From the NCBI RefSeq assembly GCF_021172045.1, contig NZ_CP087164.1:5084001-5148000 (forward strand): DNA of 64,000 bases. The letters are read 5' to 3'. How positions within the stretch are numbered: position 1 is the stretch's first letter; each line of letters opens with the position of its first letter. The position numbers and the translations under genes were made by a program. This DNA comes from Capillimicrobium parvum (lineage in GTDB: Bacteria > Actinomycetota > Thermoleophilia > Solirubrobacterales > Solirubrobacteraceae). The notes under the pieces are model-generated. The model had not been told where the DNA came from. It searched no databases and was given only the letters and a program-made list of their open reading frames with translations. Positions 1 to 64,000 of the stretch are shown in pieces.

Positions 1-1
1 C

Positions 2-211
2 CGTCCGGATTTCACCTACGAGGATGAGATGGTCGTGGTGTTCGTCGACGGACCACTCCACGACTCCGACCACATCGCCGCCAAGGATGCGACGGCCCGG
101 GAGAACCTCGCTGACCTCGGATACACGGTGCTCGCCTTCCGCTACGACGAGCAGGACGGATGGGGCACGATCCTCGACGCCAACCCGAGCACCTTCGGGC
201 GCAAGAACTGA
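2..211 (+). CDS. 3' end of a nuclease-tailed defence protein (partial, probably DUF1998/helicase-type)
   Basis: Only the last 69 codons are in the window; the gene starts before base 1. The visible tail reads RPDFTYEDE, then VVVFVDGPLHD, then LGYTVLAFRYDEQDGW and ends in STFGRKN. This layout (PDF, hydrophobic strand ending in DG-x-x-HD, later strand and a basic end) resembles the restriction-endonuclease-like tail found on some large DEAD/DEAH or DUF1998 proteins of DISARM-type loci. That assignment is from memory of the family and cannot be confirmed from a fragment. Its TGA shares one base with the ATG of the next gene (TGATG), so the two are translationally coupled and surely one operon. 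It could instead be a stand-alone Vsr-like or DUF559-like nuclease. Confidence 0.55.
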   Translation, partial: RPDFTYEDEMVVVFVDGPLHDSDHIAAKDATARENLADLGYTVLAFRYDEQDGWGTILDANPSTFGRKN

Positions 212-3066
212 TGAGCGTTGACACCACTTCCGCGTTTCAGGTCGGCTCGCTCGTCCGGGCCCGCGGACGCGAATGGGTCGTCCTGCCCGAGTCCGAAGAC
301 GACCTGCTGATCCTCCGGCCGCTCGGCGCCACCGACGAGGAGATCGCCGGGATCCTCCCGGCCCTGGAGACCATCGAGCCGGCCAGCTTCCCGCCACCAG
401 ACCCCGAGGTCGTCGGGGACGCCCGCAGCGCTCGGATGCTCCGCGATGCCCTGAAGCTCGGCTTCCGCTCCTCGTCGGGACCGTTTCGCAGCTTTGGCCG
501 CCTCGCCGTCGAGCCTCGCCCCTACCAACTGGTGCCACTCCTGATGGCGCTCAAGCAGGACCCGGTCCGCCTGCTCATCGCCGACGACGTCGGCATCGGC
601 AAGACCATCGAAGCGGCCCTGATCGCCCGCGAACTCCTCGATCGCGGTGACGTCCAGCGGCTCTGCGTCCTGTGCCCGCCCCATCTCGCCGAGCAATGGC
701 AGCAGGAACTCCGGTCGAAGTTCCACCTGTCACCCGAGCTTGTGCTGCCCTCGACGGCGAGGCGGCTGGAGCGAGGGCTCAAGCTCAACGAGTCCCTGTT
801 TGAGGCGTACCCGCAGGTGATCGTCTCGACCGACTACATCAAGAGCGACCGCCACCGCGAGGACTTCGTCCGCGCCTGTCCAGAGCTTGTGATCGTCGAC
901 GAGGCGCACACGTTCGCATTCGGTGCGCGCAGCGCAGGCCGCCACCAGCGCCATGAGCTCCTACGGCGCCTCGCTGCGGACCCCGACCGGCACCTCGTGC
1001 TCGTGACCGCGACGCCCCACAGCGGCAAGGAGGATGCCTTTCGCTCGCTGCTCGGCATCCTCGACGAGGAACTTGGCCAGCTGCCAGAGGACCTCTCGGG
1101 GGCCGAGCGTGAGGCCGATCGACGCAAGGTCGCCGATCATCTGGTCCAACGGCGCCGCGCTGACATCCGCGAGTACCTCGTCGACACGCCGTTCCCCGAC
1201 CGACTCTCGCGAGACCACACCTACGAACTCACCCCCGAGTTCAAGAGGCTCTTCGACGACGCCCTTCACTGGGCGCGCGAGGCGATCCAGGACGAGTCCG
1301 GCGACAAACGCCGCCAGCGCGTGCGCTGGTGGTCCGCGCTCGCGCTGCTGCGAGCCATCGGGTCTAGCCCGGCCGCGGCGGCCGCCACACTGCGCAACCG
1401 CGCCGACAACATTGCCGCGGCCACCGTGGAGGAGGCCGATGAGCTAGGGCGCCGCTCCGTACTGGACGAATCAGGCGACGAGGACGCTGAGAGCCTCGAC
1501 ACGACGCCGGGCGTGCTTGCCGCCGGCGAGCCCGACGAAGCCGGAGACGTCGGCGAGCGCCTGCACCCCGATCGTCGCCGACTGCTCGATCTGGCCCGCG
1601 CCGCCGAGGCACTGCAAGCCGATCGGGACCCCAAGCTGGCCGAGGCCACGAAGCTCGTCAAGAAGCTCGTCGCGGACGGCTTCGCACCGATCATCTTCTG
1701 CCGGTTTATCGACACCGCCGAGTACTTGGCCGAGCACCTTCGTCCGGCGCTGGGGCGCAACGTCGAAGTCATGGCCGTCACCGGCCGTCTGGCACCCGCG
1801 GAACGCGAGCAGCGCATCGAGAAACTCAGCCAGCACGAGAAGCGGGTCCTCGTGGCAACCGACTGCCTGAGCGAAGGCATCAACTTGCAGGACCCGTTCG
1901 ACGCGGTCGTGCACTACGACCTCGCCTGGAACCCCACGCGCCACGAGCAGCGAGAAGGCCGCGTTGACCGCTATGGCCAGACCGCGCCCGAAGTCCGGGT
2001 CATCACGTTCTACGGCTCCAACAGTCCTGTCGACGGAGCGGTCATCAAGGTGCTGCTTGAGAAGCATCGAACGATCCGCGACAGCCTTGGTATCTCGGTT
2101 CCCGTTCCGGTCGACTCGGCGAAGGTGGGGGAGGCCATCCTCGAAGACCTCATCCTGCGCGGTCGCGACGACGAGTCGATCTTTGAGCAGCTCACGCTGA
2201 TCGACACCGTCGCCGAGGAGCGCCGGCGCGAGTTTCACGAGGACTGGGATTCGGCCATGGAACGCGAGCGCCGCTCCCGGACCATGTTCGCCCAGCGCAC
2301 GATCAAGGTCGACGAGGTGCAGCGCGAGCTCGAAGCGGTGCAGACCGCGATCGGGTCGGGCGTCGAGGTGCAGCGGTTCGTCACTGACGCCATCCGCGCC
2401 AACGGCGGCATCGTCGTCGAGCACGCGGGGGGCCGGCTGGAGGCGCAGCTCGACGAGGTACCTCGTGGACTGCGTGACATGATCGGCTCCGCAGCCGTAA
2501 AGGACCGTTTCGAGATCGCTCGGTCCGGAGCTCTGCTGCTGGACCGGACCCATCCGATCGTCGACGCGATCGCCGCTCACACGCTGGACACTGCGCTCGA
2601 CCCTCATGTCCCCGGCATCGCCGCGCGCTGCGGTGTGATGCGAACGGACGCAGTTGAGCGCCGGACCACGCTGCTGCTTCTGCGGCTCCGCATCCACCTC
2701 TCGACGAAGTCGCGAACCGGCACGCGCGAGCTCCTGGCGGAGGACAGCCGAGTACTCGCCTACACGGGCTCCCCGGACGCACCGCAGTGGTTGGACGACG
2801 CTGCTGCTGACGGGCTCCTGCTCGCGAAGCCAACTACGAATGTCCCGCCCGACCAGCAGCGCCAGTTCGCGGCCAACGCGGTCGCGGCGCTCAGTGGGCT
2901 CCAGCCAGAGCTCAACCGCATTGCCGAAGAGCAGGCGGCGGAGACCCTCGCCACACATCGCCGCGTCCGCGACAGCGCCAGGGCGCTCGGGACCCCGAGT
3001 GCGAGGGCACAGACGCCGGTGGACGTGCTCGGCCTCTACGTCTTCGTCCCCGAGGCGCGTGACTGA
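211..3066 (+). CDS. drmD: SNF2-family helicase, DISARM DrmD-like
   Basis: 951 residues. Superfamily 2 ATPase with two RecA lobes: Walker A DDVGIGKT (Lys about 131), DEAH box about 230-233, a VTATPHSG motif III, and a C-terminal helicase lobe with ATDCLSEGINLQD (about 549) and QREGRVDRYGQ (about 581). About 370 residues follow with no recognisable fold. Length and architecture match the SNF2-like DrmD of class 1 DISARM, and the next gene is the matching large adenine methylase, which is why DISARM is preferred over a generic SNF2 protein such as RapA. The ATG at 211 overlaps the upstream stop and is preferred to the in-frame ATG at 160 inside the upstream gene. Expected role: DNA translocation during restriction of unmodified phage DNA. 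Confidence 0.8.
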   Translation: MSVDTTSAFQVGSLVRARGREWVVLPESEDDLLILRPLGATDEEIAGILPALETIEPASFPPPDPEVVGDARSARMLRDALKLGFRSSSGPFRSFGRLAVEPRPYQLVPLLMALKQDPVRLLIADDVGIGKTIEAALIARELLDRGDVQRLCVLCPPHLAEQWQQELRSKFHLSPELVLPSTARRLERGLKLNESLFEAYPQVIVSTDYIKSDRHREDFVRACPELVIVDEAHTFAFGARSAGRHQRHELLRRLAADPDRHLVLVTATPHSGKEDAFRSLLGILDEELGQLPEDLSGAEREADRRKVADHLVQRRRADIREYLVDTPFPDRLSRDHTYELTPEFKRLFDDALHWAREAIQDESGDKRRQRVRWWSALALLRAIGSSPAAAAATLRNRADNIAAATVEEADELGRRSVLDESGDEDAESLDTTPGVLAAGEPDEAGDVGERLHPDRRRLLDLARAAEALQADRDPKLAEATKLVKKLVADGFAPIIFCRFIDTAEYLAEHLRPALGRNVEVMAVTGRLAPAEREQRIEKLSQHEKRVLVATDCLSEGINLQDPFDAVVHYDLAWNPTRHEQREGRVDRYGQTAPEVRVITFYGSNSPVDGAVIKVLLEKHRTIRDSLGISVPVPVDSAKVGEAILEDLILRGRDDESIFEQLTLIDTVAEERRREFHEDWDSAMERERRSRTMFAQRTIKVDEVQRELEAVQTAIGSGVEVQRFVTDAIRANGGIVVEHAGGRLEAQLDEVPRGLRDMIGSAAVKDRFEIARSGALLLDRTHPIVDAIAAHTLDTALDPHVPGIAARCGVMRTDAVERRTTLLLLRLRIHLSTKSRTGTRELLAEDSRVLAYTGSPDAPQWLDDAAADGLLLAKPTTNVPPDQQRQFAANAVAALSGLQPELNRIAEEQAAETLATHRRVRDSARALGTPSARAQTPVDVLGLYVFVPEARD

Positions 3067-6000
3067 TGCGGCTCCGTTCGAAGGACCTCTTTCAGACGAT
3101 TCGGACCGAGGGTGGTCTGCTGCCGGCGGATCTGCTGCAGCGCGTCGCCGACGGCGACTCTCAGCTCGACGGTCTCGGCACGTCGACGTATCACCTCGCA
3201 CCCAACGAGCGCCTCAACGAACGCATCACGGGTTCGTGGAACCGGCTGCGCGGCGCATGGAGCGCGTTCAGCGCCGAGCGGGAAAAGCTCGCGGACTCGG
3301 AGACCGGCGCGCGCATCACCCGCGAGCACTGGCAGCACGTCCTGTTCGACGAACTCGGCTACGGCCGACTCGTCCAAGAGCGCGGTGTCCAGGTTGAAGA
3401 CAAGCTCTATCCGGTCTTCTCGCACTGGCACCACAGCCCGATCCACCTCGTCGGCTGCAACACGCCGCTGGATCGCCGCTCGGCCGGGGTTCAAGGGGCT
3501 GCGACGCAGAGCCCGCACAGCCTCATTCAGGAACTCCTCAATCGCTCAGAATCGCGCCTCTGGGGCTTCGTCACGAACGGGCTCCTGCTCCGCGTGCTGC
3601 GCGACAATGTGACGCTCACGCGGCAGGCGTACGTCGAGTTCGACCTCGAAGCGATGTTCGACAGCGAGGCCTACGCGGACTTCGCCGTGCTTTGGCTCGT
3701 CTGCCATCAATCCCGCGTCGAGGCCGACCCACCAACGGACTGCTGGCTGGAGCGATGGACGCAAGCGGCCGCGCATGACGGCACGCGCGCCCTCGAAACC
3801 CTCCGCGATGGTGTCGAGAACGCGATCCAAGCCCTCGGCAGCGGCTTTCTCGCGCGCGCCGACAACGCGGCTCTCCGGAGCGCCCTGCGCGACGGACAGC
3901 TGAGCCCAGAGGACTACTACCGGGCTCTCCTGCGACTTGTGTATCGCTTGCTGTTCCTCTTCGTCGCCGAGGATCGTCAGGTGCTGCTGGTCGGCGACGA
4001 CAGCCAAGCACGCGCGCGCTACGACGCTCATTACTCAACGGCCCGTCTGCGCCGGCTGGCGGGACGTCGGCGGGGCGGCCTTCATCCGGACCTGTATGAG
4101 CAGCTCAAGCTCGTAATGGGTTACTTGCACGAGGACGGCTGCAAAGCACTGGGCCTGCCCGCGCTCGGCAGCTCACTGTGGGATCCGACCTCCGTGGGGC
4201 CGCTCGCCGAGGCCCGCCTTTCGAACGAGTACCTGCTTGACGCGCTGCGCGAACTGGCGTACGTCGAGGAGGGGCAGGTGCTGCGTGCGGTGGACTTCCG
4301 CAATCTCGGGCCGGAGGAGCTCGGCTCGGTGTACGAGTCGCTTCTCGATCTCCAAGCTGAGTTCGATGTCGGCAGCGGAGCCTTCGCTCTACTAGCTGCT
4401 CCCGGCAGCGAGCGCCAGACCACTGACGCGCACTACACGCCGCAGGGACTCATCGCGCTCCTGCTCGACTCGACCCTTGACCCTGTGCTCGATGCCGCTG
4501 AGCAAAGCGACGACCCCGAGACGGCGCTTCTGCAACTCAAAGTCTGCGACCCCGCCTGCGGATCGGGCCATTTCCTGATTGCCGCTGCTCACCGCATCTC
4601 AAAACGCCTGGCGGCCGCACGGGCCGGCGAATCTGAACCCAGCCCCTCACTCCTTCGCGAGGCGCTGCGAGACGTCATCTCGCGCTGCGTCTACGGCGTC
4701 GACGTCAACCCAATGGCGATCGAGCTGTGCAAGGTCTCGCTGTGGTTGGAGGCGATGGTCCCAGGAAGACCGCTGACCTTCCTCGACGCCCACCTGCGAG
4801 CCGGCAACAGCCTCCTCGGGACGACGCCGGGTCTTGTCGACGACGGAGTCCCCGACTCTGCTTACAAGGCGCTCCTGGGTGACGACAAGGACGTGACGAA
4901 GTCCATCAGGACGCAGAACGCCGCGGAGCGCAGGGGTCAGCTGACGATGGCAGATGCTGTCTCGGCCCAGATCGAGGAGCTCGCAGACGCTGCGATGGCT
5001 CTCGACAGTGTGGCCGATGCGTCGCTGCATGAGGTACGTGAGCACGAACAGGTGTTTCGCCGCTTGGAGGCTTCGGACGTTGCACAGCAACTGCGGTCTT
5101 CGGCCGATGGCTGGACATGCGCGTTCCTCGCACCGAAGGACCAGGGCTCACAGCGAGTCACGACCGGAATGGTACGTCGTCTCGGGGCCGGCGTTGCGAC
5201 CGCAGACGAGCACTCAGCGGTACAGGATGTGGCGTCCGCGTTCCGACCCTTCCACTGGGCGGTCGAGTTCCCGAGCGTATTCGTCGCCAATGGCGGGTTC
5301 GACGCCATCGTCGGGAACCCGCCATGGGGTCGAGTCAAGCTCCAAGATAAGCGCTTCTTCGCAGTGCCCGCCCCGGAGATCGCCGCAGCCGCGAACAAGT
5401 CAAAGCGCGAGAAGCTGATAACGGAGCTATCCGAGACTGACCCGGAGCTCCTCAGTAGATACCGCAAAGAGCTTCGCCGGTACGAAGCGTTGAGCCACTT
5501 CTTCCACCGCAGCGGCGTGTACCCGCTCACAGGGGTCGGGGACGTCAACACTTACGCCCTCTTCGCAGAGCTAGCTAGCTCAATTGTCCGCGAGGGTGGT
5601 CGGTTTGGAATGGTGCTCCAGGGCGGCATCGTGACCGACGACACGACGAAAGCGTTCTTCTCGCACCTCGTCGATGCGCAACGGCTCGCGTCGGTGTACG
5701 GATTCGAGAACGAGGAGAAGCTCTTTCCCGCGGTCCACAATCAGACGAAGTTCTGCGTGCTGTCTGCCGCCTCGCGTGGCGAAGGGCCGGAGGAGTTCGA
5801 GTTGTCGTTCTTCAATCGGCAACCCGCGACAGCGCGCGACCCCGATCGTCTCTTCCGGTTGACTGCCGAAGATGTCGCCGCGATCAACCCCAACACGCGC
5901 ACCTGTCCCGTCTTCCGGTCCGCCAAGGACGCTGAGGTGATTCGCGCACTTCATCGCCGCTTTCCGATCCTCGTCACCGACGGGCCCCCCGAGCGCAACC

Positions 6001-6950
6001 CGTGGGGCGTGAGGTTTCAATCGATGTTCCACATGGCGAATGACTCAGGGCTCTTTCGTACCGAGGATGACCTCGACGAGTTGGGCGCTCACCGGGACGG
6101 CGAGGTCTGGACGCGCGACGAGCAGCGGTTTGTCCCGTTGTTGGAGGGCAAGATGGCCTGGCTTTGGAATCCGCGCTTCGGAACGTACGAAGGGCAGACG
6201 CAAGCTCAGGCCAATAAGGGCGTCCTTCCGCCTTCTACGGTCGAGCAACTGACGGATCCTGACTACGTCAACCGTCCGCGCTACTGGGTTGAAGAACGCC
6301 TTGTTCGCGCCGCATGGAAAGGCGAGAGCGACTGGGCGCTCGCATGGCGGGATCTCGGTCCATCGGAAAGGACGTTCATCGTCTCAGCCGTGCCGGTATG
6401 GGGCGCGGGCCACACGTTTCCGCTCATGCACATTCCGGCAGCACATTCCGGGCTGGCCCCGTGCCTCCTCGCGGCGCTGTCCTCTCTGGTGGTGGATTAC
6501 GCCGCGCGGGGTCGGACTGCGACGGGCCGGATGGTGATGTTTGTGGTGAAGCACTTCCCGGTCCCGGAACCGCAGGAATTCGCACAGACTGCTCCCTGGG
6601 ACAGGTCCCTGACGCTGCGCGAATGGGTGAACCCTCGCGCCCTGGAGCTCATCTTTACGACTGGAGTGCTGAGGCCTCTGGCGCGCGACGCAGGGCACCA
6701 GGGGCAGCCGTTTGGGTGGGATGTAAGGCGCCGCCGCCACCTCCAAGCCGAGCTTGACGCCGCGTTCTTCCTTCTCGCCGGGTTGTCGCGAGAGCAGACC
6801 GAGCATGTGCTCGCGTCCTTCCGCGTGCTTGGCGAGAACGAGGAAAAGCTGCACGACGAATTCCTCACCCGGCGCCTGGTCTTGGAGAGCTACGACGCGC
6901 TCGCGTCGGCGTCGGCGACGTCTCGACCGCCTGAGCCGGCAGCAGCTTGA
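3066..6950 (+). CDS. drmMI: Eco57I-like N6-adenine DNA methylase, DISARM DrmMI-like
   Basis: 1294 residues. A long alpha-helical N-terminal part (about 1-470) precedes the methyltransferase core: SAM-binding motif [11 protein letters not shown] at about 495 and catalytic motif IV NPPWG at about 751, the order used by gamma-type N6-adenine methylases. The C-terminal third probably holds the target recognition region. There is no obvious nuclease motif, so this looks like a self-marking methylase rather than a fused type IIG enzyme. ATG shares one base with the preceding stop. In class 1 DISARM the methylase of this size sits beside DrmD, as here. Codon use is less GC-biased than in the chromosomal flank (for example around 5570-5590), consistent with acquisition. 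A BREX PglX or other Eco57I-type enzyme is the main alternative. Confidence 0.82.
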
Positions 6951-9127
6951 GCGTCCTCTTGGCCAAGCGGGCGCTGCCTCGCTCGCTCGATGAGCCGCCT
7001 GCCTCGGTCGTCGAGGCGTTGGCGCAGCTACCTCTCGGGTTCGGGCAGCAGTCGCTGGAGGCACCGGCCGTCTCGCTGAACCTCAAAAAGCTGGAGAAGC
7101 CGACAGGTGCCTGGCGCCTGCGTGTCGGCGATTGGCGGGCCGTCTTCTTCCCGTCGGGAGAGGACTTCCTCGTCGCCGCCATTGGGCCGCGGAAGGACAT
7201 CTACGAACGGCTCGATCGGATGCGCCTCGCCCGCAAGGGCGGGGGCGTCACGGTCATCGAGTCCGCGGCTCCGCTCGTCGCCGACGAGGGCGCCCGGGCG
7301 CGCGCGGCGCGGACCGAGCGTGCAAAGGCCCCCAAGCCGAGCGGCCAGAACAACTTCAGCCCGTTCGAGGATCGAATGCTGCTTGCCATCGAGGGCGTCG
7401 ACGACGACGTCCTTGCGTTCCTGCGGTCACTGCCCCAGAGCGTGGACGTCGCCGAGGTGCTCGCGGAGCGACTGGGCGACGTGGACTTGGCCTTCCTGCT
7501 CGCTGATCTGTGGGAGCGACCGCAGCATCATTTCGACACCTTCGCTGCCGGTCGGGTGCCGTCTGTGGCGGAACTGGAGATCGAGGAACAGGAGCTCCAG
7601 AGCCGGCTCGCCGCGGCGGCTACAGAGACCGAAGTCGTGGCGACGACCACAGCCGGTCAGATCCGCAAGCTCCTCGACCGCTCGATCGAGGACTGGATGG
7701 TCTATCTCCACCCTTCTCAGCGGGGCATCGCGAACGCAACGTTCACAGGGCCAGCGCGGGTGCGAGGCGGTCCGGGTACCGGTAAGACCGTCGTTGCCTT
7801 GCATCGGGCGCGCGTGCTCGCGCGCCGCCGCGTCCAAGACCCCGACCGGGTGTTGCTCACCACGTTCCTCAGGACACTTCCGAAAGTGTGGGGCTCGCTG
7901 ATGGAGCTTCTCGACCCGGAAGCGCTGCGGCGGCTGGACATCCGGAATGTCGACATGCTCGCTCGAAGCATCGTCGCCTCGGCGCATTCGCAGGTCGACA
8001 TCCTCGATGACAGCCGGCGCCGAAGGATCGTCGCGCCACTCATCAAGCGTCACGGGCTCGCCCACCGAATCGGCGAGAACGAGCAGCTGCTGCTCGACGA
8101 GTTCGACGCCTTCCTGGCAGGGCGCGGCATCGACGAACTCGACCCGTACTTCGCGCTTCGGCGACGGGGTGGCGGGAGCCCGCTCGGTCGTGCGGACCGG
8201 GAGAAGGTCTTCGCGGCCTACGAGGAGTACCGCGCACGGCTCGCCAAGGACGGTTCGTTTGACTGGGCGCACCTGCGGGCGGAGGCACTGCGGCTAGCAG
8301 AGGCGGGCGCCGGCCCGAGATTCGACGGTGTCATCATCGACGAGGCGCAGGACCTGAGCGCTGTCGGCATGCGCCTGCTGCTCGCCCTGGACAAGAGTGA
8401 CAACCACCGCCATTTCCTCATCGTGGGCGACGGGCAGCAGTCGATCTACCCGGGCGGATTCTCGCTTCGGGAACTCGGCATCGACATCGTCGGCCGTTCT
8501 CGCGTGCTGACGGCGAACTGGCGCAACACGTGGTCGGTGTGGACGGCTGCCAAGGCGGTGATTGAGGGCCAGGAGTTCGATGACCTCGATGAGGACGTCG
8601 GGCTCCGACCGACGGGCGAAGAGCCAGAGCCGCTGAAGGTCGGAGAGCCCGCTGAGCTCCACGTTCTCCGGAACCCGGGCGAGGAGCTGGAGCTCCTCGG
8701 TGCGCTGGTGGCCGAACGACTCGACTCTGGCGTCGACCCCGGCGACGTCGCGGTGCTTGTCGACGTGAACCGAAAGGCCGACGAGGCACTACGCGCGCTC
8801 GACCGCGCCGGCATCGCGGGGCACCCGCTCGATCGCTACGAAGGCGAGCATGCGGAGGGCGTGCTGGTCGGCACCTTCAACCGCGCGAAGGGTTTGGAGT
8901 TCAAGGAAGTCTTCATCCCGGGAATGGCGGTATCCGAATGGCCCTCCCGCTGGTTCGTGCCGCCAGGGCTCGACAACGAGCAGCGGATGGAGCGCATCGC
9001 GCTGCAGCTGCGCACGCTCTTCGTCGGCATGAGCCGCGCGCGTGATCGGCTCGTGCTCCTAGCGGGTGGTCCTCCCCACGAATGGCTCGATGCTGCTGCC
9101 TGGGCTATGGACGTCCGGGAGTACTGA
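6947..9127 (+). CDS. UvrD-type helicase with RelE/ParE-like N-terminal domain
   Basis: 726 residues from a TTG start that overlaps the previous stop (TTGA). Residues about 1-90 resemble a RelE/ParE toxin fold: GAWRLRVGDWRAVF followed by a strand and IGPRKDIYERL, the usual core and C-terminal end of that family. A charged linker leads to a superfamily 1 helicase: Walker A GGPGTGKT (about 275-282), DEAQDLS (about 464), GDGQQSIYPGG, FNRAKGLEF and LFVGMSRARDRLVLL. It lacks the long 1B/2B lobes of full UvrD/Rep, being about the size of small UvrD-like defence helicases. The toxin-like part may act as an RNA or DNA interaction module, or as a toxin held in check by the helicase; neither can be told from sequence. 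If TTG is not used, the next TTG at 6959 would shorten it by four residues. Confidence 0.78.
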   Translation: MSVLLAKRALPRSLDEPPASVVEALAQLPLGFGQQSLEAPAVSLNLKKLEKPTGAWRLRVGDWRAVFFPSGEDFLVAAIGPRKDIYERLDRMRLARKGGGVTVIESAAPLVADEGARARAARTERAKAPKPSGQNNFSPFEDRMLLAIEGVDDDVLAFLRSLPQSVDVAEVLAERLGDVDLAFLLADLWERPQHHFDTFAAGRVPSVAELEIEEQELQSRLAAAATETEVVATTTAGQIRKLLDRSIEDWMVYLHPSQRGIANATFTGPARVRGGPGTGKTVVALHRARVLARRRVQDPDRVLLTTFLRTLPKVWGSLMELLDPEALRRLDIRNVDMLARSIVASAHSQVDILDDSRRRRIVAPLIKRHGLAHRIGENEQLLLDEFDAFLAGRGIDELDPYFALRRRGGGSPLGRADREKVFAAYEEYRARLAKDGSFDWAHLRAEALRLAEAGAGPRFDGVIIDEAQDLSAVGMRLLLALDKSDNHRHFLIVGDGQQSIYPGGFSLRELGIDIVGRSRVLTANWRNTWSVWTAAKAVIEGQEFDDLDEDVGLRPTGEEPEPLKVGEPAELHVLRNPGEELELLGALVAERLDSGVDPGDVAVLVDVNRKADEALRALDRAGIAGHPLDRYEGEHAEGVLVGTFNRAKGLEFKEVFIPGMAVSEWPSRWFVPPGLDNEQRMERIALQLRTLFVGMSRARDRLVLLAGGPPHEWLDAAAWAMDVREY

Positions 9128-9203
9128 CTCCCGGACACGCTGGATCACGGTGTATTGTCAGACCCCAGGTCCGGTCGGCCACTGTGCGAGAAGTGAGGAG
9201 TTC

Positions 9204-12200
9204 ATGCGACATCTAACGCTTCGAGTTGCGTGGCATGACCGGGCGTGGGACGGCCACGTATGTACGCGGCCGAAGGAGAATGCGTTCTGCCTCGCGCTCG
9301 ACCGTATTCACCTCTCCCGTGACGACGAGTACGAGGAAGGCGTCGCGAGTACTTCGTTCGCGGATCTGCCGGCGGCGGACCTCCCGCCGTGCCGCGCCGA
9401 GTCCGGCGCGTTCATGAGCCCAGGGGCATGGACCCGAATCATCGACCACCCGTATCGAGAGATCGAGAAGGCTGCGGCCACCCACGGGCATCTGCGGCCA
9501 ACGCCCGTCACGGTCCCCGGGTACTCGACTTTCGCCATCCCCTTCGCGTGGATGCACCGGCGTGCGCAAGACGAGATCGCGGAAGGCACCCCGCAGCGGC
9601 TGCCTGAAGACCAGGAACCACCGTTCCCATCGGCCTGGGTGTTCGGGCGGCGTCGCCAGCAGGCGCTCCTCGACATGTTCTTCGAGCAGGTCGAGGCAGA
9701 CCGCTCGCTGGTCTTCCTGTACACGAAGGAGGGTCAGCCGATCTCGGACTCGATCAATCGGCTGGTCGTCGGCGTCGGGCGGGTCACCAAGGTCGCTTCG
9801 CCGTTCGAGTACGAAAGTGTCGGCAGCACGGCCTTGCCTCCGGTCTGGGAACGTCTCATCCATCACTCGATCAGGCCTGACGGGACCGACGGCTTCCTGC
9901 TGCCCTACCACGCGTACCTGGAGCCCACGGGCGATGCCGACGAGGATGAGCGTCGTCGGATGCTGCTGCGCGAGATCGCGGTCACGCCTGAACCGGCGCA
10001 CATCCGGACGTTCTCGTACTTCTCCGAGCACGCCAGCGCCGACGTCGCGCTCTCCACGCTGGTGCGCTGCCTCGACGCCGTTCGCAAGATCCGTCAGCAC
10101 GGCATCGCCGAGGGACCATGGGACGCTCGCGAGGAATGGGTCAACGCGCAGATCGCGCAGACGTGGGTCGAACGCGGCGCCTTTCCTGGGCTCGGCTCGG
10201 CACTCGAAGCGCTCGGCCTGCGCTTGGGCACCGCTCTCGCCCTGGAGCTGATCAGCTCCGGAGCGATTGCATCGGACAGCGATCCCTGGCCGGAGGTCGC
10301 GGACTTGCTGGAGGGGCGGGCCGATCCGCCGAACAAGGCCTACGCGGCTGATCTCGAAGCCGTGCGCGGCACCTGGGCGAAGCTCACCCCGCAACGGCGG
10401 ACGCTGCTGGAGTTGCTGTCGCGCTTCGCGCTCGCACCCGACCAGGCGCGGCGCTGGTTTGATGCGAAGCGGCGGTCTGCCGCGACCGGCGGCGTGGCCC
10501 TTACCGACCAAGAGATCCTCGCCAACCCCTATCGGATCGCCGAATGTGACCTCGGTGACGTAACGGTGCCAGCCGTTTCGCTCGGGGTCGTCGATCGCGG
10601 CCTGCTCCCCGATGACACGGTCGCGGCGAAGTGCCCTGTGCCTGAGCCCTCGCACGTGGGCTCGTCGGGTGACCGCCGCCGGGTCAGAGCGGCGGTCGTT
10701 GCCACGCTTCGTCGTGCGGCGGACGAGGGCGACAGCCTGCTGAGCGCCGTCGAGGTCCTGACGCGGATCGACCGCTTGGACCTCGCGCGCGCATGCGTCG
10801 TCCCGCTCGACTGGTTCGCTGGCAACGAGGACTTCCTGACGGGCACGGTGCGGCAGCTTGAGGTGGAGATGCCTGCAAGTGCCGGCTCCGCGACAACGGC
10901 CGTGCCATCTCTCCAGCTTGAGATCTATGCCGACACGGAGCAGCGTCTGGCAAACCGCCTGCTGAAGCGCGCTGCCAAGCCTGTCGTCTCATCTGGTGCT
11001 CAATGGCGCGACTTGCTCATCGAGGCGATCACCGCGTCGGGCGCCGTGGTCGATCCCGACGAGCCGCGCCACGCAGAGGCGTTGGAGGAGCAACAGGCGG
11101 CGCTCGAACGCATCACGACTCGGAGACTGGGCGTTCTGGTGGGCCGGGCCGGGACGGGCAAGACATCCGTGCTCGGGGCGCTCGTTCGCTGCCTGGCGAT
11201 CGCACAGGACGGCGTGCTGCTGCTCGCCCCGACGGGCAAGGCGCGGGTCCGCCTGCAGCGAAGCACCGGTCGGGAAGCAAGAACGATCGCGCAATTCCTC
11301 TACCAGCTCGGCCGCTACGACGGCGCCCGGCAGCGCGCCCTGTTCCAGGGGGACGCGAAGCACCGCAAGGAGAAGACGGTGGTCATCGACGAGTGCTCGA
11401 TGCTCACGATGGACGACCTCTTCGCCGTCATGGAGGCTCTGGACCTCGGGCACGTCGAGCGCCTCATTTTGGTGGGCGATCCGAATCAGCTTCCACCCAT
11501 CGGCGTGGGGCGGCCGTTCGCCGACCTCATCGGCGTCCTTGACGAGCCGGCCAACGATTCCGAACGGGCAGGCGCCGAAGCCCTGGCTCGCCTGACGGTG
11601 GAGGTCCGCACCGCGCTCGGCGGACCGTCCGACGCGCTACGGCTGGCAGCCTGGTACACGAACGAGCCACAGCCCAAGGACGCTGACCGCGTACTCAGCG
11701 ACCTCGATCTCGGCGAAACCTTCAACGACCTTGAGATCGCGACGTGGCGCACTCCGGAGGAGCTACGTCTGCGGATCGTCGAGCAGCTCCAGACCCATCT
11801 CGGACTCACGTCCGGCAACGACATCGCGGCCTTCGACAAGGCGCTCGGCCTCACACAGGAGGGCTGGGTGCCGTTCGAGGACCACGACGGTGTGGAGCAC
11901 TTCCAGGTTCTGTCACCCGTGCGGATGCACGCACACGGGGTGCACGACCTCAATCGCTGGTTCCAACGGCGCTTCCGTCCGCGCAGCAACCACACGCACA
12001 CCCTCGGGGACGAGCAGATCGGCCGCAAGGACAAGGTCATCCAGCTGCGCAACCAGAAGCGCAAGGGCTGGAGCGCGCAGACCGGCGAGCAGGAGGTCTA
12101 CCTTGCCAACGGCGAGATCGGGACGCTCGCCCGCATCAAGAACGGCTGGTTCGACGTCGCCTTCGCGGGTCGGGCGCCATTGCGGTTCGGCTACCGCGGG

Positions 12201-12878
12201 GGCTCGTTCGGCGAGGACGGCGGCCCGCTTGAGCTGGCCTACGCGCTGACGGTGCACAAGGCGCAGGGCAGCGACTTCGGAATCGTGTTCTTCGTGCTGC
12301 CGCAGACGCGCCTGCTGTCGCGCGAGCTGCTCTACACGGGGCTGACACGCGCCAAGGAGAAGCTGGTGCTGCTCGTCGAGGGAGACGATGCCAGCACGCT
12401 GTTCGAATGGACGCAGCCCGAGCGGTCCGAGACAGCTCGGCGCAACACGAACCTGTTCCGCGGCGTCGTCCGCGAGGACGCCGAACAGACGCCGTATGCC
12501 GAGCACCTGATCCACCGTCTGGCGGACGGCCGGATGGTCCGCAGCAAGTCTGAGCTCGCGATCGCCATCGAGCTTCAACGCCTCGGGTTGTGGGGTCAGT
12601 GCGAGTACGAGCGGGTGCTGGAGGGCACTGCGCGTCCGGGCCGGTTGCGACCGGACTTCACCTTCATCGATGCCGCGGGGGACCCGCTCGTCTGGGAGCA
12701 CCTCGGGATGCTGTCGAAGCGCAGCTATCAGCAGTCCTGGGAGTGGAAGCTCCAGTGGTACGCCGACAATGGGTTCGAGCTCGGCAAGAACCTCTTCACG
12801 ACGCAGGACGATGCCTCTGGCGGCCTTGACCAGCCGGCCATCACGGAGGTCGCCGAACGCATCGCCCGTGAGCTCTGA
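9204..12878 (+). CDS. RecD-like helicase with C-terminal PD-(D/E)XK-type nuclease domain
   Basis: 1224 residues. The start at 9204 has AGGAG four bases upstream; an earlier in-frame ATG at 9066 lies inside the previous gene. The first ~600 residues match nothing I recognise. The helicase follows: Walker A GRAGTGKT (about 645-653), DECSML (about 728), VGDPNQLPP (about 757), and a UvrD_C_2 lobe with TVHKAQGSDF (about 1017) and LYTGLTRAKEKL. Residues about 1110-1215 hold RSKSELAIA, RPDFTFIDAAG, VWEHLGML and a W..K..WY pattern, typical of a restriction-like nuclease tail on RecD-type defence proteins. It follows the UvrD-type gene after 76 bases, probably in the same operon. Likely role: processive unwinding and cutting of invading DNA. 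Confidence 0.78.
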   Translation: MRHLTLRVAWHDRAWDGHVCTRPKENAFCLALDRIHLSRDDEYEEGVASTSFADLPAADLPPCRAESGAFMSPGAWTRIIDHPYREIEKAAATHGHLRPTPVTVPGYSTFAIPFAWMHRRAQDEIAEGTPQRLPEDQEPPFPSAWVFGRRRQQALLDMFFEQVEADRSLVFLYTKEGQPISDSINRLVVGVGRVTKVASPFEYESVGSTALPPVWERLIHHSIRPDGTDGFLLPYHAYLEPTGDADEDERRRMLLREIAVTPEPAHIRTFSYFSEHASADVALSTLVRCLDAVRKIRQHGIAEGPWDAREEWVNAQIAQTWVERGAFPGLGSALEALGLRLGTALALELISSGAIASDSDPWPEVADLLEGRADPPNKAYAADLEAVRGTWAKLTPQRRTLLELLSRFALAPDQARRWFDAKRRSAATGGVALTDQEILANPYRIAECDLGDVTVPAVSLGVVDRGLLPDDTVAAKCPVPEPSHVGSSGDRRRVRAAVVATLRRAADEGDSLLSAVEVLTRIDRLDLARACVVPLDWFAGNEDFLTGTVRQLEVEMPASAGSATTAVPSLQLEIYADTEQRLANRLLKRAAKPVVSSGAQWRDLLIEAITASGAVVDPDEPRHAEALEEQQAALERITTRRLGVLVGRAGTGKTSVLGALVRCLAIAQDGVLLLAPTGKARVRLQRSTGREARTIAQFLYQLGRYDGARQRALFQGDAKHRKEKTVVIDECSMLTMDDLFAVMEALDLGHVERLILVGDPNQLPPIGVGRPFADLIGVLDEPANDSERAGAEALARLTVEVRTALGGPSDALRLAAWYTNEPQPKDADRVLSDLDLGETFNDLEIATWRTPEELRLRIVEQLQTHLGLTSGNDIAAFDKALGLTQEGWVPFEDHDGVEHFQVLSPVRMHAHGVHDLNRWFQRRFRPRSNHTHTLGDEQIGRKDKVIQLRNQKRKGWSAQTGEQEVYLANGEIGTLARIKNGWFDVAFAGRAPLRFGYRGGSFGEDGGPLELAYALTVHKAQGSDFGIVFFVLPQTRLLSRELLYTGLTRAKEKLVLLVEGDDASTLFEWTQPERSETARRNTNLFRGVVREDAEQTPYAEHLIHRLADGRMVRSKSELAIAIELQRLGLWGQCEYERVLEGTARPGRLRPDFTFIDAAGDPLVWEHLGMLSKRSYQQSWEWKLQWYADNGFELGKNLFTTQDDASGGLDQPAITEVAERIAREL

Positions 12879-13566
12879 TGCCGGCGTACGGCTTCATTCA
12901 AGAAGCCGCTGAGAAGCGACTTCCACGAACGCGGCGCGGCCGAGCCTAGGTCTCCGAGACCGGTGCCGTGTCCCGTTGCCGAGGTAGCTCGACTACGACG
13001 GCGTCAATGCACAGCACCACCAGCGGCAGTCCGATCGCGCTGGCGAGCGCCTACTCCTCGACCAGGGTCTGCAGGCGCTCGTTGAGAGCCCCGGTCGGGA
13101 CCAGATCGTCGAACGCCCGCTCGGAATGGTGGACCTGCGCGAGTGGCCGTTCGCCGTCGCGGTCGCGCGGCGGCTCGGGAAGCACGACATCGCGGGCGAC
13201 GCCCGCGCCCGCCACCACCGGCGAGCAGCGCGCAGATCGTGCGCCACCGCGACGTGGTTCCTCGCAGCGTCCTCCTCGAGGATCTCCTGCGCGGCTCGTC
13301 CGGAGCGCCAGCTCGTCGCCCTCGCGATACGCCCGGAACGTTGCCTTGAGTTCGCGGCCAGCGCACGGCGAGCGTACCTGGCGCCTCGGCCGATGGCCCA
13401 GCGCGGCGCTCGGTCCGTTGGCGACGCCAGCAGGGGCGATCGCACGCCTCCGCGACGAGCCCGGCAGGTACCGGCCAACACGTCTGTTGGCGAAAATGTT
13501 GGCCGATGCCCGATACGGTCGCCCGGCCTTGCGCCTCAACCGCCCCATTTCCAGGGACTTCTTCCA
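12879..13566. other. Gene-free stretch between defence island and tRNA-Thr
   Basis: About 690 bases with no gene I can support. Several frames stay open because of high GC, but none shows a family motif. On the minus strand one frame runs open from 13602 to a TAG at 13051-13053 and then on to a TAG at 12946-12948; the read-through segment contains SAIGLPLVVLCIDAVVVEL, which looks protein-like, so a decayed gene is possible. The stretch would also hold the island end of any attachment site next to the tRNA. Confidence 0.4.
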
Positions 13567-13639
13567 AGCCGACACCCGGACTCGAACCGGGGACCCCTTC
13601 ATTACGAGTGAAGTGCTCTACCAGCTGAGCTATGTCGGC
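13567..13639 (-). tRNA. tRNA-Thr (anticodon CGT)
   Basis: Read on the minus strand, the 73-base sequence folds as a cloverleaf: acceptor stem GCCGACA pairs with TGTCGGC, D-arm contains AGCTCAGCTGGTAGAGC, anticodon stem-loop CTTCACTCGTAATGAAG carries CGT, and the T-arm has GGTTCGAGTCC. The discriminator is T and CCA is not encoded. CGT decodes ACG (threonine). The 3' end points toward the defence island, so its last bases are a candidate attB for the integrase that brought the island in. Confidence 0.95.
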
Positions 13640-13690
13640 ACCCGACCAGCGCCGTGGCGCCGGTCTCGGCCATTGTAGGCGCCCCGGCGA

Positions 13691-14578
13691 TCAGACGACC
13701 GAGCGGACGGCCTCGGCGAAGGCGGCGATGGTGGGGCGGTCGTCGTCGGCTCGGTGGACGAGGGCGACGGTCGCCGGTGGGAGGCCGGGGACCCGGCGGA
13801 CCACGACGTCGCTGAAGGGCAAGGTCGTGGCGACGGACTCGGGGATCGCGGCGATCGCCTGGCCGGCACGGACGGCGGCGAACATGTCCTCGAAGCCGGT
13901 GATCCAGGCTCCGACGCCCATGGGCTCGCCGTTGCGGAACTCCGTCAGGTTCCAGAAGGCGTTGGACACCGGGTCGCCGCCCCGGACCTCGACGAACGGG
14001 CAGCGGGCGACCGCGTGGACGTCGAGGTCGGCCTCCGGGAGCGGAGCCAGCGGGTGGGTCTCGGCGAGGACCAGGACGCGGCCGTCCTCGAACAGCGGCT
14101 CGACGACCAGGCCGTCCTCGACGAAGGGCAGCCAGACGATCGCGAGGTCGGACTCGCCGGAGCGGACGCCGCCAGTGGGGTCGTCGAAGGCGATGCTCCG
14201 GACCGAGACCGTCACCCCGGGGCGCCGCTCGGCGAACGCGCGCAGGACGCGCGGTGTTGCGTCCAGCGCCGACGTCGCCATCAGGCCGACGACCAGCTCG
14301 CCGGTCTCGCCGGCCGCGGCCGCGCGCGCGGCGGCGACGGCGGCGTCCGCGGAGGCCAACACAGCCGGCGCGGCGTCGAGCAGCGCGGCACCCGCCGGCG
14401 TCAGCGCGACCCGGCGCGTCGTGCGCTCGAGCAGTCGCACCCCGATCCGCTCCTCGAGCTGACGGACGTGAGCCGACAGAGCCGGCTGGGCGAGATGCAG
14501 GCGCGAAGCGGCCCGCGTGAAGTTCAGCTCCTCGGCAACCGCGACGAAGGACCGCAGGTGGCGGAGCTCGACATCCAT
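13691..14578 (-). CDS. LysR-family transcriptional regulator
   Basis: 295 residues starting at MDVELRHLRSF, the usual LysR opening; an upstream in-frame ATG at 14626 is less likely. The winged HTH spans about 1-60 (FTRAASRLHLAQPALSAHVRQLE), followed by a LysR substrate-binding domain (ELVVGLMATSALDATP onward) with an effector pocket that cannot be predicted. A minus-strand TAGAAT (14587-14592) ends eight bases before the ATG, which suggests a leaderless transcript. It is divergent from the cupin gene at 14699, a common arrangement for a LysR regulator and its target. Confidence 0.88.
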   Translation of the reverse strand: MDVELRHLRSFVAVAEELNFTRAASRLHLAQPALSAHVRQLEERIGVRLLERTTRRVALTPAGAALLDAAPAVLASADAAVAAARAAAAGETGELVVGLMATSALDATPRVLRAFAERRPGVTVSVRSIAFDDPTGGVRSGESDLAIVWLPFVEDGLVVEPLFEDGRVLVLAETHPLAPLPEADLDVHAVARCPFVEVRGGDPVSNAFWNLTEFRNGEPMGVGAWITGFEDMFAAVRAGQAIAAIPESVATTLPFSDVVVRRVPGLPPATVALVHRADDDRPTIAAFAEAVRSVV

Positions 14579-14698
14579 CGCGATCCATTCTAAATCGCGA
14601 CGGACATCCCTATTTCCCTTCGGCATGCGGCGCGCCTACCTTCCCGCTCACGGACCGGTCCGCACCGTCCAACCCAACAAGGCGAGAGGACCACTGCC

Positions 14699-15199
14699 AT
14701 GACAACCACGACCGCCACGACCGCACCCGACCGCCGTACCGAGATCCACGCCGGCAGCCACTTCACGTGGCACGCCACGTCCGACGACACCGGCGGCCGC
14801 CTCAGCGTCGCCGAGGTGACCATCCCCGCCGGCGGCGAGCCCCCGTTGCACATCCACGCCCGCGAGGACGAGATGATCTACGTCCTGGAAGGCCGGATGA
14901 CGTTCCAGCGCGGCATGGAGCGCATCGACGTGACGGCCGGCGAGTCGATCGTCCTCCCTCGCGGGATCCAGCACGGCTTCGCCGTCCGCGACAGCCCCAC
15001 GGCCCGCGCGCTCATCCTCTTGACCCCGGGCACCATGGAGCAGGCGTTCCACGACACGGCCACGCCGGCGAGCGACGCCACGCCCTCAGCCGGACCGCCG
15101 AGCCCCGAGGAGGCCGAGCACCTCATGGCCGTCTTCGCCCGGCACGGCGTCGAGTTCACCGGCCCGCCGCTGCCCGCCCTGCTCGCGCGGCAGGGCTGA
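14699..15199 (+). CDS. Cupin-domain protein
   Basis: 166 residues with one cupin barrel. Cupin motif 1 is PLHIHAREDEMIYVLEG (metal ligands His, His, Glu) and motif 2 is LPRGIQHGF, so a bound metal is likely. The C-terminal about 45 residues are a proline- and alanine-rich tail with a short helix (EEAEHLMAVFARHGVEF), as in small quercetin-dioxygenase-like or anti-sigma-like cupins. GAGAGGA lies eight bases before the ATG. The gene is transcribed away from the LysR gene and is the likely target of that regulator. The substrate is unknown. Confidence 0.8.
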   Translation: MTTTTATTAPDRRTEIHAGSHFTWHATSDDTGGRLSVAEVTIPAGGEPPLHIHAREDEMIYVLEGRMTFQRGMERIDVTAGESIVLPRGIQHGFAVRDSPTARALILLTPGTMEQAFHDTATPASDATPSAGPPSPEEAEHLMAVFARHGVEFTGPPLPALLARQG

Positions 15200-15220
15200 A
15201 GGCAGCGACATCCCGGGGGC

Positions 15221-18200
15221 CTACCGGCGCAGCGACGCCGGCGTCGTGAACGACCGGTCGGCCCCCACCGAGGTCCCGACGGAGTTCGTCGCGATCACCC
15301 GGAAGTGGTACGTCGTGTTCGGGGCCAATCCGGTCACGGCGGCGGACCGCGCGACACCCGTCGTGCCCGACCCGCCGTCGGTCAGCGTCGTCTTCAGCCC
15401 GTAGGAGGTCGTCGTCCCGTACTGGAACCGGTACTGCGTCGCGAGCCCGTTCGCGTTCACCGTCCCCTTCAACGTCGCCCCTGTCGCCGTGATCGCCGAA
15501 GCCGGGTCTGTCGTCACGATCGGTGCCGGCGGCCCGGTCGTGAACGTCCGGTCCGCCCCGACCGACGTCCCGGCCGACGAGATCCCGATGATCCGGTAGT
15601 GGTACACGGTGCTCGGCTGCAGCCCGGTGATCGCCGCCGACTCCGCAACGGCGGCCGTGCCCGACCCCGCGCTCAGCGATGCCGTGCTGGTCCCGTAGCT
15701 CGTCGTCAGCCCGTACTGGAACCGCCACGTCGTCGCCAGCCCGTTCGGGTTCACGCTCCCGTTCAGCGTCGCGCCGCGCGAGAGCAGAGCCGAGGCCGGG
15801 TGGGTGAGCACCGTCGGCGGAGCCAGCTTCGTCGTGAACGTCCGGTCAGCGCCCACGGAGGTCCCCGCCGAGCTGATCGCGATGATCCGGAAGTGGTACG
15901 TCTTGTTGGCCTGCAGACCGCTCAGGACCGCGTTCTCCGCCACGGCCGCGGTCCCGGAGCCGGCGCTCAGCGACGGGGTGCTGGTCCCGTAGCTCGTCGT
16001 CAGCCCGTACTGGAACCGATACGTGGTCGCCAGCCCGTTCGGGTTGACCGTACCGTTGAGCTTCGCGCCGTTGAACGTGATCGACGACGCCGGGTTCGTC
16101 ACGACGGTGGGCAGCGCCGCCTTCGTCGTGAACGTCTTGTCGACGCCCACCGACGTGCCCTTGCTGTTCTGGCCGATGATCCGGTAGTGGTAGACGGTGC
16201 TCGGCTGCAGCCCGGTGACCGCCGCCGACTTGGCGACCGGCGAGTCCCCGGTGCCCGCGCTGAGCGCCGGCGTGTTCGAGCCGTAGCTCGTCGTCTTGCC
16301 GTACTGGAAGCGCCACGTCGTGTCGAGCTGGTTCGGGTCGACCGTGCCGTTCAGCGTCGCGCCGTTCGACGAGATCGATCCCGCCGCGCCGGTCACGACC
16401 GTGGGCGCGGCGCCCCCGGGCGGCGGCGGCGTCGAGCACGTCCGCGCGCCCGGCATCGTCAGCGCCCACGAGGTCAGCGTGCCCGTGTCCAGCGACGCGA
16501 GATCGGCGACGTTCAGCGTCCACGTCCCCGCGCTCGCGGCACCGTCGAAGGCCGACAGCGGCGCCTCCGGCCGGAACGACCCGGTGAACGGGGCCGTGCC
16601 GGCACTGATCGCCGTCGCCGCCTCGTCATCGAACACGGTGTTCGTGAAGTTGTCCCCGCTGCTTCCGCGGCCGTTGACGAGCGTGACGACCGTCCCGCCG
16701 GGGTTCTTCAGCGTCATCTTCAGGTCGCCGTCGAACGTGTGCGTGACGTTGACCTTGGCATTGACGTCGGAGACCGGCCCGACGTTCGGGAACGAGAGAG
16801 TCGAGTTGACCCCGGCCGCATTGTTGTCGGGGATCGCGACCCCCGGGTTCACCGTCACCGTCTGCGGCGACCCCGCCACGCCGGTGGGGACCGACAGCGG
16901 GATCGTCACATTGCCCTGCGAGGTCGTCACGGCGACGTTCAGCGCGACCGAGTTCCCGCACGTGAACGACGCCGGGATCGTCACCTGGAACGCCGACGCC
17001 GACGCCTGCGTCCCGCCGTTCGCGCCCACCGTCGGCCACGTCGACGAGTTCTGCGGCACCGTCACGCCTGACGAGCTCGTGCTCAGCACGCCCGCCGCGT
17101 TGCTCACGGCGAACGGGTTGACGTTGCGCACGGTCTCGACGATCCGCACGGTCTCGCCCGGCTCGGCCGCCCCGTCCCCGTCCCCGCCCGGGGCCGGATC
17201 GGTCAGCGTCATCGACTCGTGCTTGAGCAGCGCCGGCACGTCGAACGCCTCGGTCGCGGTCGTCGCGTTCGCGCTCGCGGTCGCCGCGCTGAAGCCCATG
17301 CCGCGGTTGGCGAACACCTGCCAGATCTGCTGGTAGTGCGTCCCGCCGGTCGCCTGGTCGGCCTGGATGATCCCGTTGCGGGCATCCAGGAACGACGGGT
17401 TGTTCGGCGACAGGCGCATCCCGCTCGTCACGAGCCCCTCGGCGACGGACGAGCCGAGCGCCTTGCGCAGGTCCCACAGCGTCTGCGCCCAGATCTCGCC
17501 GTCGTCGTGGACCTCGAAGCCGGGGCCGACGTGACCCATGTCGCCGAGCGTGTAGCCGCCCGGCCCCGAGCCCGCGGTCCCCGGACACGCCGGGCCGGTC
17601 GAGCCGACCGGGCAGTCCAGCGGCTCGCGCCGGATGCCGCCGTCGACGACGTACTCGCCGATCTTCAGCTCGCCGTTGGCGTTCGTGTCGCTGACCAGCC
17701 CCTGCGCGACGAGGAAGTCCAGCGCGTACCAGTCGCTCCAGCCCTCGCCCATCGCGCTCGGCTGGTTCGCGCTGATGCCCGCCCCCGTGCCGACCGTCCG
17801 GTTCGACAGGCCGTGCGTGTACTCGTGGTAGACGATCTCGGCGGAGTCGCTGCCGTTCAGCGACGGATCGGTGAACAGGAACATCTGCATCCGCGGCGGG
17901 CTGCCATCCGGCGGCGTGCCGAAGTTCGCGTTGTTGAAGCCCGCGGCGTCGTCGGACTCGGCGTTGACCGGGTCGCCGCCGAGCCCCGGGCCGCCGCCAT
18001 CGGCGTCCGTGAACTCGAAGTTGCGGGCCGCATGCGTGAAGCCGATAGGCGCCGCCTTCAGGTGGTCGTGGAAGGTGTTGACGTAGTAGAAGAGCTGCGT
18101 CGTCGCCTGCGCGCGGTTGGTCGTGCGCGTCGACAACGAGTTGGAGTCCCACGTGCACGCCGGGATGCCGCCCAGCAGCGGGCAGGCCTGCCCGGCCACG

Positions 18201-19228
18201 TTGAACTTCGTCAGCGGATAGACCCAGTCGGTGCCGCTGCTCGGCCCCACCTCATCGGCGGCCGTCGGCGTGTTGTCCGCACCGAAGTCCGAGTAGGCGT
18301 GGGTGTTGTTGCCCTGCAGGATCGTGAAGCCGCTGGACCGGTTCAGCCACGTCGCGTCCGCGTTCAGATCGACGGTGTGCGCCGTCCCGCCCGCCGCGGC
18401 GCCCGGATGGTTGTCGAAGACGCTCGCGTTGGAGACGAAGTCCGTCAGCGAGTGGCGCGCCAGCACCTCGCCGCTCGCCGCATCCACGACGACCTCGTAC
18501 ATGTACGAGCTCTTGTCGGTGACGAGCACCTTCCAGGCCAGTTGCGTCGCCTTGCCGCTGTTGAACAGCACGAGGCTCGCGCGGTCGCCGCTGGAGAACT
18601 CGGTCGCCCGGTCCGGGCCCGACGGACCGCTCGAGCTCGGCGACAGCGACGCGGCGCCGCCCACGTCGCGCCCCGCGACGCCCAGCGCCTCGCCCGCGCT
18701 GACCGAGGGCGTCGTCGTGTCCGCCTTCAGGTCGCCGACCGCGGCGCCGGAGACGTTGATGAGCTGTCCGTCCTTGGCGACGTTCGTGTAGAGGTCGTTG
18801 TCGTAGGCCGGGATGCCGCCGGACGTCTGGACGTACGCCGTGTGCGTCACGCCATCGTCGGACGTGTACTGGCTGGTGAGCTTCAGCGAGTCGAGGTCGC
18901 CGGCGTCGAGCCCGAACACCCCGGGATGCCCGGCGACGTAGTCGAGCCCGATGCGCGCCGGGTCGGCGCCGCTCGGGTCCGTCAGGAACCCGTCCGTGCG
19001 CCCGACGAAGCGCGCGCCGCCGGTCTGCGGATCGCTCGAGACGACCGCCTGCTCGCCGAGCGAGTCGGCCAGCGAGGCACGGGCCTCCTTGACGGCACCC
19101 GGCACCGACGCGTCGCGCGAGTCGACGTCCGGCAGCGGCCCGCCGCCCGCGGGCGCGGTCACGGCGAATGCTCCGGACGGCAGCGCCAACATCACAGCCA
19201 GCCCGATCAACAACCCAACCCGCTTCAT
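15221..19228 (-). CDS. Secreted M36 (fungalysin-type) metalloprotease with P-domain and four FN3-like repeats
   Basis: 1335 residues. A signal peptide (MKRVGLLIGLAVMLALPSGA) is followed by an FTP/PepSY-like propeptide and the M36 catalytic domain: zinc motif HEYTH at about 468 and the downstream glutamate in AMGEGWSDWYALDF. Around residues 800-940 lies a proprotein-convertase P-domain (NVTHTFDGDLKMTLKNPGG, WTLNVADLASLDTGTLTSW). The last about 392 residues are four FN3-like repeats, probably for cell-surface or substrate attachment. No sortase motif or C-terminal anchor is seen, so the enzyme is presumably released. GGGAGGA precedes the ATG. Family role: extracellular protein degradation for nutrition; the gene stands alone. 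Confidence 0.9.
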   Translation of the reverse strand: MKRVGLLIGLAVMLALPSGAFAVTAPAGGGPLPDVDSRDASVPGAVKEARASLADSLGEQAVVSSDPQTGGARFVGRTDGFLTDPSGADPARIGLDYVAGHPGVFGLDAGDLDSLKLTSQYTSDDGVTHTAYVQTSGGIPAYDNDLYTNVAKDGQLINVSGAAVGDLKADTTTPSVSAGEALGVAGRDVGGAASLSPSSSGPSGPDRATEFSSGDRASLVLFNSGKATQLAWKVLVTDKSSYMYEVVVDAASGEVLARHSLTDFVSNASVFDNHPGAAAGGTAHTVDLNADATWLNRSSGFTILQGNNTHAYSDFGADNTPTAADEVGPSSGTDWVYPLTKFNVAGQACPLLGGIPACTWDSNSLSTRTTNRAQATTQLFYYVNTFHDHLKAAPIGFTHAARNFEFTDADGGGPGLGGDPVNAESDDAAGFNNANFGTPPDGSPPRMQMFLFTDPSLNGSDSAEIVYHEYTHGLSNRTVGTGAGISANQPSAMGEGWSDWYALDFLVAQGLVSDTNANGELKIGEYVVDGGIRREPLDCPVGSTGPACPGTAGSGPGGYTLGDMGHVGPGFEVHDDGEIWAQTLWDLRKALGSSVAEGLVTSGMRLSPNNPSFLDARNGIIQADQATGGTHYQQIWQVFANRGMGFSAATASANATTATEAFDVPALLKHESMTLTDPAPGGDGDGAAEPGETVRIVETVRNVNPFAVSNAAGVLSTSSSGVTVPQNSSTWPTVGANGGTQASASAFQVTIPASFTCGNSVALNVAVTTSQGNVTIPLSVPTGVAGSPQTVTVNPGVAIPDNNAAGVNSTLSFPNVGPVSDVNAKVNVTHTFDGDLKMTLKNPGGTVVTLVNGRGSSGDNFTNTVFDDEAATAISAGTAPFTGSFRPEAPLSAFDGAASAGTWTLNVADLASLDTGTLTSWALTMPGARTCSTPPPPGGAAPTVVTGAAGSISSNGATLNGTVDPNQLDTTWRFQYGKTTSYGSNTPALSAGTGDSPVAKSAAVTGLQPSTVYHYRIIGQNSKGTSVGVDKTFTTKAALPTVVTNPASSITFNGAKLNGTVNPNGLATTYRFQYGLTTSYGTSTPSLSAGSGTAAVAENAVLSGLQANKTYHFRIIAISSAGTSVGADRTFTTKLAPPTVLTHPASALLSRGATLNGSVNPNGLATTWRFQYGLTTSYGTSTASLSAGSGTAAVAESAAITGLQPSTVYHYRIIGISSAGTSVGADRTFTTGPPAPIVTTDPASAITATGATLKGTVNANGLATQYRFQYGTTTSYGLKTTLTDGGSGTTGVARSAAVTGLAPNTTYHFRVIATNSVGTSVGADRSFTTPASLRR
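15224..16399 (-). repeat. Four tandem FN3-like repeat units in the protease tail
   Basis: Four consecutive about 97-codon units share the frame NGATLNGTVNPNGL, WRFQYG-TTSYG, L-P-TVYHYRII and SAGTSVGADRTFTT. Units 2 and 3 (counting from the catalytic side) are the most alike, suggesting recent duplication. The repeats cover the last 392 residues. Confidence 0.85.
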
Positions 19229-19536
19229 GTGGTCCTCCCTGCCTGCCGAGCCCGGACGCTCGTGTCCGTAGATCGCCTCCCGGGCTGACCCGACGGGCTC
19301 GGAGCGACGCTACCGCCCACGCGGGCGGCAATGCAACAAACGCGAGAGGGCCGGCCGCGCTTGCGGCCGCCTCTCGTCTTCGGACCCTGGCTTCCGAGGT
19401 TCGCTCAGCAGCCCGCTCGTCCCGCCCGCCACCGGTGAGCCCACCACGGCGGTCAGCGCGCTGATGGAGCGGCTGGCGAGGCGGTCCGCGATCCTCTCCA
19501 TTGGCGTCAGGAGACCGCGGTGGGTACCGTCGATCC
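19229..19536. other. Intergenic region upstream of the protease gene
   Basis: No gene seen. It carries the protease ribosome site next to 19229 and an imperfect GC-rich hairpin at about 19343-19377 (CGAGAGG on one arm, CCTCTCG on the other, loop GCTTGC region), which may be a terminator or a promoter-distal structure. No promoter could be picked with confidence. Confidence 0.4.
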
Positions 19537-19866
19537 ATGCCGCTCTACGCGCTCAACCTCTTCGACCTCGCCGACAACGACGACTACCGCGCCTACTCGC
19601 GCCGGTCGCTCGACGCGGTGCGCAAGTACGGCGGCACGGTCGCCGCGATGGGCGCGCTCGACACCGACGCGACGCCGACGCCCGGCGACACCGCGCCGCG
19701 GCAGGTGATGATCCTCGTCGAGTGGCCGGACCGCGCCGCCTTCGACGGCTTCCTCGCCGACCCTGGCCACGAGGACCTGCACCCGCTGCGCGAGAACGGC
19801 ACGGACAACTACCTGTGGTGGGCGTACGACAAGCTCGAGGACCTGCGCCCGCTGCTCAAGCGCTGA
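19537..19866 (+). CDS. DUF1330-family protein
   Basis: 109 residues from MPLYALNLFDL. The layout (Y-ALNL-D, D-YRAYSRRSLDAVRKYGG, VMILVEWPDRAAFDGFLADP) is that of the DUF1330 dimeric alpha/beta-barrel family, small cytosolic proteins of unknown substrate. An in-frame ATG at 19501 would add 12 residues unlike the family and is not favoured. It is followed after six bases by the DUF488 gene, so the two are probably co-transcribed. Confidence 0.75.
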   Translation: MPLYALNLFDLADNDDYRAYSRRSLDAVRKYGGTVAAMGALDTDATPTPGDTAPRQVMILVEWPDRAAFDGFLADPGHEDLHPLRENGTDNYLWWAYDKLEDLRPLLKR

Positions 19867-19872
19867 TCGCCG

Positions 19873-20310
19873 GTGCCGGCGATCTTCACCATCGGCTACG
19901 AGAAGCTGCTGCCCCAGGAGCTCGTCGCCGAGCTGGAGGCCGCGGGCGTGAAGCGCGTGATCGACGTGCGCTTCCGGCCGCAGTCCCGCCGCGCCGGGAT
20001 GTCGAAGACGCGCCTCGGCGAGCGGCTCGCCGATCACCGGATCGCGTATGAGCACCGGCGCGAGCTCGGCACGCCGGCCGACATCCGCCCGCTCTTTCAC
20101 CAGGGCCGGCTCGCGGAGGCCGCGGCCGCCTACCACGCGCACGTCGAGGCCAACGCGCCGCACGCGCTCGACGCGCTGGCCGCCGAGCTCGACGACGCAG
20201 CGCCCACCGCGCTGCTGTGCCTCGAGGCCGAGCCGGAAGGCTGTCACCGCCGCGTGATCACCCGCGCGCTGCAGCAGCGCCGCGCGGATCTCGCCGTCAT
20301 CGACCTCTGA
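19873..20310 (+). CDS. DUF488-family protein
   Basis: 145 residues from a GTG start. It begins with FTIGYEKLLPQELVAELEAAGVKRVIDVRFRP and contains LCLEAEPEGCHRRVITRAL, the conserved E-x-x-x-x-CHR signature of DUF488. The family is widespread, small and cytosolic, with conserved Cys-His-Arg residues that suggest an enzyme, but no activity is assigned. It follows the DUF1330 gene by six bases. Confidence 0.8.
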   Translation: MPAIFTIGYEKLLPQELVAELEAAGVKRVIDVRFRPQSRRAGMSKTRLGERLADHRIAYEHRRELGTPADIRPLFHQGRLAEAAAAYHAHVEANAPHALDALAAELDDAAPTALLCLEAEPEGCHRRVITRALQQRRADLAVIDL

Positions 20311-20364
20311 GCGGTCCCGCCGGCGCTCCGCCTCAGCCGCTCGCTCACCGGGTAGACCGCATGG

Positions 20365-21909
20365 GTGCCCCGAGCCGAGTTCCTCGTCGCCCTCCTCGTC
20401 GCGGTCGCGTTCCTCGCCCGCCTCGCTGGGCGCCTGAACGTGCCGTATCCCGTGCTGCTGGTGCTCGGCGGCCTCCTCCTGGCCGCCATCCCCGGGTTGC
20501 CGCGGGTGGAGCTCGACCCGGACCTCGTCTTCGTCATCTTCCTGCCGCCGCTGCTGATGCACGCGGCGTTCATGACCTCGCCGCGCGAGCTGCGCCGCGA
20601 GTGGCGCTCGATCGGCCTGCTGGCCGTCGGGCTCGTGCTGCTCACGATGGTCGCGGTCGCCGTGGTCGCCCACGAGGTGACGAACCTGTCCTGGGCGGAG
20701 GCGTTCGTCCTCGGCGCCGTCGTCGGGCCGACCGACCCCGTGGCGGCGACGAGCCTGTTCCGCCGCCTCGGCCTCCCCGACCGGCTCACGACGATCCTCG
20801 AGGGCGAGTCGCTGACGAACGACGGGACCGCGCTCGTCGCCCTGCGCGTGGCGATCGGCGCAACGACCGCCGCCGGCTTCAGCCTGCTCGACGCGACGTG
20901 GCAGTTCTTCGGCGCGGCGATCGGCGGCATCCTCGTCGGCATCGTCGCCGGGGTGATCGTCACGCGGGTGCGCCGCCACATCGACGACCCGCCGGTGGAG
21001 ATCACCCTCTCGCTCTTCACCGCCTACTTCGCCTACCTGCCGGCGGAGGAGATCGGCGCGTCGGGCGTCCTGGCCGCGGTGACCGTCGGGCTCTTCCTCG
21101 CCTGGCAGTCGCCCACCGGCCTGTTCCAGCCGACGAGCCGGCTGCAGGCGATGGCGTTCTGGGACGTCCTCATCTTCCTGCTGAACTCGCTGCTGTTCAT
21201 CCTCGTCGGCCTGCAGCTGCGCCTCGTGCTCGACGAGCTCGGCGACCGGAGCGCCGGCGCGGTCGTGGGGGCGGCGGCCGCCGTCGCCGCGACGGTGATC
21301 CTCACGCGGTTGGGTTGGATGCTGTTCGTCCCACGGCTCACCCTCCTCGCGTCACGCTCGGAGCGCACCCCGTTCGCCGAGCGGTTCCTGCTCGGCTGGA
21401 GCGGCATGCGCGGGGCGGTGTCGATGGCCGCCGCGTTGTCGATCCCGCTCCATGTCGCCGGACGACCGCTCATCATCTTCCTGACCTTCGTGACCATCCT
21501 CGCCACGCTCGTCGGGCAGGGCCTGACGCTGCCCGCGCTCACCCGCCGGCTCGTGGCGCCCCAGCCGAGCGACGACCACGCCGAGGTGCAGGCGCGCGAG
21601 GCGGCGGCGCGAGCCGCGCTCGACGAGCTCGACCGTGCGGCGGGCGAGAACGGGACCCCGGAGGAGGCGGTCGACTACGTGCGCCGCCGCTACGAGCTGC
21701 GGCTGCGCCACCTCGGCGCCGACGAGGACCAGCACACCCTCCCCGCCGTGCGCGCGCTGCAACGCCGCCTCGTCGAGTCCGAACGCCAGACGATCGAGCG
21801 CATGCACGCCGAGGAGCACATCGACCAGGCGACGGTCCGGCGCCTCGAGCGCGAGCTCGACCTCCAGGAGGAGCGTTGGAGCGAACTTGAGGAGTCAAGT
21901 CTCAGTTGA
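20365..21909 (+). CDS. CPA1-family Na+/H+ antiporter
   Basis: 514 residues from GTG. About 12 hydrophobic segments fill residues 1-395; GAVVGPTDPVAA and EGESLTNDGTALV are the conserved CPA1/NhaP motifs carrying the ion-binding Asp pair. The cytosolic C-terminal about 115 residues (AREAAARAALDELDRA, QALQRRLVESERQTIERMHAEEHID) are helical and charged, as in the YjcE/NhaP regulatory tail. Expected role: sodium or potassium for proton exchange at the inner membrane, pH and salt homeostasis. Nothing in the neighbourhood suggests a dedicated regulator. Confidence 0.88.
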   Translation: MPRAEFLVALLVAVAFLARLAGRLNVPYPVLLVLGGLLLAAIPGLPRVELDPDLVFVIFLPPLLMHAAFMTSPRELRREWRSIGLLAVGLVLLTMVAVAVVAHEVTNLSWAEAFVLGAVVGPTDPVAATSLFRRLGLPDRLTTILEGESLTNDGTALVALRVAIGATTAAGFSLLDATWQFFGAAIGGILVGIVAGVIVTRVRRHIDDPPVEITLSLFTAYFAYLPAEEIGASGVLAAVTVGLFLAWQSPTGLFQPTSRLQAMAFWDVLIFLLNSLLFILVGLQLRLVLDELGDRSAGAVVGAAAAVAATVILTRLGWMLFVPRLTLLASRSERTPFAERFLLGWSGMRGAVSMAAALSIPLHVAGRPLIIFLTFVTILATLVGQGLTLPALTRRLVAPQPSDDHAEVQAREAAARAALDELDRAAGENGTPEEAVDYVRRRYELRLRHLGADEDQHTLPAVRALQRRLVESERQTIERMHAEEHIDQATVRRLERELDLQEERWSELEESSLS

Positions 21910-21925
21910 CGGTTGCCCGGCCGCC

Positions 21926-22279
21926 TCAGCTCGCCGTCGCGGCACTCGCGCCGCGGCGGCGCGGCAGGCCGGTCAGCCCGTAGTGGCGGTACAGCAGGGA
22001 GCGGAACGACCCGCGCTGCCAGGCGTCGCGGCCGGTCGCGCGCGGCGCGCTCGTGACGTCGCTGCGCTCGATCGGCATCCACAACCGTGAGTCGCCCGGG
22101 ACGACGTCGCGGACGGGGACCAGCGTGTGCCGGCGCGTGAAGCGTCCCATGGCCACGAGGATCCAGGTGAGGGTCGTCTCGGGGTCGATGAACACCTCCT
22201 CGACGGTGCCGATCCGCACGCCGTGCTGATCGTCGACGCGGTGCCCGATCCATTCTCGATGACGCTGGGAGACAACCAT
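21926..22279 (-). CDS. PRC-barrel-like domain protein
   Basis: 117 residues from MVVSQRHREWIGHRV. The segment GHRVDDQHGVRIGTVEEVFIDPETTLTWILVAMGRF followed by RHTLVPVRDVVPGDSRLWMPIERSDV has the strand order of a PRC-barrel, and the LYRHYGL near the end recurs in actinobacterial stress-linked PRC proteins. It is divergent from the PHP gene (62 bases between starts). Function unknown. Confidence 0.65.
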   Translation of the reverse strand: MVVSQRHREWIGHRVDDQHGVRIGTVEEVFIDPETTLTWILVAMGRFTRRHTLVPVRDVVPGDSRLWMPIERSDVTSAPRATGRDAWQRGSFRSLLYRHYGLTGLPRRRGASAATAS

Positions 22280-22341
22280 GGTGACGGTGCGGATTCCCGC
22301 TCGGGCGCTCCTCTGAACTCGAAGATGTAAGGCTGCGGGGC

Positions 22342-23214
22342 GTGTCATCTCCTACGTTCGACCTCCAGTCGCATTCGACCTTCTCCGATGGCGAGCTGCC
22401 GCCGGCGCACGTCATCGCCTTCGCCGCCGAGGCCGGCGTCGAGCTGCTCGCGCTCTCCGACCACGACACCGTGGAGGGCGTCGACGAGGCGGTGGGCGCC
22501 GCGCGCTCGCACGGGATCGCGCTCGTGCCCGCGGTCGAGATCTCCGCGCCGGACGGCGCGCACCCCGACATCCACGTCCTGGGCTACGGCATCGACCACC
22601 GGGACGAGGCGCTGCTCGAGCGGCTGACGGCATACCGCGCCGACCGCGACGGGCGCGCGGACCGGATGATCGCCAAGCTGCGCGAGCGGGGCTTCGAACT
22701 CGACGAGACCCCGCTCGAGCGCCGGCAGGCGTCGGGCAAGCCGATCGGGCGCCCACACATCGCGACCGCGGTGTTCGAGCATCCGGCCAACCGCGAGCGG
22801 CTCGAGGCCGAGGGCCTGACCGACATGACCCAGACGCTCGTCGCCTACCTCATCGAGGGCGCCCCCGCGTTCGCCGGGCGGACGATCCCGACGGTCGAGG
22901 ACGCCATCGGGGTCATTCACGCCGCCGGCGGCGTGGCGGTGTGGGCGCATCCGTTCTGGGATGTCAAGGACCCGGAGGAAGTGCTCGCCACGATCGACCG
23001 TTACGTGGGCTATGGACTCGACGGCATCGAAGCGTTCTACGTCGCGCACACGGCCGAGCAGACGGCGCTCGTCGCCGACCGCGCGGAGGACCTCGACCTG
23101 CTCACCACCGGCTCGGCCGACTACCACGGCCCCGACCACCGCCACTTCTCGAAGTTCCGCGACTTCGACCTGTGCGGACGCGTGCCGAGGCTCGGGCCCA
23201 TCGATATCCGTTGA
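22342..23214 (+). CDS. PHP-domain phosphoesterase
   Basis: 290 residues from GTG. PHP-superfamily metal motifs are visible: DLQSHSTFSDG at the N-terminus, LSDHDTVEGV at about 36, an H-D-H-like VHAAGGVAVWAHPF in the middle and TTGSADYHGPDH near the end. It resembles the TrpH/YciV (RNase AM, 3',5'-nucleoside bisphosphate phosphatase) branch. The first motif has Gln where most PHP proteins have the first metal-binding His (LHxH becomes LQSH); similar substitutions occur in actinobacterial homologues as far as I recall, so this is not taken as inactivation. Likely role: nucleotide bisphosphate or RNA 5'-end hydrolysis. Confidence 0.8.
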   Translation: MSSPTFDLQSHSTFSDGELPPAHVIAFAAEAGVELLALSDHDTVEGVDEAVGAARSHGIALVPAVEISAPDGAHPDIHVLGYGIDHRDEALLERLTAYRADRDGRADRMIAKLRERGFELDETPLERRQASGKPIGRPHIATAVFEHPANRERLEAEGLTDMTQTLVAYLIEGAPAFAGRTIPTVEDAIGVIHAAGGVAVWAHPFWDVKDPEEVLATIDRYVGYGLDGIEAFYVAHTAEQTALVADRAEDLDLLTTGSADYHGPDHRHFSKFRDFDLCGRVPRLGPIDIR

Positions 23215-23242
23215 CAGGGCGCTGCACTAGCCTCTCCGCGCC

Positions 23243-24058
23243 ATGAGCGCCTTCGAGGCCATCGTCCTCGGCCTCGTCCAGGGCCTGACCGAGTTCCTGC
23301 CGATCTCGTCGAGCGGGCACATCCGCATCGTCTCGGCGTTCTTCGGCTGGGAGGATCCGGGAGCGGCGTTCACCGCGGTGATCCAGCTCGGGACGATGGC
23401 CGCGGTGCTCATCTACTTCCGGCGCGATCTGTGGAAGATCGCGCGCGCGTGGCTGAGCGAGCTGCGCCTGCCGTACGCGAAGCGCAGCCATGAGGCGAAC
23501 CTCGGCTGGTTCATCATTCTCGGCACGATCCCGATCGCGATCATCGGCGTCGCGCTGTCGAGCCAGATCGAGGAGGGCGCCCGCTCGCTGAAGCTGATCG
23601 GCGCCGCCCTGATCCTGTTCTCGCTCGTGATGCTGTGGGCGGACCGGACCGCCACGCGCGAGCGCGACATCGAGACGCTCAACGTGCGCGACGGCATGTT
23701 CATCGGCGTCGCGCAGGCGCTCGCGCTCATCCCGGGGGTGTCGCGGTCGGGCGCGACGATCTCCGCCGGCCTCGTGCGCGGGTTCGACCGTGCGGCGGCC
23801 GCGCGCTACTCCTTCCTGCTGTCGGTCCCCGCCGTGGTGATCAGCGGGCTGTTCGAGCTGCGCCACATCGGCGAGAAGGGCGGCGCCTCGGCGGGCGCGA
23901 CGGCGATCGCCACCATCCTGGCGTTCGTCAGCGGCTACGCGGCGATCGCCTGGCTGCTGAAGTACCTGACGACGCACAACCTGACGATCTTCATCGTCTA
24001 CCGGATCGTGCTCGGCGTGGTCGTGCTGGGCCTGGTGGCGGCCGGCGCCATCAGCTGA
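23243..24058 (+). CDS. uppP: Undecaprenyl-diphosphatase UppP
   Basis: 271 residues, polytopic membrane protein. It carries both family motifs: LTEFLPISSSGH near the N-terminus and PGVSRSGATI at about 160-170, which form the active site of the BacA/UppP family. The enzyme dephosphorylates undecaprenyl pyrophosphate to recycle the lipid carrier for peptidoglycan and surface polymers, and overproduction confers bacitracin resistance. It starts 28 bases after the PHP gene; co-transcription is likely. A hairpin follows the stop. Confidence 0.95.
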   Translation: MSAFEAIVLGLVQGLTEFLPISSSGHIRIVSAFFGWEDPGAAFTAVIQLGTMAAVLIYFRRDLWKIARAWLSELRLPYAKRSHEANLGWFIILGTIPIAIIGVALSSQIEEGARSLKLIGAALILFSLVMLWADRTATRERDIETLNVRDGMFIGVAQALALIPGVSRSGATISAGLVRGFDRAAAARYSFLLSVPAVVISGLFELRHIGEKGGASAGATAIATILAFVSGYAAIAWLLKYLTTHNLTIFIVYRIVLGVVVLGLVAAGAIS

Positions 24059-24061
24059 CGC

Positions 24062-24080
24062 CGGCCGCTTCGAGCGGCCG
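24062..24080. terminator. Hairpin between convergent genes
   Basis: Perfect 8-bp stem with a 3-base loop: CGGCCGCT, TCG, AGCGGCCG. It sits in the 23-base gap between the stops of uppP (+) and the FAD oxidoreductase (-) and can serve both. No T-run follows, which is usual for high-GC actinobacterial terminators. Confidence 0.55.
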
Positions 24081-24081
24081 C

Positions 24082-25434
24082 TCAGACGATGGCGTGGCTG
24101 GTGAGGAAGCGGCGCTGCGGATCCCAGCGCCGACGCGTCCGCACGAGGCGGGCGTAGGCGGCCGCCTCGTGCACGTCGGTGGCCGGGCCGTCCTGGTCGA
24201 CGAAGTTCAGCGTCTGGCGACCGGTGGACCAGGGCCGCAGCGTCTCGACGATCGTGTCGGCGCGAGCCGGGATGGCCTCGGCGAGCTCGGGCGTGGCCGG
24301 CACGCCGACGCCGTAGAACACGAACGCGCCGGGGATCGCGCCCGTGACGCCCGCGCCCGCCGGAGCCTGCGCGACCGCGCCGCCGAGCTGGCGCAGCTCG
24401 GCCATGAGCAGCGGGGAGCCCGAGCCCTCGCCGGTGACCGTGAGGAACGCATCGAGCGCCGCGTCGTCGAGCTCGCCGAGCGTGGACGTGCCCGACAGGC
24501 AGGGCAGCGGCGGCTCCGGGTCGCCGTGCACGCGCAGCGCCGCCGCCGCGGGCATCACGGTCCACGCGTCGATGATCGGTGGCGCGGCCGCGCGCAGCGG
24601 CGCGAGCAGCTCGGCTCCGGTCTGCTGGTCGACGAGCGCGATGCCGTCGACGGCGGCCACCGTCCGCCCGCGCACCGGCTCGGGGACCTCCGGGACCGGC
24701 GGCAGGGCGAGGATGCGGAACGAGGTGGTCACCGCGTCGGGCGCCGTCTCGCACCAGTCGCGCCAGGCACGCAGGACCGCCGGGGCGTCGTGGACGTCGT
24801 AGAACGCGATGCCGGCGTACACGGTCTCGATGGGCTGCAGATCGAGCTCGATCGCGGTGACGACGCCGAAGCCCCCACCGCCGCCGCGCAGCGCCCAGAA
24901 CAGGTCCGGGTCGCGCTCGGCGTCGACGCGGCGCAGCTCGGCCTCGGCGGTGACCAGCTCGATGGCGGTGACGTGGTTGGAGGCGACGCCGTAGCGACGC
25001 GCGTAGAAGCTCAGCCCGCCGCCGAGCAGGTAGCCGACGACGCCGACGTTCGGCGACGAGCCGTGCAGGCACGCCAGCCCGTGCGGCGCGGCGGCCTCGA
25101 CGACGTGCTCCCACAGCGCACCGGCCTTCACGCGGGCGCGGCGGGCGGCGACGTCGATCTCGATGGAGTCGTGCAGCTCGGTGCGCAGCAGCAGCGAGCG
25201 CTCGAGGGACGGGACGGCGACGGCGCGGTGGCCGGTGCCCTGGACGGCGACGGTGAGCTCGTGCTCGGCGGCGTAGGCGACCGCGGCGCGCACCTCCTCG
25301 GCGGTGGTCGCGGTGACGATCGCGGCGGGCCGCTGGTCGGCGGCGAGGTTCCAGCCGCGGCGCTGCTCGTCATAGGTGGCGTCGCCAGGCGTGACGACGG
25401 TGGGCAGGGTCTCGGCGAGGGGGCTCGTGGTCAT
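24082..25434 (-). CDS. BBE-type FAD-linked oxidoreductase
   Basis: 450 residues from MTTSPLAETLP (an ATG at 25476 would extend it by 14 residues). FAD-binding PCMH domain: RPAAIVTATTAEEVRAAV, VAVQGTGHRAV (the usual GGH region, with TGH here), VGVVGYLLGGG and ALRGGGGGFGVVT. The C-terminal motif YARLVRTRRRWDPQRRF belongs to the berberine-bridge-enzyme tail (usually KxxYDPxNxF). The His in GTGHRAV could attach FAD covalently. No signal peptide. Substrate unknown; such proteins oxidise sugars or secondary metabolites. Confidence 0.82.
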   Translation of the reverse strand: MTTSPLAETLPTVVTPGDATYDEQRRGWNLAADQRPAAIVTATTAEEVRAAVAYAAEHELTVAVQGTGHRAVAVPSLERSLLLRTELHDSIEIDVAARRARVKAGALWEHVVEAAAPHGLACLHGSSPNVGVVGYLLGGGLSFYARRYGVASNHVTAIELVTAEAELRRVDAERDPDLFWALRGGGGGFGVVTAIELDLQPIETVYAGIAFYDVHDAPAVLRAWRDWCETAPDAVTTSFRILALPPVPEVPEPVRGRTVAAVDGIALVDQQTGAELLAPLRAAAPPIIDAWTVMPAAAALRVHGDPEPPLPCLSGTSTLGELDDAALDAFLTVTGEGSGSPLLMAELRQLGGAVAQAPAGAGVTGAIPGAFVFYGVGVPATPELAEAIPARADTIVETLRPWSTGRQTLNFVDQDGPATDVHEAAAYARLVRTRRRWDPQRRFLTSHAIV

Positions 25435-25489
25435 GGCGCGCATGCTCTCGGCGGGGAGCGTGCGCGTCCATCCCACATTTGTGGGCGAT

Positions 25490-26596
25490 TCAGCGCAACG
25501 CGGCGGCGAGGCGATACGCGAGCGCCTCGAAGGCGAGCTCCTCGGTCACGTTGAGGCTCAGGCGCATGCGCGTGTCGTCGACGAGGTCGACGCCCGCGCG
25601 CAGCTTCGCGGCGGCCCGGCCCTCCGCGTCCGCGGCGAGCTGTTCGCGGCGGTCGGTGTTGTGGACGACCTCCGGCACGCCGTCGGCGATGCAGGCCAGG
25701 TCGCGCAGCCACAGGCCGGTCAGCTGCAGCCCGAGGTCCAGCGCCGCAGTCTTCGCTCGCCGGTGGGCCCGTTTGCCGCGCTCGGCGCCCTCGCGCTCCA
25801 CGCGCTTGCGGTCGCGCTGGGCCGCGTACTCGAGCTCGCCGCTGGTCCGTCCCTCGACCTCCGCCGCCGCCTGCTCGCCCGCCGCGGCCGCCTGGGCGAG
25901 CAGCGCAGCCCACGGCTTGCCGGCCGGCTCCGCGCTCAGCGCGGCGCGGACGAAGCGCTCGGCGGCGTCGCGCATCGCAGGACCGGTGCCGAGCGCCAGC
26001 GCGAGCGCGGTGTCGCCGTCGCCGAGCGCGAGGCGGGCGCACGCCGCGGCGGTCTCGGGCGCGACGCCGTGGCGCTCGAGCCGCGCGGCGAGGGCCTCCG
26101 GCGGGCGGGCGTCGAAGCGCACGAGCTGGCAGCGCGAGGCGATGGTCGGCAGCACCTCGCCCGGCCGGTCGGTCAGCAGGACGAGGTGGGCGAAGTCGGG
26201 CGGCTCCTCGAGCGTCTTGAGCATGCGGTTGGCCGCCTGGTCGTTCATGGTGTCCGCGCGCTCGATGACGAAGACGCGACGCTGCGCCTCGAACGGGGTG
26301 CGCGTGGCGGCCGCGACGACGGGCTCGTCGATGTCGGAGACGAGCATCTCGGCGGCGCCGCTGGGCGCGACCCAGGTGAGGTCGGGGTGCGCGCCGGAGC
26401 GCACCCTGGCCGCGGCGCCGGCCGGGTCGGCGGCGCCGTCGGCGAGCAGCGCTGCGGCCAGCTCGCGCGCGACCTCGCGCTTGCCGCTGCCGGCCGGGCC
26501 GTGGAAGAGGTAGGCGTGGCTGGCGTGCCCGTCCGGCGGGAGCGCGGGGGTGAGCACGGCGCGCGCGTGCGGGTGGTCCTCGGTGCCGGGCAGCAT
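25490..26596 (-). CDS. holB: DNA polymerase III delta' subunit
   Basis: 368 residues. AAA+ clamp-loader protein: AYLFHGPAGSGKREVA (Walker A), VIERADTMNDQAANRMLKTLEEPP (the Walker B region and the conserved NALLKTLEEPP-type motif) and LPTIASRCQLVRF (the sensor 1 SRC motif). The four-cysteine zinc module normally between Walker A and the HPDL motif is absent. The C-terminal half is helical and charged. It acts with DnaX and delta to load the sliding clamp. In many actinobacteria holB follows tmk; here it is on the opposite strand, separated from tmk by one gene. Confidence 0.9.
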   Translation of the reverse strand: MLPGTEDHPHARAVLTPALPPDGHASHAYLFHGPAGSGKREVARELAAALLADGAADPAGAAARVRSGAHPDLTWVAPSGAAEMLVSDIDEPVVAAATRTPFEAQRRVFVIERADTMNDQAANRMLKTLEEPPDFAHLVLLTDRPGEVLPTIASRCQLVRFDARPPEALAARLERHGVAPETAAACARLALGDGDTALALALGTGPAMRDAAERFVRAALSAEPAGKPWAALLAQAAAAGEQAAAEVEGRTSGELEYAAQRDRKRVEREGAERGKRAHRRAKTAALDLGLQLTGLWLRDLACIADGVPEVVHNTDRREQLAADAEGRAAAKLRAGVDLVDDTRMRLSLNVTEELAFEALAYRLAAALR

Positions 26597-26629
26597 CCCC
26601 CGGGGATGCTAGATGGCGCGGTCCGCCGA

Positions 26630-27136
26630 TCAGGCGTGGCCGATGGCGAACCCGACGGCCGCGACGATCGCACCGCCGAGCGTCACCTGCACGAGCGACA
26701 GCCGCATCGACACGTCGAGGTAGCGCTTGCGCACCCACGCGATGGCGAGCAGTTCGATGGCCACGACGACGTACGCGATCGCCAGCGCGGTGCCGACGTC
26801 GGAGATCAGGAACGGAAGGGCGTGGAACGCACCGCCCACGAACGTGGCGCCGCCGGTGATGACGCCGCGCTGGATGGCGTCGCCGCGACCCGTGATCTCG
26901 CCGTCGTCGGACAGCGCCTCGGACAGGCCCATGCTGATCGCGGCGCCCAGGGCGGCCGCGAGCCCGACGAGCAGCGCCGCGCGCGAGCCCGAGACGTACG
27001 CCGCGGCGAAGATCGGCGCAAGGGTGGAGATCGTCCCGTCGATGAGGCCGATCAGGCCGGGCTGCACCACCTGCAGCAGGCGCTGGCGCTCGTCCGAGCG
27101 CCGCCAGTGCGCAATGGAGAGGGCGAGGGTCGTCAT
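26630..27136 (-). CDS. VIT/CCC1-family metal transporter
   Basis: 168 residues with about five hydrophobic segments. The N-terminal stretch VQPGLIGLIDGTISTLAPIFAAAYVSGS and the segment ALGAAISMGLSEALSDDGE fit the vacuolar-iron-transporter/CCC1 fold (G-DG-STLAPI). Expected role: moving Fe2+ or Mn2+ out of the cytosol. A perfect Fur-family-type palindrome sits 21 bases upstream of the ATG, so metal-dependent repression or activation is likely. An in-frame ATG at 27175 lies inside that palindrome and is not used here. Confidence 0.78.
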   Translation of the reverse strand: MTTLALSIAHWRRSDERQRLLQVVQPGLIGLIDGTISTLAPIFAAAYVSGSRAALLVGLAAALGAAISMGLSEALSDDGEITGRGDAIQRGVITGGATFVGGAFHALPFLISDVGTALAIAYVVVAIELLAIAWVRKRYLDVSMRLSLVQVTLGGAIVAAVGFAIGHA

Positions 27137-27156
27137 GGGCGAGCAATCTAGCACGC

Positions 27157-27177
27157 TATTGCAAGCGATTTGCAATA
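27157..27177. promoter_or_regulatory. Fur-family-like operator (TATTGCAA-N5-TTGCAATA)
   Basis: Perfect inverted repeat with 8-base arms and 5-base spacer GCGAT. Its core TTGCAA-N5-TTGCAA matches the spacing and sequence reported for nickel-responsive Nur in Streptomyces (tGCaa-n5-ttGCa) and resembles other Fur-family boxes. It lies between the divergent metal transporter gene and tmk, much closer to the transporter start. AT-rich in a GC-rich background. Confidence 0.7.
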
Positions 27178-27222
27178 AGGAGTCCCTAATAAGGGCGCCC
27201 GAAGACGTAGGCTCCGGCCGCC

Positions 27223-27822
27223 ATGGCGCTCATCACCATCGAGGGCATCGACGGTGCCGGGAAGTCGACGCTCGCCGCAGCGCTCGCCCGCGAGATCCCC
27301 GGCGCCGTGCTGCTGCGCGAGCCGGGCGGCGTCGCGTTGTCGGAGCGCCTGCGCGAGGTCGTCAAGGACCCGGCGCTGACCGTCGGCCCGCGTGCCGAGG
27401 CCCTGATCTACGCGGCCGCGCGCGCCCAGCTCGTCGAGGAGGCGGTGCGCCCGGCGATCGAGCGCGGCGGCACCGTGCTGCTCGACCGCTTCGTCGACTC
27501 GTCGCTCGCCTACCAGGGGGCCGGACGAGGCCTGGGCGTCGACGCGGTGCGGGCGATCAACGAGTTCGCCACGGGCGGCCTGCGGCCCGACCGGACGCTG
27601 CTGCTGCGCGTCGACCCAGCAGTGGGCCGGGCACGCGCCGCCGGGCGCGGGGAGGCGCCGGACCGCCTCGAGCGTGAGGCCGACGCGTTCTTCGCCGCGA
27701 TCGCCGCCGCCTACGACGAGCTGGCCGCCGGCGATCGCGAGCGCTTCGTCGTGCTCGACGCCGCCGCGCCGCCCGACCGGATCCTGGCGGACGCGTTGCG
27801 CGCGCTGGGCCGCACGCCATAG
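27223..27822 (+). CDS. tmk: Thymidylate kinase
   Basis: 199 residues. P-loop EGIDGAGKSTLA at residues 5-16, DRF-x-DSS motif (LLDRFVDSSLAYQG) and a LID segment AGRGEAPDRLEREADAFF. It phosphorylates dTMP to dTDP with ATP for DNA synthesis. The product is slightly shorter than the E. coli enzyme but complete. It runs away from the metal-transporter gene and is followed after 11 bases by an alpha/beta-hydrolase gene. Confidence 0.94.
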   Translation: MALITIEGIDGAGKSTLAAALAREIPGAVLLREPGGVALSERLREVVKDPALTVGPRAEALIYAAARAQLVEEAVRPAIERGGTVLLDRFVDSSLAYQGAGRGLGVDAVRAINEFATGGLRPDRTLLLRVDPAVGRARAAGRGEAPDRLEREADAFFAAIAAAYDELAAGDRERFVVLDAAAPPDRILADALRALGRTP

Positions 27823-27833
27823 GTTCGCCCGCC

Positions 27834-28703
27834 ATGGACTCCCCTCCGCCCGAGCTCGTCGACACCGCCGAAGGCCCGATCGAAGTGGGCCGCCGGGGCA
27901 GCGGCCCGCCCGTCCTGCTCGTCCACGGGACGCCGGGCGGCTCGGACTCGTCGCTCGCGATGGGGCGCTTCCTCGTCGACGCGGGCTTCGAGCTCATCGC
28001 GCCCTCGCGGCCCGGCTACCTCACGACGCCGCTCGACGGGCGCGAGTCGATCGACGCCCAGGCCGACCTGCTCGCGGCGCTGCTCGACGCGCTCGGCCAC
28101 GATCGCGCCGGCATCGTGACCTGGTCGGGCGGCGGCCCCAGCGGCTACCGGCTCGCCGTGCGCCACCCCGAGCGGGTGAGCGCGCTCGTCCCGTTCGCCG
28201 CCGTCAGCCACGACTACCACGTCGCCGACGAGGACCTCGAGTCGGAGCTGCTGAGGACGCGGCCGGGCACCTGGGCCCTGCGCTTCCTCGCCGACCATGC
28301 GCCGAAGTCGGCGATCGCCCAGACGCTGAAGGCCGAGGGCGACCTGACCAGGCAGGAGCTCAAGGCGCTCGTCGAGGAGGTCGTCGACGACGAGGCGCAG
28401 CGCGACGTCGTGCTGACGATGGTCCACGTGGTCGGCGACTACGAGCACCGCCGCGCGGGGATGGACAACGACTTCGCGCGGTTCGCGGAGATCGAGACGC
28501 TGGAGCTCGAGCGCATCAGCGCGCCGACGCTCGTCGTCAACGGCGACGCGGACACCGACGTGGTGCCCGAGTACAGCGACCACGCGGCGGCGACCATCCC
28601 GGGAGCGCAGCGGCTCATCATGGCGCGCGGCACGCACCTGTGCCTGTTCGCCCACCCGGAGGCGGCGCGGGCGCAGGCGCGGGTCGTCGCGCACCTGCGC
28701 TAG
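27834..28703 (+). CDS. Alpha/beta-hydrolase
   Basis: 289 residues. Oxyanion-hole HGTPGG motif (VLLVHGTPGGSDS), nucleophile elbow TWSGGGPSGYRLA with the catalytic Ser in WSGGG, acid in NGDADTDVVPEYS and the catalytic His in RGTHLCLFAHPE. Cytosolic, no signal peptide. The substrate is not predictable; it resembles small esterases and epoxide-hydrolase-like proteins. Probably co-transcribed with tmk. Its last four bases overlap the end of the convergent cupin gene. Confidence 0.85.
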   Translation: MDSPPPELVDTAEGPIEVGRRGSGPPVLLVHGTPGGSDSSLAMGRFLVDAGFELIAPSRPGYLTTPLDGRESIDAQADLLAALLDALGHDRAGIVTWSGGGPSGYRLAVRHPERVSALVPFAAVSHDYHVADEDLESELLRTRPGTWALRFLADHAPKSAIAQTLKAEGDLTRQELKALVEEVVDDEAQRDVVLTMVHVVGDYEHRRAGMDNDFARFAEIETLELERISAPTLVVNGDADTDVVPEYSDHAAATIPGAQRLIMARGTHLCLFAHPEAARAQARVVAHLR

Positions 28704-29095
28704 CCGGAGTAGTCGTCGTCGGTGACGTGCTCGAGCCAGTGCGCGGCGTAGCCCTCGCCGTCGGCCTCCTGCATCGCGAGGTGGGTCATGAAGTTCTCCG
28801 GCGCCGCGCCGTGCCAGTGCTCCTCGCCGGGCTCGAAGCGGACGGTGTCGCCGGCCCGGATCTCCTCGACCGGGCCGCCGCGCCGCTGCGCCCGGCCCAC
28901 CCCCTCGATCACGTGGATGACCTGCCCGAGCGGGTGCGTGTGCCAGGCGGTGCGCGCGGCCGGGGTGAAGTGGACGCTGAGCGCCTGCATGCGCGAGGGC
29001 GGCACGTTGGCGGCGATCGGGTCGATCCAGACGTCGCCGGTGAACCAGTCGGCGGGGCCGCGGACGGTGGCCTGGCGTGAGCGGGTGATCTCCAT
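28700..29095 (-). CDS. Small cupin protein, mandelonitrile-lyase-like
   Basis: 131 residues. Cupin motif 1 TAWHTHPLGQVIHVIEGVG provides His, His and Gln, and motif 2 FEPGEEHWHGAAP provides His. The AWHTHP-G-Q and HWHGA pattern is that of the manganese hydroxynitrile-lyase-like cupins (COG1917). The last residues overlap the convergent hydrolase gene by four bases. The function in this organism is unknown. Confidence 0.8.
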   Translation of the reverse strand: MEITRSRQATVRGPADWFTGDVWIDPIAANVPPSRMQALSVHFTPAARTAWHTHPLGQVIHVIEGVGRAQRRGGPVEEIRAGDTVRFEPGEEHWHGAAPENFMTHLAMQEADGEGYAAHWLEHVTDDDYSG

Positions 29096-29255
29096 GGGGC
29101 GATCCTCCTACGGGCGGGGGTCGATGACGAGGCCGGAGGGGCCGTGAACGGCCTAAATGTCTGCTCGAGCCGCTCGACGCCGTGCCCGGCGCGCGCCGGC
29201 GCCGGCGCCGCGGCGGGCCGCCGGCCGTCCGTCCGCGGCTACGCTCTGGCGCTTC

Positions 29256-29726
29256 ATGCGACGCCTCCTCCGCGCCGTCATGCTCGCGGCGGCCGCCGGC
29301 GCTCTGGCGCTGGGGGCCGCGGTCCCCGCGTGGGGCCAGACGACGCCTGCCCCGCCGACGACGGTCCCGCCGACCCCGACGCTGCCCGTCGATCCGGCGC
29401 TGCCCAGCGTGCCGACGACGAGCTCGGCGGCGCCGCCCACGACGACCGGCTCGACGTCCACCGGCCAGGCGACGACGAGCACGACCGCCGCGGCGCCCGC
29501 GTCGGACCCGGGCTCGGGCTCGGGCGACGGGCCGCCGGCCTGGCTCGTCGGGCTGATCGTCCTCGGCGCGCTCGCGGTCCTCGTCGTGCTGCTGTGGGCG
29601 CTCGCCCGGCTGACGGCGTGGGAGCCCCGGTGGCTGCCCTCCGCGCGCCACTCGATCGGCGAGGCGGGCTACCGCACGAGCGCGGGCTGGGCCGAGTTCC
29701 GCGACTGGCTGCGCTTCCGCCGCTGA
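29256..29726 (+). CDS. Secreted or membrane-anchored Pro/Thr-rich protein
   Basis: 156 residues. N-terminal signal peptide MRRLLRAVMLAAAAGALALG with cleavage near AWGQ, then a low-complexity Pro/Thr/Ser-rich stretch (about 25-95), one transmembrane segment (LVGLIVLGALAVLVVLLWAL, about 98-117) and a short charged C-terminus with two Trp. No known domain. The start at 29256 is chosen because the upstream in-frame extension (from 29157) is arginine-rich and non-signal-like. Confidence 0.6.
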   Translation: MRRLLRAVMLAAAAGALALGAAVPAWGQTTPAPPTTVPPTPTLPVDPALPSVPTTSSAAPPTTTGSTSTGQATTSTTAAAPASDPGSGSGDGPPAWLVGLIVLGALAVLVVLLWALARLTAWEPRWLPSARHSIGEAGYRTSAGWAEFRDWLRFRR

Positions 29727-29736
29727 CCGCGCCGGT

Positions 29737-30171
29737 TCAGCGCGCGCGCCAGCCGGTCCAGCGCTCGACGTCGATGGCCAGGACGGGTCCGGTGGGCGGC
29801 GTGGCGGCGTACTGCTCGTAGCGCGCGGCGAGCAGGGCCACCGCGTGCTGCGCCTCGGGCTCGTCCGGTTCGATCACGCGGCCGTGGCCGTCGGCGCGCA
29901 CCCACCACAGCGCGGTCCAGTCGTGCTCGTAGTGGTCGGCGAGCAGCGCCACCCGGGGGTTGGCCCGGACGTTGTCCAGGCGCCGCAGCTTCGTCGTGCG
30001 CTTCGGCTTGGCGTCGACCGCGGAGTAGACCGTCCCGCCGCCGTCGCGCGACGCCTCACGGTCGAGCGCGAACACCATCGGCACGAGGTGAGGCGCGCCG
30101 TTGGGCCCGACCGTGGCCAGCCGTGCCACGCGGGCGCCGGCGAACATTCGGCATGCCTCGTCGGCGGTCAC
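29737..30171 (-). CDS. PPOX-class F420-dependent enzyme (TIGR03668-like)
   Basis: 144 residues from GTG. Split-barrel flavin/F420-binding fold: ARVARLATVGPNGAPHLVPMVFAL, TKLRRLDNVRANPRVALLADHY, WTALWWVRADGHGRVI and a C-terminal WTGWRAR. The LATV-PNG-PHLVP opening is typical of the actinobacterial F420 branch of pyridoxamine-phosphate-oxidase-like proteins. The GTG overlaps the stop of the upstream luciferase-like gene (GTGA), so the two are coupled and both probably use F420H2. Confidence 0.82.
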   Translation of the reverse strand: MTADEACRMFAGARVARLATVGPNGAPHLVPMVFALDREASRDGGGTVYSAVDAKPKRTTKLRRLDNVRANPRVALLADHYEHDWTALWWVRADGHGRVIEPDEPEAQHAVALLAARYEQYAATPPTGPVLAIDVERWTGWRAR

Positions 30172-31004
30172 GCTTCCCCGTTGCACTCGGCGACCGCGGC
30201 CTCCCAGCGCTCGAGCGCCTGCTCGACCGGGCCGCGCGACGCCGACGGCAGCCAGCGCACGACCCGCGTGATCCCGGCCTCGCGGAAGCGCTCGAGCACC
30301 TCGGCCTTGGCCGGCACGCTGATGACCTGGACCTCGATCGGCCGGTCGGCCCGCGCGCGCAGCTCCTCGGCGCGGCGGATCAGGTCGCCGGGATCGCTGA
30401 AGTTCGGAAACCAGACGTCGCCGTAGGCGAGCACGCGGTCCAGGACGGTCGGGCCCTCGCCGCCCACGAGGATCGGCGGGTGCGGCCTCTGGACCGGCTT
30501 GGGCCACGACCAGATGCGCTCGAACTCGACGAACGTGCCGTGGTAGCTGGCCTCGTCCTGGGTCCAGATCGCCTTCATCGCCTCGACCCGCTCGCGCATG
30601 AGCGCCATGCGCGTTCGCGGGTCTGTGCCGTGGTTGCGCAGCTCCTCGCGGTTCCAGCCGGCGCCGACGCCGAACTCGAAGCGCCCGCCCGACAGCCGGT
30701 CGAGGCTGGCGACCTCCTTGGCCGTCACGATCGGGTCGCGCTCGGTGACGAGGCAGATGCCGCTGCCGATCCGCAGGCGGCTCGTCGCGGCGGCGGCGGC
30801 GGTGAGCGCGACGAAGAGGTCATAGCAGTGCCAGTACTTGCGCGGGAGCGGTTTGCCGGCGGGCCACGGCGTCTCCCGGCTGGCCGGGATGTGGGTGTGC
30901 TCGGCGAAGAACAGCGACTCGTGGCCGCGCTCCTCGACGAGCTTGGCGACGGCGCCCGGGTCGAGCGCGGTGTGGGTCGGGAAGAAGCCGATGCCGAAGT
31001 CCAT
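30168..31004 (-). CDS. LLM-class F420-dependent oxidoreductase
   Basis: 278 residues. Luciferase-like TIM barrel: GIGFFPTHTALDPG, ESLFFAEHTHIP, LRIGSGICLVTERDPIVTAKEVASLDRLSGGRFEFGVGAGWN (the hallmark middle block), and PILVGGEGPTVLDRVLAYGDVWFP. It resembles the TIGR03619/Rv2161c group of actinobacterial F420-dependent oxidoreductases. Its stop overlaps the start of the PPOX-class gene. It is divergent from nrdJ across 180 bases. Confidence 0.85.
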   Translation of the reverse strand: MDFGIGFFPTHTALDPGAVAKLVEERGHESLFFAEHTHIPASRETPWPAGKPLPRKYWHCYDLFVALTAAAAATSRLRIGSGICLVTERDPIVTAKEVASLDRLSGGRFEFGVGAGWNREELRNHGTDPRTRMALMRERVEAMKAIWTQDEASYHGTFVEFERIWSWPKPVQRPHPPILVGGEGPTVLDRVLAYGDVWFPNFSDPGDLIRRAEELRARADRPIEVQVISVPAKAEVLERFREAGITRVVRWLPSASRGPVEQALERWEAAVAECNGEA

Positions 31005-31184
31005 GGAAGCTAAAATGACAGGTGGATGCGGGGTCTTCGCAGTGGGCCCGCCGCCGGTGCGCTGTTCCGTCCGAGCCCAGGTGCACCCTAGACAGCCCGC
31101 GCACCGCCACCGAGCACCGCGCCCCGTCGAGGCAGACGACGAGATTTACCTGCATCCGCATCGTTTTCCGGGAGGACCAGCATC
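31005..31184. other. Divergent intergenic region before nrdJ
   Basis: No gene. GGGAGGA at about 31172-31178 is the nrdJ ribosome site. I looked for a cobalamin riboswitch box and for paired NrdR boxes and saw neither, so how nrdJ is controlled remains open. Confidence 0.4.
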
Positions 31185-34079
31185 ATGACGGACACCAGCG
31201 CACACACCCCACTCGCCACCGACTTCCAGGCGGGTGAGGCGCTGCGCGTCCGGCGGCTGTTCACGACCTCCGGCGCCCACCCGTTCGACACGGTCGAATG
31301 GGAGCTGCGCGACGCGCGCATCGGCCACGGCGACAAGGTCGCCTTCGAGCAGCGCGACGTCGAGTTCCCGGCGTCGTGGTCGCAGAACTCCACGAACATC
31401 GTCTCCCAGAAGTACTTCCGCGGCCAGCTCGACTCGCCGACCCGCGAGCGCTCGGTCAAGCAGATGATCTCCCGCGTCGCGGGGACGATCGCCGACTGGG
31501 GCCGTTCGCGCGGCTACTTCGCCACCGCGGAGGACGGCGACGCCTTCGAGGCCGAGCTGACCTACATCCTGCTGCACCAGATGGCGGCGTTCAACAGCCC
31601 CGTCTGGTTCAACGTCGGGTTCGAGGAGAACCCTCAGTGCTCAGCGTGCTTCATCCTTTCCGTGGACGACACGATGGAGTCGATCCTCGAGTGGAACACC
31701 AAGGAGGGCAAGATCTTCCGCGGCGGCTCGGGGTCCGGCATCAACCTGTCGAAGATCCGCGGGTCGAAGGAGCCGCTGAGCAAGGGCGGCACCGCCTCGG
31801 GCCCCGTGTCCTTCATGCGCGGCGCCGATGCGTGGGCCGGCACGATCAAGTCCGGCGGCAAGACGCGCCGCGCGGCGAAGATGGTCGTCCTCGACGTCGA
31901 CCACCCGGACATCGTCGACTTCATCGAGTGCAAGGCGCGCGAGGAGGACAAGGCCGAGGCGCTCGCGCGCGCGGGCTTCGACATGTCGATCGACGGCGAC
32001 GGCTTCACCTCGATCCAGTACCAGAACGCGAACAACTCGGTGCGGGTCACCGAGGAGTTCATGCGTGCGGTCGAGGCCGGCGGCGACTGGAGCACCGTCG
32101 CCCGCCAGACCGGTGAGATCGTCCAGACCATGCCCGCGCGCGAGGTCATGTCGAAGATCGCCGAGGCCGCGTGGCGCTGCGCCGACCCGGGCGTCCAGTA
32201 CGACACGACGATCAACCAGTGGCACACATGTCCTCAGAGCGGTCGAATTAATGCGAGTAATCCCTGCTCCGAATATATGCACGTGGACGACTCGGCCTGC
32301 AACCTCGCGTCGCTGAACCTCATGAAGTTCCGCCGGCCGGACGGCTCGTTCGACGTCGGCCGCTTCGAGCACGCCGTCGACATCATGTTCCTGGCGCAGG
32401 AGATCGTCGTCGGGCCGTCGAGCTACCCGACCGAGGAGATCGGCGCCAACGCCCGGGCCTTCCGCCAGCTCGGCATGGGCTATGCCAACCTGGGCGCGTA
32501 CCTGATGAGCAACGGCATGCCCTACGACTCCGACGAGGGTCGCGGGACGGCCGCCGCCGTCACCGCGCTGATGACGGGCCGGGCGTACCTCGGGTCGGCG
32601 CGGATCGCCGCGGCGATCGGGCCGTACGAGCGCTACGAGGAGAACCGCGAGCCGCACAACGGCGTCATGCGGATGCACCGCGACGCGTCGTACGCGATCC
32701 CGGACCGCTACTGCGGCGACGGCGACCTGCTCGCGGCCGCGCGGCGGTCGTGGGACGAGGCGGTCGCCGCGGGCGACGCGCACGGCTACCGCAACGCACA
32801 GGCGACGGTGCTCGCGCCGACCGGGACGATCTCGTTCCTCATGGACTGCGACACGACCGGCGTCGAGCCCGACTTCTCGCTCGTGAAGTACAAGGAGCTC
32901 GTCGGCGGCGGCCAGATGACGATCGTCAACCGCACGATCCCGATGGCGCTGCGCACGCTCGGCTACGGCGAGGAGGCCATCGAGCAGATCGAGGCCTACA
33001 TCAACGAACACGGCACGATCGTCGGCGCCCCGGGCCTCGACCCGGCGCACCTGCCGGTGTTCGACGTGGCGGTCGGCGAGCGCGCGATCTCGCACATGGG
33101 CCACATCAAGATGATGGGCGCGGTCCAGCCGTTCATCTCGGGCGCGATCTCCAAGACGGTGAACATGCCCCACGAGGTGACGTCGGACGACATCGCCGAC
33201 GCCTACATCCAGGCGTGGCGGCTCGGCGTCAAGGCGCTGGCCATCTACCGCGACGGCTCGAAGACCGCGCAGGCGCTGCGCACCGATGCGCAGATGGGCA
33301 AGGACGAGCCGGTCACGGTGATCGAGGGCTACTCGCAGGAGCAGCTCGACGAGGCGGTCGCCAACGCGGTGAGCAAGGTTCGCGCCGAGATGGGGCCCGC
33401 CCGGCGCAAGATGCCGCGCGAGCGCAAGTCGATCACGCACAAGTTCTCGCTCGGCGGCCACGAGGGCTACATCACGGCCGGCATGTACGAGGACGGGACG
33501 GTCGGCGAGATCTTCCTGACCGACATCGGCAAGGAGGGATCGACCCTGCGAGGGATGATGAACTCCTTCGCCACGGCGATTTCGATCGCGCTCCAGTACG
33601 GCGTGCCGCTCGAGACGCTCGTCGAGAAGTTCGCCTACATGCGCTTCGAGCCGGAGGGGATCACGCAGAACCCGGAGATCCCGTTCGCGAAGTCGATGCC
33701 CGACTACATCATGCGCTGGCTGGCCTCGCGGTTCTGCGACACCGACATCCAGGAGGACCTCGGCATCCTCACCCCGGCCGTCCGGGCGCGCAAGTCCGCC
33801 CAGGACGCCGCGCTGAGCATGGAGTCCGACACCGCCGGCCCGCACGGCAGCGACGACGGCTCCCCCTCCGCGAGCGCCACCGCAACCCCCGCCAACCCGG
33901 CCGGCACCGCGGCCGGCCAGCCGGCGGCCGCCGCGATGACCGACACCCCGCCCGTCGTCCCCGCCCGCCTGATGGGCCTGGACCTCGGACCGGCATGCAG
34001 CCAGTGCGGCGGCATGATGCAGCGCACGGGCTCGTGCTACACGTGCTCGAGCTGCGGCAACAACACCGGCTGCGGCTGA
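31185..34079 (+). CDS. nrdJ: Adenosylcobalamin-dependent (class II) ribonucleotide reductase
   Basis: 964 residues. Reduces ribonucleotides to deoxyribonucleotides using B12. Active-site loops: NPQCSACF (Cys152 and Cys155) with the redox-active Cys, GGSGSGINLSKIRGS, SGRINASNPCSEY with the radical Cys about 361, and SLNL. A TSCPD-type domain and a Cys-rich tail (CSQCGGMMQRTGSCYTC, then CG ends) complete it; the tail probably re-reduces the active site. A low-complexity Ser/Ala/Pro linker lies before the tail. Codons at 31632-31661 and 32226-32276 are unlike the rest of the gene (see findings). No nrdA/B partner is in the window. Confidence 0.94.
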   Translation: MTDTSAHTPLATDFQAGEALRVRRLFTTSGAHPFDTVEWELRDARIGHGDKVAFEQRDVEFPASWSQNSTNIVSQKYFRGQLDSPTRERSVKQMISRVAGTIADWGRSRGYFATAEDGDAFEAELTYILLHQMAAFNSPVWFNVGFEENPQCSACFILSVDDTMESILEWNTKEGKIFRGGSGSGINLSKIRGSKEPLSKGGTASGPVSFMRGADAWAGTIKSGGKTRRAAKMVVLDVDHPDIVDFIECKAREEDKAEALARAGFDMSIDGDGFTSIQYQNANNSVRVTEEFMRAVEAGGDWSTVARQTGEIVQTMPAREVMSKIAEAAWRCADPGVQYDTTINQWHTCPQSGRINASNPCSEYMHVDDSACNLASLNLMKFRRPDGSFDVGRFEHAVDIMFLAQEIVVGPSSYPTEEIGANARAFRQLGMGYANLGAYLMSNGMPYDSDEGRGTAAAVTALMTGRAYLGSARIAAAIGPYERYEENREPHNGVMRMHRDASYAIPDRYCGDGDLLAAARRSWDEAVAAGDAHGYRNAQATVLAPTGTISFLMDCDTTGVEPDFSLVKYKELVGGGQMTIVNRTIPMALRTLGYGEEAIEQIEAYINEHGTIVGAPGLDPAHLPVFDVAVGERAISHMGHIKMMGAVQPFISGAISKTVNMPHEVTSDDIADAYIQAWRLGVKALAIYRDGSKTAQALRTDAQMGKDEPVTVIEGYSQEQLDEAVANAVSKVRAEMGPARRKMPRERKSITHKFSLGGHEGYITAGMYEDGTVGEIFLTDIGKEGSTLRGMMNSFATAISIALQYGVPLETLVEKFAYMRFEPEGITQNPEIPFAKSMPDYIMRWLASRFCDTDIQEDLGILTPAVRARKSAQDAALSMESDTAGPHGSDDGSPSASATATPANPAGTAAGQPAAAAMTDTPPVVPARLMGLDLGPACSQCGGMMQRTGSCYTCSSCGNNTGCG

Positions 34080-34099
34080 GGCACGCACCGGCATGCGCG

Positions 34100-34126
34100 G
34101 TCGGGGAGCGCCTCGGCGCCCCCGAC
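34100..34126 (+). terminator. Strong hairpin after nrdJ
   Basis: GTCGGGG and GCGCC arms on the left pair with GGCGC and CCCCGAC on the right, with one bulged A and a tight loop. It begins 20 bases after the nrdJ stop. No T-run follows, but the stem is strong enough for termination or 3'-end protection, and it also precedes the 3' end of the convergent TetR remnant. Confidence 0.6.
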
Positions 34127-34130
34127 CCGC

Positions 34131-34523
34131 TCATCGTGGAGCGCTCAGCGACGGTCGTCGGCTGCGGGCCTGTGGGGCGGCGGCGGCCTCGACGAGCGCG
34201 GTCACGAGCCGCACCGCATCCAATCGAGCGATGCCCTGGGCGGAGAGGGAACGCCAGGTCGAGAAGGCGAGCGCGTGGCGCACCGCCGCCACGAGCAGTT
34301 GTCGTCTGCGGCCGCGGGCCTGACGGCCCACGGTGAGGACCTCCGCCGCGTCTTCGAGGTACGCGTTCAGCGGGGCCACGGCGTCGTGGGCGAAGTCGAC
34401 GAGCTCGGCGTCGCGGAGGACGTTGCTGAACATCGGCTCGTTGCGCCCGTAGTACGCGTAGAGGTCGTCGAGAGCGCGTTCGAGTCGCGGCGCCGAGCGA
34501 TGAGTTCGGCCGGTGCCGCCGGT
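34131..34523 (-). pseudogene. TetR-family regulator remnant (C-terminal half only)
   Basis: The minus-strand frame open from 34523 to the TGA at 34131 reads LERALDDLYAYYGRNEPMFSNVL, then DFAHDAVAPLNAYLEDAAEVL and AVRHALAFSTWRSLSAQG, matching the ligand-binding and dimerisation half of TetR regulators. The HTH is missing: a TAG stops the frame at 34524-34526 and the neighbouring + strand gene starts at 34567. Only about 130 codons are left, with no start before an internal Met. A deletion that joined the reductase gene to the truncated regulator is the simplest explanation. Confidence 0.6.
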
Positions 34524-34566
34524 CTACTGGTCGACCACACGGCAGCACGACCGAGAAGGGGCCGCA

Positions 34567-35160
34567 ATGCAGATCCTCGTCACCGACTTCATGACGCTCG
34601 ACGGCGTCGTCCAGGCGCCCGGTGGGCCCGAGGAGGACACCGAGGGTGGGTTCGCCCACGGCGGATGGTCGATGAAGTACTTCGACGACGAGGTCATGGG
34701 CCCCGTCATCTTCGAGAGCCTTCAGAGCGCGGACGCGCTGCTGTTCGGCCGGCGCACCTGGGCGGGCATGGCCGCGGCCTGGCCGGACCGCGCGGGTGAC
34801 CCGTACGCCGACCGGATGAACTCGATCGACAAGTACGTGGCGTCCCGGACGCTGACGCAGGACGACCTGACGTGGTCGAACTCGGAGCTGCTGGACCCCG
34901 GCGACGCGCTCGGCGCCATCCGCAGGCTGCGCGAGCGCGAGGGCGGCAGCATCCAGATGTGGGGCAGCTCGTCCCTGACCCGCCAGCTCGTCGAGCACGA
35001 TCTCGTCGACGAGTACCTGCTGTTCATCGAGCCCCTCCTGCTCGGCGGCGGCAAGCGCGCGTTCCCCGACGACGGCCGCGCGCGGCCGCTCGAGCTGGTG
35101 TCGGCCCAGACCGCCGGCACCGGCGTGCTGGTCTGCAGATACCGGCCGGTGCGCGACTGA
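34567..35160 (+). CDS. Dihydrofolate-reductase-like (RibD C-terminal) protein
   Basis: 197 residues from MQILVTDFMTLDGV. The opening TLDGVVQAPGG, LLFGRRTWAGMAAAWP, KYVASRTL, IQMWGSSSLTRQLVEHDLVDEYLLFIEP and LLGGGKRAFP are the motifs of the YwjB/RibD-C reductases, NADPH-binding DHFR-fold proteins of unknown substrate. GAAGGGG precedes the start. It abuts the remnant of a TetR gene that may once have controlled it. Confidence 0.86.
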   Translation: MQILVTDFMTLDGVVQAPGGPEEDTEGGFAHGGWSMKYFDDEVMGPVIFESLQSADALLFGRRTWAGMAAAWPDRAGDPYADRMNSIDKYVASRTLTQDDLTWSNSELLDPGDALGAIRRLREREGGSIQMWGSSSLTRQLVEHDLVDEYLLFIEPLLLGGGKRAFPDDGRARPLELVSAQTAGTGVLVCRYRPVRD

Positions 35161-35202
35161 CCCGCCCGGCGCCGCCCGCGTCTGGCAGTCTTCGCGCCGG
35201 CG

Positions 35203-36768
35203 ATGGGAGGCGAGCACGTTGACTTCGGGCAGGCGATCGCCGCGGCGTACGCGACCGATGGGCCGGCGATCGAGCTCGGCAAGGGCATGCATGACGGCGC
35301 GCTCGCACCGGCGGCCGCCGTCCGCATCCCGCTGAAGATGATGAACCGCCACGGACTCGTGGCGGGGGCGACGGGCACCGGCAAGACGAAGACGCTGCAG
35401 CTGATCGCCGAACAGCTGTCGGCGGCCGGCGTGCCGGTGTTCGTCGCGGACATGAAGGGCGACCTGTCCGGGCTGGGCGCCCCCGGCGCCGCCGAGGGCT
35501 CGGGGCCGGACCGCGCCGCGCAGCTCGGCGAGCCGTTCGTGCCGACGGCGTTCCCGGTCGAGTACCTGACGCTCGGCGGCATCGGCGCCGGCGTCCCGGT
35601 GCGCTCGACCGTCTCGGACTTCGGCCCGCGGCTGCTGGGCAAGGTGCTCGATGCCAACGAGACGCAGGACCAGAGCCTCGGGCTGGTGTTCCGCTACGCG
35701 GACGACAAGGGCCTGGCGCTGCTCGACCTCGCCGACCTGCGCGCGCTGCTCACGTTCCTGTCCTCGCCCGAGGGTAAGGCGGAGCTCAAGGGGATCGGCG
35801 GCCTCTCGTCGCAGACGGTCGGCGTGCTCCTGCGCGCGCTCGTCGTGCTGGAGGACGGCGGCGGCAACGAGCTGTTCGGCGAGCCCCAGTTCGAGATCGC
35901 GGACCTCCTGCGCACGGCGCCCGACGGGCGCGGCATCGTCTCGTGCCTGGAGCTCCCGGCCGTGCAGGACAAGCCGAAGCTGTTCTCGACCGCGCTCATG
36001 TGGCTGCTCGCGGAGCTCTTCGAGCAGCTGCCCGAGGTCGGCGACCTCGACGAGCCCAAGCTCGTGTTCTTCTTCGACGAGGCGCACCTGCTGTTCGACG
36101 ACGCCTCCGAGGCGTTCCTCGACTCGGTGGCGCAGACGGTGCGGCTGATCCGCTCCAAGGGCGTCGGCGTGTTCTTCGTCACCCAGACGCCGAAGGACGT
36201 GCCGGCCGATGTCCTCGCGCAACTCGGCAACCGCGTCCAGCATGCGCTTCGCGCGTACACGCCCGACGACGCGAAGGCGCTGAGGGCGACCGTGTCGACG
36301 TTTCCCAAGTCCGGCTTCTACGACCTCGAGGAGCTGCTGACCCAGCTCGCCATCGGCGAGGCGGCGGTGACGATCCTCTCGGAGACCGGCGTCCCGACGC
36401 CCGTCGTCCACACGAAGCTGCGTGCCCCCGCGTCGCGGATGGCGCCGGCCGACGACATCGCGCGCTCCGCGCAAGCCTCGCCGCTGTACGGGAAGTACGG
36501 CACCCGAGTCGACCGCGAGAGCGCGCGGGAGCTCCTTGCGCGGCGGCTCGAACAGACGCCGGCGGCCGGCGACGAGCCGACCGGGCCGGCCGAGCACCCG
36601 CCGCGCGGGCGGTCGCCGCGCGCGAAGCCGAAGCCGAAGCGCACGCCCCACCCCGCCGACCCCGTGGAGACCGACCCGATCGCCGACTTCCTTCGCTCGC
36701 GCCAGGGCCAGGCGGTGCAGCGCCAGGTCGTGCGCGGGCTGTTCGGCCTGCTGCGCAAGTCGTTGTAG
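35203..36768 (+). CDS. HerA-like ATPase (DUF853)
   Basis: 521 residues. RecA-like motor: Walker A GATGTGKTKTLQ at about 55-66, Walker B KLVFFFDEAHLLFDD at about 285-299, and motif VGVFFVTQTPKDVP. The GLVAGATGTGKTKTL-I-EQLS opening and the block KSGFYDLEELLTQLAIGEAAVTIL identify the DUF853 group related to HerA/FtsK ATPases. A Pro/Lys-rich linker (about 450-490) precedes a short C-terminal helix. The role of DUF853 proteins is not established. The stop is nine bases from the convergent AhpD-like gene. Confidence 0.85.
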   Translation: MGGEHVDFGQAIAAAYATDGPAIELGKGMHDGALAPAAAVRIPLKMMNRHGLVAGATGTGKTKTLQLIAEQLSAAGVPVFVADMKGDLSGLGAPGAAEGSGPDRAAQLGEPFVPTAFPVEYLTLGGIGAGVPVRSTVSDFGPRLLGKVLDANETQDQSLGLVFRYADDKGLALLDLADLRALLTFLSSPEGKAELKGIGGLSSQTVGVLLRALVVLEDGGGNELFGEPQFEIADLLRTAPDGRGIVSCLELPAVQDKPKLFSTALMWLLAELFEQLPEVGDLDEPKLVFFFDEAHLLFDDASEAFLDSVAQTVRLIRSKGVGVFFVTQTPKDVPADVLAQLGNRVQHALRAYTPDDAKALRATVSTFPKSGFYDLEELLTQLAIGEAAVTILSETGVPTPVVHTKLRAPASRMAPADDIARSAQASPLYGKYGTRVDRESARELLARRLEQTPAAGDEPTGPAEHPPRGRSPRAKPKPKRTPHPADPVETDPIADFLRSRQGQAVQRQVVRGLFGLLRKSL

Positions 36769-36777
36769 CTCACCGCA

Positions 36778-37368
36778 TCAGCCGCCGGCGATCGGCCGCC
36801 CGACCGTCAGCGTCTCGCGCAGCTCGGGGTCGAGCTCGCGGTAGTGCGCGTCCGGGGCCGCGCCGAGCCCATCCAGCGCCTTGCTGAAGAAGCACCGCGC
36901 CGCGGCGGCGGCGATCACGTCGAAGATCTCCGCGTCCGACAGCCCGAGCGCCCGCAGCCGCTCGACGTCGGCCTCCGTGACCGAGGTCGCGTCGCCGGCG
37001 ACCTTCTCGGCGAGGTCCATGACGGCGACGTCGACCTCGTCGAGCCCCGCGGCATGGTGGTCGGCCACCACCGCACGCACCTCGTCGGGCGCCATGAACC
37101 GGTCCGCGAGCACGGACCCGTGGGCGAGCGTGCAGTAGCTCGACCGCAGCGTGCGCGCGGCCGCGACCGTCGCCAGCTCGTAGCGGCGCAGATCCATCCC
37201 GGCCTTGATCGCGCCGTTGAGCTGGCGCCAGGCGGCGTAGACCTCCGGCCGGAGCGAGAACGCCCTGGCGAAGTTCGGCACGAAGCCGAACGCTGCGCGA
37301 TCGGCCTCGTAGAGGTCGGCGACGGCGTCGCGCGCCTCGTCCTCGGCGACCGTCGTGATGAACGTCAT
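36778..37368 (-). CDS. AhpD/carboxymuconolactone-decarboxylase-like protein
   Basis: 196 residues, start at 37368 with GAGGAGGGG just upstream. All-helical CMD fold: VPNFARAFSLRPEVYAAWRQLN, then the active-site helix ELATVAAARTLRSSYCTLAHGSVL, and a second half starting AVVADHHAAGL. The signature here is CTLAHG, a single Cys with a nearby His rather than CxxC, as in the peroxidase-related branch. Expected role: reduction of peroxides or a related thiol reaction. Standing alone, it has no visible partner. Confidence 0.8.
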   Translation of the reverse strand: MTFITTVAEDEARDAVADLYEADRAAFGFVPNFARAFSLRPEVYAAWRQLNGAIKAGMDLRRYELATVAAARTLRSSYCTLAHGSVLADRFMAPDEVRAVVADHHAAGLDEVDVAVMDLAEKVAGDATSVTEADVERLRALGLSDAEIFDVIAAAAARCFFSKALDGLGAAPDAHYRELDPELRETLTVGRPIAGG

Positions 37369-37469
37369 ATGCCCCTCCTCAGGCGATCCGGCGGCCCAAC
37401 ACCCGGCGGCCATCAGACCACTCGCGGCGCGCCCGGTCAACCGGTTCGCGGCCGGCCCGAGGCGCGCGC

Positions 37470-37664
37470 TCAGGCGAGCTGGGCGGCGACGATCTGCCAG
37501 CCGGACCCGCCCTCTGTGCGCTCGAAGGACTGGCGGCACAGCGGGCAGTAGGCGCGAGCGAGCGGGGACGCGGCCGGATCGCGGGCGAGGTCGGCACCGT
37601 CAGCGGCGTCGGAGACCATCAGCTTTCCGCGGCAATCCCCGCTTGGGCAGGGTTCGAACGTCAT
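37470..37664 (-). CDS. Small zinc-ribbon protein
   Basis: 64 residues from ATG at 37664. Four cysteines in two pairs, EPCPSGDC and YCPLC, suggest a zinc ribbon; the first pair spacing is CPSGDC. It is otherwise hydrophilic. No known family. It sits in a gap between the AhpD-like and NlpC/P60 genes, same strand as both. Moderately supported by its Cys layout and codon bias. Confidence 0.5.
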   Translation of the reverse strand: MTFEPCPSGDCRGKLMVSDAADGADLARDPAASPLARAYCPLCRQSFERTEGGSGWQIVAAQLA

Positions 37665-37726
37665 GGCGTCGCCTTCTTTGGAGGTGGACCCCTCGCCTCC
37701 CCCGGGGACGGGCCGGTCAAACCCCT

Positions 37727-38935
37727 CTAGAGACCCGGCGGGTGGCGGGCGACGAACCCGGCGCTGCTGCGCTGCGCCCGCGTCCACCGCGTGCCGCCCG
37801 ACGACAGCGCGCTCGTGTCGAAGCGCCAGCCCGCCACCACCATGTAGGCGTGGCCGGCGTTCGCGTAGACGGTGATCCAGCGGCCCGGCCCGGCCTCGCC
37901 CCAGCTCATGAAGCCCGTCGAGTTCAGCGGCGAGGACACGAGCCCCGCGGCCGCCAGCGCATAGCTGACCGAACCGGAGCAGTCGTAGGCGCTGGCCTGG
38001 AACGAGGCGTGGCCGCCGCCGTAGGAGTACGGCAGCCCGGAGATCGCGTTGCCCGCGGCGATGACGAGCTGCACCGCCTCGGGCGCGCCGGCGGGGGCCT
38101 GGGCCATGCCGCCCGGGTCGGTCGGGATCGCGCCGTTGACGTCGGGCGCGGCGGCGCGGGCCTGCGCGAGCCGGCGCTGCGCCGCGCGCAGCGCCCGCGC
38201 CTGGCGGTCGCGCAGCGAGGCGAGCTCGGAACGCACGCCGTCGAGCTCGGCCTGCTTGCTCGCGCGCCCGCGCAGCAGCTCGGCTCGGCGGGTCAGGATC
38301 GCGGTCTCGACGGCGGCCGCGGCGTTGCGGTCCTTGACCGCGTCGGCGGTCAGCTTCTGGTTGCGCGCCTGCAGCCGGTTGAGGCGGCGCGCCTGGACGA
38401 CGACCTCGGAGCGCGTCGTCTTCGTCGTGTCGAGGATCTCCGCGTTGTGCTTGGCGACGCGGCGCAGGAACTCCATCCGCTCGAGCAGGTCGCTGAAGCC
38501 GCGGGCGTTGAGCAGGACGGATGTGAGGTCCGCGTGCTCGCTCATGTAGTCGGCGCGGAGGTTCTGGGCGAGAGCGGCGGACGCGCGGCGGTACTTGTTC
38601 TCGAGGGCCGTCAACCGGACCCGGGCCCGGGTGAGCTCGGTGACGACGCGCCGCAGCTCGGCCTGATGCGAGGCGGCGCGCGCCTGCAGCTCGGCGAGGC
38701 GCGCCTGGGCGCGGGCGAGGCCATCGTTCGTCGCGGCGATGCGCGCGGACTCGGCGGCGACGGCGTCCCTGAGCCGCTGCTCCTCGCCCTTGGTCGAGGC
38801 GATGCGGCTGCTGAGGTCGCCGCGCGCCGTCGTGCGCCCGCCGAGGAGCGCGAGCGCGCAGGCGGCGAGCACGGCAAGGGCGATCCACGCGCGGCGGCGC
38901 GATCTCGGGTGGGTCTGGGCGGCGGCGTCGTCCAC
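37727..38935 (-). CDS. NlpC/P60 peptidoglycan hydrolase with coiled-coil stalk
   Basis: 402 residues from GTG. An N-terminal signal anchor (AWIALAVLAACALALLGG) is followed by a long charged coiled coil (about 40-240) rich in A, R, E and L heptads, then a short Pro-rich link and an NlpC/P60 domain: Cys in YDCSGSVSYAL and His in NAGHAYMVV. The layout resembles RipA-like actinobacterial hydrolases that split the peptide stem of peptidoglycan during division. The coiled coil may dock the enzyme to a regulatory complex. Confidence 0.85.
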   Translation of the reverse strand: MDDAAAQTHPRSRRRAWIALAVLAACALALLGGRTTARGDLSSRIASTKGEEQRLRDAVAAESARIAATNDGLARAQARLAELQARAASHQAELRRVVTELTRARVRLTALENKYRRASAALAQNLRADYMSEHADLTSVLLNARGFSDLLERMEFLRRVAKHNAEILDTTKTTRSEVVVQARRLNRLQARNQKLTADAVKDRNAAAAVETAILTRRAELLRGRASKQAELDGVRSELASLRDRQARALRAAQRRLAQARAAAPDVNGAIPTDPGGMAQAPAGAPEAVQLVIAAGNAISGLPYSYGGGHASFQASAYDCSGSVSYALAAAGLVSSPLNSTGFMSWGEAGPGRWITVYANAGHAYMVVAGWRFDTSALSSGGTRWTRAQRSSAGFVARHPPGL

Positions 38936-39192
38936 AGCAGGCGGGAGCCGCGGAGAAACGCTGACGCGAGGCCCCGGCGGCGGTCGGCGACGCTAGCACC
39001 GCTCGTCGGCATTCGACCCGCAATTCCGGCCCTTGCACGGGATCCTGCAAGCGCCGGGTCGCGATCTGGACCCATCGGACGCAGAGGCGCTGGTGCTGGG
39101 CGCGCGTCCAGACCTGCCGTAGCGTATTGGTGAGCCTCGGGGCGGCCTGCCGCGACGGCACCGAACGGGACCATGATCGTGGAACGGGAACG
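38936..39192. other. Divergent intergenic region
   Basis: No gene. It separates the NlpC/P60 gene from the TPR gene. One inverted repeat stands out, CTTGCA-N8-TGCAAG at 39032-39051, which could be an operator or a hairpin. No riboswitch fold of the ydaO type, known upstream of some actinobacterial NlpC genes, could be recognised. Confidence 0.4.
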
Positions 39193-40845
39193 ATGACCGA
39201 CTACTTCGACCTCGGCGACTACGGGCGCGGGACGTCGACCTCCTCGCCCGACGCCCAGCGCTGGTTCGATCGCGGGCTCGTGTGGAGCTACGCCTTCAAC
39301 CACGGGGAGGCGATCCGCTGCTTCGAGGCGGCGCTCGAGCACGACCCCACGTTCGCGCTGGCGCACTGGGGCGTGGCGTACGCCGCCGGCCCGAACTACA
39401 ACAAGCCGTGGGAGGCGTTCGACGAGACCGACCTCGCGGCCTCGCTGACCCGGGCGCACCGCGCGCTCGGCCGCGCGCGCGAGCTCCAGGCCGGCGCCTC
39501 GCCGGTCGAGCGGGATCTGATCGCGGCGCTGTCGCGGCGTTACGCCGAGGACGACCCAGCGGGCGACCTCGACGGCTGGTGCGCCGACTACGCGGAGGCG
39601 ATGCGCGGCATCCGCGAGCGCTATCCCGACGACCTCGACGTCGCCACGCTCTGCGCGGAGGCGCTGATGAACCTGACGGCCTGGGCGCTCTGGGACCAGT
39701 CGACCGGCGAGCCCGCGGAGGGCTCGTGCACCGTCGAGGCGCGGGCGATCCTCGAGCGGGCGCGCCAGCTGCCCGGCGGGCGCACGCATCCCGGGGTGCT
39801 GCACATGTACCTGCACCTGATGGAGATGTCGCCGGCGCCCGAGCTCGCGCTGGAGGCGGCCGACGACCTGCGCGGCCTGGTACCGGACGCCGGCCACCTC
39901 GAGCACATGCCGACGCACATCGACATCCTCTGCGGTGACTACCGGCGTACCGTGGAGTCCAACACGCGGGCCATCGCCGCCGACGAGAAGTACTTCGCCC
40001 GCTCCGGCGGCCTCGAGTTCTACTCGCTGTACCGCTGCCACGACTTCCACTTCAAGATCTACGGCGCCATGTTCCTGGGGCAGTCGCGGGTCGCTCTCGA
40101 GACCGCCGACGCGCTCGCCGCCGCCCTGCCCGAGGCGCTCCTGCGCGTCGAGGTCCCGCCGATGGCGGACTGGCTCGAGGGCTTCTACTCGATGAAGAAC
40201 CACGTGCTGATCCGCTTCGGCCGCTGGCAGGACATCCTCGACCTCGAGCTGCCGTCCGACCAGGATCTCTACTGCGTCACGACCGCGATGACGCGCTACG
40301 CCAGGGGCGTGGCGCTGGCGGCGACGGGCCGCGTCGACGAGGCCCGCGCGGAGCGCGAGCGCTTTGCCGACGCGGTCGCGCGCGTGCCGGAGTCGCGCAC
40401 GATCTTCAACAACACCTGCGTCGACATCCTCGCCGTCGCGAGCGCGATGCTCGACGGCGAGATCGCCTACCGCGCCGGGCACCACGACGAGGCCTTCGGC
40501 CACCTGCGCCGGTCGATCGAGCTCGACGACGGACTGCCCTACGACGAGCCGTGGGGCTGGATGCAGCCCACCCGGCACGCCTACGGCGCGCTGCTGCTCG
40601 AACAGGGGCGCGTCGAGGAGGCTGAGGCGGTCTACCAGGCCGACCTCGGCCTCGACGACACCCTTGCGCGCGCGTGCCACCACCCGAACAACGTGTGGAG
40701 CCTGCACGGCTACCACGAGTGCCTGGTGCGACTCGGGAAGGCGGGCGAGGCGCGGATCGTCAAGCAGCAGCTCGACATCGCCGCCGCCTACGCGGACATT
40801 CCCGTCAAGGCGTCCTGCGCGTGCCGGCTCACGGCCGTCGCCTGA
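39193..40845 (+). CDS. Tetratricopeptide-repeat protein
   Basis: 550 residues from MTDYFDLGDYGRG (GGGAACG upstream). The opening AQRWFDRGLVWSYAFNHGEAIRCFEAALEHDPTFALAHWGVAYA is a clear TPR-like helix pair; additional helix pairs occur around 300-330 and 455-490 (EAFGHLRRSIELDDG, LLLEQGRVEEAEAVYQADLGLDDTLARA). No signal peptide or catalytic motif. Proteins of this type (TPR with conserved HGEA-R-F-AA) are of unknown role. It is divergent from the NlpC/P60 gene. Confidence 0.72.
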   Translation: MTDYFDLGDYGRGTSTSSPDAQRWFDRGLVWSYAFNHGEAIRCFEAALEHDPTFALAHWGVAYAAGPNYNKPWEAFDETDLAASLTRAHRALGRARELQAGASPVERDLIAALSRRYAEDDPAGDLDGWCADYAEAMRGIRERYPDDLDVATLCAEALMNLTAWALWDQSTGEPAEGSCTVEARAILERARQLPGGRTHPGVLHMYLHLMEMSPAPELALEAADDLRGLVPDAGHLEHMPTHIDILCGDYRRTVESNTRAIAADEKYFARSGGLEFYSLYRCHDFHFKIYGAMFLGQSRVALETADALAAALPEALLRVEVPPMADWLEGFYSMKNHVLIRFGRWQDILDLELPSDQDLYCVTTAMTRYARGVALAATGRVDEARAERERFADAVARVPESRTIFNNTCVDILAVASAMLDGEIAYRAGHHDEAFGHLRRSIELDDGLPYDEPWGWMQPTRHAYGALLLEQGRVEEAEAVYQADLGLDDTLARACHHPNNVWSLHGYHECLVRLGKAGEARIVKQQLDIAAAYADIPVKASCACRLTAVA

Positions 40846-40875
40846 GCCGCCGCGCCGGCGCCGGCGCCGGGATCG

Positions 40876-41790
40876 TCAGCCGCCGCCCATCGCCCGGGCA
40901 CTGAGGAACGTCCAGAACCGGCGTGCGACGGGAGTCACCGCCCGGTTGCGCAGCCGCACGGCGCGCAGCTCGCGCCAGAGATCGGCGCCGCTGACCGACA
41001 GCGCCGTGAGGGTGTCCTCTTCGGCCGGCTCGACGGCGAGCCGTGAGACGAGCGTGAAGCCGCCGTCGAGCACGGCGCGCTTGAGGCTCTGCGTGCTCGC
41101 CGCCTCGAGGCTGGGCACGAGGGTGACGCCCGCTTCGGCCAGGGCCGCCTCGGCGACCGCCCGCGTGCCCGACCCCTGTTCGCGGGTGAGGTAGGGCTCG
41201 CGGGCCAGCTCGCGCGCGTGCACGGGGCGCTCGCGGCGCGCCCAGGGATGGCCGATCGCGACGACGGCGACGATCTCGTCGCGCAGGAGGACGAGCGTGT
41301 CGAAGTCGTCGAGCGGGTCGGCGCCTTCCACGAAGCCGAGGTCGACGTCCCCCGCGCGCAGCTCCGCGAGGACCGCGGGGGAGTTGGCGACGTCGAGCTC
41401 GACCCGTCCGCGGCCGTCGGCGACGCGGAACGCCGCGAGCCACCCCGGGACGACGAACTCGCCGAGGGTCTGGCTCGCCGCCAGCCGCAACGGCGCCTCC
41501 GCGCCGGCGCCGTGGTCGGCGATCACCCGTTCCACCGCCGCGAGCGCGGCGAGGGCGTGCTTGGCCTCCGGATACAGCAGGCGCCCGAGCTCCGTCGGCG
41601 TCACACCCAGCCGGCTGCGCACCAGCAGTGGCGCGCCGGCTCGCCGCTCGAGCGCGGCGATGCGCTTCGTCGCCGCCGACTGCGTGAGGTTGAGCGCCTC
41701 CGCGGCACCGCGGACGGTCCCGGTCTCGACGGCGGCGGTGAACGCGGCGAGCTCGGCGCCGGGCAGTCGCGGATCGGTGTTCGCCACCAC
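40876..41790 (-). CDS. LysR-family regulator of the molybdoenzyme operon
   Basis: 304 residues from GTG. HTH in TVRGAAEALNLTQSAATKRIAALERRAG (about 25-52), then a substrate-binding domain (LRLAASQTLGEFVVPGWLAAF; VDLGFVEGAD; REPYLTREQGSGTRAVAEAAL). The binding-domain pattern is like CysL/CbbR-type regulators that respond to small anions or metabolites. It is divergent from the ferredoxin-NrfD gene with a T-N11-A palindrome in between, so it most likely controls that operon as well as itself. Confidence 0.85.
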   Translation of the reverse strand: MVANTDPRLPGAELAAFTAAVETGTVRGAAEALNLTQSAATKRIAALERRAGAPLLVRSRLGVTPTELGRLLYPEAKHALAALAAVERVIADHGAGAEAPLRLAASQTLGEFVVPGWLAAFRVADGRGRVELDVANSPAVLAELRAGDVDLGFVEGADPLDDFDTLVLLRDEIVAVVAIGHPWARRERPVHARELAREPYLTREQGSGTRAVAEAALAEAGVTLVPSLEAASTQSLKRAVLDGGFTLVSRLAVEPAEEDTLTALSVSGADLWRELRAVRLRNRAVTPVARRFWTFLSARAMGGG

Positions 41791-41801
41791 TCGAGCCTAG
41801 T

Positions 41802-41818
41802 CATTCCTGGCGGGAATG
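41802..41818. promoter_or_regulatory. LysR-type operator CATTCC-TGGCG-GGAATG
   Basis: Perfect palindrome with 6-base arms and a 5-base centre; its core TTCCTGGCGGGAA fits the T-N11-A rule of LysR sites. It starts 12 bases upstream of the LysR GTG and 56 bases before the start of the operon it probably controls. Confidence 0.6.
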
Positions 41819-41873
41819 CCTGACGCCGGATCCGACTGGTTGCCGCCGCAATCGACCGTGATGATCGACGGCG

Positions 41874-43421
41874 ATGGCGGTCGACACGAGCACGGGCACG
41901 GGCACGAAGCGTCAGTACGGGTTCGCCATCGATCACCGGTCGTGCATCGGCTGTCATGCGTGCACCGTGGCGTGCAAGACCGAGCACGGCGTCGAGCTCG
42001 GCGTGTTCCGGACGTGGGTGAAGTACATCGAGCGGGGCGAGTTCCCGGACACGCGCCGGTATTTCTCGGTGCTGCGCTGTAACCACTGCACCGATGCGCC
42101 GTGCGTGCAGATCTGTCCGGTCAAGGCGCTGACCAAGCGCGAGGACGGGATTGTCGACTTCGATGCGGACCGGTGCATCGGCTGCAAGGCGTGTTTGAAC
42201 GCGTGCCCGTATGACGCGCTGTACATCGATCCGCAGTCGAACACGGCGCACAAGTGCAACTTCTGCGCGCACCGGGTCGACACGGGCATGAAGCCGGCCT
42301 GCGAGGTGGTGTGTCCGACGAAGGCGATCGTGTCCGGCGATCTCAACGATCCGGTGTCGGAGATCAGCCGGCTGCTCGCGGTCGTGCCGGCACAGGTCCG
42401 CGCGCCCGAGCAGGGCACCGGGCCGAACGTCTTCTATCTCGGCGCCGACGAGGCGTCGCTGGACCCGTTGCAGGTGGGCGGCGGCGACGGCTACCTCTAC
42501 AGCGAGGTTCCCGACTCCCAGCGCGAGAAGCTCGCGCCGCTGACGGAGGAGGCGACCGCCACGGCGATGCACGACATCGGCCACTCCGCGCCGTGGGGCT
42601 GGCGGGTTTCGAGCTACTTCTTGTCGAAGGGCATCGCCGCGGGCGCGATGATGCTGGCCGCGCTGCTGCTGGTCGTGGGCGTCGACTCCTCCGCGCTCGG
42701 CGATGTGGTGCCCGGGCTGCTGGCGCTGGCGGGGATCGCCGTCACCGGCCTGTTCTTGGTGTGGGATCTCAAGCAGCCCAAGCGCGCGATCTACCTGTTC
42801 ACGCGCCCGCAGTGGCGATCGTGGCTGGCGCTGGGCGCGCAGTGCATCAACGTCGCGGCGGTCGTCGCGTTCGCGTTCACCGTCGCTGCGCTGCTCGGGG
42901 CCGACAGTGTGCGCGACGCGCTGGCGTGGGCGATGATCCCGGCCGGCGCGCTGCTGGCGGGCTACACGGCGTTTCTCTTCAACCAGTGCGAGGGCCGGGA
43001 TCTGTGGCAGAGCCCGCTGCTGCTACCGCACACGCTCGTCAACGCGGCCGTGGCCGGCGCCGGAGCGCTCGGCATCGTGGCGCTCTTCGTCGACGCGCCC
43101 TCTGCGGCGACGCGCGCGCTGGCCTGGGCGCTGCTGGCCGCCGCCGCGTGCAGCGCGATCATCGGCGCGCTGGACATCTTCGGGCGCCACCAGACCAAGC
43201 AGGCCGAGCGCGCGGCGACCAACCTCTGGCGTGACCTGTACGCGCGTCGCTTCTGGGCCGGTGTCGTGGCCGCCACCGTGCTGCCGTGCGTGCTGGCCGC
43301 GGTGTACCTCGTGGCCGGGGGGGCCCTGGTGCTCGCGGCCGGCGGCCTGGTGGCGCTGGTCGGACTGTGGCTCTACGAGGACGCCTGGGTGCGGGCCGGC
43401 CAGAGCGTGCCGCTGAGCTGA
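41874..43421 (+). CDS. Four-cluster ferredoxin fused to NrfD-type membrane anchor
   Basis: 515 residues. Residues about 15-180 carry four Cys clusters of the DmsB/NrfC type (CIGCHACTVACK, CNHCTDAPCVQICP, CIGCKACLNACP, CNFCAHRVDTGMKPACEVVCP), enough for four [4Fe-4S] centres. From about 255 on there are about eight hydrophobic segments of an NrfD/PsrC-like quinone-reactive anchor. Usually these are two separate subunits; here they are one polypeptide. It would pass electrons between the quinone pool and the molybdopterin subunit encoded next (two-base gap). Confidence 0.88.
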   Translation: MAVDTSTGTGTKRQYGFAIDHRSCIGCHACTVACKTEHGVELGVFRTWVKYIERGEFPDTRRYFSVLRCNHCTDAPCVQICPVKALTKREDGIVDFDADRCIGCKACLNACPYDALYIDPQSNTAHKCNFCAHRVDTGMKPACEVVCPTKAIVSGDLNDPVSEISRLLAVVPAQVRAPEQGTGPNVFYLGADEASLDPLQVGGGDGYLYSEVPDSQREKLAPLTEEATATAMHDIGHSAPWGWRVSSYFLSKGIAAGAMMLAALLLVVGVDSSALGDVVPGLLALAGIAVTGLFLVWDLKQPKRAIYLFTRPQWRSWLALGAQCINVAAVVAFAFTVAALLGADSVRDALAWAMIPAGALLAGYTAFLFNQCEGRDLWQSPLLLPHTLVNAAVAGAGALGIVALFVDAPSAATRALAWALLAAAACSAIIGALDIFGRHQTKQAERAATNLWRDLYARRFWAGVVAATVLPCVLAAVYLVAGGALVLAAGGLVALVGLWLYEDAWVRAGQSVPLS

Positions 43422-43423
43422 CC

Positions 43424-46377
<2,954 letters not shown>

Positions 46378-46381
<4 letters not shown>

Positions 46382-46761
46382 GCGCCCCCGACTCAGCCGA
46401 GCGACGAAGCTCCGCCTCACCGCTGCAGAGCGTCGGCGAGGAGCCCGACCCCCGCTTCACGCTCGCCAACGAACGCACCTTCCTGGCCTGGATCCGCACC
46501 GCCCTCGCGCTCGTCGCCGCCGGCCTCGCCGTCGTGGAGCTCCTGCACTCCCAGCGCCTGGGCGTGCGCCTCGCGATCGGGATCCCGCTGATGCTGCTCG
46601 GGGCGCTCATCTCCCTACGCACCTACGGCCGCTGGGAGGCGATCGAACGGGCCCTGCGGCTCCGCCGGCCGCTGCCGTACTCCAAGCTCCCGCGCTGGCT
46701 CGGCCCGGCGGTCGCCGCGATCACCGTCGCCACCTGCATCCTGATCGTCGCGCGCGTCTGA
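46378..46761 (+). CDS. DUF202 membrane protein (first of pair)
   Basis: 127 residues from GTG overlapping the preceding stop by four bases. Three transmembrane segments follow a charged N-terminus; the motif NERTFLAWIRTALALVAAGLA marks DUF202 (YidH). Function unknown in the family; here it is tied to the molybdoenzyme operon by overlap. Confidence 0.8.
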
Positions 46762-47111
46762 TGGCCCGCCGCGGCGAACCCGCGCTCTTCGACGCCGGCC
46801 TCCAGCTCGAGCGCACCCACCTCGCCTGGAGCCGCACCGCGCTGGCGATCGCCGTCAACGCGATCCTGGTGGGCCGGCTCAGCCGGCACGTCCACCCACA
46901 CGGCGTCGGGCTGGCCGTCGCTCTCGCCCTCGCCGTCCTGGCCGCGGCCACGTGGTGGCACGGCCGAAGCGCCTACGCCCCCCGGTCCGCCGCGCTGCAC
47001 GCGGGCGTGCCGGCGCTGCAGCCGCGCGTCCATCTCGTCCTCGCGAGAGCCACGACGATCCTGCTGTTCGCCGTCACGGCCCTGGCGCTCAGCGCGCTGG
47101 TGGCGCGGTGA
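46761..47111 (+). CDS. DUF202 membrane protein (second of pair)
   Basis: 116 residues; ATG shares one base with the preceding TGA. Motif LERTHLAWSRTALAIAVNAIL and three hydrophobic segments make it a second, shorter DUF202 protein. Such tandem DUF202 genes are common in actinobacteria. It is the last gene of the molybdoenzyme operon and ends 28 bases from the convergent hydantoinase-B remnant. Confidence 0.78.
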   Translation: MARRGEPALFDAGLQLERTHLAWSRTALAIAVNAILVGRLSRHVHPHGVGLAVALALAVLAAATWWHGRSAYAPRSAALHAGVPALQPRVHLVLARATTILLFAVTALALSALVAR

Positions 47112-47138
47112 GCGGCTCGTCGGCGGTCCCGGCGACCG

Positions 47139-48638
47139 TCACGCCCCGGCCCTCCCGCCCTCACGCAGTGCGCGCGTCGCCTCGTCGTCGACGGCCAGCG
47201 TGTCGTCATCCACGGTGCCGGTGAGGACCACGCCGTACACGTCGCGCGCGCGCTGCACCGTCTCGTAGCCCTCGCGGACGTCGCGCAGGACGCGCCGCGG
47301 ATCCCGCTCGTGCGGCGGCCCGTAGCCGCCGCCGCCGTTGTCGATGGCCCGCACCCGCTGACCCGCCTCGAGCACGGTCTGGACGACGCCGGGCAGCCGC
47401 GACTCGGTCCCGTCGGGCTCGACGAGGAACGTCGCGCCCGCGACGCCCGCCTCGCCGCCGTGCACCCCGGCGGGCGGGTGGACCTGCCCGTCGGCCATCA
47501 CGGCGAGGTCCATCGCGTCGAACCGCGGGCCGAACACGACCTCCTCGCCGGGCGCTCCCCGGAAGCGCCCCGCGCCGCCGGAGCCGGGGAGCATGCGAAC
47601 GGCGTCGACCTGGATCGGGTACTTCGTCTCGAGGACCTCGACGCTGTCGCGCAGCAGCATCGCGTGCCCGCCGGTCGAGCCCGAGTTGACCCAGCCGTCG
47701 ACGCGCGGCGCCGCGGGTCCCCCGGCGAAGCCCGTGAACAGCTGGTTGACGTACGGCGTGCCCCCGTAGCGGCGGTCCTTGCCGGCGATGACGCCCCAGC
47801 CGGCCGACATCCCGAGGCCGGACTGCGCCAGCCCGTGACCGTCGCCGAGCTTGGCGAACGCCCCGTGCACCGCGATGCTCAGCCGGCACAGCAGGTTCGT
47901 GGTCGCCACCGACGTGCTGTGGGGGAACGCCGGCCGGCCGATCGCCGCGCCGTCGCGCATCGTGATCTCGATGCGCCGGAAGCTGCCCTCGTTGATGGGC
48001 ACCCGCTCCGGGATGCAGTTGAGCACGCCCTGGACGGCGCCGATGCGCGACGTCGTCTCGGTCAGGTTGAGCCCACAGTCCAGGCAGTCGCCGTTGTCGG
48101 TCAGGTCGACGCGGATCATCGCCTCGGCGGGGTCGACCTCGAGCTTGACGCGCACGCGGAAGCCGTCGGGGAGCACGCCGTCGATCGGGTCGTGCCAGAC
48201 CTCCTCCGTGACGACGCCCGCGGGCAGGCGCCGGATCGCGTCCGCCATCATCGTCTCGCCGTAGTCCGTCCACCACGACAGGTGATGCAGGACGGACTCC
48301 ACGCCGTACTTCCCGCAGACCTCCTTCAGCCGCCGTTCGGCCAGGCGCGCCGCGCCGACCTGCGCGAGGTAGTCGCCGTACCACTGGTCCGGGACGCGGA
48401 TGCGGCGCCGGCACATGCGGATGATGTCGTCGATGTCGCGGTAGTCGCGCTGGACCTGCGTGGCCGTGAAGATCAGCGCGCCCTCGTTGTAGACGTCGCG
48501 GGCCGTCGGCATGTACGTCGACGGCAGGCTGTTGCCGATGTCGGCCTGGTGCGCGAGCACGCACACGGTGAACCGGTGCACCCCCTCGATGAACACGGGC
48601 ACCATCGCCACGACGTCCGCGGCGTACGGTCCGGGCGA
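47139..48638 (-). pseudogene. Hydantoinase B/oxoprolinase family gene, 5'-truncated
   Basis: About 490 codons with strong HyuB similarity (GEASF-like NEGSFRRIEITM; AFPHSTSVATTN; GGPAAPRVDGWVNSGSTGGHAM; GSGGAGRFRGAPG; GGGYGPPHERDP). The family's N-terminal about 100 residues, including the usual DPV-LEI opening and the DPY..GTH-PD motif, are missing: similarity begins at about AMVPVFIEGVHRFTV, directly downstream of the regulator fragment. No hyuA partner is present. Probably inactive, though the remaining frame is open; translation from an internal ATG cannot be excluded. Confidence 0.62.
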
Positions 48639-49428
48639 TCTCCTCGATCGACATCGCGCTCGACTCGAGCAGCGGCAGGGAGGCGAGCACGCGCTGCTCG
48701 AGGATCCAGTCCCCCGGGCTGCGGCCGGTCGCCGCCACGAAGCGACGGGTGAACGTCCGCGGCGCCATGTGCACCTCGCGCGCCAGCTCCTCGATCGACA
48801 GCCGGGTGTCGAGCCGCTCGAGGATGCGCTCCATCAGCGCCGCGACCCCGTCGTCCCGGTTCTGCGCCGGTACCGGATGCTCGATGAACTGGGCCTGGCC
48901 GCCGGCGCGATGCGGCGCAACGACCATCCTCCGCGCGACCGAGTTGGCCACCGCGGCGCCGTGGTCGCAGCGGACGATGTGCAGGCACAGGTCGATGCCG
49001 GCGGCGCTGCCCGCGGACGTCAGGACACGCCCCTCGTCGACGTACAGGGTGCGCGGGTTCACGCGCACGCGCGGAAAGCGCTGCGCCAGCCGATCGGCGT
49101 ACTGCCAGTGGGTGACCGCCTCGCGCCCGTCGAGGAGCCCCGACGCCGCCACCCAGAAGGCCCCGAGACAGAGGCCGACGATCCTCGTGCCGTTCTCCTC
49201 GGCGGCGACGAGCGCCTCGACCAGCGCGTCGGGCGGATCGGCCTCGACGTCGGGGCACCCCGGGACGATGATCGTGCCGGCCTCGGCGAGCGCGTCCAGA
49301 CCCCGGTCCGTGGCGATCGTGAAACCGCCGACGCTGCGGACCGGCCCGTCGGTGATCGAGCACGCGAACAGCTCGTACTCCGGGTCGAGCACGCCTGGGC
49401 GCGCCGCGCCGAACACGCGGGGATTGTC
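48625..49428 (-). pseudogene. GlxA-type AraC regulator, truncated at both ends
   Basis: DJ-1/PfpI-like domain (VFGAARPGVL, GPVRSVGGFTI, IIVPGCPD, GLCLGAFWVAASGLLDG, THWQYADRLAQRFPRVRVNP, TSAGSAAGIDLCLHIVRCDHG) followed by the first AraC helix-turn-helix (LSIEELAREVHMAPRTFTRRFVAATGRSPGDWI). The second HTH breaks off after SIEEIARTV, where family members continue with GFGS or similar; the first strand of the DJ-1 domain is also missing. The frame has no ATG at the right place; a GTG at 49416 is possible. Its 3' break coincides with the 5' break of the hydantoinase-B fragment, so one deletion probably removed both ends. Confidence 0.6.
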
Positions 49429-49534
49429 CCAGCTGGCGGGCCCGGCGCAAGTCCATCTTGTGGACTCGACCGGACGTGGTGCGCGCGGCAGGCTCGCGGT
49501 GTCTCTCCCAACGCTCCTGGAGGTCCTCCGCACC

Positions 49535-50362
49535 ATGTCCACCGACACCACCACCGAGGCCGTCACCGCGCTCAAGCGACAGCATCGCGACACGTGGGCC
49601 GACGGCGACTACCCCGCCGTCGCCGAGCACATCGCCGAGACGCCGCCCGCCGCGGTGCTCGAGGCGGTCGACGTCGAGGGCCGGCGCCTGCTCGACGTCG
49701 CCACCGGCACGGGCAACCTGGCCATCGAGGCCGCCGCCGCCGGCGCGATCGTGACCGGCCTCGACCTGGTCGACGAGCTGCTCGACGTGGCGCGCGACCG
49801 CGCCGAGGAGCGCGGCCTGGCCGTCGAGTGGATCGAGGGCGACGCCGAGGCCCTGCCGTTCGCCGACGACCGCTTCGACGTCGTCGCCTCGATCTTCGGC
49901 GTGCAGTTCGCGCCCCGCAGCGAGGTCGTCGCGCGCGAGCTCGTCCGCGTGTGCCGTCCGGGCGGCACCATCGTGCTCGTCAACTGGACGCCGGGCGGGC
50001 TGATCGGCCGGCTCTTCCAGACGATGAGCCGGCACATGCCGCCGCCGCCCCCGTTCGTGACGCCGCCGCCCATGTGGGGCGACGAGGCGCACCTGCGCGA
50101 ACTGTTCGGCGCCGTGGGCAACGTGCAGCTCACCTACGCGATGAACGCGTTCGCCTTCGACTCGCTCGACGGCTACATGGACTTCTTCGAGGCCAACTAC
50201 GGGCCGACGAAGCGCGCGAAGGAGAAGCTGGAGGCCGAGGGCCGCTGGGACGCGCTGCGCGATGACCTGCGCGCGCTCTACGCGTCGCTGAACACGGCCG
50301 CCGACGGGACGCTGCACATCGACGCCGAGTTCGTGGTGTGCCGCGTGCAGCTGGCGGACTGA
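49535..50362 (+). CDS. Class I SAM-dependent methyltransferase (Methyltransf_11/25 type)
   Basis: 275 residues from ATG (GGAGG lies about nine bases upstream). SAM-binding motif I RRLLDVATGTGNLAI, acidic loop ITGLDLVDELLDVA and VEWIEGDAEALPFADDRFDVV, motif for post-I CRPGGTIVLVNWTP. The substrate is likely a small molecule or lipid (UbiE/Coq5-like pattern); none is predicted. It is divergent from the broken regulator. Confidence 0.85.
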   Translation: MSTDTTTEAVTALKRQHRDTWADGDYPAVAEHIAETPPAAVLEAVDVEGRRLLDVATGTGNLAIEAAAAGAIVTGLDLVDELLDVARDRAEERGLAVEWIEGDAEALPFADDRFDVVASIFGVQFAPRSEVVARELVRVCRPGGTIVLVNWTPGGLIGRLFQTMSRHMPPPPPFVTPPPMWGDEAHLRELFGAVGNVQLTYAMNAFAFDSLDGYMDFFEANYGPTKRAKEKLEAEGRWDALRDDLRALYASLNTAADGTLHIDAEFVVCRVQLAD

Positions 50363-50399
50363 GCCGGCGCCCGCGGCTCCTCGATGCGGGCGCGGTCCG

Positions 50400-51176
50400 T
50401 CAGGCTCCCGGCGGGCCGCCCAGGGCCAGCACGTCGACGAGCAGGAAGACCCCGACGGCGGCCACGACGACGGCGAACGCGCGGCCGAGGACGGCGTGCG
50501 GCAGGCGCCGGCCGATCGACGTGCCGAACACCGCGCCCGCGGCGGTCGCGAGCGCGAGCTCCGCGGTGATGCCGACGTCCATGCGCGCGCCGCCGACGAG
50601 ATGGCTCGCCAGCGCGGCCACGCCGGTGAGCGTGATGATGACCAGCGAGGTCGCGACGGCGCGACGGAACGGGACGCCGAGCCAGAGGGTGAGGACCGGC
50701 ACGATCATGAAGCCGCCGCCGACGCCGAAGAACCCGGTCAGCAGGCCGACCCCGGCCCCGGCGATCGCGGCGCGGGCGTACGGGATGTGCGGACAGGCCG
50801 GCCGATCGTCGGTGTGCCCGGCCGACGCCCGCTGCCACGTCGCGCCGGCGGCGATCGCCATGACCGGCACGAAGGACAGGATGAGAACGCGCGGGCTGAC
50901 CGCGTCGTTGGCGAGCGTGCCCACGATGGACGCGGCCGCCGCGGGCGCGCTGAACGCGAGCGCGACGGTCCAGCACACATGGCCGTGGCGAGCGAGCGAG
51001 CCGGCGCCGACGGCCGCCGCCACCGCGACGACGACGAGCGAGGCGGTCGAGGCGGGGCCCACAGGCTGGTCGAGCAGGTAGACGAGCACGGGCAGCGCGA
51101 GGATGGCGCCGCCGCCGCCGACCGCGCCGACGATCAGACCGATCGCGACGCCCAGCGGGATCGCCAGCGCGATCAT
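50400..51176 (-). CDS. TauE/SafE-family sulfite/anion exporter
   Basis: 258 residues, about eight hydrophobic segments. Two repeats of the TauE/SafE signature occur: GLIVGAVGGGGAILALPVLVYLL near the N-terminus and GVGLLTGFFGVGGGFMIVPVL in the middle. The family exports sulfite or sulfonate-derived anions. Third gene of the rhodanese-ArsR-TauE operon; its ATG overlaps the ArsR stop (ATGA). It probably removes sulfite produced by the persulfide dioxygenase-like enzyme. Confidence 0.87.
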   Translation of the reverse strand: MIALAIPLGVAIGLIVGAVGGGGAILALPVLVYLLDQPVGPASTASLVVVAVAAAVGAGSLARHGHVCWTVALAFSAPAAAASIVGTLANDAVSPRVLILSFVPVMAIAAGATWQRASAGHTDDRPACPHIPYARAAIAGAGVGLLTGFFGVGGGFMIVPVLTLWLGVPFRRAVATSLVIITLTGVAALASHLVGGARMDVGITAELALATAAGAVFGTSIGRRLPHAVLGRAFAVVVAAVGVFLLVDVLALGGPPGA

Positions 51177-51523
51177 CCGGCGGCGGTGCCGCCCACGAGC
51201 GCCGTGAGCTCGGCCAGCTGCGCCTGCAGGCTGCCGCACACCTGCTCGCACAGCTCATAGACCCCGGGATCGCTGACGGCGTAGCGCACGCTCGTGCCGA
51301 CCTTCCGGCGCGAGACGATGCCGGCGCCGTGCAGCACGCCGAGGTGCTTGGAGACGTTCTGCTGACCGGCGCCGAGCAGCTCGGTCAGCTCCTGGACGGA
51401 TCGCTCGCCGTCGCGTAGGGCGTCGAGCAGCCGCAACCGGGTCGGATCGCCGATCGCGCGCAGCCGGCCGGCGATCATCTCGGCGAGCTCGAGCGGGATG
51501 GGGCGGGGCAGCGACGTGCTCAT
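51173..51523 (-). CDS. ArsR-family redox/sulfur-responsive repressor (1)
   Basis: 116 residues. Winged HTH with IGDPTRLRLLDALRDGERSVQELTELLGAGQQNVSKHLGVLHGAGIVSRRKVGTSV, the normal ArsR core. It lacks the ArsR-type metal motif ELCVCDL; instead a CEQVC pair sits in the C-terminal helix (YELCEQVCGSL), which suits thiol or persulfide sensing as in SqrR/BigR relatives. ATGA overlaps on both sides. It is a paralogue of the second ArsR gene at 52717 and probably binds the 18-bp palindrome upstream of the operon. Confidence 0.85.
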   Translation of the reverse strand: MSTSLPRPIPLELAEMIAGRLRAIGDPTRLRLLDALRDGERSVQELTELLGAGQQNVSKHLGVLHGAGIVSRRKVGTSVRYAVSDPGVYELCEQVCGSLQAQLAELTALVGGTAAG

Positions 51524-52638
51524 CGGGTCGCGCAGCTGTTGCCGCCGGACTCGAGATCGGGGTCGACGGCGGTGCGGCCGGCGTTGGCGTCGATGACGGC
51601 GGCGTAGTTGGCCGGGCGAGGTGGCATGCCCTGCAGGATGTGCTCGGCGAACTCGTCGGAGTCGGCGATCGACAGCTCGGCGACCCTGGCGCGCACGTCG
51701 CCCAACCGGGGGGCGACCGCGCCGGTGCGGACCACGGCGTGGTCGTGGCCGGGCAGCAGGACGACGTCGTCGCCGAGCGCCAGGACGCGCTCGTGCAAGG
51801 TGGTGTGGAGCGTCCGCGCCATCACGCGGGCGCCGTCGGGGTCGCCGCGCTCGAGGTCCGGGCGCGCGAGCCCGTCGGCGAACAGGGAGTCGCCGGAGAG
51901 GAGGACCCGGCCGGCCAGGAGCAGCCCGGTCATGTCGGTGGTGTGCCCGGGGAGGGCGATCGCGGTCACGTCGATGCCGCCGATCGTGAGCACGTCCCCG
52001 TCGCGCACGGCCTGCACCTCGTCGGCGTAGGCGACGCCGCGGTCGATCGACGCCTGCGGCATGTGCAGCGCCGCGCCCGCGCTCGCGGCCAGCTCGCGCG
52101 CGCCCGAGAGGTGGTCGGCGTGCAGGTGGGTGTCGAAGACGGCGACGATGCGCGCGCCCAGCTCGTCGGCGACGTCGCGGTAGAAGGCGGCGTCCGGCGC
52201 CGGGTCGACGACGAGCGCCTCACCGCCGGCGGCCAGGACGTAGGAGAGGCAGCCGCGGCCGGGGCGTTGGACCTGGCGCACCTGGAGCCCTTCGACGCCG
52301 AGGTCGACGGGCACCGCGCGCAGCACGTGCAACCAGCCGCGCATGCCGCCGTCGAGGATCTGGGGCGCCTCCATGCCGGCGGCGCACAGCGCCTCGGCGA
52401 CGCCGCGCGCGGAGAGGCCGCGGTGGCAGACGACGACGGTGTCGGCGGCCAGCTCGGCGGCGAGCGCGCCCGCCGCCTCGGTCGCCTCGCCCGCGGGCAC
52501 GTGCCGGAGGCGGGCGGCGGCGGCCTCGATGGGGGCATCGGCATCGGCGCGTACGTCGAGCACGGCGGTCGGTTCGCCCGCGACCAGGCGCGCGAGCAGC
52601 GCCCGGGGAGCGATGGTGGTCGGAGCGGCGATTTTCAT
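51520..52638 (-). CDS. Rhodanese-metallo-beta-lactamase fusion (persulfide dioxygenase-like)
   Basis: 372 residues from ATG at 52638. An N-terminal rhodanese-like domain (TVVVCHRGLSARGVAEAL with the active-site Cys in CHRGLSA) precedes a metallo-beta-lactamase domain with THLHADHLSG (HxHxDH), LPGHTTDMTG, LLSGDSLFAD and LPGHDHA; the DH and HADH ligands are all present. ETHE1-type persulfide dioxygenases have this MBL fold. The order here (rhodanese first) is the reverse of CstB. First gene of the operon. A minus-strand TATTGT ends six bases before the ATG, so the transcript may be leaderless. Confidence 0.86.
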   Translation of the reverse strand: MKIAAPTTIAPRALLARLVAGEPTAVLDVRADADAPIEAAAARLRHVPAGEATEAAGALAAELAADTVVVCHRGLSARGVAEALCAAGMEAPQILDGGMRGWLHVLRAVPVDLGVEGLQVRQVQRPGRGCLSYVLAAGGEALVVDPAPDAAFYRDVADELGARIVAVFDTHLHADHLSGARELAASAGAALHMPQASIDRGVAYADEVQAVRDGDVLTIGGIDVTAIALPGHTTDMTGLLLAGRVLLSGDSLFADGLARPDLERGDPDGARVMARTLHTTLHERVLALGDDVVLLPGHDHAVVRTGAVAPRLGDVRARVAELSIADSDEFAEHILQGMPPRPANYAAVIDANAGRTAVDPDLESGGNSCATR

Positions 52639-52651
52639 ACTTGCACAATAC

Positions 52652-52669
52652 CACAACTGTACAGTTGTG
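52652..52669. promoter_or_regulatory. ArsR operator 1: CACAACTGTACAGTTGTG
   Basis: Perfect 18-bp palindrome occupying the presumed -35/-10 spacer in front of the rhodanese-MBL gene. Nearly the same sequence (16 of 18) occurs in front of the MMPL gene at 55248-55265. Its position in front of two operons that each encode an ArsR protein makes it the likely binding site for one or both. Confidence 0.72.
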
Positions 52670-52716
52670 AAACGAAGCCCTGCCGAGCGAGACCGTGGCC
52701 AGCAGGCGGCTCGCCG

Positions 52717-53082
52717 CTACCCTGCGCGGCGGGCCGGTGTCACCGGCCCGGCCCCCTCGACCAGCGCGGTCAGCTCGGCGAACTGGGCGTGCAGGCTGCC
52801 GCACACCTGCTCGCACAGCTCGTAGACCGTCTTGTCCGCGACGGCGTAGAACGCGCTCGTGCCCTCCTTGCGGCGCGAGACGATGCCGGCGGCGTGCAGC
52901 ACCCCGAGATGCTTGGACGCGTTCTGCTGGCTCGTGCCCAGCGCTTCGGTGAGCTGCTGGACCGACTGCTCGCCGTCGCGCAGGACGTCGAGCAGCCGGA
53001 TGCGGGTCGGATCGCCGATCACGCGCAGGCGCGCGGCGATGAGCTCGGCCAGCTCGGCAGGGATCGGTCGCGGCAGGTTCAT
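52717..53082 (-). CDS. ArsR-family repressor (2), paralogue of the first
   Basis: 121 residues. IGDPTRIRLLDVLRDGEQSVQQLTEALGTSQQNASKHLGVLHAAGIVSRRKEGTSAFY is the same winged HTH as at 51173, and it shares YELCEQVCGSL with the two Cys. The two proteins are clearly paralogous over their whole length. It follows the MMPL gene by 19 bases on the same strand and is presumably co-transcribed with it. Confidence 0.85.
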   Translation of the reverse strand: MNLPRPIPAELAELIAARLRVIGDPTRIRLLDVLRDGEQSVQQLTEALGTSQQNASKHLGVLHAAGIVSRRKEGTSAFYAVADKTVYELCEQVCGSLHAQFAELTALVEGAGPVTPARRAG

Positions 53083-53101
53083 CGCGGCCCTGGATCTTGC
53101 C

Positions 53102-55213
53102 TCACGCGTGCCCGAAGCGGACGTCGGGCAGGACGCGGTGCATCCAGCGCGGCGACCACCACGCCCAGTGCCCCAGCAGCCGCAGCAGCACCGGGAGCAG
53201 AAGCAGCCGGACGAGCGCCGCGTCGAGGAGCACGGCGATCCCGAGGATCACGCCCATCTCCTTGGGCGGCAGCGGGCCGCTCAGCGCGAAGGTGAAGAAC
53301 ACCGCGACCATGACGGCCGCGGCGGCGAAGATCACCCGGCCGGAATGCGCCATCGCGCCGACCATCGCCTCGCGTGGGTCGTGCGAGCGGTCCCAGTGCT
53401 CCTTCGCCGACGACAGCAGAAACACCGTGTAGTCCATGGAGATCGCGAAGATCATCGCGAAGAAGAACACGGGCCCCCACGCGTCGAGGAAGCCCTGCGC
53501 CTCGAAGCCGAGCAGGCCCGCCAGGTGCCCGTCCTGGAAGACGAGCTTGGCCACGCCGAACGCGGCGCCGGTCGCCAGCAGGTTCGTCGCCACGCCCACG
53601 GCGGCGATGATCGGCGCCTGCAGGGCCACGAGGAGCAGCAGGAACCCGAGGCCGAGCACGACGCCAATCACGAGCGGCGTGCGGTCGGCGAGCACCTGCT
53701 CGAGATCGTGGTTCTCGGCCACCGCCCCGCCGACGAGCGCACCGGGCGGCAGGTCCGCGCGCAGGCGGTCGACCGTCGCGCCCATCTGCTTGCTCGACGG
53801 GTCGGTCCTGGCGATCGCCTGGATCAGCGCCGTGCCACCGGCGCCGCGCTGGACGGGCATGACCTGGGCGATCGCCGGATCGGCCTGGGCCACCGCGGCC
53901 GCCTTCGCCGCCTCGCCGGCGGGCGCGACGATCTGCAGCGGCCCGGTGGCCCCGGGGCCGAAGGCGCGCTGGACCGCCTCGTAGCCCTGGCGCGAGCCGT
54001 CGCCCTGAGGCACGACCTTGATCGACGGCATGCCGGTGTCGAGATGCAGCACCGGAGTCGCCAGTACGACGAGGACGGCGAGCGCCGCGAGGCCATACCC
54101 CCACGGACGCCGCCACAGGCGCTCGCCCCACGCGGCGAACCGGGCCGACCGGTGCTCGCCCGACCGGACCCAGGGCAGCGAGAGCTTGTCGACGCGCGGG
54201 CCGAGCTTGGCGAGCACGGCGGGCAGCAGCGTCAGCGTGGCCGCCAGGACGAAGATGACCGAGAGCATGATCCCGAGCGCCATCGAGCGAAACGCGGGAC
54301 TGGGGACGAGCATCACCGCGCTCAGGGAGATGAGGACCGTCGCGCCGCTGAACAGGACGGCCTGGCCGGCGGTGTCCATCGTCTCGCTGACCGCCTCCTC
54401 GGCGCTCAGGCCGCTGCCGAAGAACGCGCCGCGGAAGCGCATCACCACGAACAGCGCGTAGTCGATCCCCAGCGCCAGCGCGAACATCAGCGCGAAGTTC
54501 ATGGCCCAGATCGAGATGTCGAGCAGCTGGGTACCGAGGTACAGCGAGCCCGCCGCGGTGACCAGGCCGACGATGGTGAGCATGAGCGGCAGGCCGGCGG
54601 CGACGAGCGAGCCGAACGCGAGCACGAGGATGGCCAGCGTGACCGGCCAGGAGATCAGCTCGGACTTCATCATCGCCGTCTTGTTGGCCTCGTTGAAGTC
54701 CGACCACATCCCGGATGCGCCGGTCAGGTCGACCCGCACGGCGTCGGTGCCGAGCGCGGCGAGCTCGGTCTTGAGGTCGTCGGCGGCGCGCACCATCTCG
54801 TTCGCGTTCCTGGCCGCGCCGGCCTGGATGACGGCGGTGTGCCCGTCACGGGAGATCGACACGCCCGCCTGCGGCGCGACGACGGTGGTCACCGCCTCGC
54901 TGCGCCCCAGCGCCTGCTCGGCGCGCGTGACGGTCTGGCGGAAGGCCGGGTCGCCCGCCGTCTGGGAGGCCGAGTGCACGACGACCATGAGCGCGTAGCT
55001 CGACAGGCCCTGGAAGTTGCGGTCGACCAGGTCCCGCGCCTGGACGGACTCCGAGCCCGTCGCCTCCCAGCCGGCGCCGGAGAGCGCGTGCTCGACGCGC
55101 GGAGCGAGGAAGCCGAGCCCGATCGCGAGGACGATCCACACGATGGCGACCGCGCGCACGTGCGTCGCGGTCCAGTGGCCGAGCCGGCCGATGGGTCCGA
55201 GGGCGCTCACCAC
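53102..55213 (-). CDS. MMPL-family RND transporter
   Basis: 703 residues from GTG (AAGGAGG five bases upstream; a second GTG follows directly). Two-fold arrangement of about 12 TM segments: a first hydrophobic anchor, an extracellular domain (about 40-180), a first block of 5-6 TM (WPVTLAILVLAFGSLVAAGLPLML to RSMALGIMLSVIFVLAATLTLLPAV), a second extracellular domain and a second block (LVIGVVLGLGFLLLLVALQ; FFAMIFAISMDYTVFLLSSAKEHWD). The ALGIDYALFVVMRFR and ISMDYTVFLLS motifs are typical of MmpL/YdfJ-type exporters of lipids or hydrophobic compounds. Under the shared ArsR operator. Confidence 0.87.
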   Translation of the reverse strand: MVSALGPIGRLGHWTATHVRAVAIVWIVLAIGLGFLAPRVEHALSGAGWEATGSESVQARDLVDRNFQGLSSYALMVVVHSASQTAGDPAFRQTVTRAEQALGRSEAVTTVVAPQAGVSISRDGHTAVIQAGAARNANEMVRAADDLKTELAALGTDAVRVDLTGASGMWSDFNEANKTAMMKSELISWPVTLAILVLAFGSLVAAGLPLMLTIVGLVTAAGSLYLGTQLLDISIWAMNFALMFALALGIDYALFVVMRFRGAFFGSGLSAEEAVSETMDTAGQAVLFSGATVLISLSAVMLVPSPAFRSMALGIMLSVIFVLAATLTLLPAVLAKLGPRVDKLSLPWVRSGEHRSARFAAWGERLWRRPWGYGLAALAVLVVLATPVLHLDTGMPSIKVVPQGDGSRQGYEAVQRAFGPGATGPLQIVAPAGEAAKAAAVAQADPAIAQVMPVQRGAGGTALIQAIARTDPSSKQMGATVDRLRADLPPGALVGGAVAENHDLEQVLADRTPLVIGVVLGLGFLLLLVALQAPIIAAVGVATNLLATGAAFGVAKLVFQDGHLAGLLGFEAQGFLDAWGPVFFFAMIFAISMDYTVFLLSSAKEHWDRSHDPREAMVGAMAHSGRVIFAAAAVMVAVFFTFALSGPLPPKEMGVILGIAVLLDAALVRLLLLPVLLRLLGHWAWWSPRWMHRVLPDVRFGHA

Positions 55214-55247
55214 GCCACCTCCTTCGAGTTCATGCGCTCAACCGTAT

Positions 55248-55265
55248 CACAACTGTGTAGTTGTG
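55248..55265. promoter_or_regulatory. ArsR operator 2: CACAACTGTGTAGTTGTG
   Basis: Inverted repeat with 7-base arms CACAACT and AGTTGTG and a GTGT centre, 16 of 18 identical with operator 1. It lies 35 bases upstream of the MMPL start and just after the end of the small zinc-ribbon gene. Confidence 0.7.
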
Positions 55266-55271
55266 TAGCGG

Positions 55272-55451
55272 TTAAGCGTGATCCTCGCTGGAACCCTGGC
55301 CGTACGGCAGGCGGGCCGGCCCCACGTCCTCGCTCAGCAGCAGCAGCGTGCCGCCACACCGCCGGCACTCGCCGGGCGGCTCGTCACGCACCGTGAACCA
55401 CTTGGTGGCGCACGTGTCGCATCGGAAGCGCCGCTCCATCCCTGAGAGCAT
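55272..55451 (-). CDS. Small zinc-ribbon protein
   Basis: 59 residues if started at 55451 (an in-frame ATG at 55439 would give 55). FRCDTCATKWFTVRD and ECRRCGGTL give two CxxC pairs spaced as in zinc ribbons. The C-terminus is an uncharged, glycine/serine-containing tail. It runs on the minus strand between the ICMT-type gene and the MMPL operon. A conserved family could not be named; the Cys layout is the main evidence. Confidence 0.6.
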   Translation of the reverse strand: MLSGMERRFRCDTCATKWFTVRDEPPGECRRCGGTLLLLSEDVGPARLPYGQGSSEDHA

Positions 55452-55517
55452 CGGGTCCGCGACGCGCGCGGTCGTCCGTGGTCTTCCGCGACCCGGCGCG
55501 GAGAAGGTCGGACGGAA

Positions 55518-56072
55518 CTACGTGACGGGCACGAATGGCAGGGACGGCGTGCGCGAGCGCCAGCGCTCGTACTCGTCCCCGAACGACACGGCCAGGCCGC
55601 GCGCCTCGAGCCGGCCGAGGAGCGCGACGAAGGCCACGAAGATCGCGACCAGCGCGAGCGAGATCAGCGACCGGCCGGCGATCGCGACGCCGAGCAGCAT
55701 GAGCGCCCAGCCGGCGTTCTGCGGCTGGCGCATGAAGCCGTACGGGCCGCCGGTGACGAGCCGGCGCGCGCGGAGGCCCTCGAAGTCGCCCTGGTTGACG
55801 AGCGCGCGCGTCGCCCAGGCGAAGAGCGCGAACCCGGCGACGATCACCAGGCCGCCGGCGATGAACGCCACCGACTTGGGAATGGCGTCGACCCGACCGG
55901 TCTCGACGTATGCGGCGGTGACGACGGTGTCGGCGTGGACGAGGTAGACGAACCACACGCCGATCGCCGCCGGCCCCGACATGACGCCGACCCGCTCCTC
56001 GCGGCCGAGCACCGCGAGGACGAGCGCGGCGAGCAGGAGGAAGACGACGAAGGTGCCGATGACGGATTCCAC
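55518..56072 (-). CDS. Isoprenylcysteine-carboxyl-methyltransferase-type (NnrU-like) membrane protein
   Basis: 184 residues from GTG. Four to five TM segments; the SAM-binding C-terminal motif GGPYGFMRQPQNAGWALMLLGVAI and EYERWRSRTPSLPFVP resemble the ICMT/PEMT fold. Function unknown in bacteria. Its upstream side carries the hexamer tandem repeat; the start is the first GTG before the TM segment VIGTFVVFLLLAALVLAVLG. Confidence 0.78.
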   Translation of the reverse strand: MESVIGTFVVFLLLAALVLAVLGREERVGVMSGPAAIGVWFVYLVHADTVVTAAYVETGRVDAIPKSVAFIAGGLVIVAGFALFAWATRALVNQGDFEGLRARRLVTGGPYGFMRQPQNAGWALMLLGVAIAGRSLISLALVAIFVAFVALLGRLEARGLAVSFGDEYERWRSRTPSLPFVPVT

Positions 56073-56104
56073 GGACCCCCAGGCTAGGCCAGTCGGCCAT
56101 CGGC

Positions 56105-56243
56105 GACGGCACCCCGCACCCGCACCCCGCACCGGCACCCCGCACCCGCACCCCGCACCCGCACCCGCACCCGCACCCGCACCCCGCACCCGCACCCGCA
56201 CCGGCACGCGCACCGGCACCGGCACCGGCGCCGGCGCCGGCGC
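56105..56243. repeat. GC-rich hexamer tandem repeat (GCACCC-type)
   Basis: About 140 bases made of near-perfect GCACCC/GCACCCC units (C-rich on the + strand), ending in GGCACC and GGCGCC variants. It lies between the divergent ICMT-type and maleylacetate reductase genes. Repeats of this kind change length by slippage. The minus-strand translation is a Val/Arg/Gly repeat and not a real protein. Confidence 0.85.
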
Positions 56244-56261
56244 GAGGATGAGGCGCTCGGC

Positions 56262-56291
56262 TTGACAACCCACGCGCGAGCCGACCACACT
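56262..56291 (+). promoter_or_regulatory. Possible promoter of the maleylacetate reductase gene
   Basis: TTGACA at 56262-56267 is followed 18 bases later by CACACT (56286-56291) and the ATG lies at 56301. The -35 is perfect, the -10 is weak. Confidence 0.4.
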
Positions 56292-56300
56292 GCCGTTCGC

Positions 56301-57419
56301 ATGTCGCCACACATTTCGCCCAGCGAAAACACGGTCGGGTCGTTCGTCTACGACGCGCTGCCCGGGAGGGTCGTGTTCGGGAGCGGGGCGAGCACCGGGC
56401 GGCTGGCCGCGGAGGTCGAGCGCCTCGGCTGCGAGCGCGTGCTGGTGGTCGCGGCCGAGCCCGAGCGCGAGCTGGCGCGCCGGCTCGTCGCGCCGCTGGG
56501 CGACCGGGTCGCCGCGACGTTCGAGGAGGTGCGCGCGCACGTGCCGGTCGAGGTCGCGCAGCGCGCCCGGGCGGCCGCGCGCGACGCGCGCGCCGACGGG
56601 CTGCTGTGCATCGGCGGCGGTTCGACGACCGGGACCGCCAAGGCGATCGCGCTCGAGCAGCCGCTGCCGATCGTCGCCGTCCCGACGACGTACGCCGGGT
56701 CGGAGATGACGCCGGTGTGGGGCCTGACCGAGGGCCGGCGCAAGACGACCGGGCGGGACGCCGCCGTGCAGCCGGCCGTCGTCGTCTACGACCCCGAGCT
56801 CACGCTCACCCTGCCGCCGGAGATCAGCGGCCCGAGCGCGATGAACGCGATGGCCCACTGCGTCGAGGCGTTCTACGCGCCCGGGGCCAACCCGATCACC
56901 AGCCTGATGGCCGAGGAGGGCATCCGCGCCCTGGCCCGCGGCGTCCCGGTCGCCGTCGAGCGGCCCGGCGACCTCGACGGCCGGGCCGACACGCTCTACG
57001 GCGCCTATCTCGCCGGCGCGGCGTTCGCCGTCGCCGGCTCCGGCCTGCACCACAAGATCTGCCACGCGCTCGGGGGCGCGTTCGACCTGCCCCACGCTCA
57101 GACCCACACGATCGTGCTGCCGCACGTCGTCGCCTACAACGCCCCGGCGATGCCGGCGATCGCCGAGCGCCTCGACCGCGTCCTCGGCGAGCGGGGGGAT
57201 CCCGCCGCCGCGCTCTACGACCTCGCGGCCGGGATCGGCGCGCCCATGGCGCTCGCCGACGTCGGCCTGCCCGCCGGCGGCATCGACGAGGTGCTCGAGC
57301 CCATCCTCGCCGTGGTGCCGCCGAGCAACCCGCGCCCGGTCGACGCCGACGGGCTGCGCGCCGTGCTGGCCGGCGCGGCCGCCGGCGTGCGGCCGTCGGC
57401 GGCGATCCTGAACCGATGA
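56301..57419 (+). CDS. Maleylacetate reductase (iron-containing ADH family)
   Basis: 372 residues from MSPHISPSENTVG (an in-frame ATG at 56262 would overlap the -35). NAD(P)-binding segment LCIGGGSTTGTAKAIAL, PTTYAGSEMTPVWG, and metal-binding residues in AHCVEAFYAPGAN and HKICHALGGAFDLPHAQTH identify this group III ADH family. MAR reduces maleylacetate to 3-oxoadipate, the last lower-pathway step of hydroxyquinol, resorcinol and chlorophenol breakdown. The intradiol dioxygenase gene follows 14 bases later. Confidence 0.88.
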   Translation: MSPHISPSENTVGSFVYDALPGRVVFGSGASTGRLAAEVERLGCERVLVVAAEPERELARRLVAPLGDRVAATFEEVRAHVPVEVAQRARAAARDARADGLLCIGGGSTTGTAKAIALEQPLPIVAVPTTYAGSEMTPVWGLTEGRRKTTGRDAAVQPAVVVYDPELTLTLPPEISGPSAMNAMAHCVEAFYAPGANPITSLMAEEGIRALARGVPVAVERPGDLDGRADTLYGAYLAGAAFAVAGSGLHHKICHALGGAFDLPHAQTHTIVLPHVVAYNAPAMPAIAERLDRVLGERGDPAAALYDLAAGIGAPMALADVGLPAGGIDEVLEPILAVVPPSNPRPVDADGLRAVLAGAAAGVRPSAAILNR

Positions 57420-57433
57420 AGGAGCCGAGACGC

Positions 57434-58324
57434 ATGACCGAGCAGGCCGAGCGACGCAACCTGTCCGACACCGAGCTCACCGACGCGGTGCTCACGAGCT
57501 TCGCCACGAGCGGCGACGCCCGCTTCCGCCGGATCGCCGAGAGCCTCGTGCGCCACCTCCATGCGTTCGCCGCCGACGTACAGCTCACCGAGGAGGAGTG
57601 GTTCGCCGGCATCGACTTCCTGACCCGCACGGGCCACATCACCGACGACAAGCGTCAGGAGGTCGTGCTGCTCTCCGACGTGCTCGGCCTGTCGATGCAG
57701 GTCATCGGCATCAACCACCGCCACCCCGGCGGCGCCACCGAGTCGACCGTGTTCGGGCCGTTCTTCGTCGCGGGCTCCCCCGCGTTCGCCAACGGCGACG
57801 ACATCGCCGCGGGCGCGCCCGGTCAGCCGTGCTGGATGCAGGGGCGCGTCGTCTCGACCGACGGCACACCGATCCCCGACGCGCTCATCGAGGTCTGGCA
57901 GGCCGACGAGGACGGCTTCTACGACGTGCAGATCGCCGACCTCGACGCCGTCCGCGGCCGCGGCCACCTGCGCTCCGCCGACGACGGCCGCTTCTGGTTC
58001 TGGTCGGTCCTGCCCGAGGCCTACCCGATTCCGGACGACGGCCCGGTGGGCGACCTGCTCAAGGCGGCCGGCCGCAGCCCGATGCGTCCCGCGCACGTGC
58101 ACTTCAAGATCGACGCGCCGGGCTACGCGACGCTCATCACCCACGTCTTCGTCGAAGGCGACCAGTACCTCGACACCGACGCGGTCTTCGGGGTCAAGAG
58201 CTCCCTGATCGCGCCGTTCGAGCGTCACGAGGGCGGCAGCGCCACGCCGGACGGGCGCGAGCTCGACGGCCCGTGGTACTCGATGCAGTACGACATGGTG
58301 CTCGCGCCGGCGCCCGCGCGTTAG
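57434..58324 (+). CDS. Intradiol ring-cleavage dioxygenase (hydroxyquinol 1,2-type)
   Basis: 296 residues from ATG at 57434 (AAGGAG about nine bases upstream; an earlier ATG at 57416 overlaps the previous stop). The N-terminal helical domain (LSDTELTDAVLTSFATS to GHITDDKRQEVVLLSDVLGLSMQVI) and the catalytic domain with iron ligands: Tyr in GFYDVQ, Tyr in EAYPIPDDGPVG, His and His in RPAHVHFKI. Cleaves hydroxyquinol or a catechol to maleylacetate or muconate, matching the upstream reductase. Its stop overlaps the convergent LacI gene. Confidence 0.88.
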   Translation: MTEQAERRNLSDTELTDAVLTSFATSGDARFRRIAESLVRHLHAFAADVQLTEEEWFAGIDFLTRTGHITDDKRQEVVLLSDVLGLSMQVIGINHRHPGGATESTVFGPFFVAGSPAFANGDDIAAGAPGQPCWMQGRVVSTDGTPIPDALIEVWQADEDGFYDVQIADLDAVRGRGHLRSADDGRFWFWSVLPEAYPIPDDGPVGDLLKAAGRSPMRPAHVHFKIDAPGYATLITHVFVEGDQYLDTDAVFGVKSSLIAPFERHEGGSATPDGRELDGPWYSMQYDMVLAPAPAR

Positions 58325-59325
58325 GCCCGCGCCGGCGCGCCGTGCGAGCCGCGCGGCACGAGCTCGACCGGGACCCGCACGCGGCGCGGCGGGCGCCCCG
58401 GATCGTCGATCCGGTCGAGCAGGAGGCGGATCGCGGCGCCGCTCATGGCCGCTAGGTCCTGGCGCACGGTCGTCAGGCGGAACACCTCCCAGGCGGCCAT
58501 CGCGATGTCGTCGAAGCCGACGATCGTGAGCCGGTCCGGGACCGGGATCCCGAGCGCGCGCGCCGCGTTGAGCGCGCCGACCGCGACGACGTCGTTGCCG
58601 CAGAAGACGGCGCTGGGCGGATGGGGCGCCGCCATCAGGCTCGCCAGCCCCTCGTGGCCCGTGGCCGTCGAGAACGGGCCGCGACGCACCCGCGCATCGG
58701 CGAGCGCGATGCCCCGCTGTGCCAGGCCGGCGCGCAGGCCGGCCTCGCGGTCGCGGCCGGTGCTCGTGTCCGCCGGGCCGAGGATCGCGCCGATCTCGGT
58801 GTGCCCGAGGCCGGCGAGCAGCGTCGCCACCTCGCGTCCTCCGCCGGCGTTGTCGCTCTCGCAGGCGTCGGCGGCGTCGCCGCCGGCCGTCCGGTTGAAC
58901 TGCACCACCGGCAGCCCGCGGTCCGCGAGCGCGCCGGGCAGCGCCGAGCCCACGAGCGTCGTGGTGAGGATGGCGGCGTCGACCGCGCCGTCGAGCAGCT
59001 GCTCGGCGGCGAACGGCCGGCCGGGCAGGTCGGTGTGGACGACGGCCCGCCGGCCGGCCGCGTCGAGCGCGGCGTGCAGGTGCAGGATCGCCTCGCTGTA
59101 GAACGGGTTGCCGAGGTCGCGGACCACGACGGCGACCTGGCCCGTGGCCCGCGTCGACAGGCTGCGGCCGCGCCGGCTCGGCACGTAGGCGAGCGCGCCC
59201 GCGGCCTCGCGCACCCGGCGGATCGTGTCAGGCGCCACGCGCGGATCGCCTCGTAGCGCGCGCGAGACCGTGGGCTGCGAGACGCCCGCGAGCGCCGCGA
59301 CGTCATGGCTGGTCGGGGCCCGCAC
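58321..59325 (-). CDS. LacI-family transcriptional regulator
   Basis: 334 residues. N-terminal HTH TSHDVAALAGVSQPTVSRALRGDPRVAPDT (with the LacI hinge region RRGRSLSTRATGQVAVVV), then a periplasmic-binding-like sensor domain (LTIVGFDDIAMAAWEVFRLTTVRQDL; LLLDRIDDPGRPPRRVRVPVELVPRGS). It is divergent from the histidinol-dehydrogenase-like gene with a CpG-centred operator between the two starts, so it most likely controls that operon; its stop overlaps the dioxygenase stop. Confidence 0.9.
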   Translation of the reverse strand: MRAPTSHDVAALAGVSQPTVSRALRGDPRVAPDTIRRVREAAGALAYVPSRRGRSLSTRATGQVAVVVRDLGNPFYSEAILHLHAALDAAGRRAVVHTDLPGRPFAAEQLLDGAVDAAILTTTLVGSALPGALADRGLPVVQFNRTAGGDAADACESDNAGGGREVATLLAGLGHTEIGAILGPADTSTGRDREAGLRAGLAQRGIALADARVRRGPFSTATGHEGLASLMAAPHPPSAVFCGNDVVAVGALNAARALGIPVPDRLTIVGFDDIAMAAWEVFRLTTVRQDLAAMSGAAIRLLLDRIDDPGRPPRRVRVPVELVPRGSHGAPARA

Positions 59326-59356
59326 GGGGCGTCACCCTACCCGATCGCCTGGGGCG

Positions 59357-59372
59357 TTGCATACGTATGTAA
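59357..59372. promoter_or_regulatory. LacI-type operator TTGCATACGTATGTAA
   Basis: 16-bp near-perfect palindrome (7 of 8 pairs) centred on CpG, as in LacI-family operators. A TAAGAT (-10) at 59370-59375 overlaps its right arm and ends six bases before the ATG at 59382, so the regulated transcript would start at or next to the start codon (leaderless). Confidence 0.68.
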
Positions 59373-59381
59373 GATTCGCGG

Positions 59382-60677
59382 ATGATCGCCGCCGACGACG
59401 TTCGCTACCTCAAGTCCCCCGGCCCCCCGACGCCGGAGGCGGGCGCCGAGATCCGCCGCCGGGTCGAGGAGATCCTGGCCGACATCGAGGCGGGCGGCGC
59501 CGACGCCGTGCGCCGCTGGTCGCGCGACCTCGACGGCTGGGATCCGCCGAGCTTCGTCGCCACCGAGCAGGACGTCGAGCGGGCGGCCGCGCAGCTCGAT
59601 CCCGCGCTCCGCGACCACATCGCCTTCGCCCAGCGCCAGGTCCGCGGCTTCGCCGAGGCCCAGCGCGCCACGCTGACCGACCTGCGCGTCGAGCCCCTGC
59701 CCGGCGTCGTGCTCGGGCACCGCCACATCCCGGTCGGCTCGGTCGGCGCCTACGTCCCCGGCGGGCGCTATCCGATGCTCGCATCGTCGTTCATGACGGT
59801 CCTCGTCGCCAAGGCCGCCGGCGTGCCCCAGGTCATCGCCTGCGCGCCGCCGCAGCGCGAGGGCGGCATCCACCCCGCGATGCTGCACGCGATGGCGACC
59901 TCGGGCGCGGACGCGGTCGTCTGCCTCGGCGGCGTCCAGGCCCTCGCGGCGCTGGCCTTCGGCCTGATCGACGACCTGCCGGCGGTCGACATGCTCGTCG
60001 GGGCCGGCAACGCCTACGTCGCCGAGGCCAAGCGGCAGCTGTTCGGGCGGGTCGGCATCGACCTGCTCGCGGGCCCGACCGAGGTGCTCGTCGTGGCCGA
60101 CGGGACCGCCGACCCGCGCATCGTCGCCGCCGACGTCCTCGGCCAGGCCGAGCACGGGCCGACCTCGCCCGCCGGCGTGATCGCCATCGGCGAGGACGTC
60201 GCGCGCGCGGTCGCGGGCCAGATCGAGTCGCTGCTGCAGACATGGCCGACCGCGGAGATCGCCGGGCAGGCGTGGCGCGACCACGGCTGGATCGCGATCG
60301 TCGACTCCGACGACCAGGCCATCGCGCTCGCCGACGAGGCCGCGAACGAGCACCTCGAGATCCAGGTCGACGACGCCAAGCTCGACGACTACCTCGCCCG
60401 CCTGCGCAACTACGGCTCGCTCTTCCTCGGCGCCCAGGCGACCGTGGCCTACGGCGACAAGGGCGTCGGGACCAACCACGTCCTGCCGACCGCGCGGGCC
60501 GCGCGCTACACCGGCGGCCTGTGGGTGGGCAAGTTCCTGAAGACGTGCACGTGGCAGCGGCTGACGCCGGAGGGCACGCGCGCGGTGGCGCCGGCGATCG
60601 AGGCGATCTGCGCGGCCGAGCACATGGAGGGCCACGGGCTGACCGCGACCATGCGCCTGGAGCGCGCACGGGCATGA
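59382..60677 (+). CDS. Histidinol-dehydrogenase-like dehydrogenase (catabolic paralogue)
   Basis: 431 residues. All catalytic HisD positions are present: zinc and catalytic residues in DVLGQAEHGPTSP (Gln, His), NEHLEIQV (Glu, His), GDKGVGTNHVLPT (Asp) and AEHMEGHGLTA (His). It is not in a histidine operon; a LacI repressor, an SDR, an IclR regulator and flavoprotein surround it. Relatives in such settings oxidise other diols, for example dihydroxypropanesulfonate by HpsN. The substrate here is unknown, but a polyol or sulfonate alcohol is plausible. Its stop overlaps the SDR start (ATGA). Confidence 0.85.
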   Translation: MIAADDVRYLKSPGPPTPEAGAEIRRRVEEILADIEAGGADAVRRWSRDLDGWDPPSFVATEQDVERAAAQLDPALRDHIAFAQRQVRGFAEAQRATLTDLRVEPLPGVVLGHRHIPVGSVGAYVPGGRYPMLASSFMTVLVAKAAGVPQVIACAPPQREGGIHPAMLHAMATSGADAVVCLGGVQALAALAFGLIDDLPAVDMLVGAGNAYVAEAKRQLFGRVGIDLLAGPTEVLVVADGTADPRIVAADVLGQAEHGPTSPAGVIAIGEDVARAVAGQIESLLQTWPTAEIAGQAWRDHGWIAIVDSDDQAIALADEAANEHLEIQVDDAKLDDYLARLRNYGSLFLGAQATVAYGDKGVGTNHVLPTARAARYTGGLWVGKFLKTCTWQRLTPEGTRAVAPAIEAICAAEHMEGHGLTATMRLERARA

Positions 60678-61435
60678 GCGCGTGGTCGCTCGACGGGCGC
60701 GTCGCGCTCGTCACGGGCGCGGGGCGGGGGCTCGGACGGGGCATCGCCCTCGAGCTCGCTCGCGCCGGCGCCCACGTCGCGTGCGTGGCCCGGACGGCGG
60801 CCGACCTCGACGAGGTCGTCGCGGCGATCGCGGCCGAGGGGGGCCGCGCGCTCGCCCACCCCGCCGACGTGACCGACGAGGATGCGGCCGCCGCCGCGGT
60901 CGCCGCCGCGGAGGAGCTGGGCGACCTGCGCGTCGTCGTCACCGCCGCCGGGACCAACCGGCCGGGCCCCGCCCGCGACTACCCGATGGCCGACTGGGAC
61001 GCCCTGTTCGCCGTCAACGTCCGGGCCACGTTCCTCGCGTGCCGCGCCGCCGGCGACTCGATGCTGCGCCGCGGCGTGCCCGGCAGCATCGTCACGCTCT
61101 CCTCGCAGATGGGCGCCGTCGGCTATCCGGGCCGCGTCGCGTACTGCGCGACCAAGCACGCCGTCGAGGGCATGACGAAGGCGCTCGCCGTCGAGTGGGG
61201 GCGCGCTGGGGTGCGCGTCAACGCGGTGGCGCCGACGTTCGTCGAGACGCCGATGACGGCGCCGTTCTTCGCGGACCCCGGGTTCCGGGAGGAGATCCTC
61301 GAGCGCCGTCTGCCGAGCGGCCGCCTCGCCACGATCGACGACGTCGCCCACGCCGCCCGCTACCTCGCGTGCGACGCGTCGGCCAGCGTCACCGGCCACA
61401 TGCTGCGCGTCGACGGCGGCTGGACCGCCTGGTGA
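60674..61435 (+). CDS. Short-chain dehydrogenase/reductase
   Basis: 253 residues from ATG overlapping the previous stop. Rossmann TGAGRGLGRGIALELARAGA, NVRATF, active-site Ser in IVTLSSQMGAV, Tyr-x3-Lys in YCATK, and the C-terminal VDGGWTAW complete a classical SDR. It probably oxidises or reduces the same substrate family as the upstream HisD-like enzyme, in two consecutive steps of one pathway. Convergent with the IclR gene (one base between stops). Confidence 0.9.
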   Translation: MSAWSLDGRVALVTGAGRGLGRGIALELARAGAHVACVARTAADLDEVVAAIAAEGGRALAHPADVTDEDAAAAAVAAAEELGDLRVVVTAAGTNRPGPARDYPMADWDALFAVNVRATFLACRAAGDSMLRRGVPGSIVTLSSQMGAVGYPGRVAYCATKHAVEGMTKALAVEWGRAGVRVNAVAPTFVETPMTAPFFADPGFREEILERRLPSGRLATIDDVAHAARYLACDASASVTGHMLRVDGGWTAW

Positions 61436-61436
61436 G

Positions 61437-62252
61437 CTACGGCGCGAGGCGCAGGACCGGCGGCTCCTGGCGGCGCCGCAGGGCCGCCGAGATCTCGTCC
61501 GCGCCGTCGAGCAGACCGGGCAGCAGGCGCTCGTGCACCTCGGCCGCCGAGACGCGCCCGCTCGACGTGCAGAGGTTGAGCGCGGCGAAGACGCGGCCGT
61601 CCGCGCCGCGCACGGGCGCCGCGACGGAGCGCAGGCCGATCTCGAGCTCCTCGTCGACCAGCGCCCAGCCCTGACGCCGCACCCGCGTAAGCTCGCGGCG
61701 CAGCGCCGCCGGCTCGCGGATCGTGTGCTCGGTCAGCGGCGCGAGGGCCGCCGTGGCCAGGAACCGCTCGAGCTCGGCCTCCGGAAGGTCGGCCAGCAGC
61801 ACCCGGCCCATCGCGGTGGCGTGCGCGGGCAGACGGCCGCCGACCTGCAGGTTCATCGTCATGATCCGGCGGGTCGTGGCGCGCGCGACCGCGACGACGT
61901 CCGGCAGGTCGAGCGTCGCGGCCGTGCACGTCTCGCCCGCGCGGCCGGCCACGTCCTGCATCACCGGCTGGGCGATCTCCCAGAGGTCCAGCGACGAGAG
62001 GTACGACCAGCCGAGCGAGAGGACGCGCGGCGTCAGCGAGAAGCGCCGCTCCTCGCAGCGCACGAAGCCGAGCTCCTCCAGCGTCAGCAGGATCCGGCGG
62101 GCGGTGGCCGGGGTCAGGCCCGTCATCCGGGCGACCTCGCTGAGCGTCATGCGGGGGTGCTCGCGCGAGAACGCGGCGACGACCGTCAGGCCGCGCTCGA
62201 GCGACTGCAGTCCGGTGCCGCGCCGGGGCGCGGAGGCGTCGACGCTCGCCAT
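61437..62252 (-). CDS. IclR-family transcriptional regulator
   Basis: 271 residues. HTH MTLSEVARMTGLTPATARRILLTLEELGFV and effector domain (RRIMTMNLQVGGRLPAHATAMGRVLLADLPEAELERFL; GLRSVAAPVRGADGRVFAALNLC). The sequence groups with PcaR/PobR-like IclR proteins controlling aromatic acid catabolism. It follows the flavoprotein gene by 13 bases on the same strand and may control it as well as the convergent HisD-SDR operon. Confidence 0.88.
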   Translation of the reverse strand: MASVDASAPRRGTGLQSLERGLTVVAAFSREHPRMTLSEVARMTGLTPATARRILLTLEELGFVRCEERRFSLTPRVLSLGWSYLSSLDLWEIAQPVMQDVAGRAGETCTAATLDLPDVVAVARATTRRIMTMNLQVGGRLPAHATAMGRVLLADLPEAELERFLATAALAPLTEHTIREPAALRRELTRVRRQGWALVDEELEIGLRSVAAPVRGADGRVFAALNLCTSSGRVSAAEVHERLLPGLLDGADEISAALRRRQEPPVLRLAP

Positions 62253-62265
62253 CGCGCGGACGATT

Positions 62266-63930
62266 CTACGTCCGGACGACGATCTTGCCGGGGTTCAGGT
62301 TGCCGCCCGGGTCGACCCCATCGAACAGCGCGCGCACCATCGCCACGCCCGGCGCGGAGATGTCCTGCTCGAGCCACTGCGCGTGCTCCGTACCGACCGC
62401 GTGGTGGTGGGAGAGCGTCGCGCCGTTGTCGACGAACGCCTGCTGGATCGCGCCCTTGACGACGTCGTACTCCTCGAGGGGCTCGCGCGCCCCCGACGGC
62501 TTGAACGCGAACGTGAAGTACAGGCACGCGCCCGAGTGATACGAGTGCGACAGGTGGCACATGATGTAGCCAGTGATGCCGAGTCGGGCGAACGCCGCGC
62601 GCGCGTCGGCCATCACGTTGTCGTAGAGACGCGGCAGCGCGCCCCACGGTGCCGAGGTCTCCGACACGTCGGCGAGCGTGCCGCGGTCCAGGAGGAAGTC
62701 GCGGATGTACGGCGTGTCGAACTTCTTCTGGTCGTAGAGCTCGCCCGGGCTCGCGCCGATGCACAGGCCGCCGTGCTCCTTGACGATCCGGCCGACCGCC
62801 CTGCGCTGCGCGGCGACGCGTTCCTCCGAGCCCTCGTAGCCGACGAACGACAGGCACATCTGCTCGGCGTCGATGCCGAGCCGGCGCAGGGCCAGCTGCA
62901 GCGCGCGCGACTTGACCTGGTCGAACGCGGTCGGCGCCTTGCGGGTGGCGAAGGAGAACTGCGTCTCGGGGGCGTCGGACACGCGCGTGACCGACGGCGT
63001 CACCTCCGCCTCGGCGAGCGCGCGCATCGCCTCCAGGGCGCGCGGCCAGTCGGGCAGGAGGTAGCCGAGGATGACCCGCTGCGCAGGCAGCGCGTGGACG
63101 TGGATCGTCGCCTCGGTGATGATGCCGAGCCGGCCCTCGCTGCCGAGCACCATCTCGCGCACGCTCGGGCCGGTCGACGTGCTCGGGACCGGGCGCGTGA
63201 CGAGCGTGCCGGCCGGCGTGACGACGCGCACCGCGCGCGTGAGGTCGGCGACGTCGCCGTACTTGTCGGACTGCATGCCCGACGATCGCGTGGCGATCCA
63301 GCCGCCGAGCGTCGAGTGGGTGAAGCTGTCGGGGAAGTGGCCCGCGGTCCAGCCGTGGGCGTGCAGCTGCTCCTCGAGGTGCGGGCCGAACACGCCCGCC
63401 TGCACGCGCGCCAGGCGCGACTCGGCGTCGATCTCGAGCAGCCGGTCCAGGCGGCCGAGGTCGAGCGAGACGATCGTGCGCTCCTCGACGGCGGGCGCCT
63501 CGAGGCTGCCCGAGATGTTCGTGCCGCCGCCGAACGGGATGACGACTGCGTCCGCGTCCAGGGCGGCGCGCAGGATGCCGGCGACCGCCGCCTCGTCGCC
63601 GGGGCGCACGACGACGTCGGGCACCCGGCCGACGTCGCCGGTGCGGTGGCGGACGAGGTCGCGCAGCGCCTTGCCGCGCGCGTGGACCACTCGGTCGTGC
63701 GGGTCCACCGAGACGTGGTCGACGCCGGCCGCCGCGCGCAGGGCGGCGAGCAGCGTCGCGTCGACCTTCGGCTCCGGGACGTCGACCGTCGAGAAGGGCA
63801 CGGGCGGCTCGCCCGGCTGCGCGACGTCGACGTCGAGCGCGCGCTGGATGAACGGCCGCAGCCCCGGCTTGTCCTCGTGCGTGAACGCGACGTCCTCGCG
63901 CCCCCAGCCCCACCATTTCATCGCGTCCAT
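62266..63930 (-). CDS. FAD-dependent alkyl-DHAP-synthase-like oxidoreductase
   Basis: 554 residues. N-terminal MDAMKWWGWG motif as in alkyldihydroxyacetonephosphate synthases (AGPS), a PCMH-type FAD domain (PDVVVRPGDEAAVAGILRAAL; VIPFGGGTNISGSLE; STLGGWIATRSSGMQSDKYG; GRLGIITEATIHVHALP), and an FAD_oxidase_C domain ending in DPGGNLNPGKIV. The HHHAVG and GACLYFTF segments occur in AGPS active sites. In this catabolic setting it may oxidise a 2-hydroxyacid or an ether lipid precursor rather than make plasmalogens. First gene of the pair with IclR. Confidence 0.85.
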   Translation of the reverse strand: MDAMKWWGWGREDVAFTHEDKPGLRPFIQRALDVDVAQPGEPPVPFSTVDVPEPKVDATLLAALRAAAGVDHVSVDPHDRVVHARGKALRDLVRHRTGDVGRVPDVVVRPGDEAAVAGILRAALDADAVVIPFGGGTNISGSLEAPAVEERTIVSLDLGRLDRLLEIDAESRLARVQAGVFGPHLEEQLHAHGWTAGHFPDSFTHSTLGGWIATRSSGMQSDKYGDVADLTRAVRVVTPAGTLVTRPVPSTSTGPSVREMVLGSEGRLGIITEATIHVHALPAQRVILGYLLPDWPRALEAMRALAEAEVTPSVTRVSDAPETQFSFATRKAPTAFDQVKSRALQLALRRLGIDAEQMCLSFVGYEGSEERVAAQRRAVGRIVKEHGGLCIGASPGELYDQKKFDTPYIRDFLLDRGTLADVSETSAPWGALPRLYDNVMADARAAFARLGITGYIMCHLSHSYHSGACLYFTFAFKPSGAREPLEEYDVVKGAIQQAFVDNGATLSHHHAVGTEHAQWLEQDISAPGVAMVRALFDGVDPGGNLNPGKIVVRT

Positions 63931-64000
63931 GGCGACAGCCTCGCAAATGCGTGAAACCGGTCGCCGCCCGCGGTGTTCGGCATGCCGAGGATGAGAGGCC
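63931..64000. other. Right edge of the window
   Basis: Upstream region of the flavoprotein gene, cut by the window. No further feature seen in 70 bases. Confidence 0.4.

Follow-up and report, generated by a model that had tools for sequence, protein, structure and literature searches.

A shared palindromic operator joins two ArsR genes to predicted sulfane-sulfur oxidation genes and an MmpL3-like exporter gene in Capillimicrobium parvum

Described sulfur circuits and the Capillimicrobium parvum locus

The bigR operon of Xylella and Agrobacterium encodes BigR, a sulfurtransferase-dioxygenase (Blh) and TauE, and BigR is described as reading the -10 region (both statements from the portion of PMC5823870 consulted). 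BigR, SqrR and Escherichia coli YgaV, placed together in SSN cluster 4, are reactive-sulfur sensors with one cysteine in helix alpha2 and one in alpha5, and the atypical As(III) sensors of SSN cluster 5 have three cysteine ligands, all in alpha5 (PMC10509353, in the part consulted). In E. coli the ArsR regulator YgaV adjoins YgaP, a sulfurtransferase and membrane protein, and no MMPL is annotated in the 6 kb around this locus. In an actinobacterium, Streptomyces coelicolor, the sulfane-sulfur sensor ScCsoR stands over a PDO, a rhodanese and the sulfite exporter TauE; its operator is ATACCn6GGTAT, and the consulted sections of the paper do not mention an MMPL (PMC7533328).

We analyzed a stretch of 64,000 nucleotides from Capillimicrobium parvum (contig NZ_CP087164.1), hereafter the window. 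In the order of the minus strand, it contains operator A, the MMPL gene, arsR2, operator B, the rhodanese-MBL gene, arsR1 and the TauE gene:

55248-55265, minus strand: operator A, 18-bp palindrome preceding MMPL-ArsR2; the motif recurs before related operons
53102-55213, minus strand: MMPL transporter, 703 aa; Pfam MMPL 234.7 bits against a gathering score of 20.5
52717-53082, minus strand: ArsR2, with the CX3C pair C90 and C94; NCBIfam HTH_metalloreg 81.6 bits against 55
52652-52669, minus strand: operator B, 18-bp palindrome preceding rhodanese-MBL/ArsR1/TauE
51520-52638, minus strand: rhodanese-MBL, an N-terminal rhodanese-like part followed by a C-terminal persulfide-dioxygenase-like MBL part; Pfam Lactamase_B 60.4 bits
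51173-51523, minus strand: ArsR1, paralogue of ArsR2 with the same CX3C; NCBIfam HTH_metalloreg
50400-51176, minus strand: TauE/SafE sulfite-exporter family protein; Pfam TauE 136 bits against a gathering score of 32.6

The start codons of rhodanese-MBL and TauE are our choice. The rhodanese-MBL, ArsR1 and TauE genes are joined by 4-bp overlaps and look like a single transcript unit (operon B); the gap between MMPL and ArsR2 (operon A) is 19 bp. Operon B resembles the bigR operon in combining an ArsR-fold repressor, a fusion of sulfurtransferase and dioxygenase and a TauE-related exporter. In function it is also similar to the S. coelicolor circuit, where, however, the repressor is of the CsoR type and not of the ArsR type.

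The best PDB match of rhodanese-MBL is 3tp9, a beta-lactamase/rhodanese protein (5.3e-23); others include 4ysb (1.3e-16), BpPRF (5ve3, 1.8e-15) and ETHE1 (4chl, 5e-15); we take 4ysb and BpPRF to be persulfide dioxygenases. The motifs HxHxDH (THxHADH), GHTxDMTG and ARPDL are conserved in all six aligned proteins, and the rhodanese-loop cysteine is kept in all six, the window protein included. By its metal motif and its similarity to solved enzymes, the MBL domain is predicted to act as an ETHE1-like persulfide dioxygenase. The rhodanese part scores 21.1 bits with Pfam PF00581, whose gathering score is 22.2. An assignment to the Blh equivalog NF040641 was rejected (32.5 bits against a cut-off of 625). 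A search of the own genome for an SQR-like gene with one distant query, at E <= 1e-10 and without a positive control, gave no match.

The operator and the genes around it

Operator B, CACAACTGTACAGTTGTG, is a perfect palindrome, and operator A, CACAACTGTGTAGTTGTG, is imperfect only at its centre. The initial annotation had proposed an 18-bp operator shared by the two operons, and both palindromes are indeed present: allowing up to three mismatches, the window contains four strand-matches, against 0.07 expected in shuffled sequences. On the coding strand each palindrome leads into a string that resembles an extended -10 element, TG-N-TANNNT (TGGTATTGT and TGATACGGT, read by eye); a consensus promoter scan found no promoter. 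The same annotation had recommended a search for more copies in the genome. Across its 5.95 Mb, ACAACTNNNNAGTTGT has two sites at zero or one mismatch, both of them at zero mismatches and identical with operators A and B; no further copy appears at this level. The own regulon, judged by the operator, therefore consists of the two operons. Ten further sites at two mismatches were not accepted as regulon members, being near the background given by the reversed control (six sites at up to two mismatches).

Two sets of related sequences, drawn separately and overlapping, were used to follow the operator outside the window. The first comprises 80 loci on named genome contigs, those whose ArsR is most similar to ArsR2; these loci share descent, so that counts over them are non-independent, and many of the stretches end at contig ends. 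The second, of 683 kb, comprises 60 stretches of the class that surround ArsR2 relatives or exact sites (a selection of the places listed, except for two taken for their operator sites) and part of the window. Between 150 bp ahead of the ArsR gene and 30 bp past its start, the operator is found at up to two mismatches in 61 of the 80 loci, whereas eight scrambled palindromes reach 0-1 of 80. At up to three mismatches it is found in 69 loci, compared to 0-11 for the scrambles. This comparison supports the earlier proposal of a putative ArsR control through the shared operator. The distance between these 61 sites and the start of the ArsR gene is 5-85 bp (median 27), a spacing that could suit the blocking of a promoter by a repressor. 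In the 683-kb set, ACAACTNNNNAGTTGT has 74 matches at up to two mismatches, and four scrambled palindromes have 0-11.

The operator is absent before ArsR at up to two mismatches in 19 of the 80 loci, and 11 loci are devoid of a site at ArsR even at three mismatches. Five of these 11 have a site further up the operon, in front of a preceding gene: rhodanese-MBL in four loci (L139, L140, L142 and L143) and an SQR-like gene in one (L195). The exact sequence CACAACTNNNNAGTTGTG occurs at eight sites in 7 of 399 genomes: six are located at ArsR/MMPL or rhodanese-MBL/ArsR operons, one before a rhodanese gene (L045) and one before a gene of the DsrE family (L046). Away from ArsR, an operator site also precedes a glutaredoxin-like gene (L118) and an operator-like site precedes an apparent secG (L112; by eye), and other operator-like sites precede no recognised gene and nothing visibly linked to sulfur. 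A wider pattern, YACAACY...RGTTGTR, was found in 53 of the 399 genomes (2 of 399 for the reversed control). We kept it out of the counts for the regulon, since inspection by eye of the loci showed at least seven (L115, L124, L126, L128, L130, L134 and L136) where its CC...GG form overlaps the beginning of a different type of ArsR-like gene.

The initial annotation had also proposed a regulon of sulfur genes, and comparison with the related loci supports this. At least one core sulfur gene (PDO-like, rhodanese, SQR-like or TauE) is present in 27 of the 80 loci, and 40 loci contain either a core sulfur gene or a Trx-, OsmC-, DUF302- or CoADR-like gene. Together with operon B and the sites before rhodanese and DsrE genes, the 27 loci provide the neighbourhood that a putative reactive-sulfur ArsR would be expected to have. 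The names SQR-like, CoADR-like and PDO-like are our own names for clusters in which Pfam recognises general domains. Pfam backs the cluster names for representatives, except for the SQR-like proteins, which have general oxidoreductase domains only and whose nearest NCBIfam model, type III SQR, scores below its cut-off. In 53 of the 80 loci none of the PDO, rhodanese, SQR or TauE genes lies within the stretch; the sulfur link thus rests on a minority of the loci and on the shared operator. Three loci have no sulfur or thiol gene of these kinds, no MMPL and no YgaP-like gene.

These 53 loci, and the 79% identity of ArsR1 and ArsR2, would also suit a recent duplication of the ArsR promoter region that left the same operator in front of an MMPL without any role in sulfur stress. 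The link between MMPL and operator, however, is seen across the class where only one ArsR is present, and an MMPL stands together with a core sulfur gene in 17 of the 80 loci. We therefore consider such a duplication very improbable.

The cysteine pair and the candidate signals

ArsR1 and ArsR2 belong to the ArsR/SmtB family (NCBIfam HTH_metalloreg, 82.3 and 81.6 bits against 55), and each carries the sequence CEQVC and no other cysteine. The location of this pair in the C-terminal helix, as initially described, agrees with the AlphaFold2 model of ArsR2, where both cysteines fall in helix alpha5 (residues 85-108; block pLDDT 86-91). A C-x3-C near the C-terminus is present in both window ArsRs and in 58 of 58 relatives, which come from a similarity search without a cysteine-motif pattern; the corresponding 80 of 80 in the locus set is biased, since these loci were gathered partly by such a pattern. 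Just two cysteines are found in 54 of 60 ArsRs (the 58 relatives and the window pair, the latter being among the 54).

The initial annotation took CEQVC to suggest thiol sensing of persulfide. The arrangement of the pair differs from that of the known alpha2/alpha5 sensors. In the ArsR2 model, helix alpha2 (residues 25-34) contains Asp32, which aligns with Cys31 of E. coli YgaV. This position is Asp in 58 of the 60 ArsRs; the remaining two carry Glu and Asn, and none has Cys. YgaV thus differs in having Cys31 at the alpha2 position and one C-terminal cysteine, which lies past C94 by eight residues as aligned, or by four if ungapped. Membership in the BigR/SqrR/YgaV group was rejected, with the alpha2 cysteine replaced and both cysteines in alpha5; the BigR equivalog NF040642 gives 41.9 and 47.9 bits against a cut-off of 155. 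Compared to BigR, the window ArsRs lack the alpha2 cysteine, carry CX3C in alpha5 and are linked to an MMPL. They appear to occupy a BigR-like setting, yet differ in ArsR type and are not BigRs. The alpha5 CX3C dithiol site differs from the sites of the reactive-sulfur sensors described in the publications consulted.

A soft metal could bind CX3C, perhaps through four cysteines per dimer. The ArsRs might then be thiol-ligand sensors of a metal or metalloid (As(III), Cu, Cd or an organometal), with the MMPL pumping such lipophilic toxicants and the sulfur genes supplying or repairing thiols. The use of alpha5 cysteines by the atypical As(III) sensors (PMC10509353, part consulted) gives this some precedent, as does E. 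coli ygaVP, which the title of a reference calls a tributyltin-inducible operon. The alpha5 As(III) type, however, needs three cysteines, and with two in 54 of the 60 ArsRs we rejected this assignment; the CmtR type of Cd/Pb sensor was rejected at 52.8 and 46.8 bits, far under the NCBIfam cut-off of 150. Among the clusters of neighbouring genes that recur in at least four loci, those recognised are sulfur or thiol genes together with some of housekeeping or signalling function, and include no metal-efflux family (partly by eye; many small clusters carry no identification). A metal sensor therefore appears rather unlikely.

Thioredoxin, OsmC and glutaredoxin-like genes near some operator sites would fit a general thiol-redox sensor that answers peroxide, electrophiles or disulfides and has sulfide as one of several inducers. 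RexT is a dithiol ArsR of this kind, answering H2O2 and controlling thioredoxin (PMC8960804, part consulted), but its two cysteines are direct neighbours (positions 40 and 41) and placed elsewhere than CX3C. Sulfane sulfur is indicated instead by the PDO-like, SQR-like, TauE, rhodanese and DsrE genes that accompany the same operator, and we regard a general redox sensor as unlikely. From the regulon content and the thiols we infer that the window ArsRs sense persulfide.

CX3C is also kept in all 12 ArsR relatives examined from another family of the phylum (f23), and in 11 of these a PDO-, SQR-, TauE-, DUF302-, Trx- or rhodanese-like match lies within 1.5 kb. Twelve longer stretches from this family, nine of them from the same genomes, contain a sulfur-type match in 10 cases, some at just 30-38% identity; neither the operator (at up to two mismatches) nor an MMPL was seen in them. 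This indicates that the association of ArsR with sulfur genes is wider than that of ArsR with MMPL.

The MMPL exporter and the predicted circuit

An MMPL relative (at least 50% identity) is present in 62 of the 80 ArsR loci, at a distance of 3-1876 bp. Among the families queried in these loci, those most similar to ArsR2, MMPL is the commonest near ArsR. The initial annotation regarded an MMPL sharing its control with sulfide detoxification as unusual. Comparison supports an MMPL inside the regulon, but the arrangement is hardly unusual, given its frequency among the relatives and the earlier remark on RND pumps beside sulfane-sulfur ArsRs (PMC12423496, part consulted).

Among 159 genomes of the class, 45 have both the ArsR (E <= 1e-25) and the MMPL ortholog, 12 the ArsR only, 3 the MMPL only and 99 neither, a co-occurrence given without correction for descent. 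The 48 MMPL orthologs are the window's own and others at 65-78% identity; among the matches listed, a clean gap separates them from paralogs at no more than 40%, with one exception at 58%. This exception is a second MMPL copy of the own genome (L249) and has neither operator nor ArsR nearby. In 41 of the 48 orthologs, the window's included, an ArsR is close by on the same contig (lists compared by eye). Five of the remaining seven are preceded by an operator or a fragment of an ArsR, and the last two lack both.

The MMPL resembles mycobacterial MmpL3, the trehalose monomycolate exporter, in fold (Foldseek TMq 0.87, 24% identity) and in its Asp-Tyr pairs, D251-Y252 and D594-Y595, which are invariant in 23 aligned rows. 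In MmpL3 these pairs form the proton relay. Unlike MmpL3, the window protein is under putative ArsR and sulfur-linked control, and the MmpL3 equivalog was rejected for it (201.5 bits against an NCBIfam cut-off of 1400). The nearest solved relatives carry lipids and siderophores, not sulfur. The window MMPL contains no cysteine. The same is true of 55 of 59 orthologs (those with at least 60% identity and an alignment of more than 600 residues, matches below either limit being excluded), the other four having one each. By comparison, 15 of 40 paralogous MMPLs of the class, hand-picked by us, lack cysteine, and their mean is 1.3. The orthologs are thus about 19-fold poorer in cysteine per residue than the paralogs, without correction for descent. 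A nearly cysteine-free pump fits work amid reactive sulfur, and descent alone may explain part of the difference.

The operator, its conservation, the gene content, the CX3C pair and the fold can be read directly from the sequences; DNA binding, repression, the chemistry of the inducer and the cargo are what we infer from them. Taken together, they make it fairly likely that both the oxidation of sulfane sulfur and an MmpL3-like exporter are controlled by an ArsR repressor that reactive sulfur releases from the DNA. The two 18-bp palindromes would be the operators of a dimeric repressor, ArsR1 and/or ArsR2, both of which can probably use either operator. Persulfide or polysulfide would modify Cys90 and Cys94, one turn apart in alpha5, and the modified repressor would leave the DNA and switch both operons on. 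The rhodanese-persulfide dioxygenase of operon B would then oxidise sulfane sulfur to sulfite, to be exported by TauE. The MmpL3-like exporter of operon A, presumably proton-driven, would remove a product of sulfur stress that is hydrophobic or linked to lipid, which is our best guess at its cargo, and operon A would also provide feedback through its own copy of the repressor, the second in the locus. We tentatively suggest, as a possible though doubtful refinement, that the alpha5 CX3C, acting within the helix or as a bridge across the dimer, senses sulfane sulfur itself and that lipid-soluble sulfane sulfur, or lipid damaged by persulfide, is expelled by the pump, whose task would then be to rid the cell of reactive sulfur.

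Our search of the literature, covering open-access papers and a few subscription papers, found none linking ArsR, MMPL and sulfide. As far as this literature goes, three things are new: the class-wide unit of operator, ArsR and MMPL, the link of an alpha5 CX3C type with sulfur genes, and a pump almost free of cysteine. The locus makes a regulator, its operator and a membrane pump jointly testable in a deeply branching class of actinobacteria. Should the ArsRs answer persulfide, the sensing of reactive sulfur would have a second cysteine geometry. Should the MMPL prove to be induced by sulfide and to protect against it, a family of envelope-lipid and drug-efflux proteins gains a role linked to sulfur, and the expulsion of hydrophobic sulfane sulfur becomes a testable question.

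In 48 of the 80 loci ArsR is accompanied by a small protein that weakly resembles the membrane domain of YgaP; no such protein was called beside the window ArsRs. In the YgaP-like transmembrane cluster (c5, labelled DUF2892), one of six members tested scores above the Pfam cut-off.

CX3C-type regulators and MMPL genes outside the window

In the stretches L257-L268 (family f23), ArsR relatives of the CX3C type, named for the helix alpha5 cysteine pair proposed as a reactive-sulfur sensor, adjoin sulfur genes. The 18-bp palindromic operator and the MMPL exporter gene are both absent at these stretches, whose ArsRs provide an independent set on which the sensor could be tested. The genome of C. 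parvum itself contains a further MMPL gene:

G000:C1:1117627-1119699, second MMPL copy, 58% identical to the MMPL of the window

The aligned part of this copy has one cysteine, and neither the operator nor an ArsR is found near it.

A look-alike operator

At L115, L124, L126, L128, L130, L134 and L136, loci belonging mostly to one other family (f2), sites of the form TACAACC-N4-(A/G)GTTGTA overlap the beginning of an ArsR-like gene that is of a different type. These sites are a look-alike operator that belongs to a separate regulator.

The Thermoleophilia-type locus of the CX3C-type ArsR is present on public contigs titled Bifidobacterium breve (L142, L158); these titles look wrong.

Genes flanking the operons

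Genes of a complex iron-sulfur molybdoenzyme lie roughly 4 kb away from the rhodanese-MBL/ArsR1/TauE operon, on its TauE side:

41874-46381, +, 4Fe-4S/NrfD fusion (515 aa) and molybdopterin subunit

The top NCBIfam model for the molybdopterin subunit is thiosulfate reductase PhsA, at 202 bits versus a cut-off of 694. The enzyme may act as a sulfite dehydrogenase, or else as a thiosulfate/polysulfide reductase. The genome-wide scan detected no operator with 0-1 mismatch at these genes.

Beyond the MMPL operon, the following genes look like an aromatic-ring catabolic cluster:

within 56262-60677, iron-type alcohol dehydrogenase, maleylacetate-reductase-like by eye
within 56262-60677, intradiol-dioxygenase-like frame (by eye)
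within 56262-60677, LacI-type regulator (by eye)
within 56262-60677, histidinol dehydrogenase

At 56107-56240, between two genes, lies a series of short repeats that are rich in GC and belong to the CACCCG/CACCGG type, as seen by eye.
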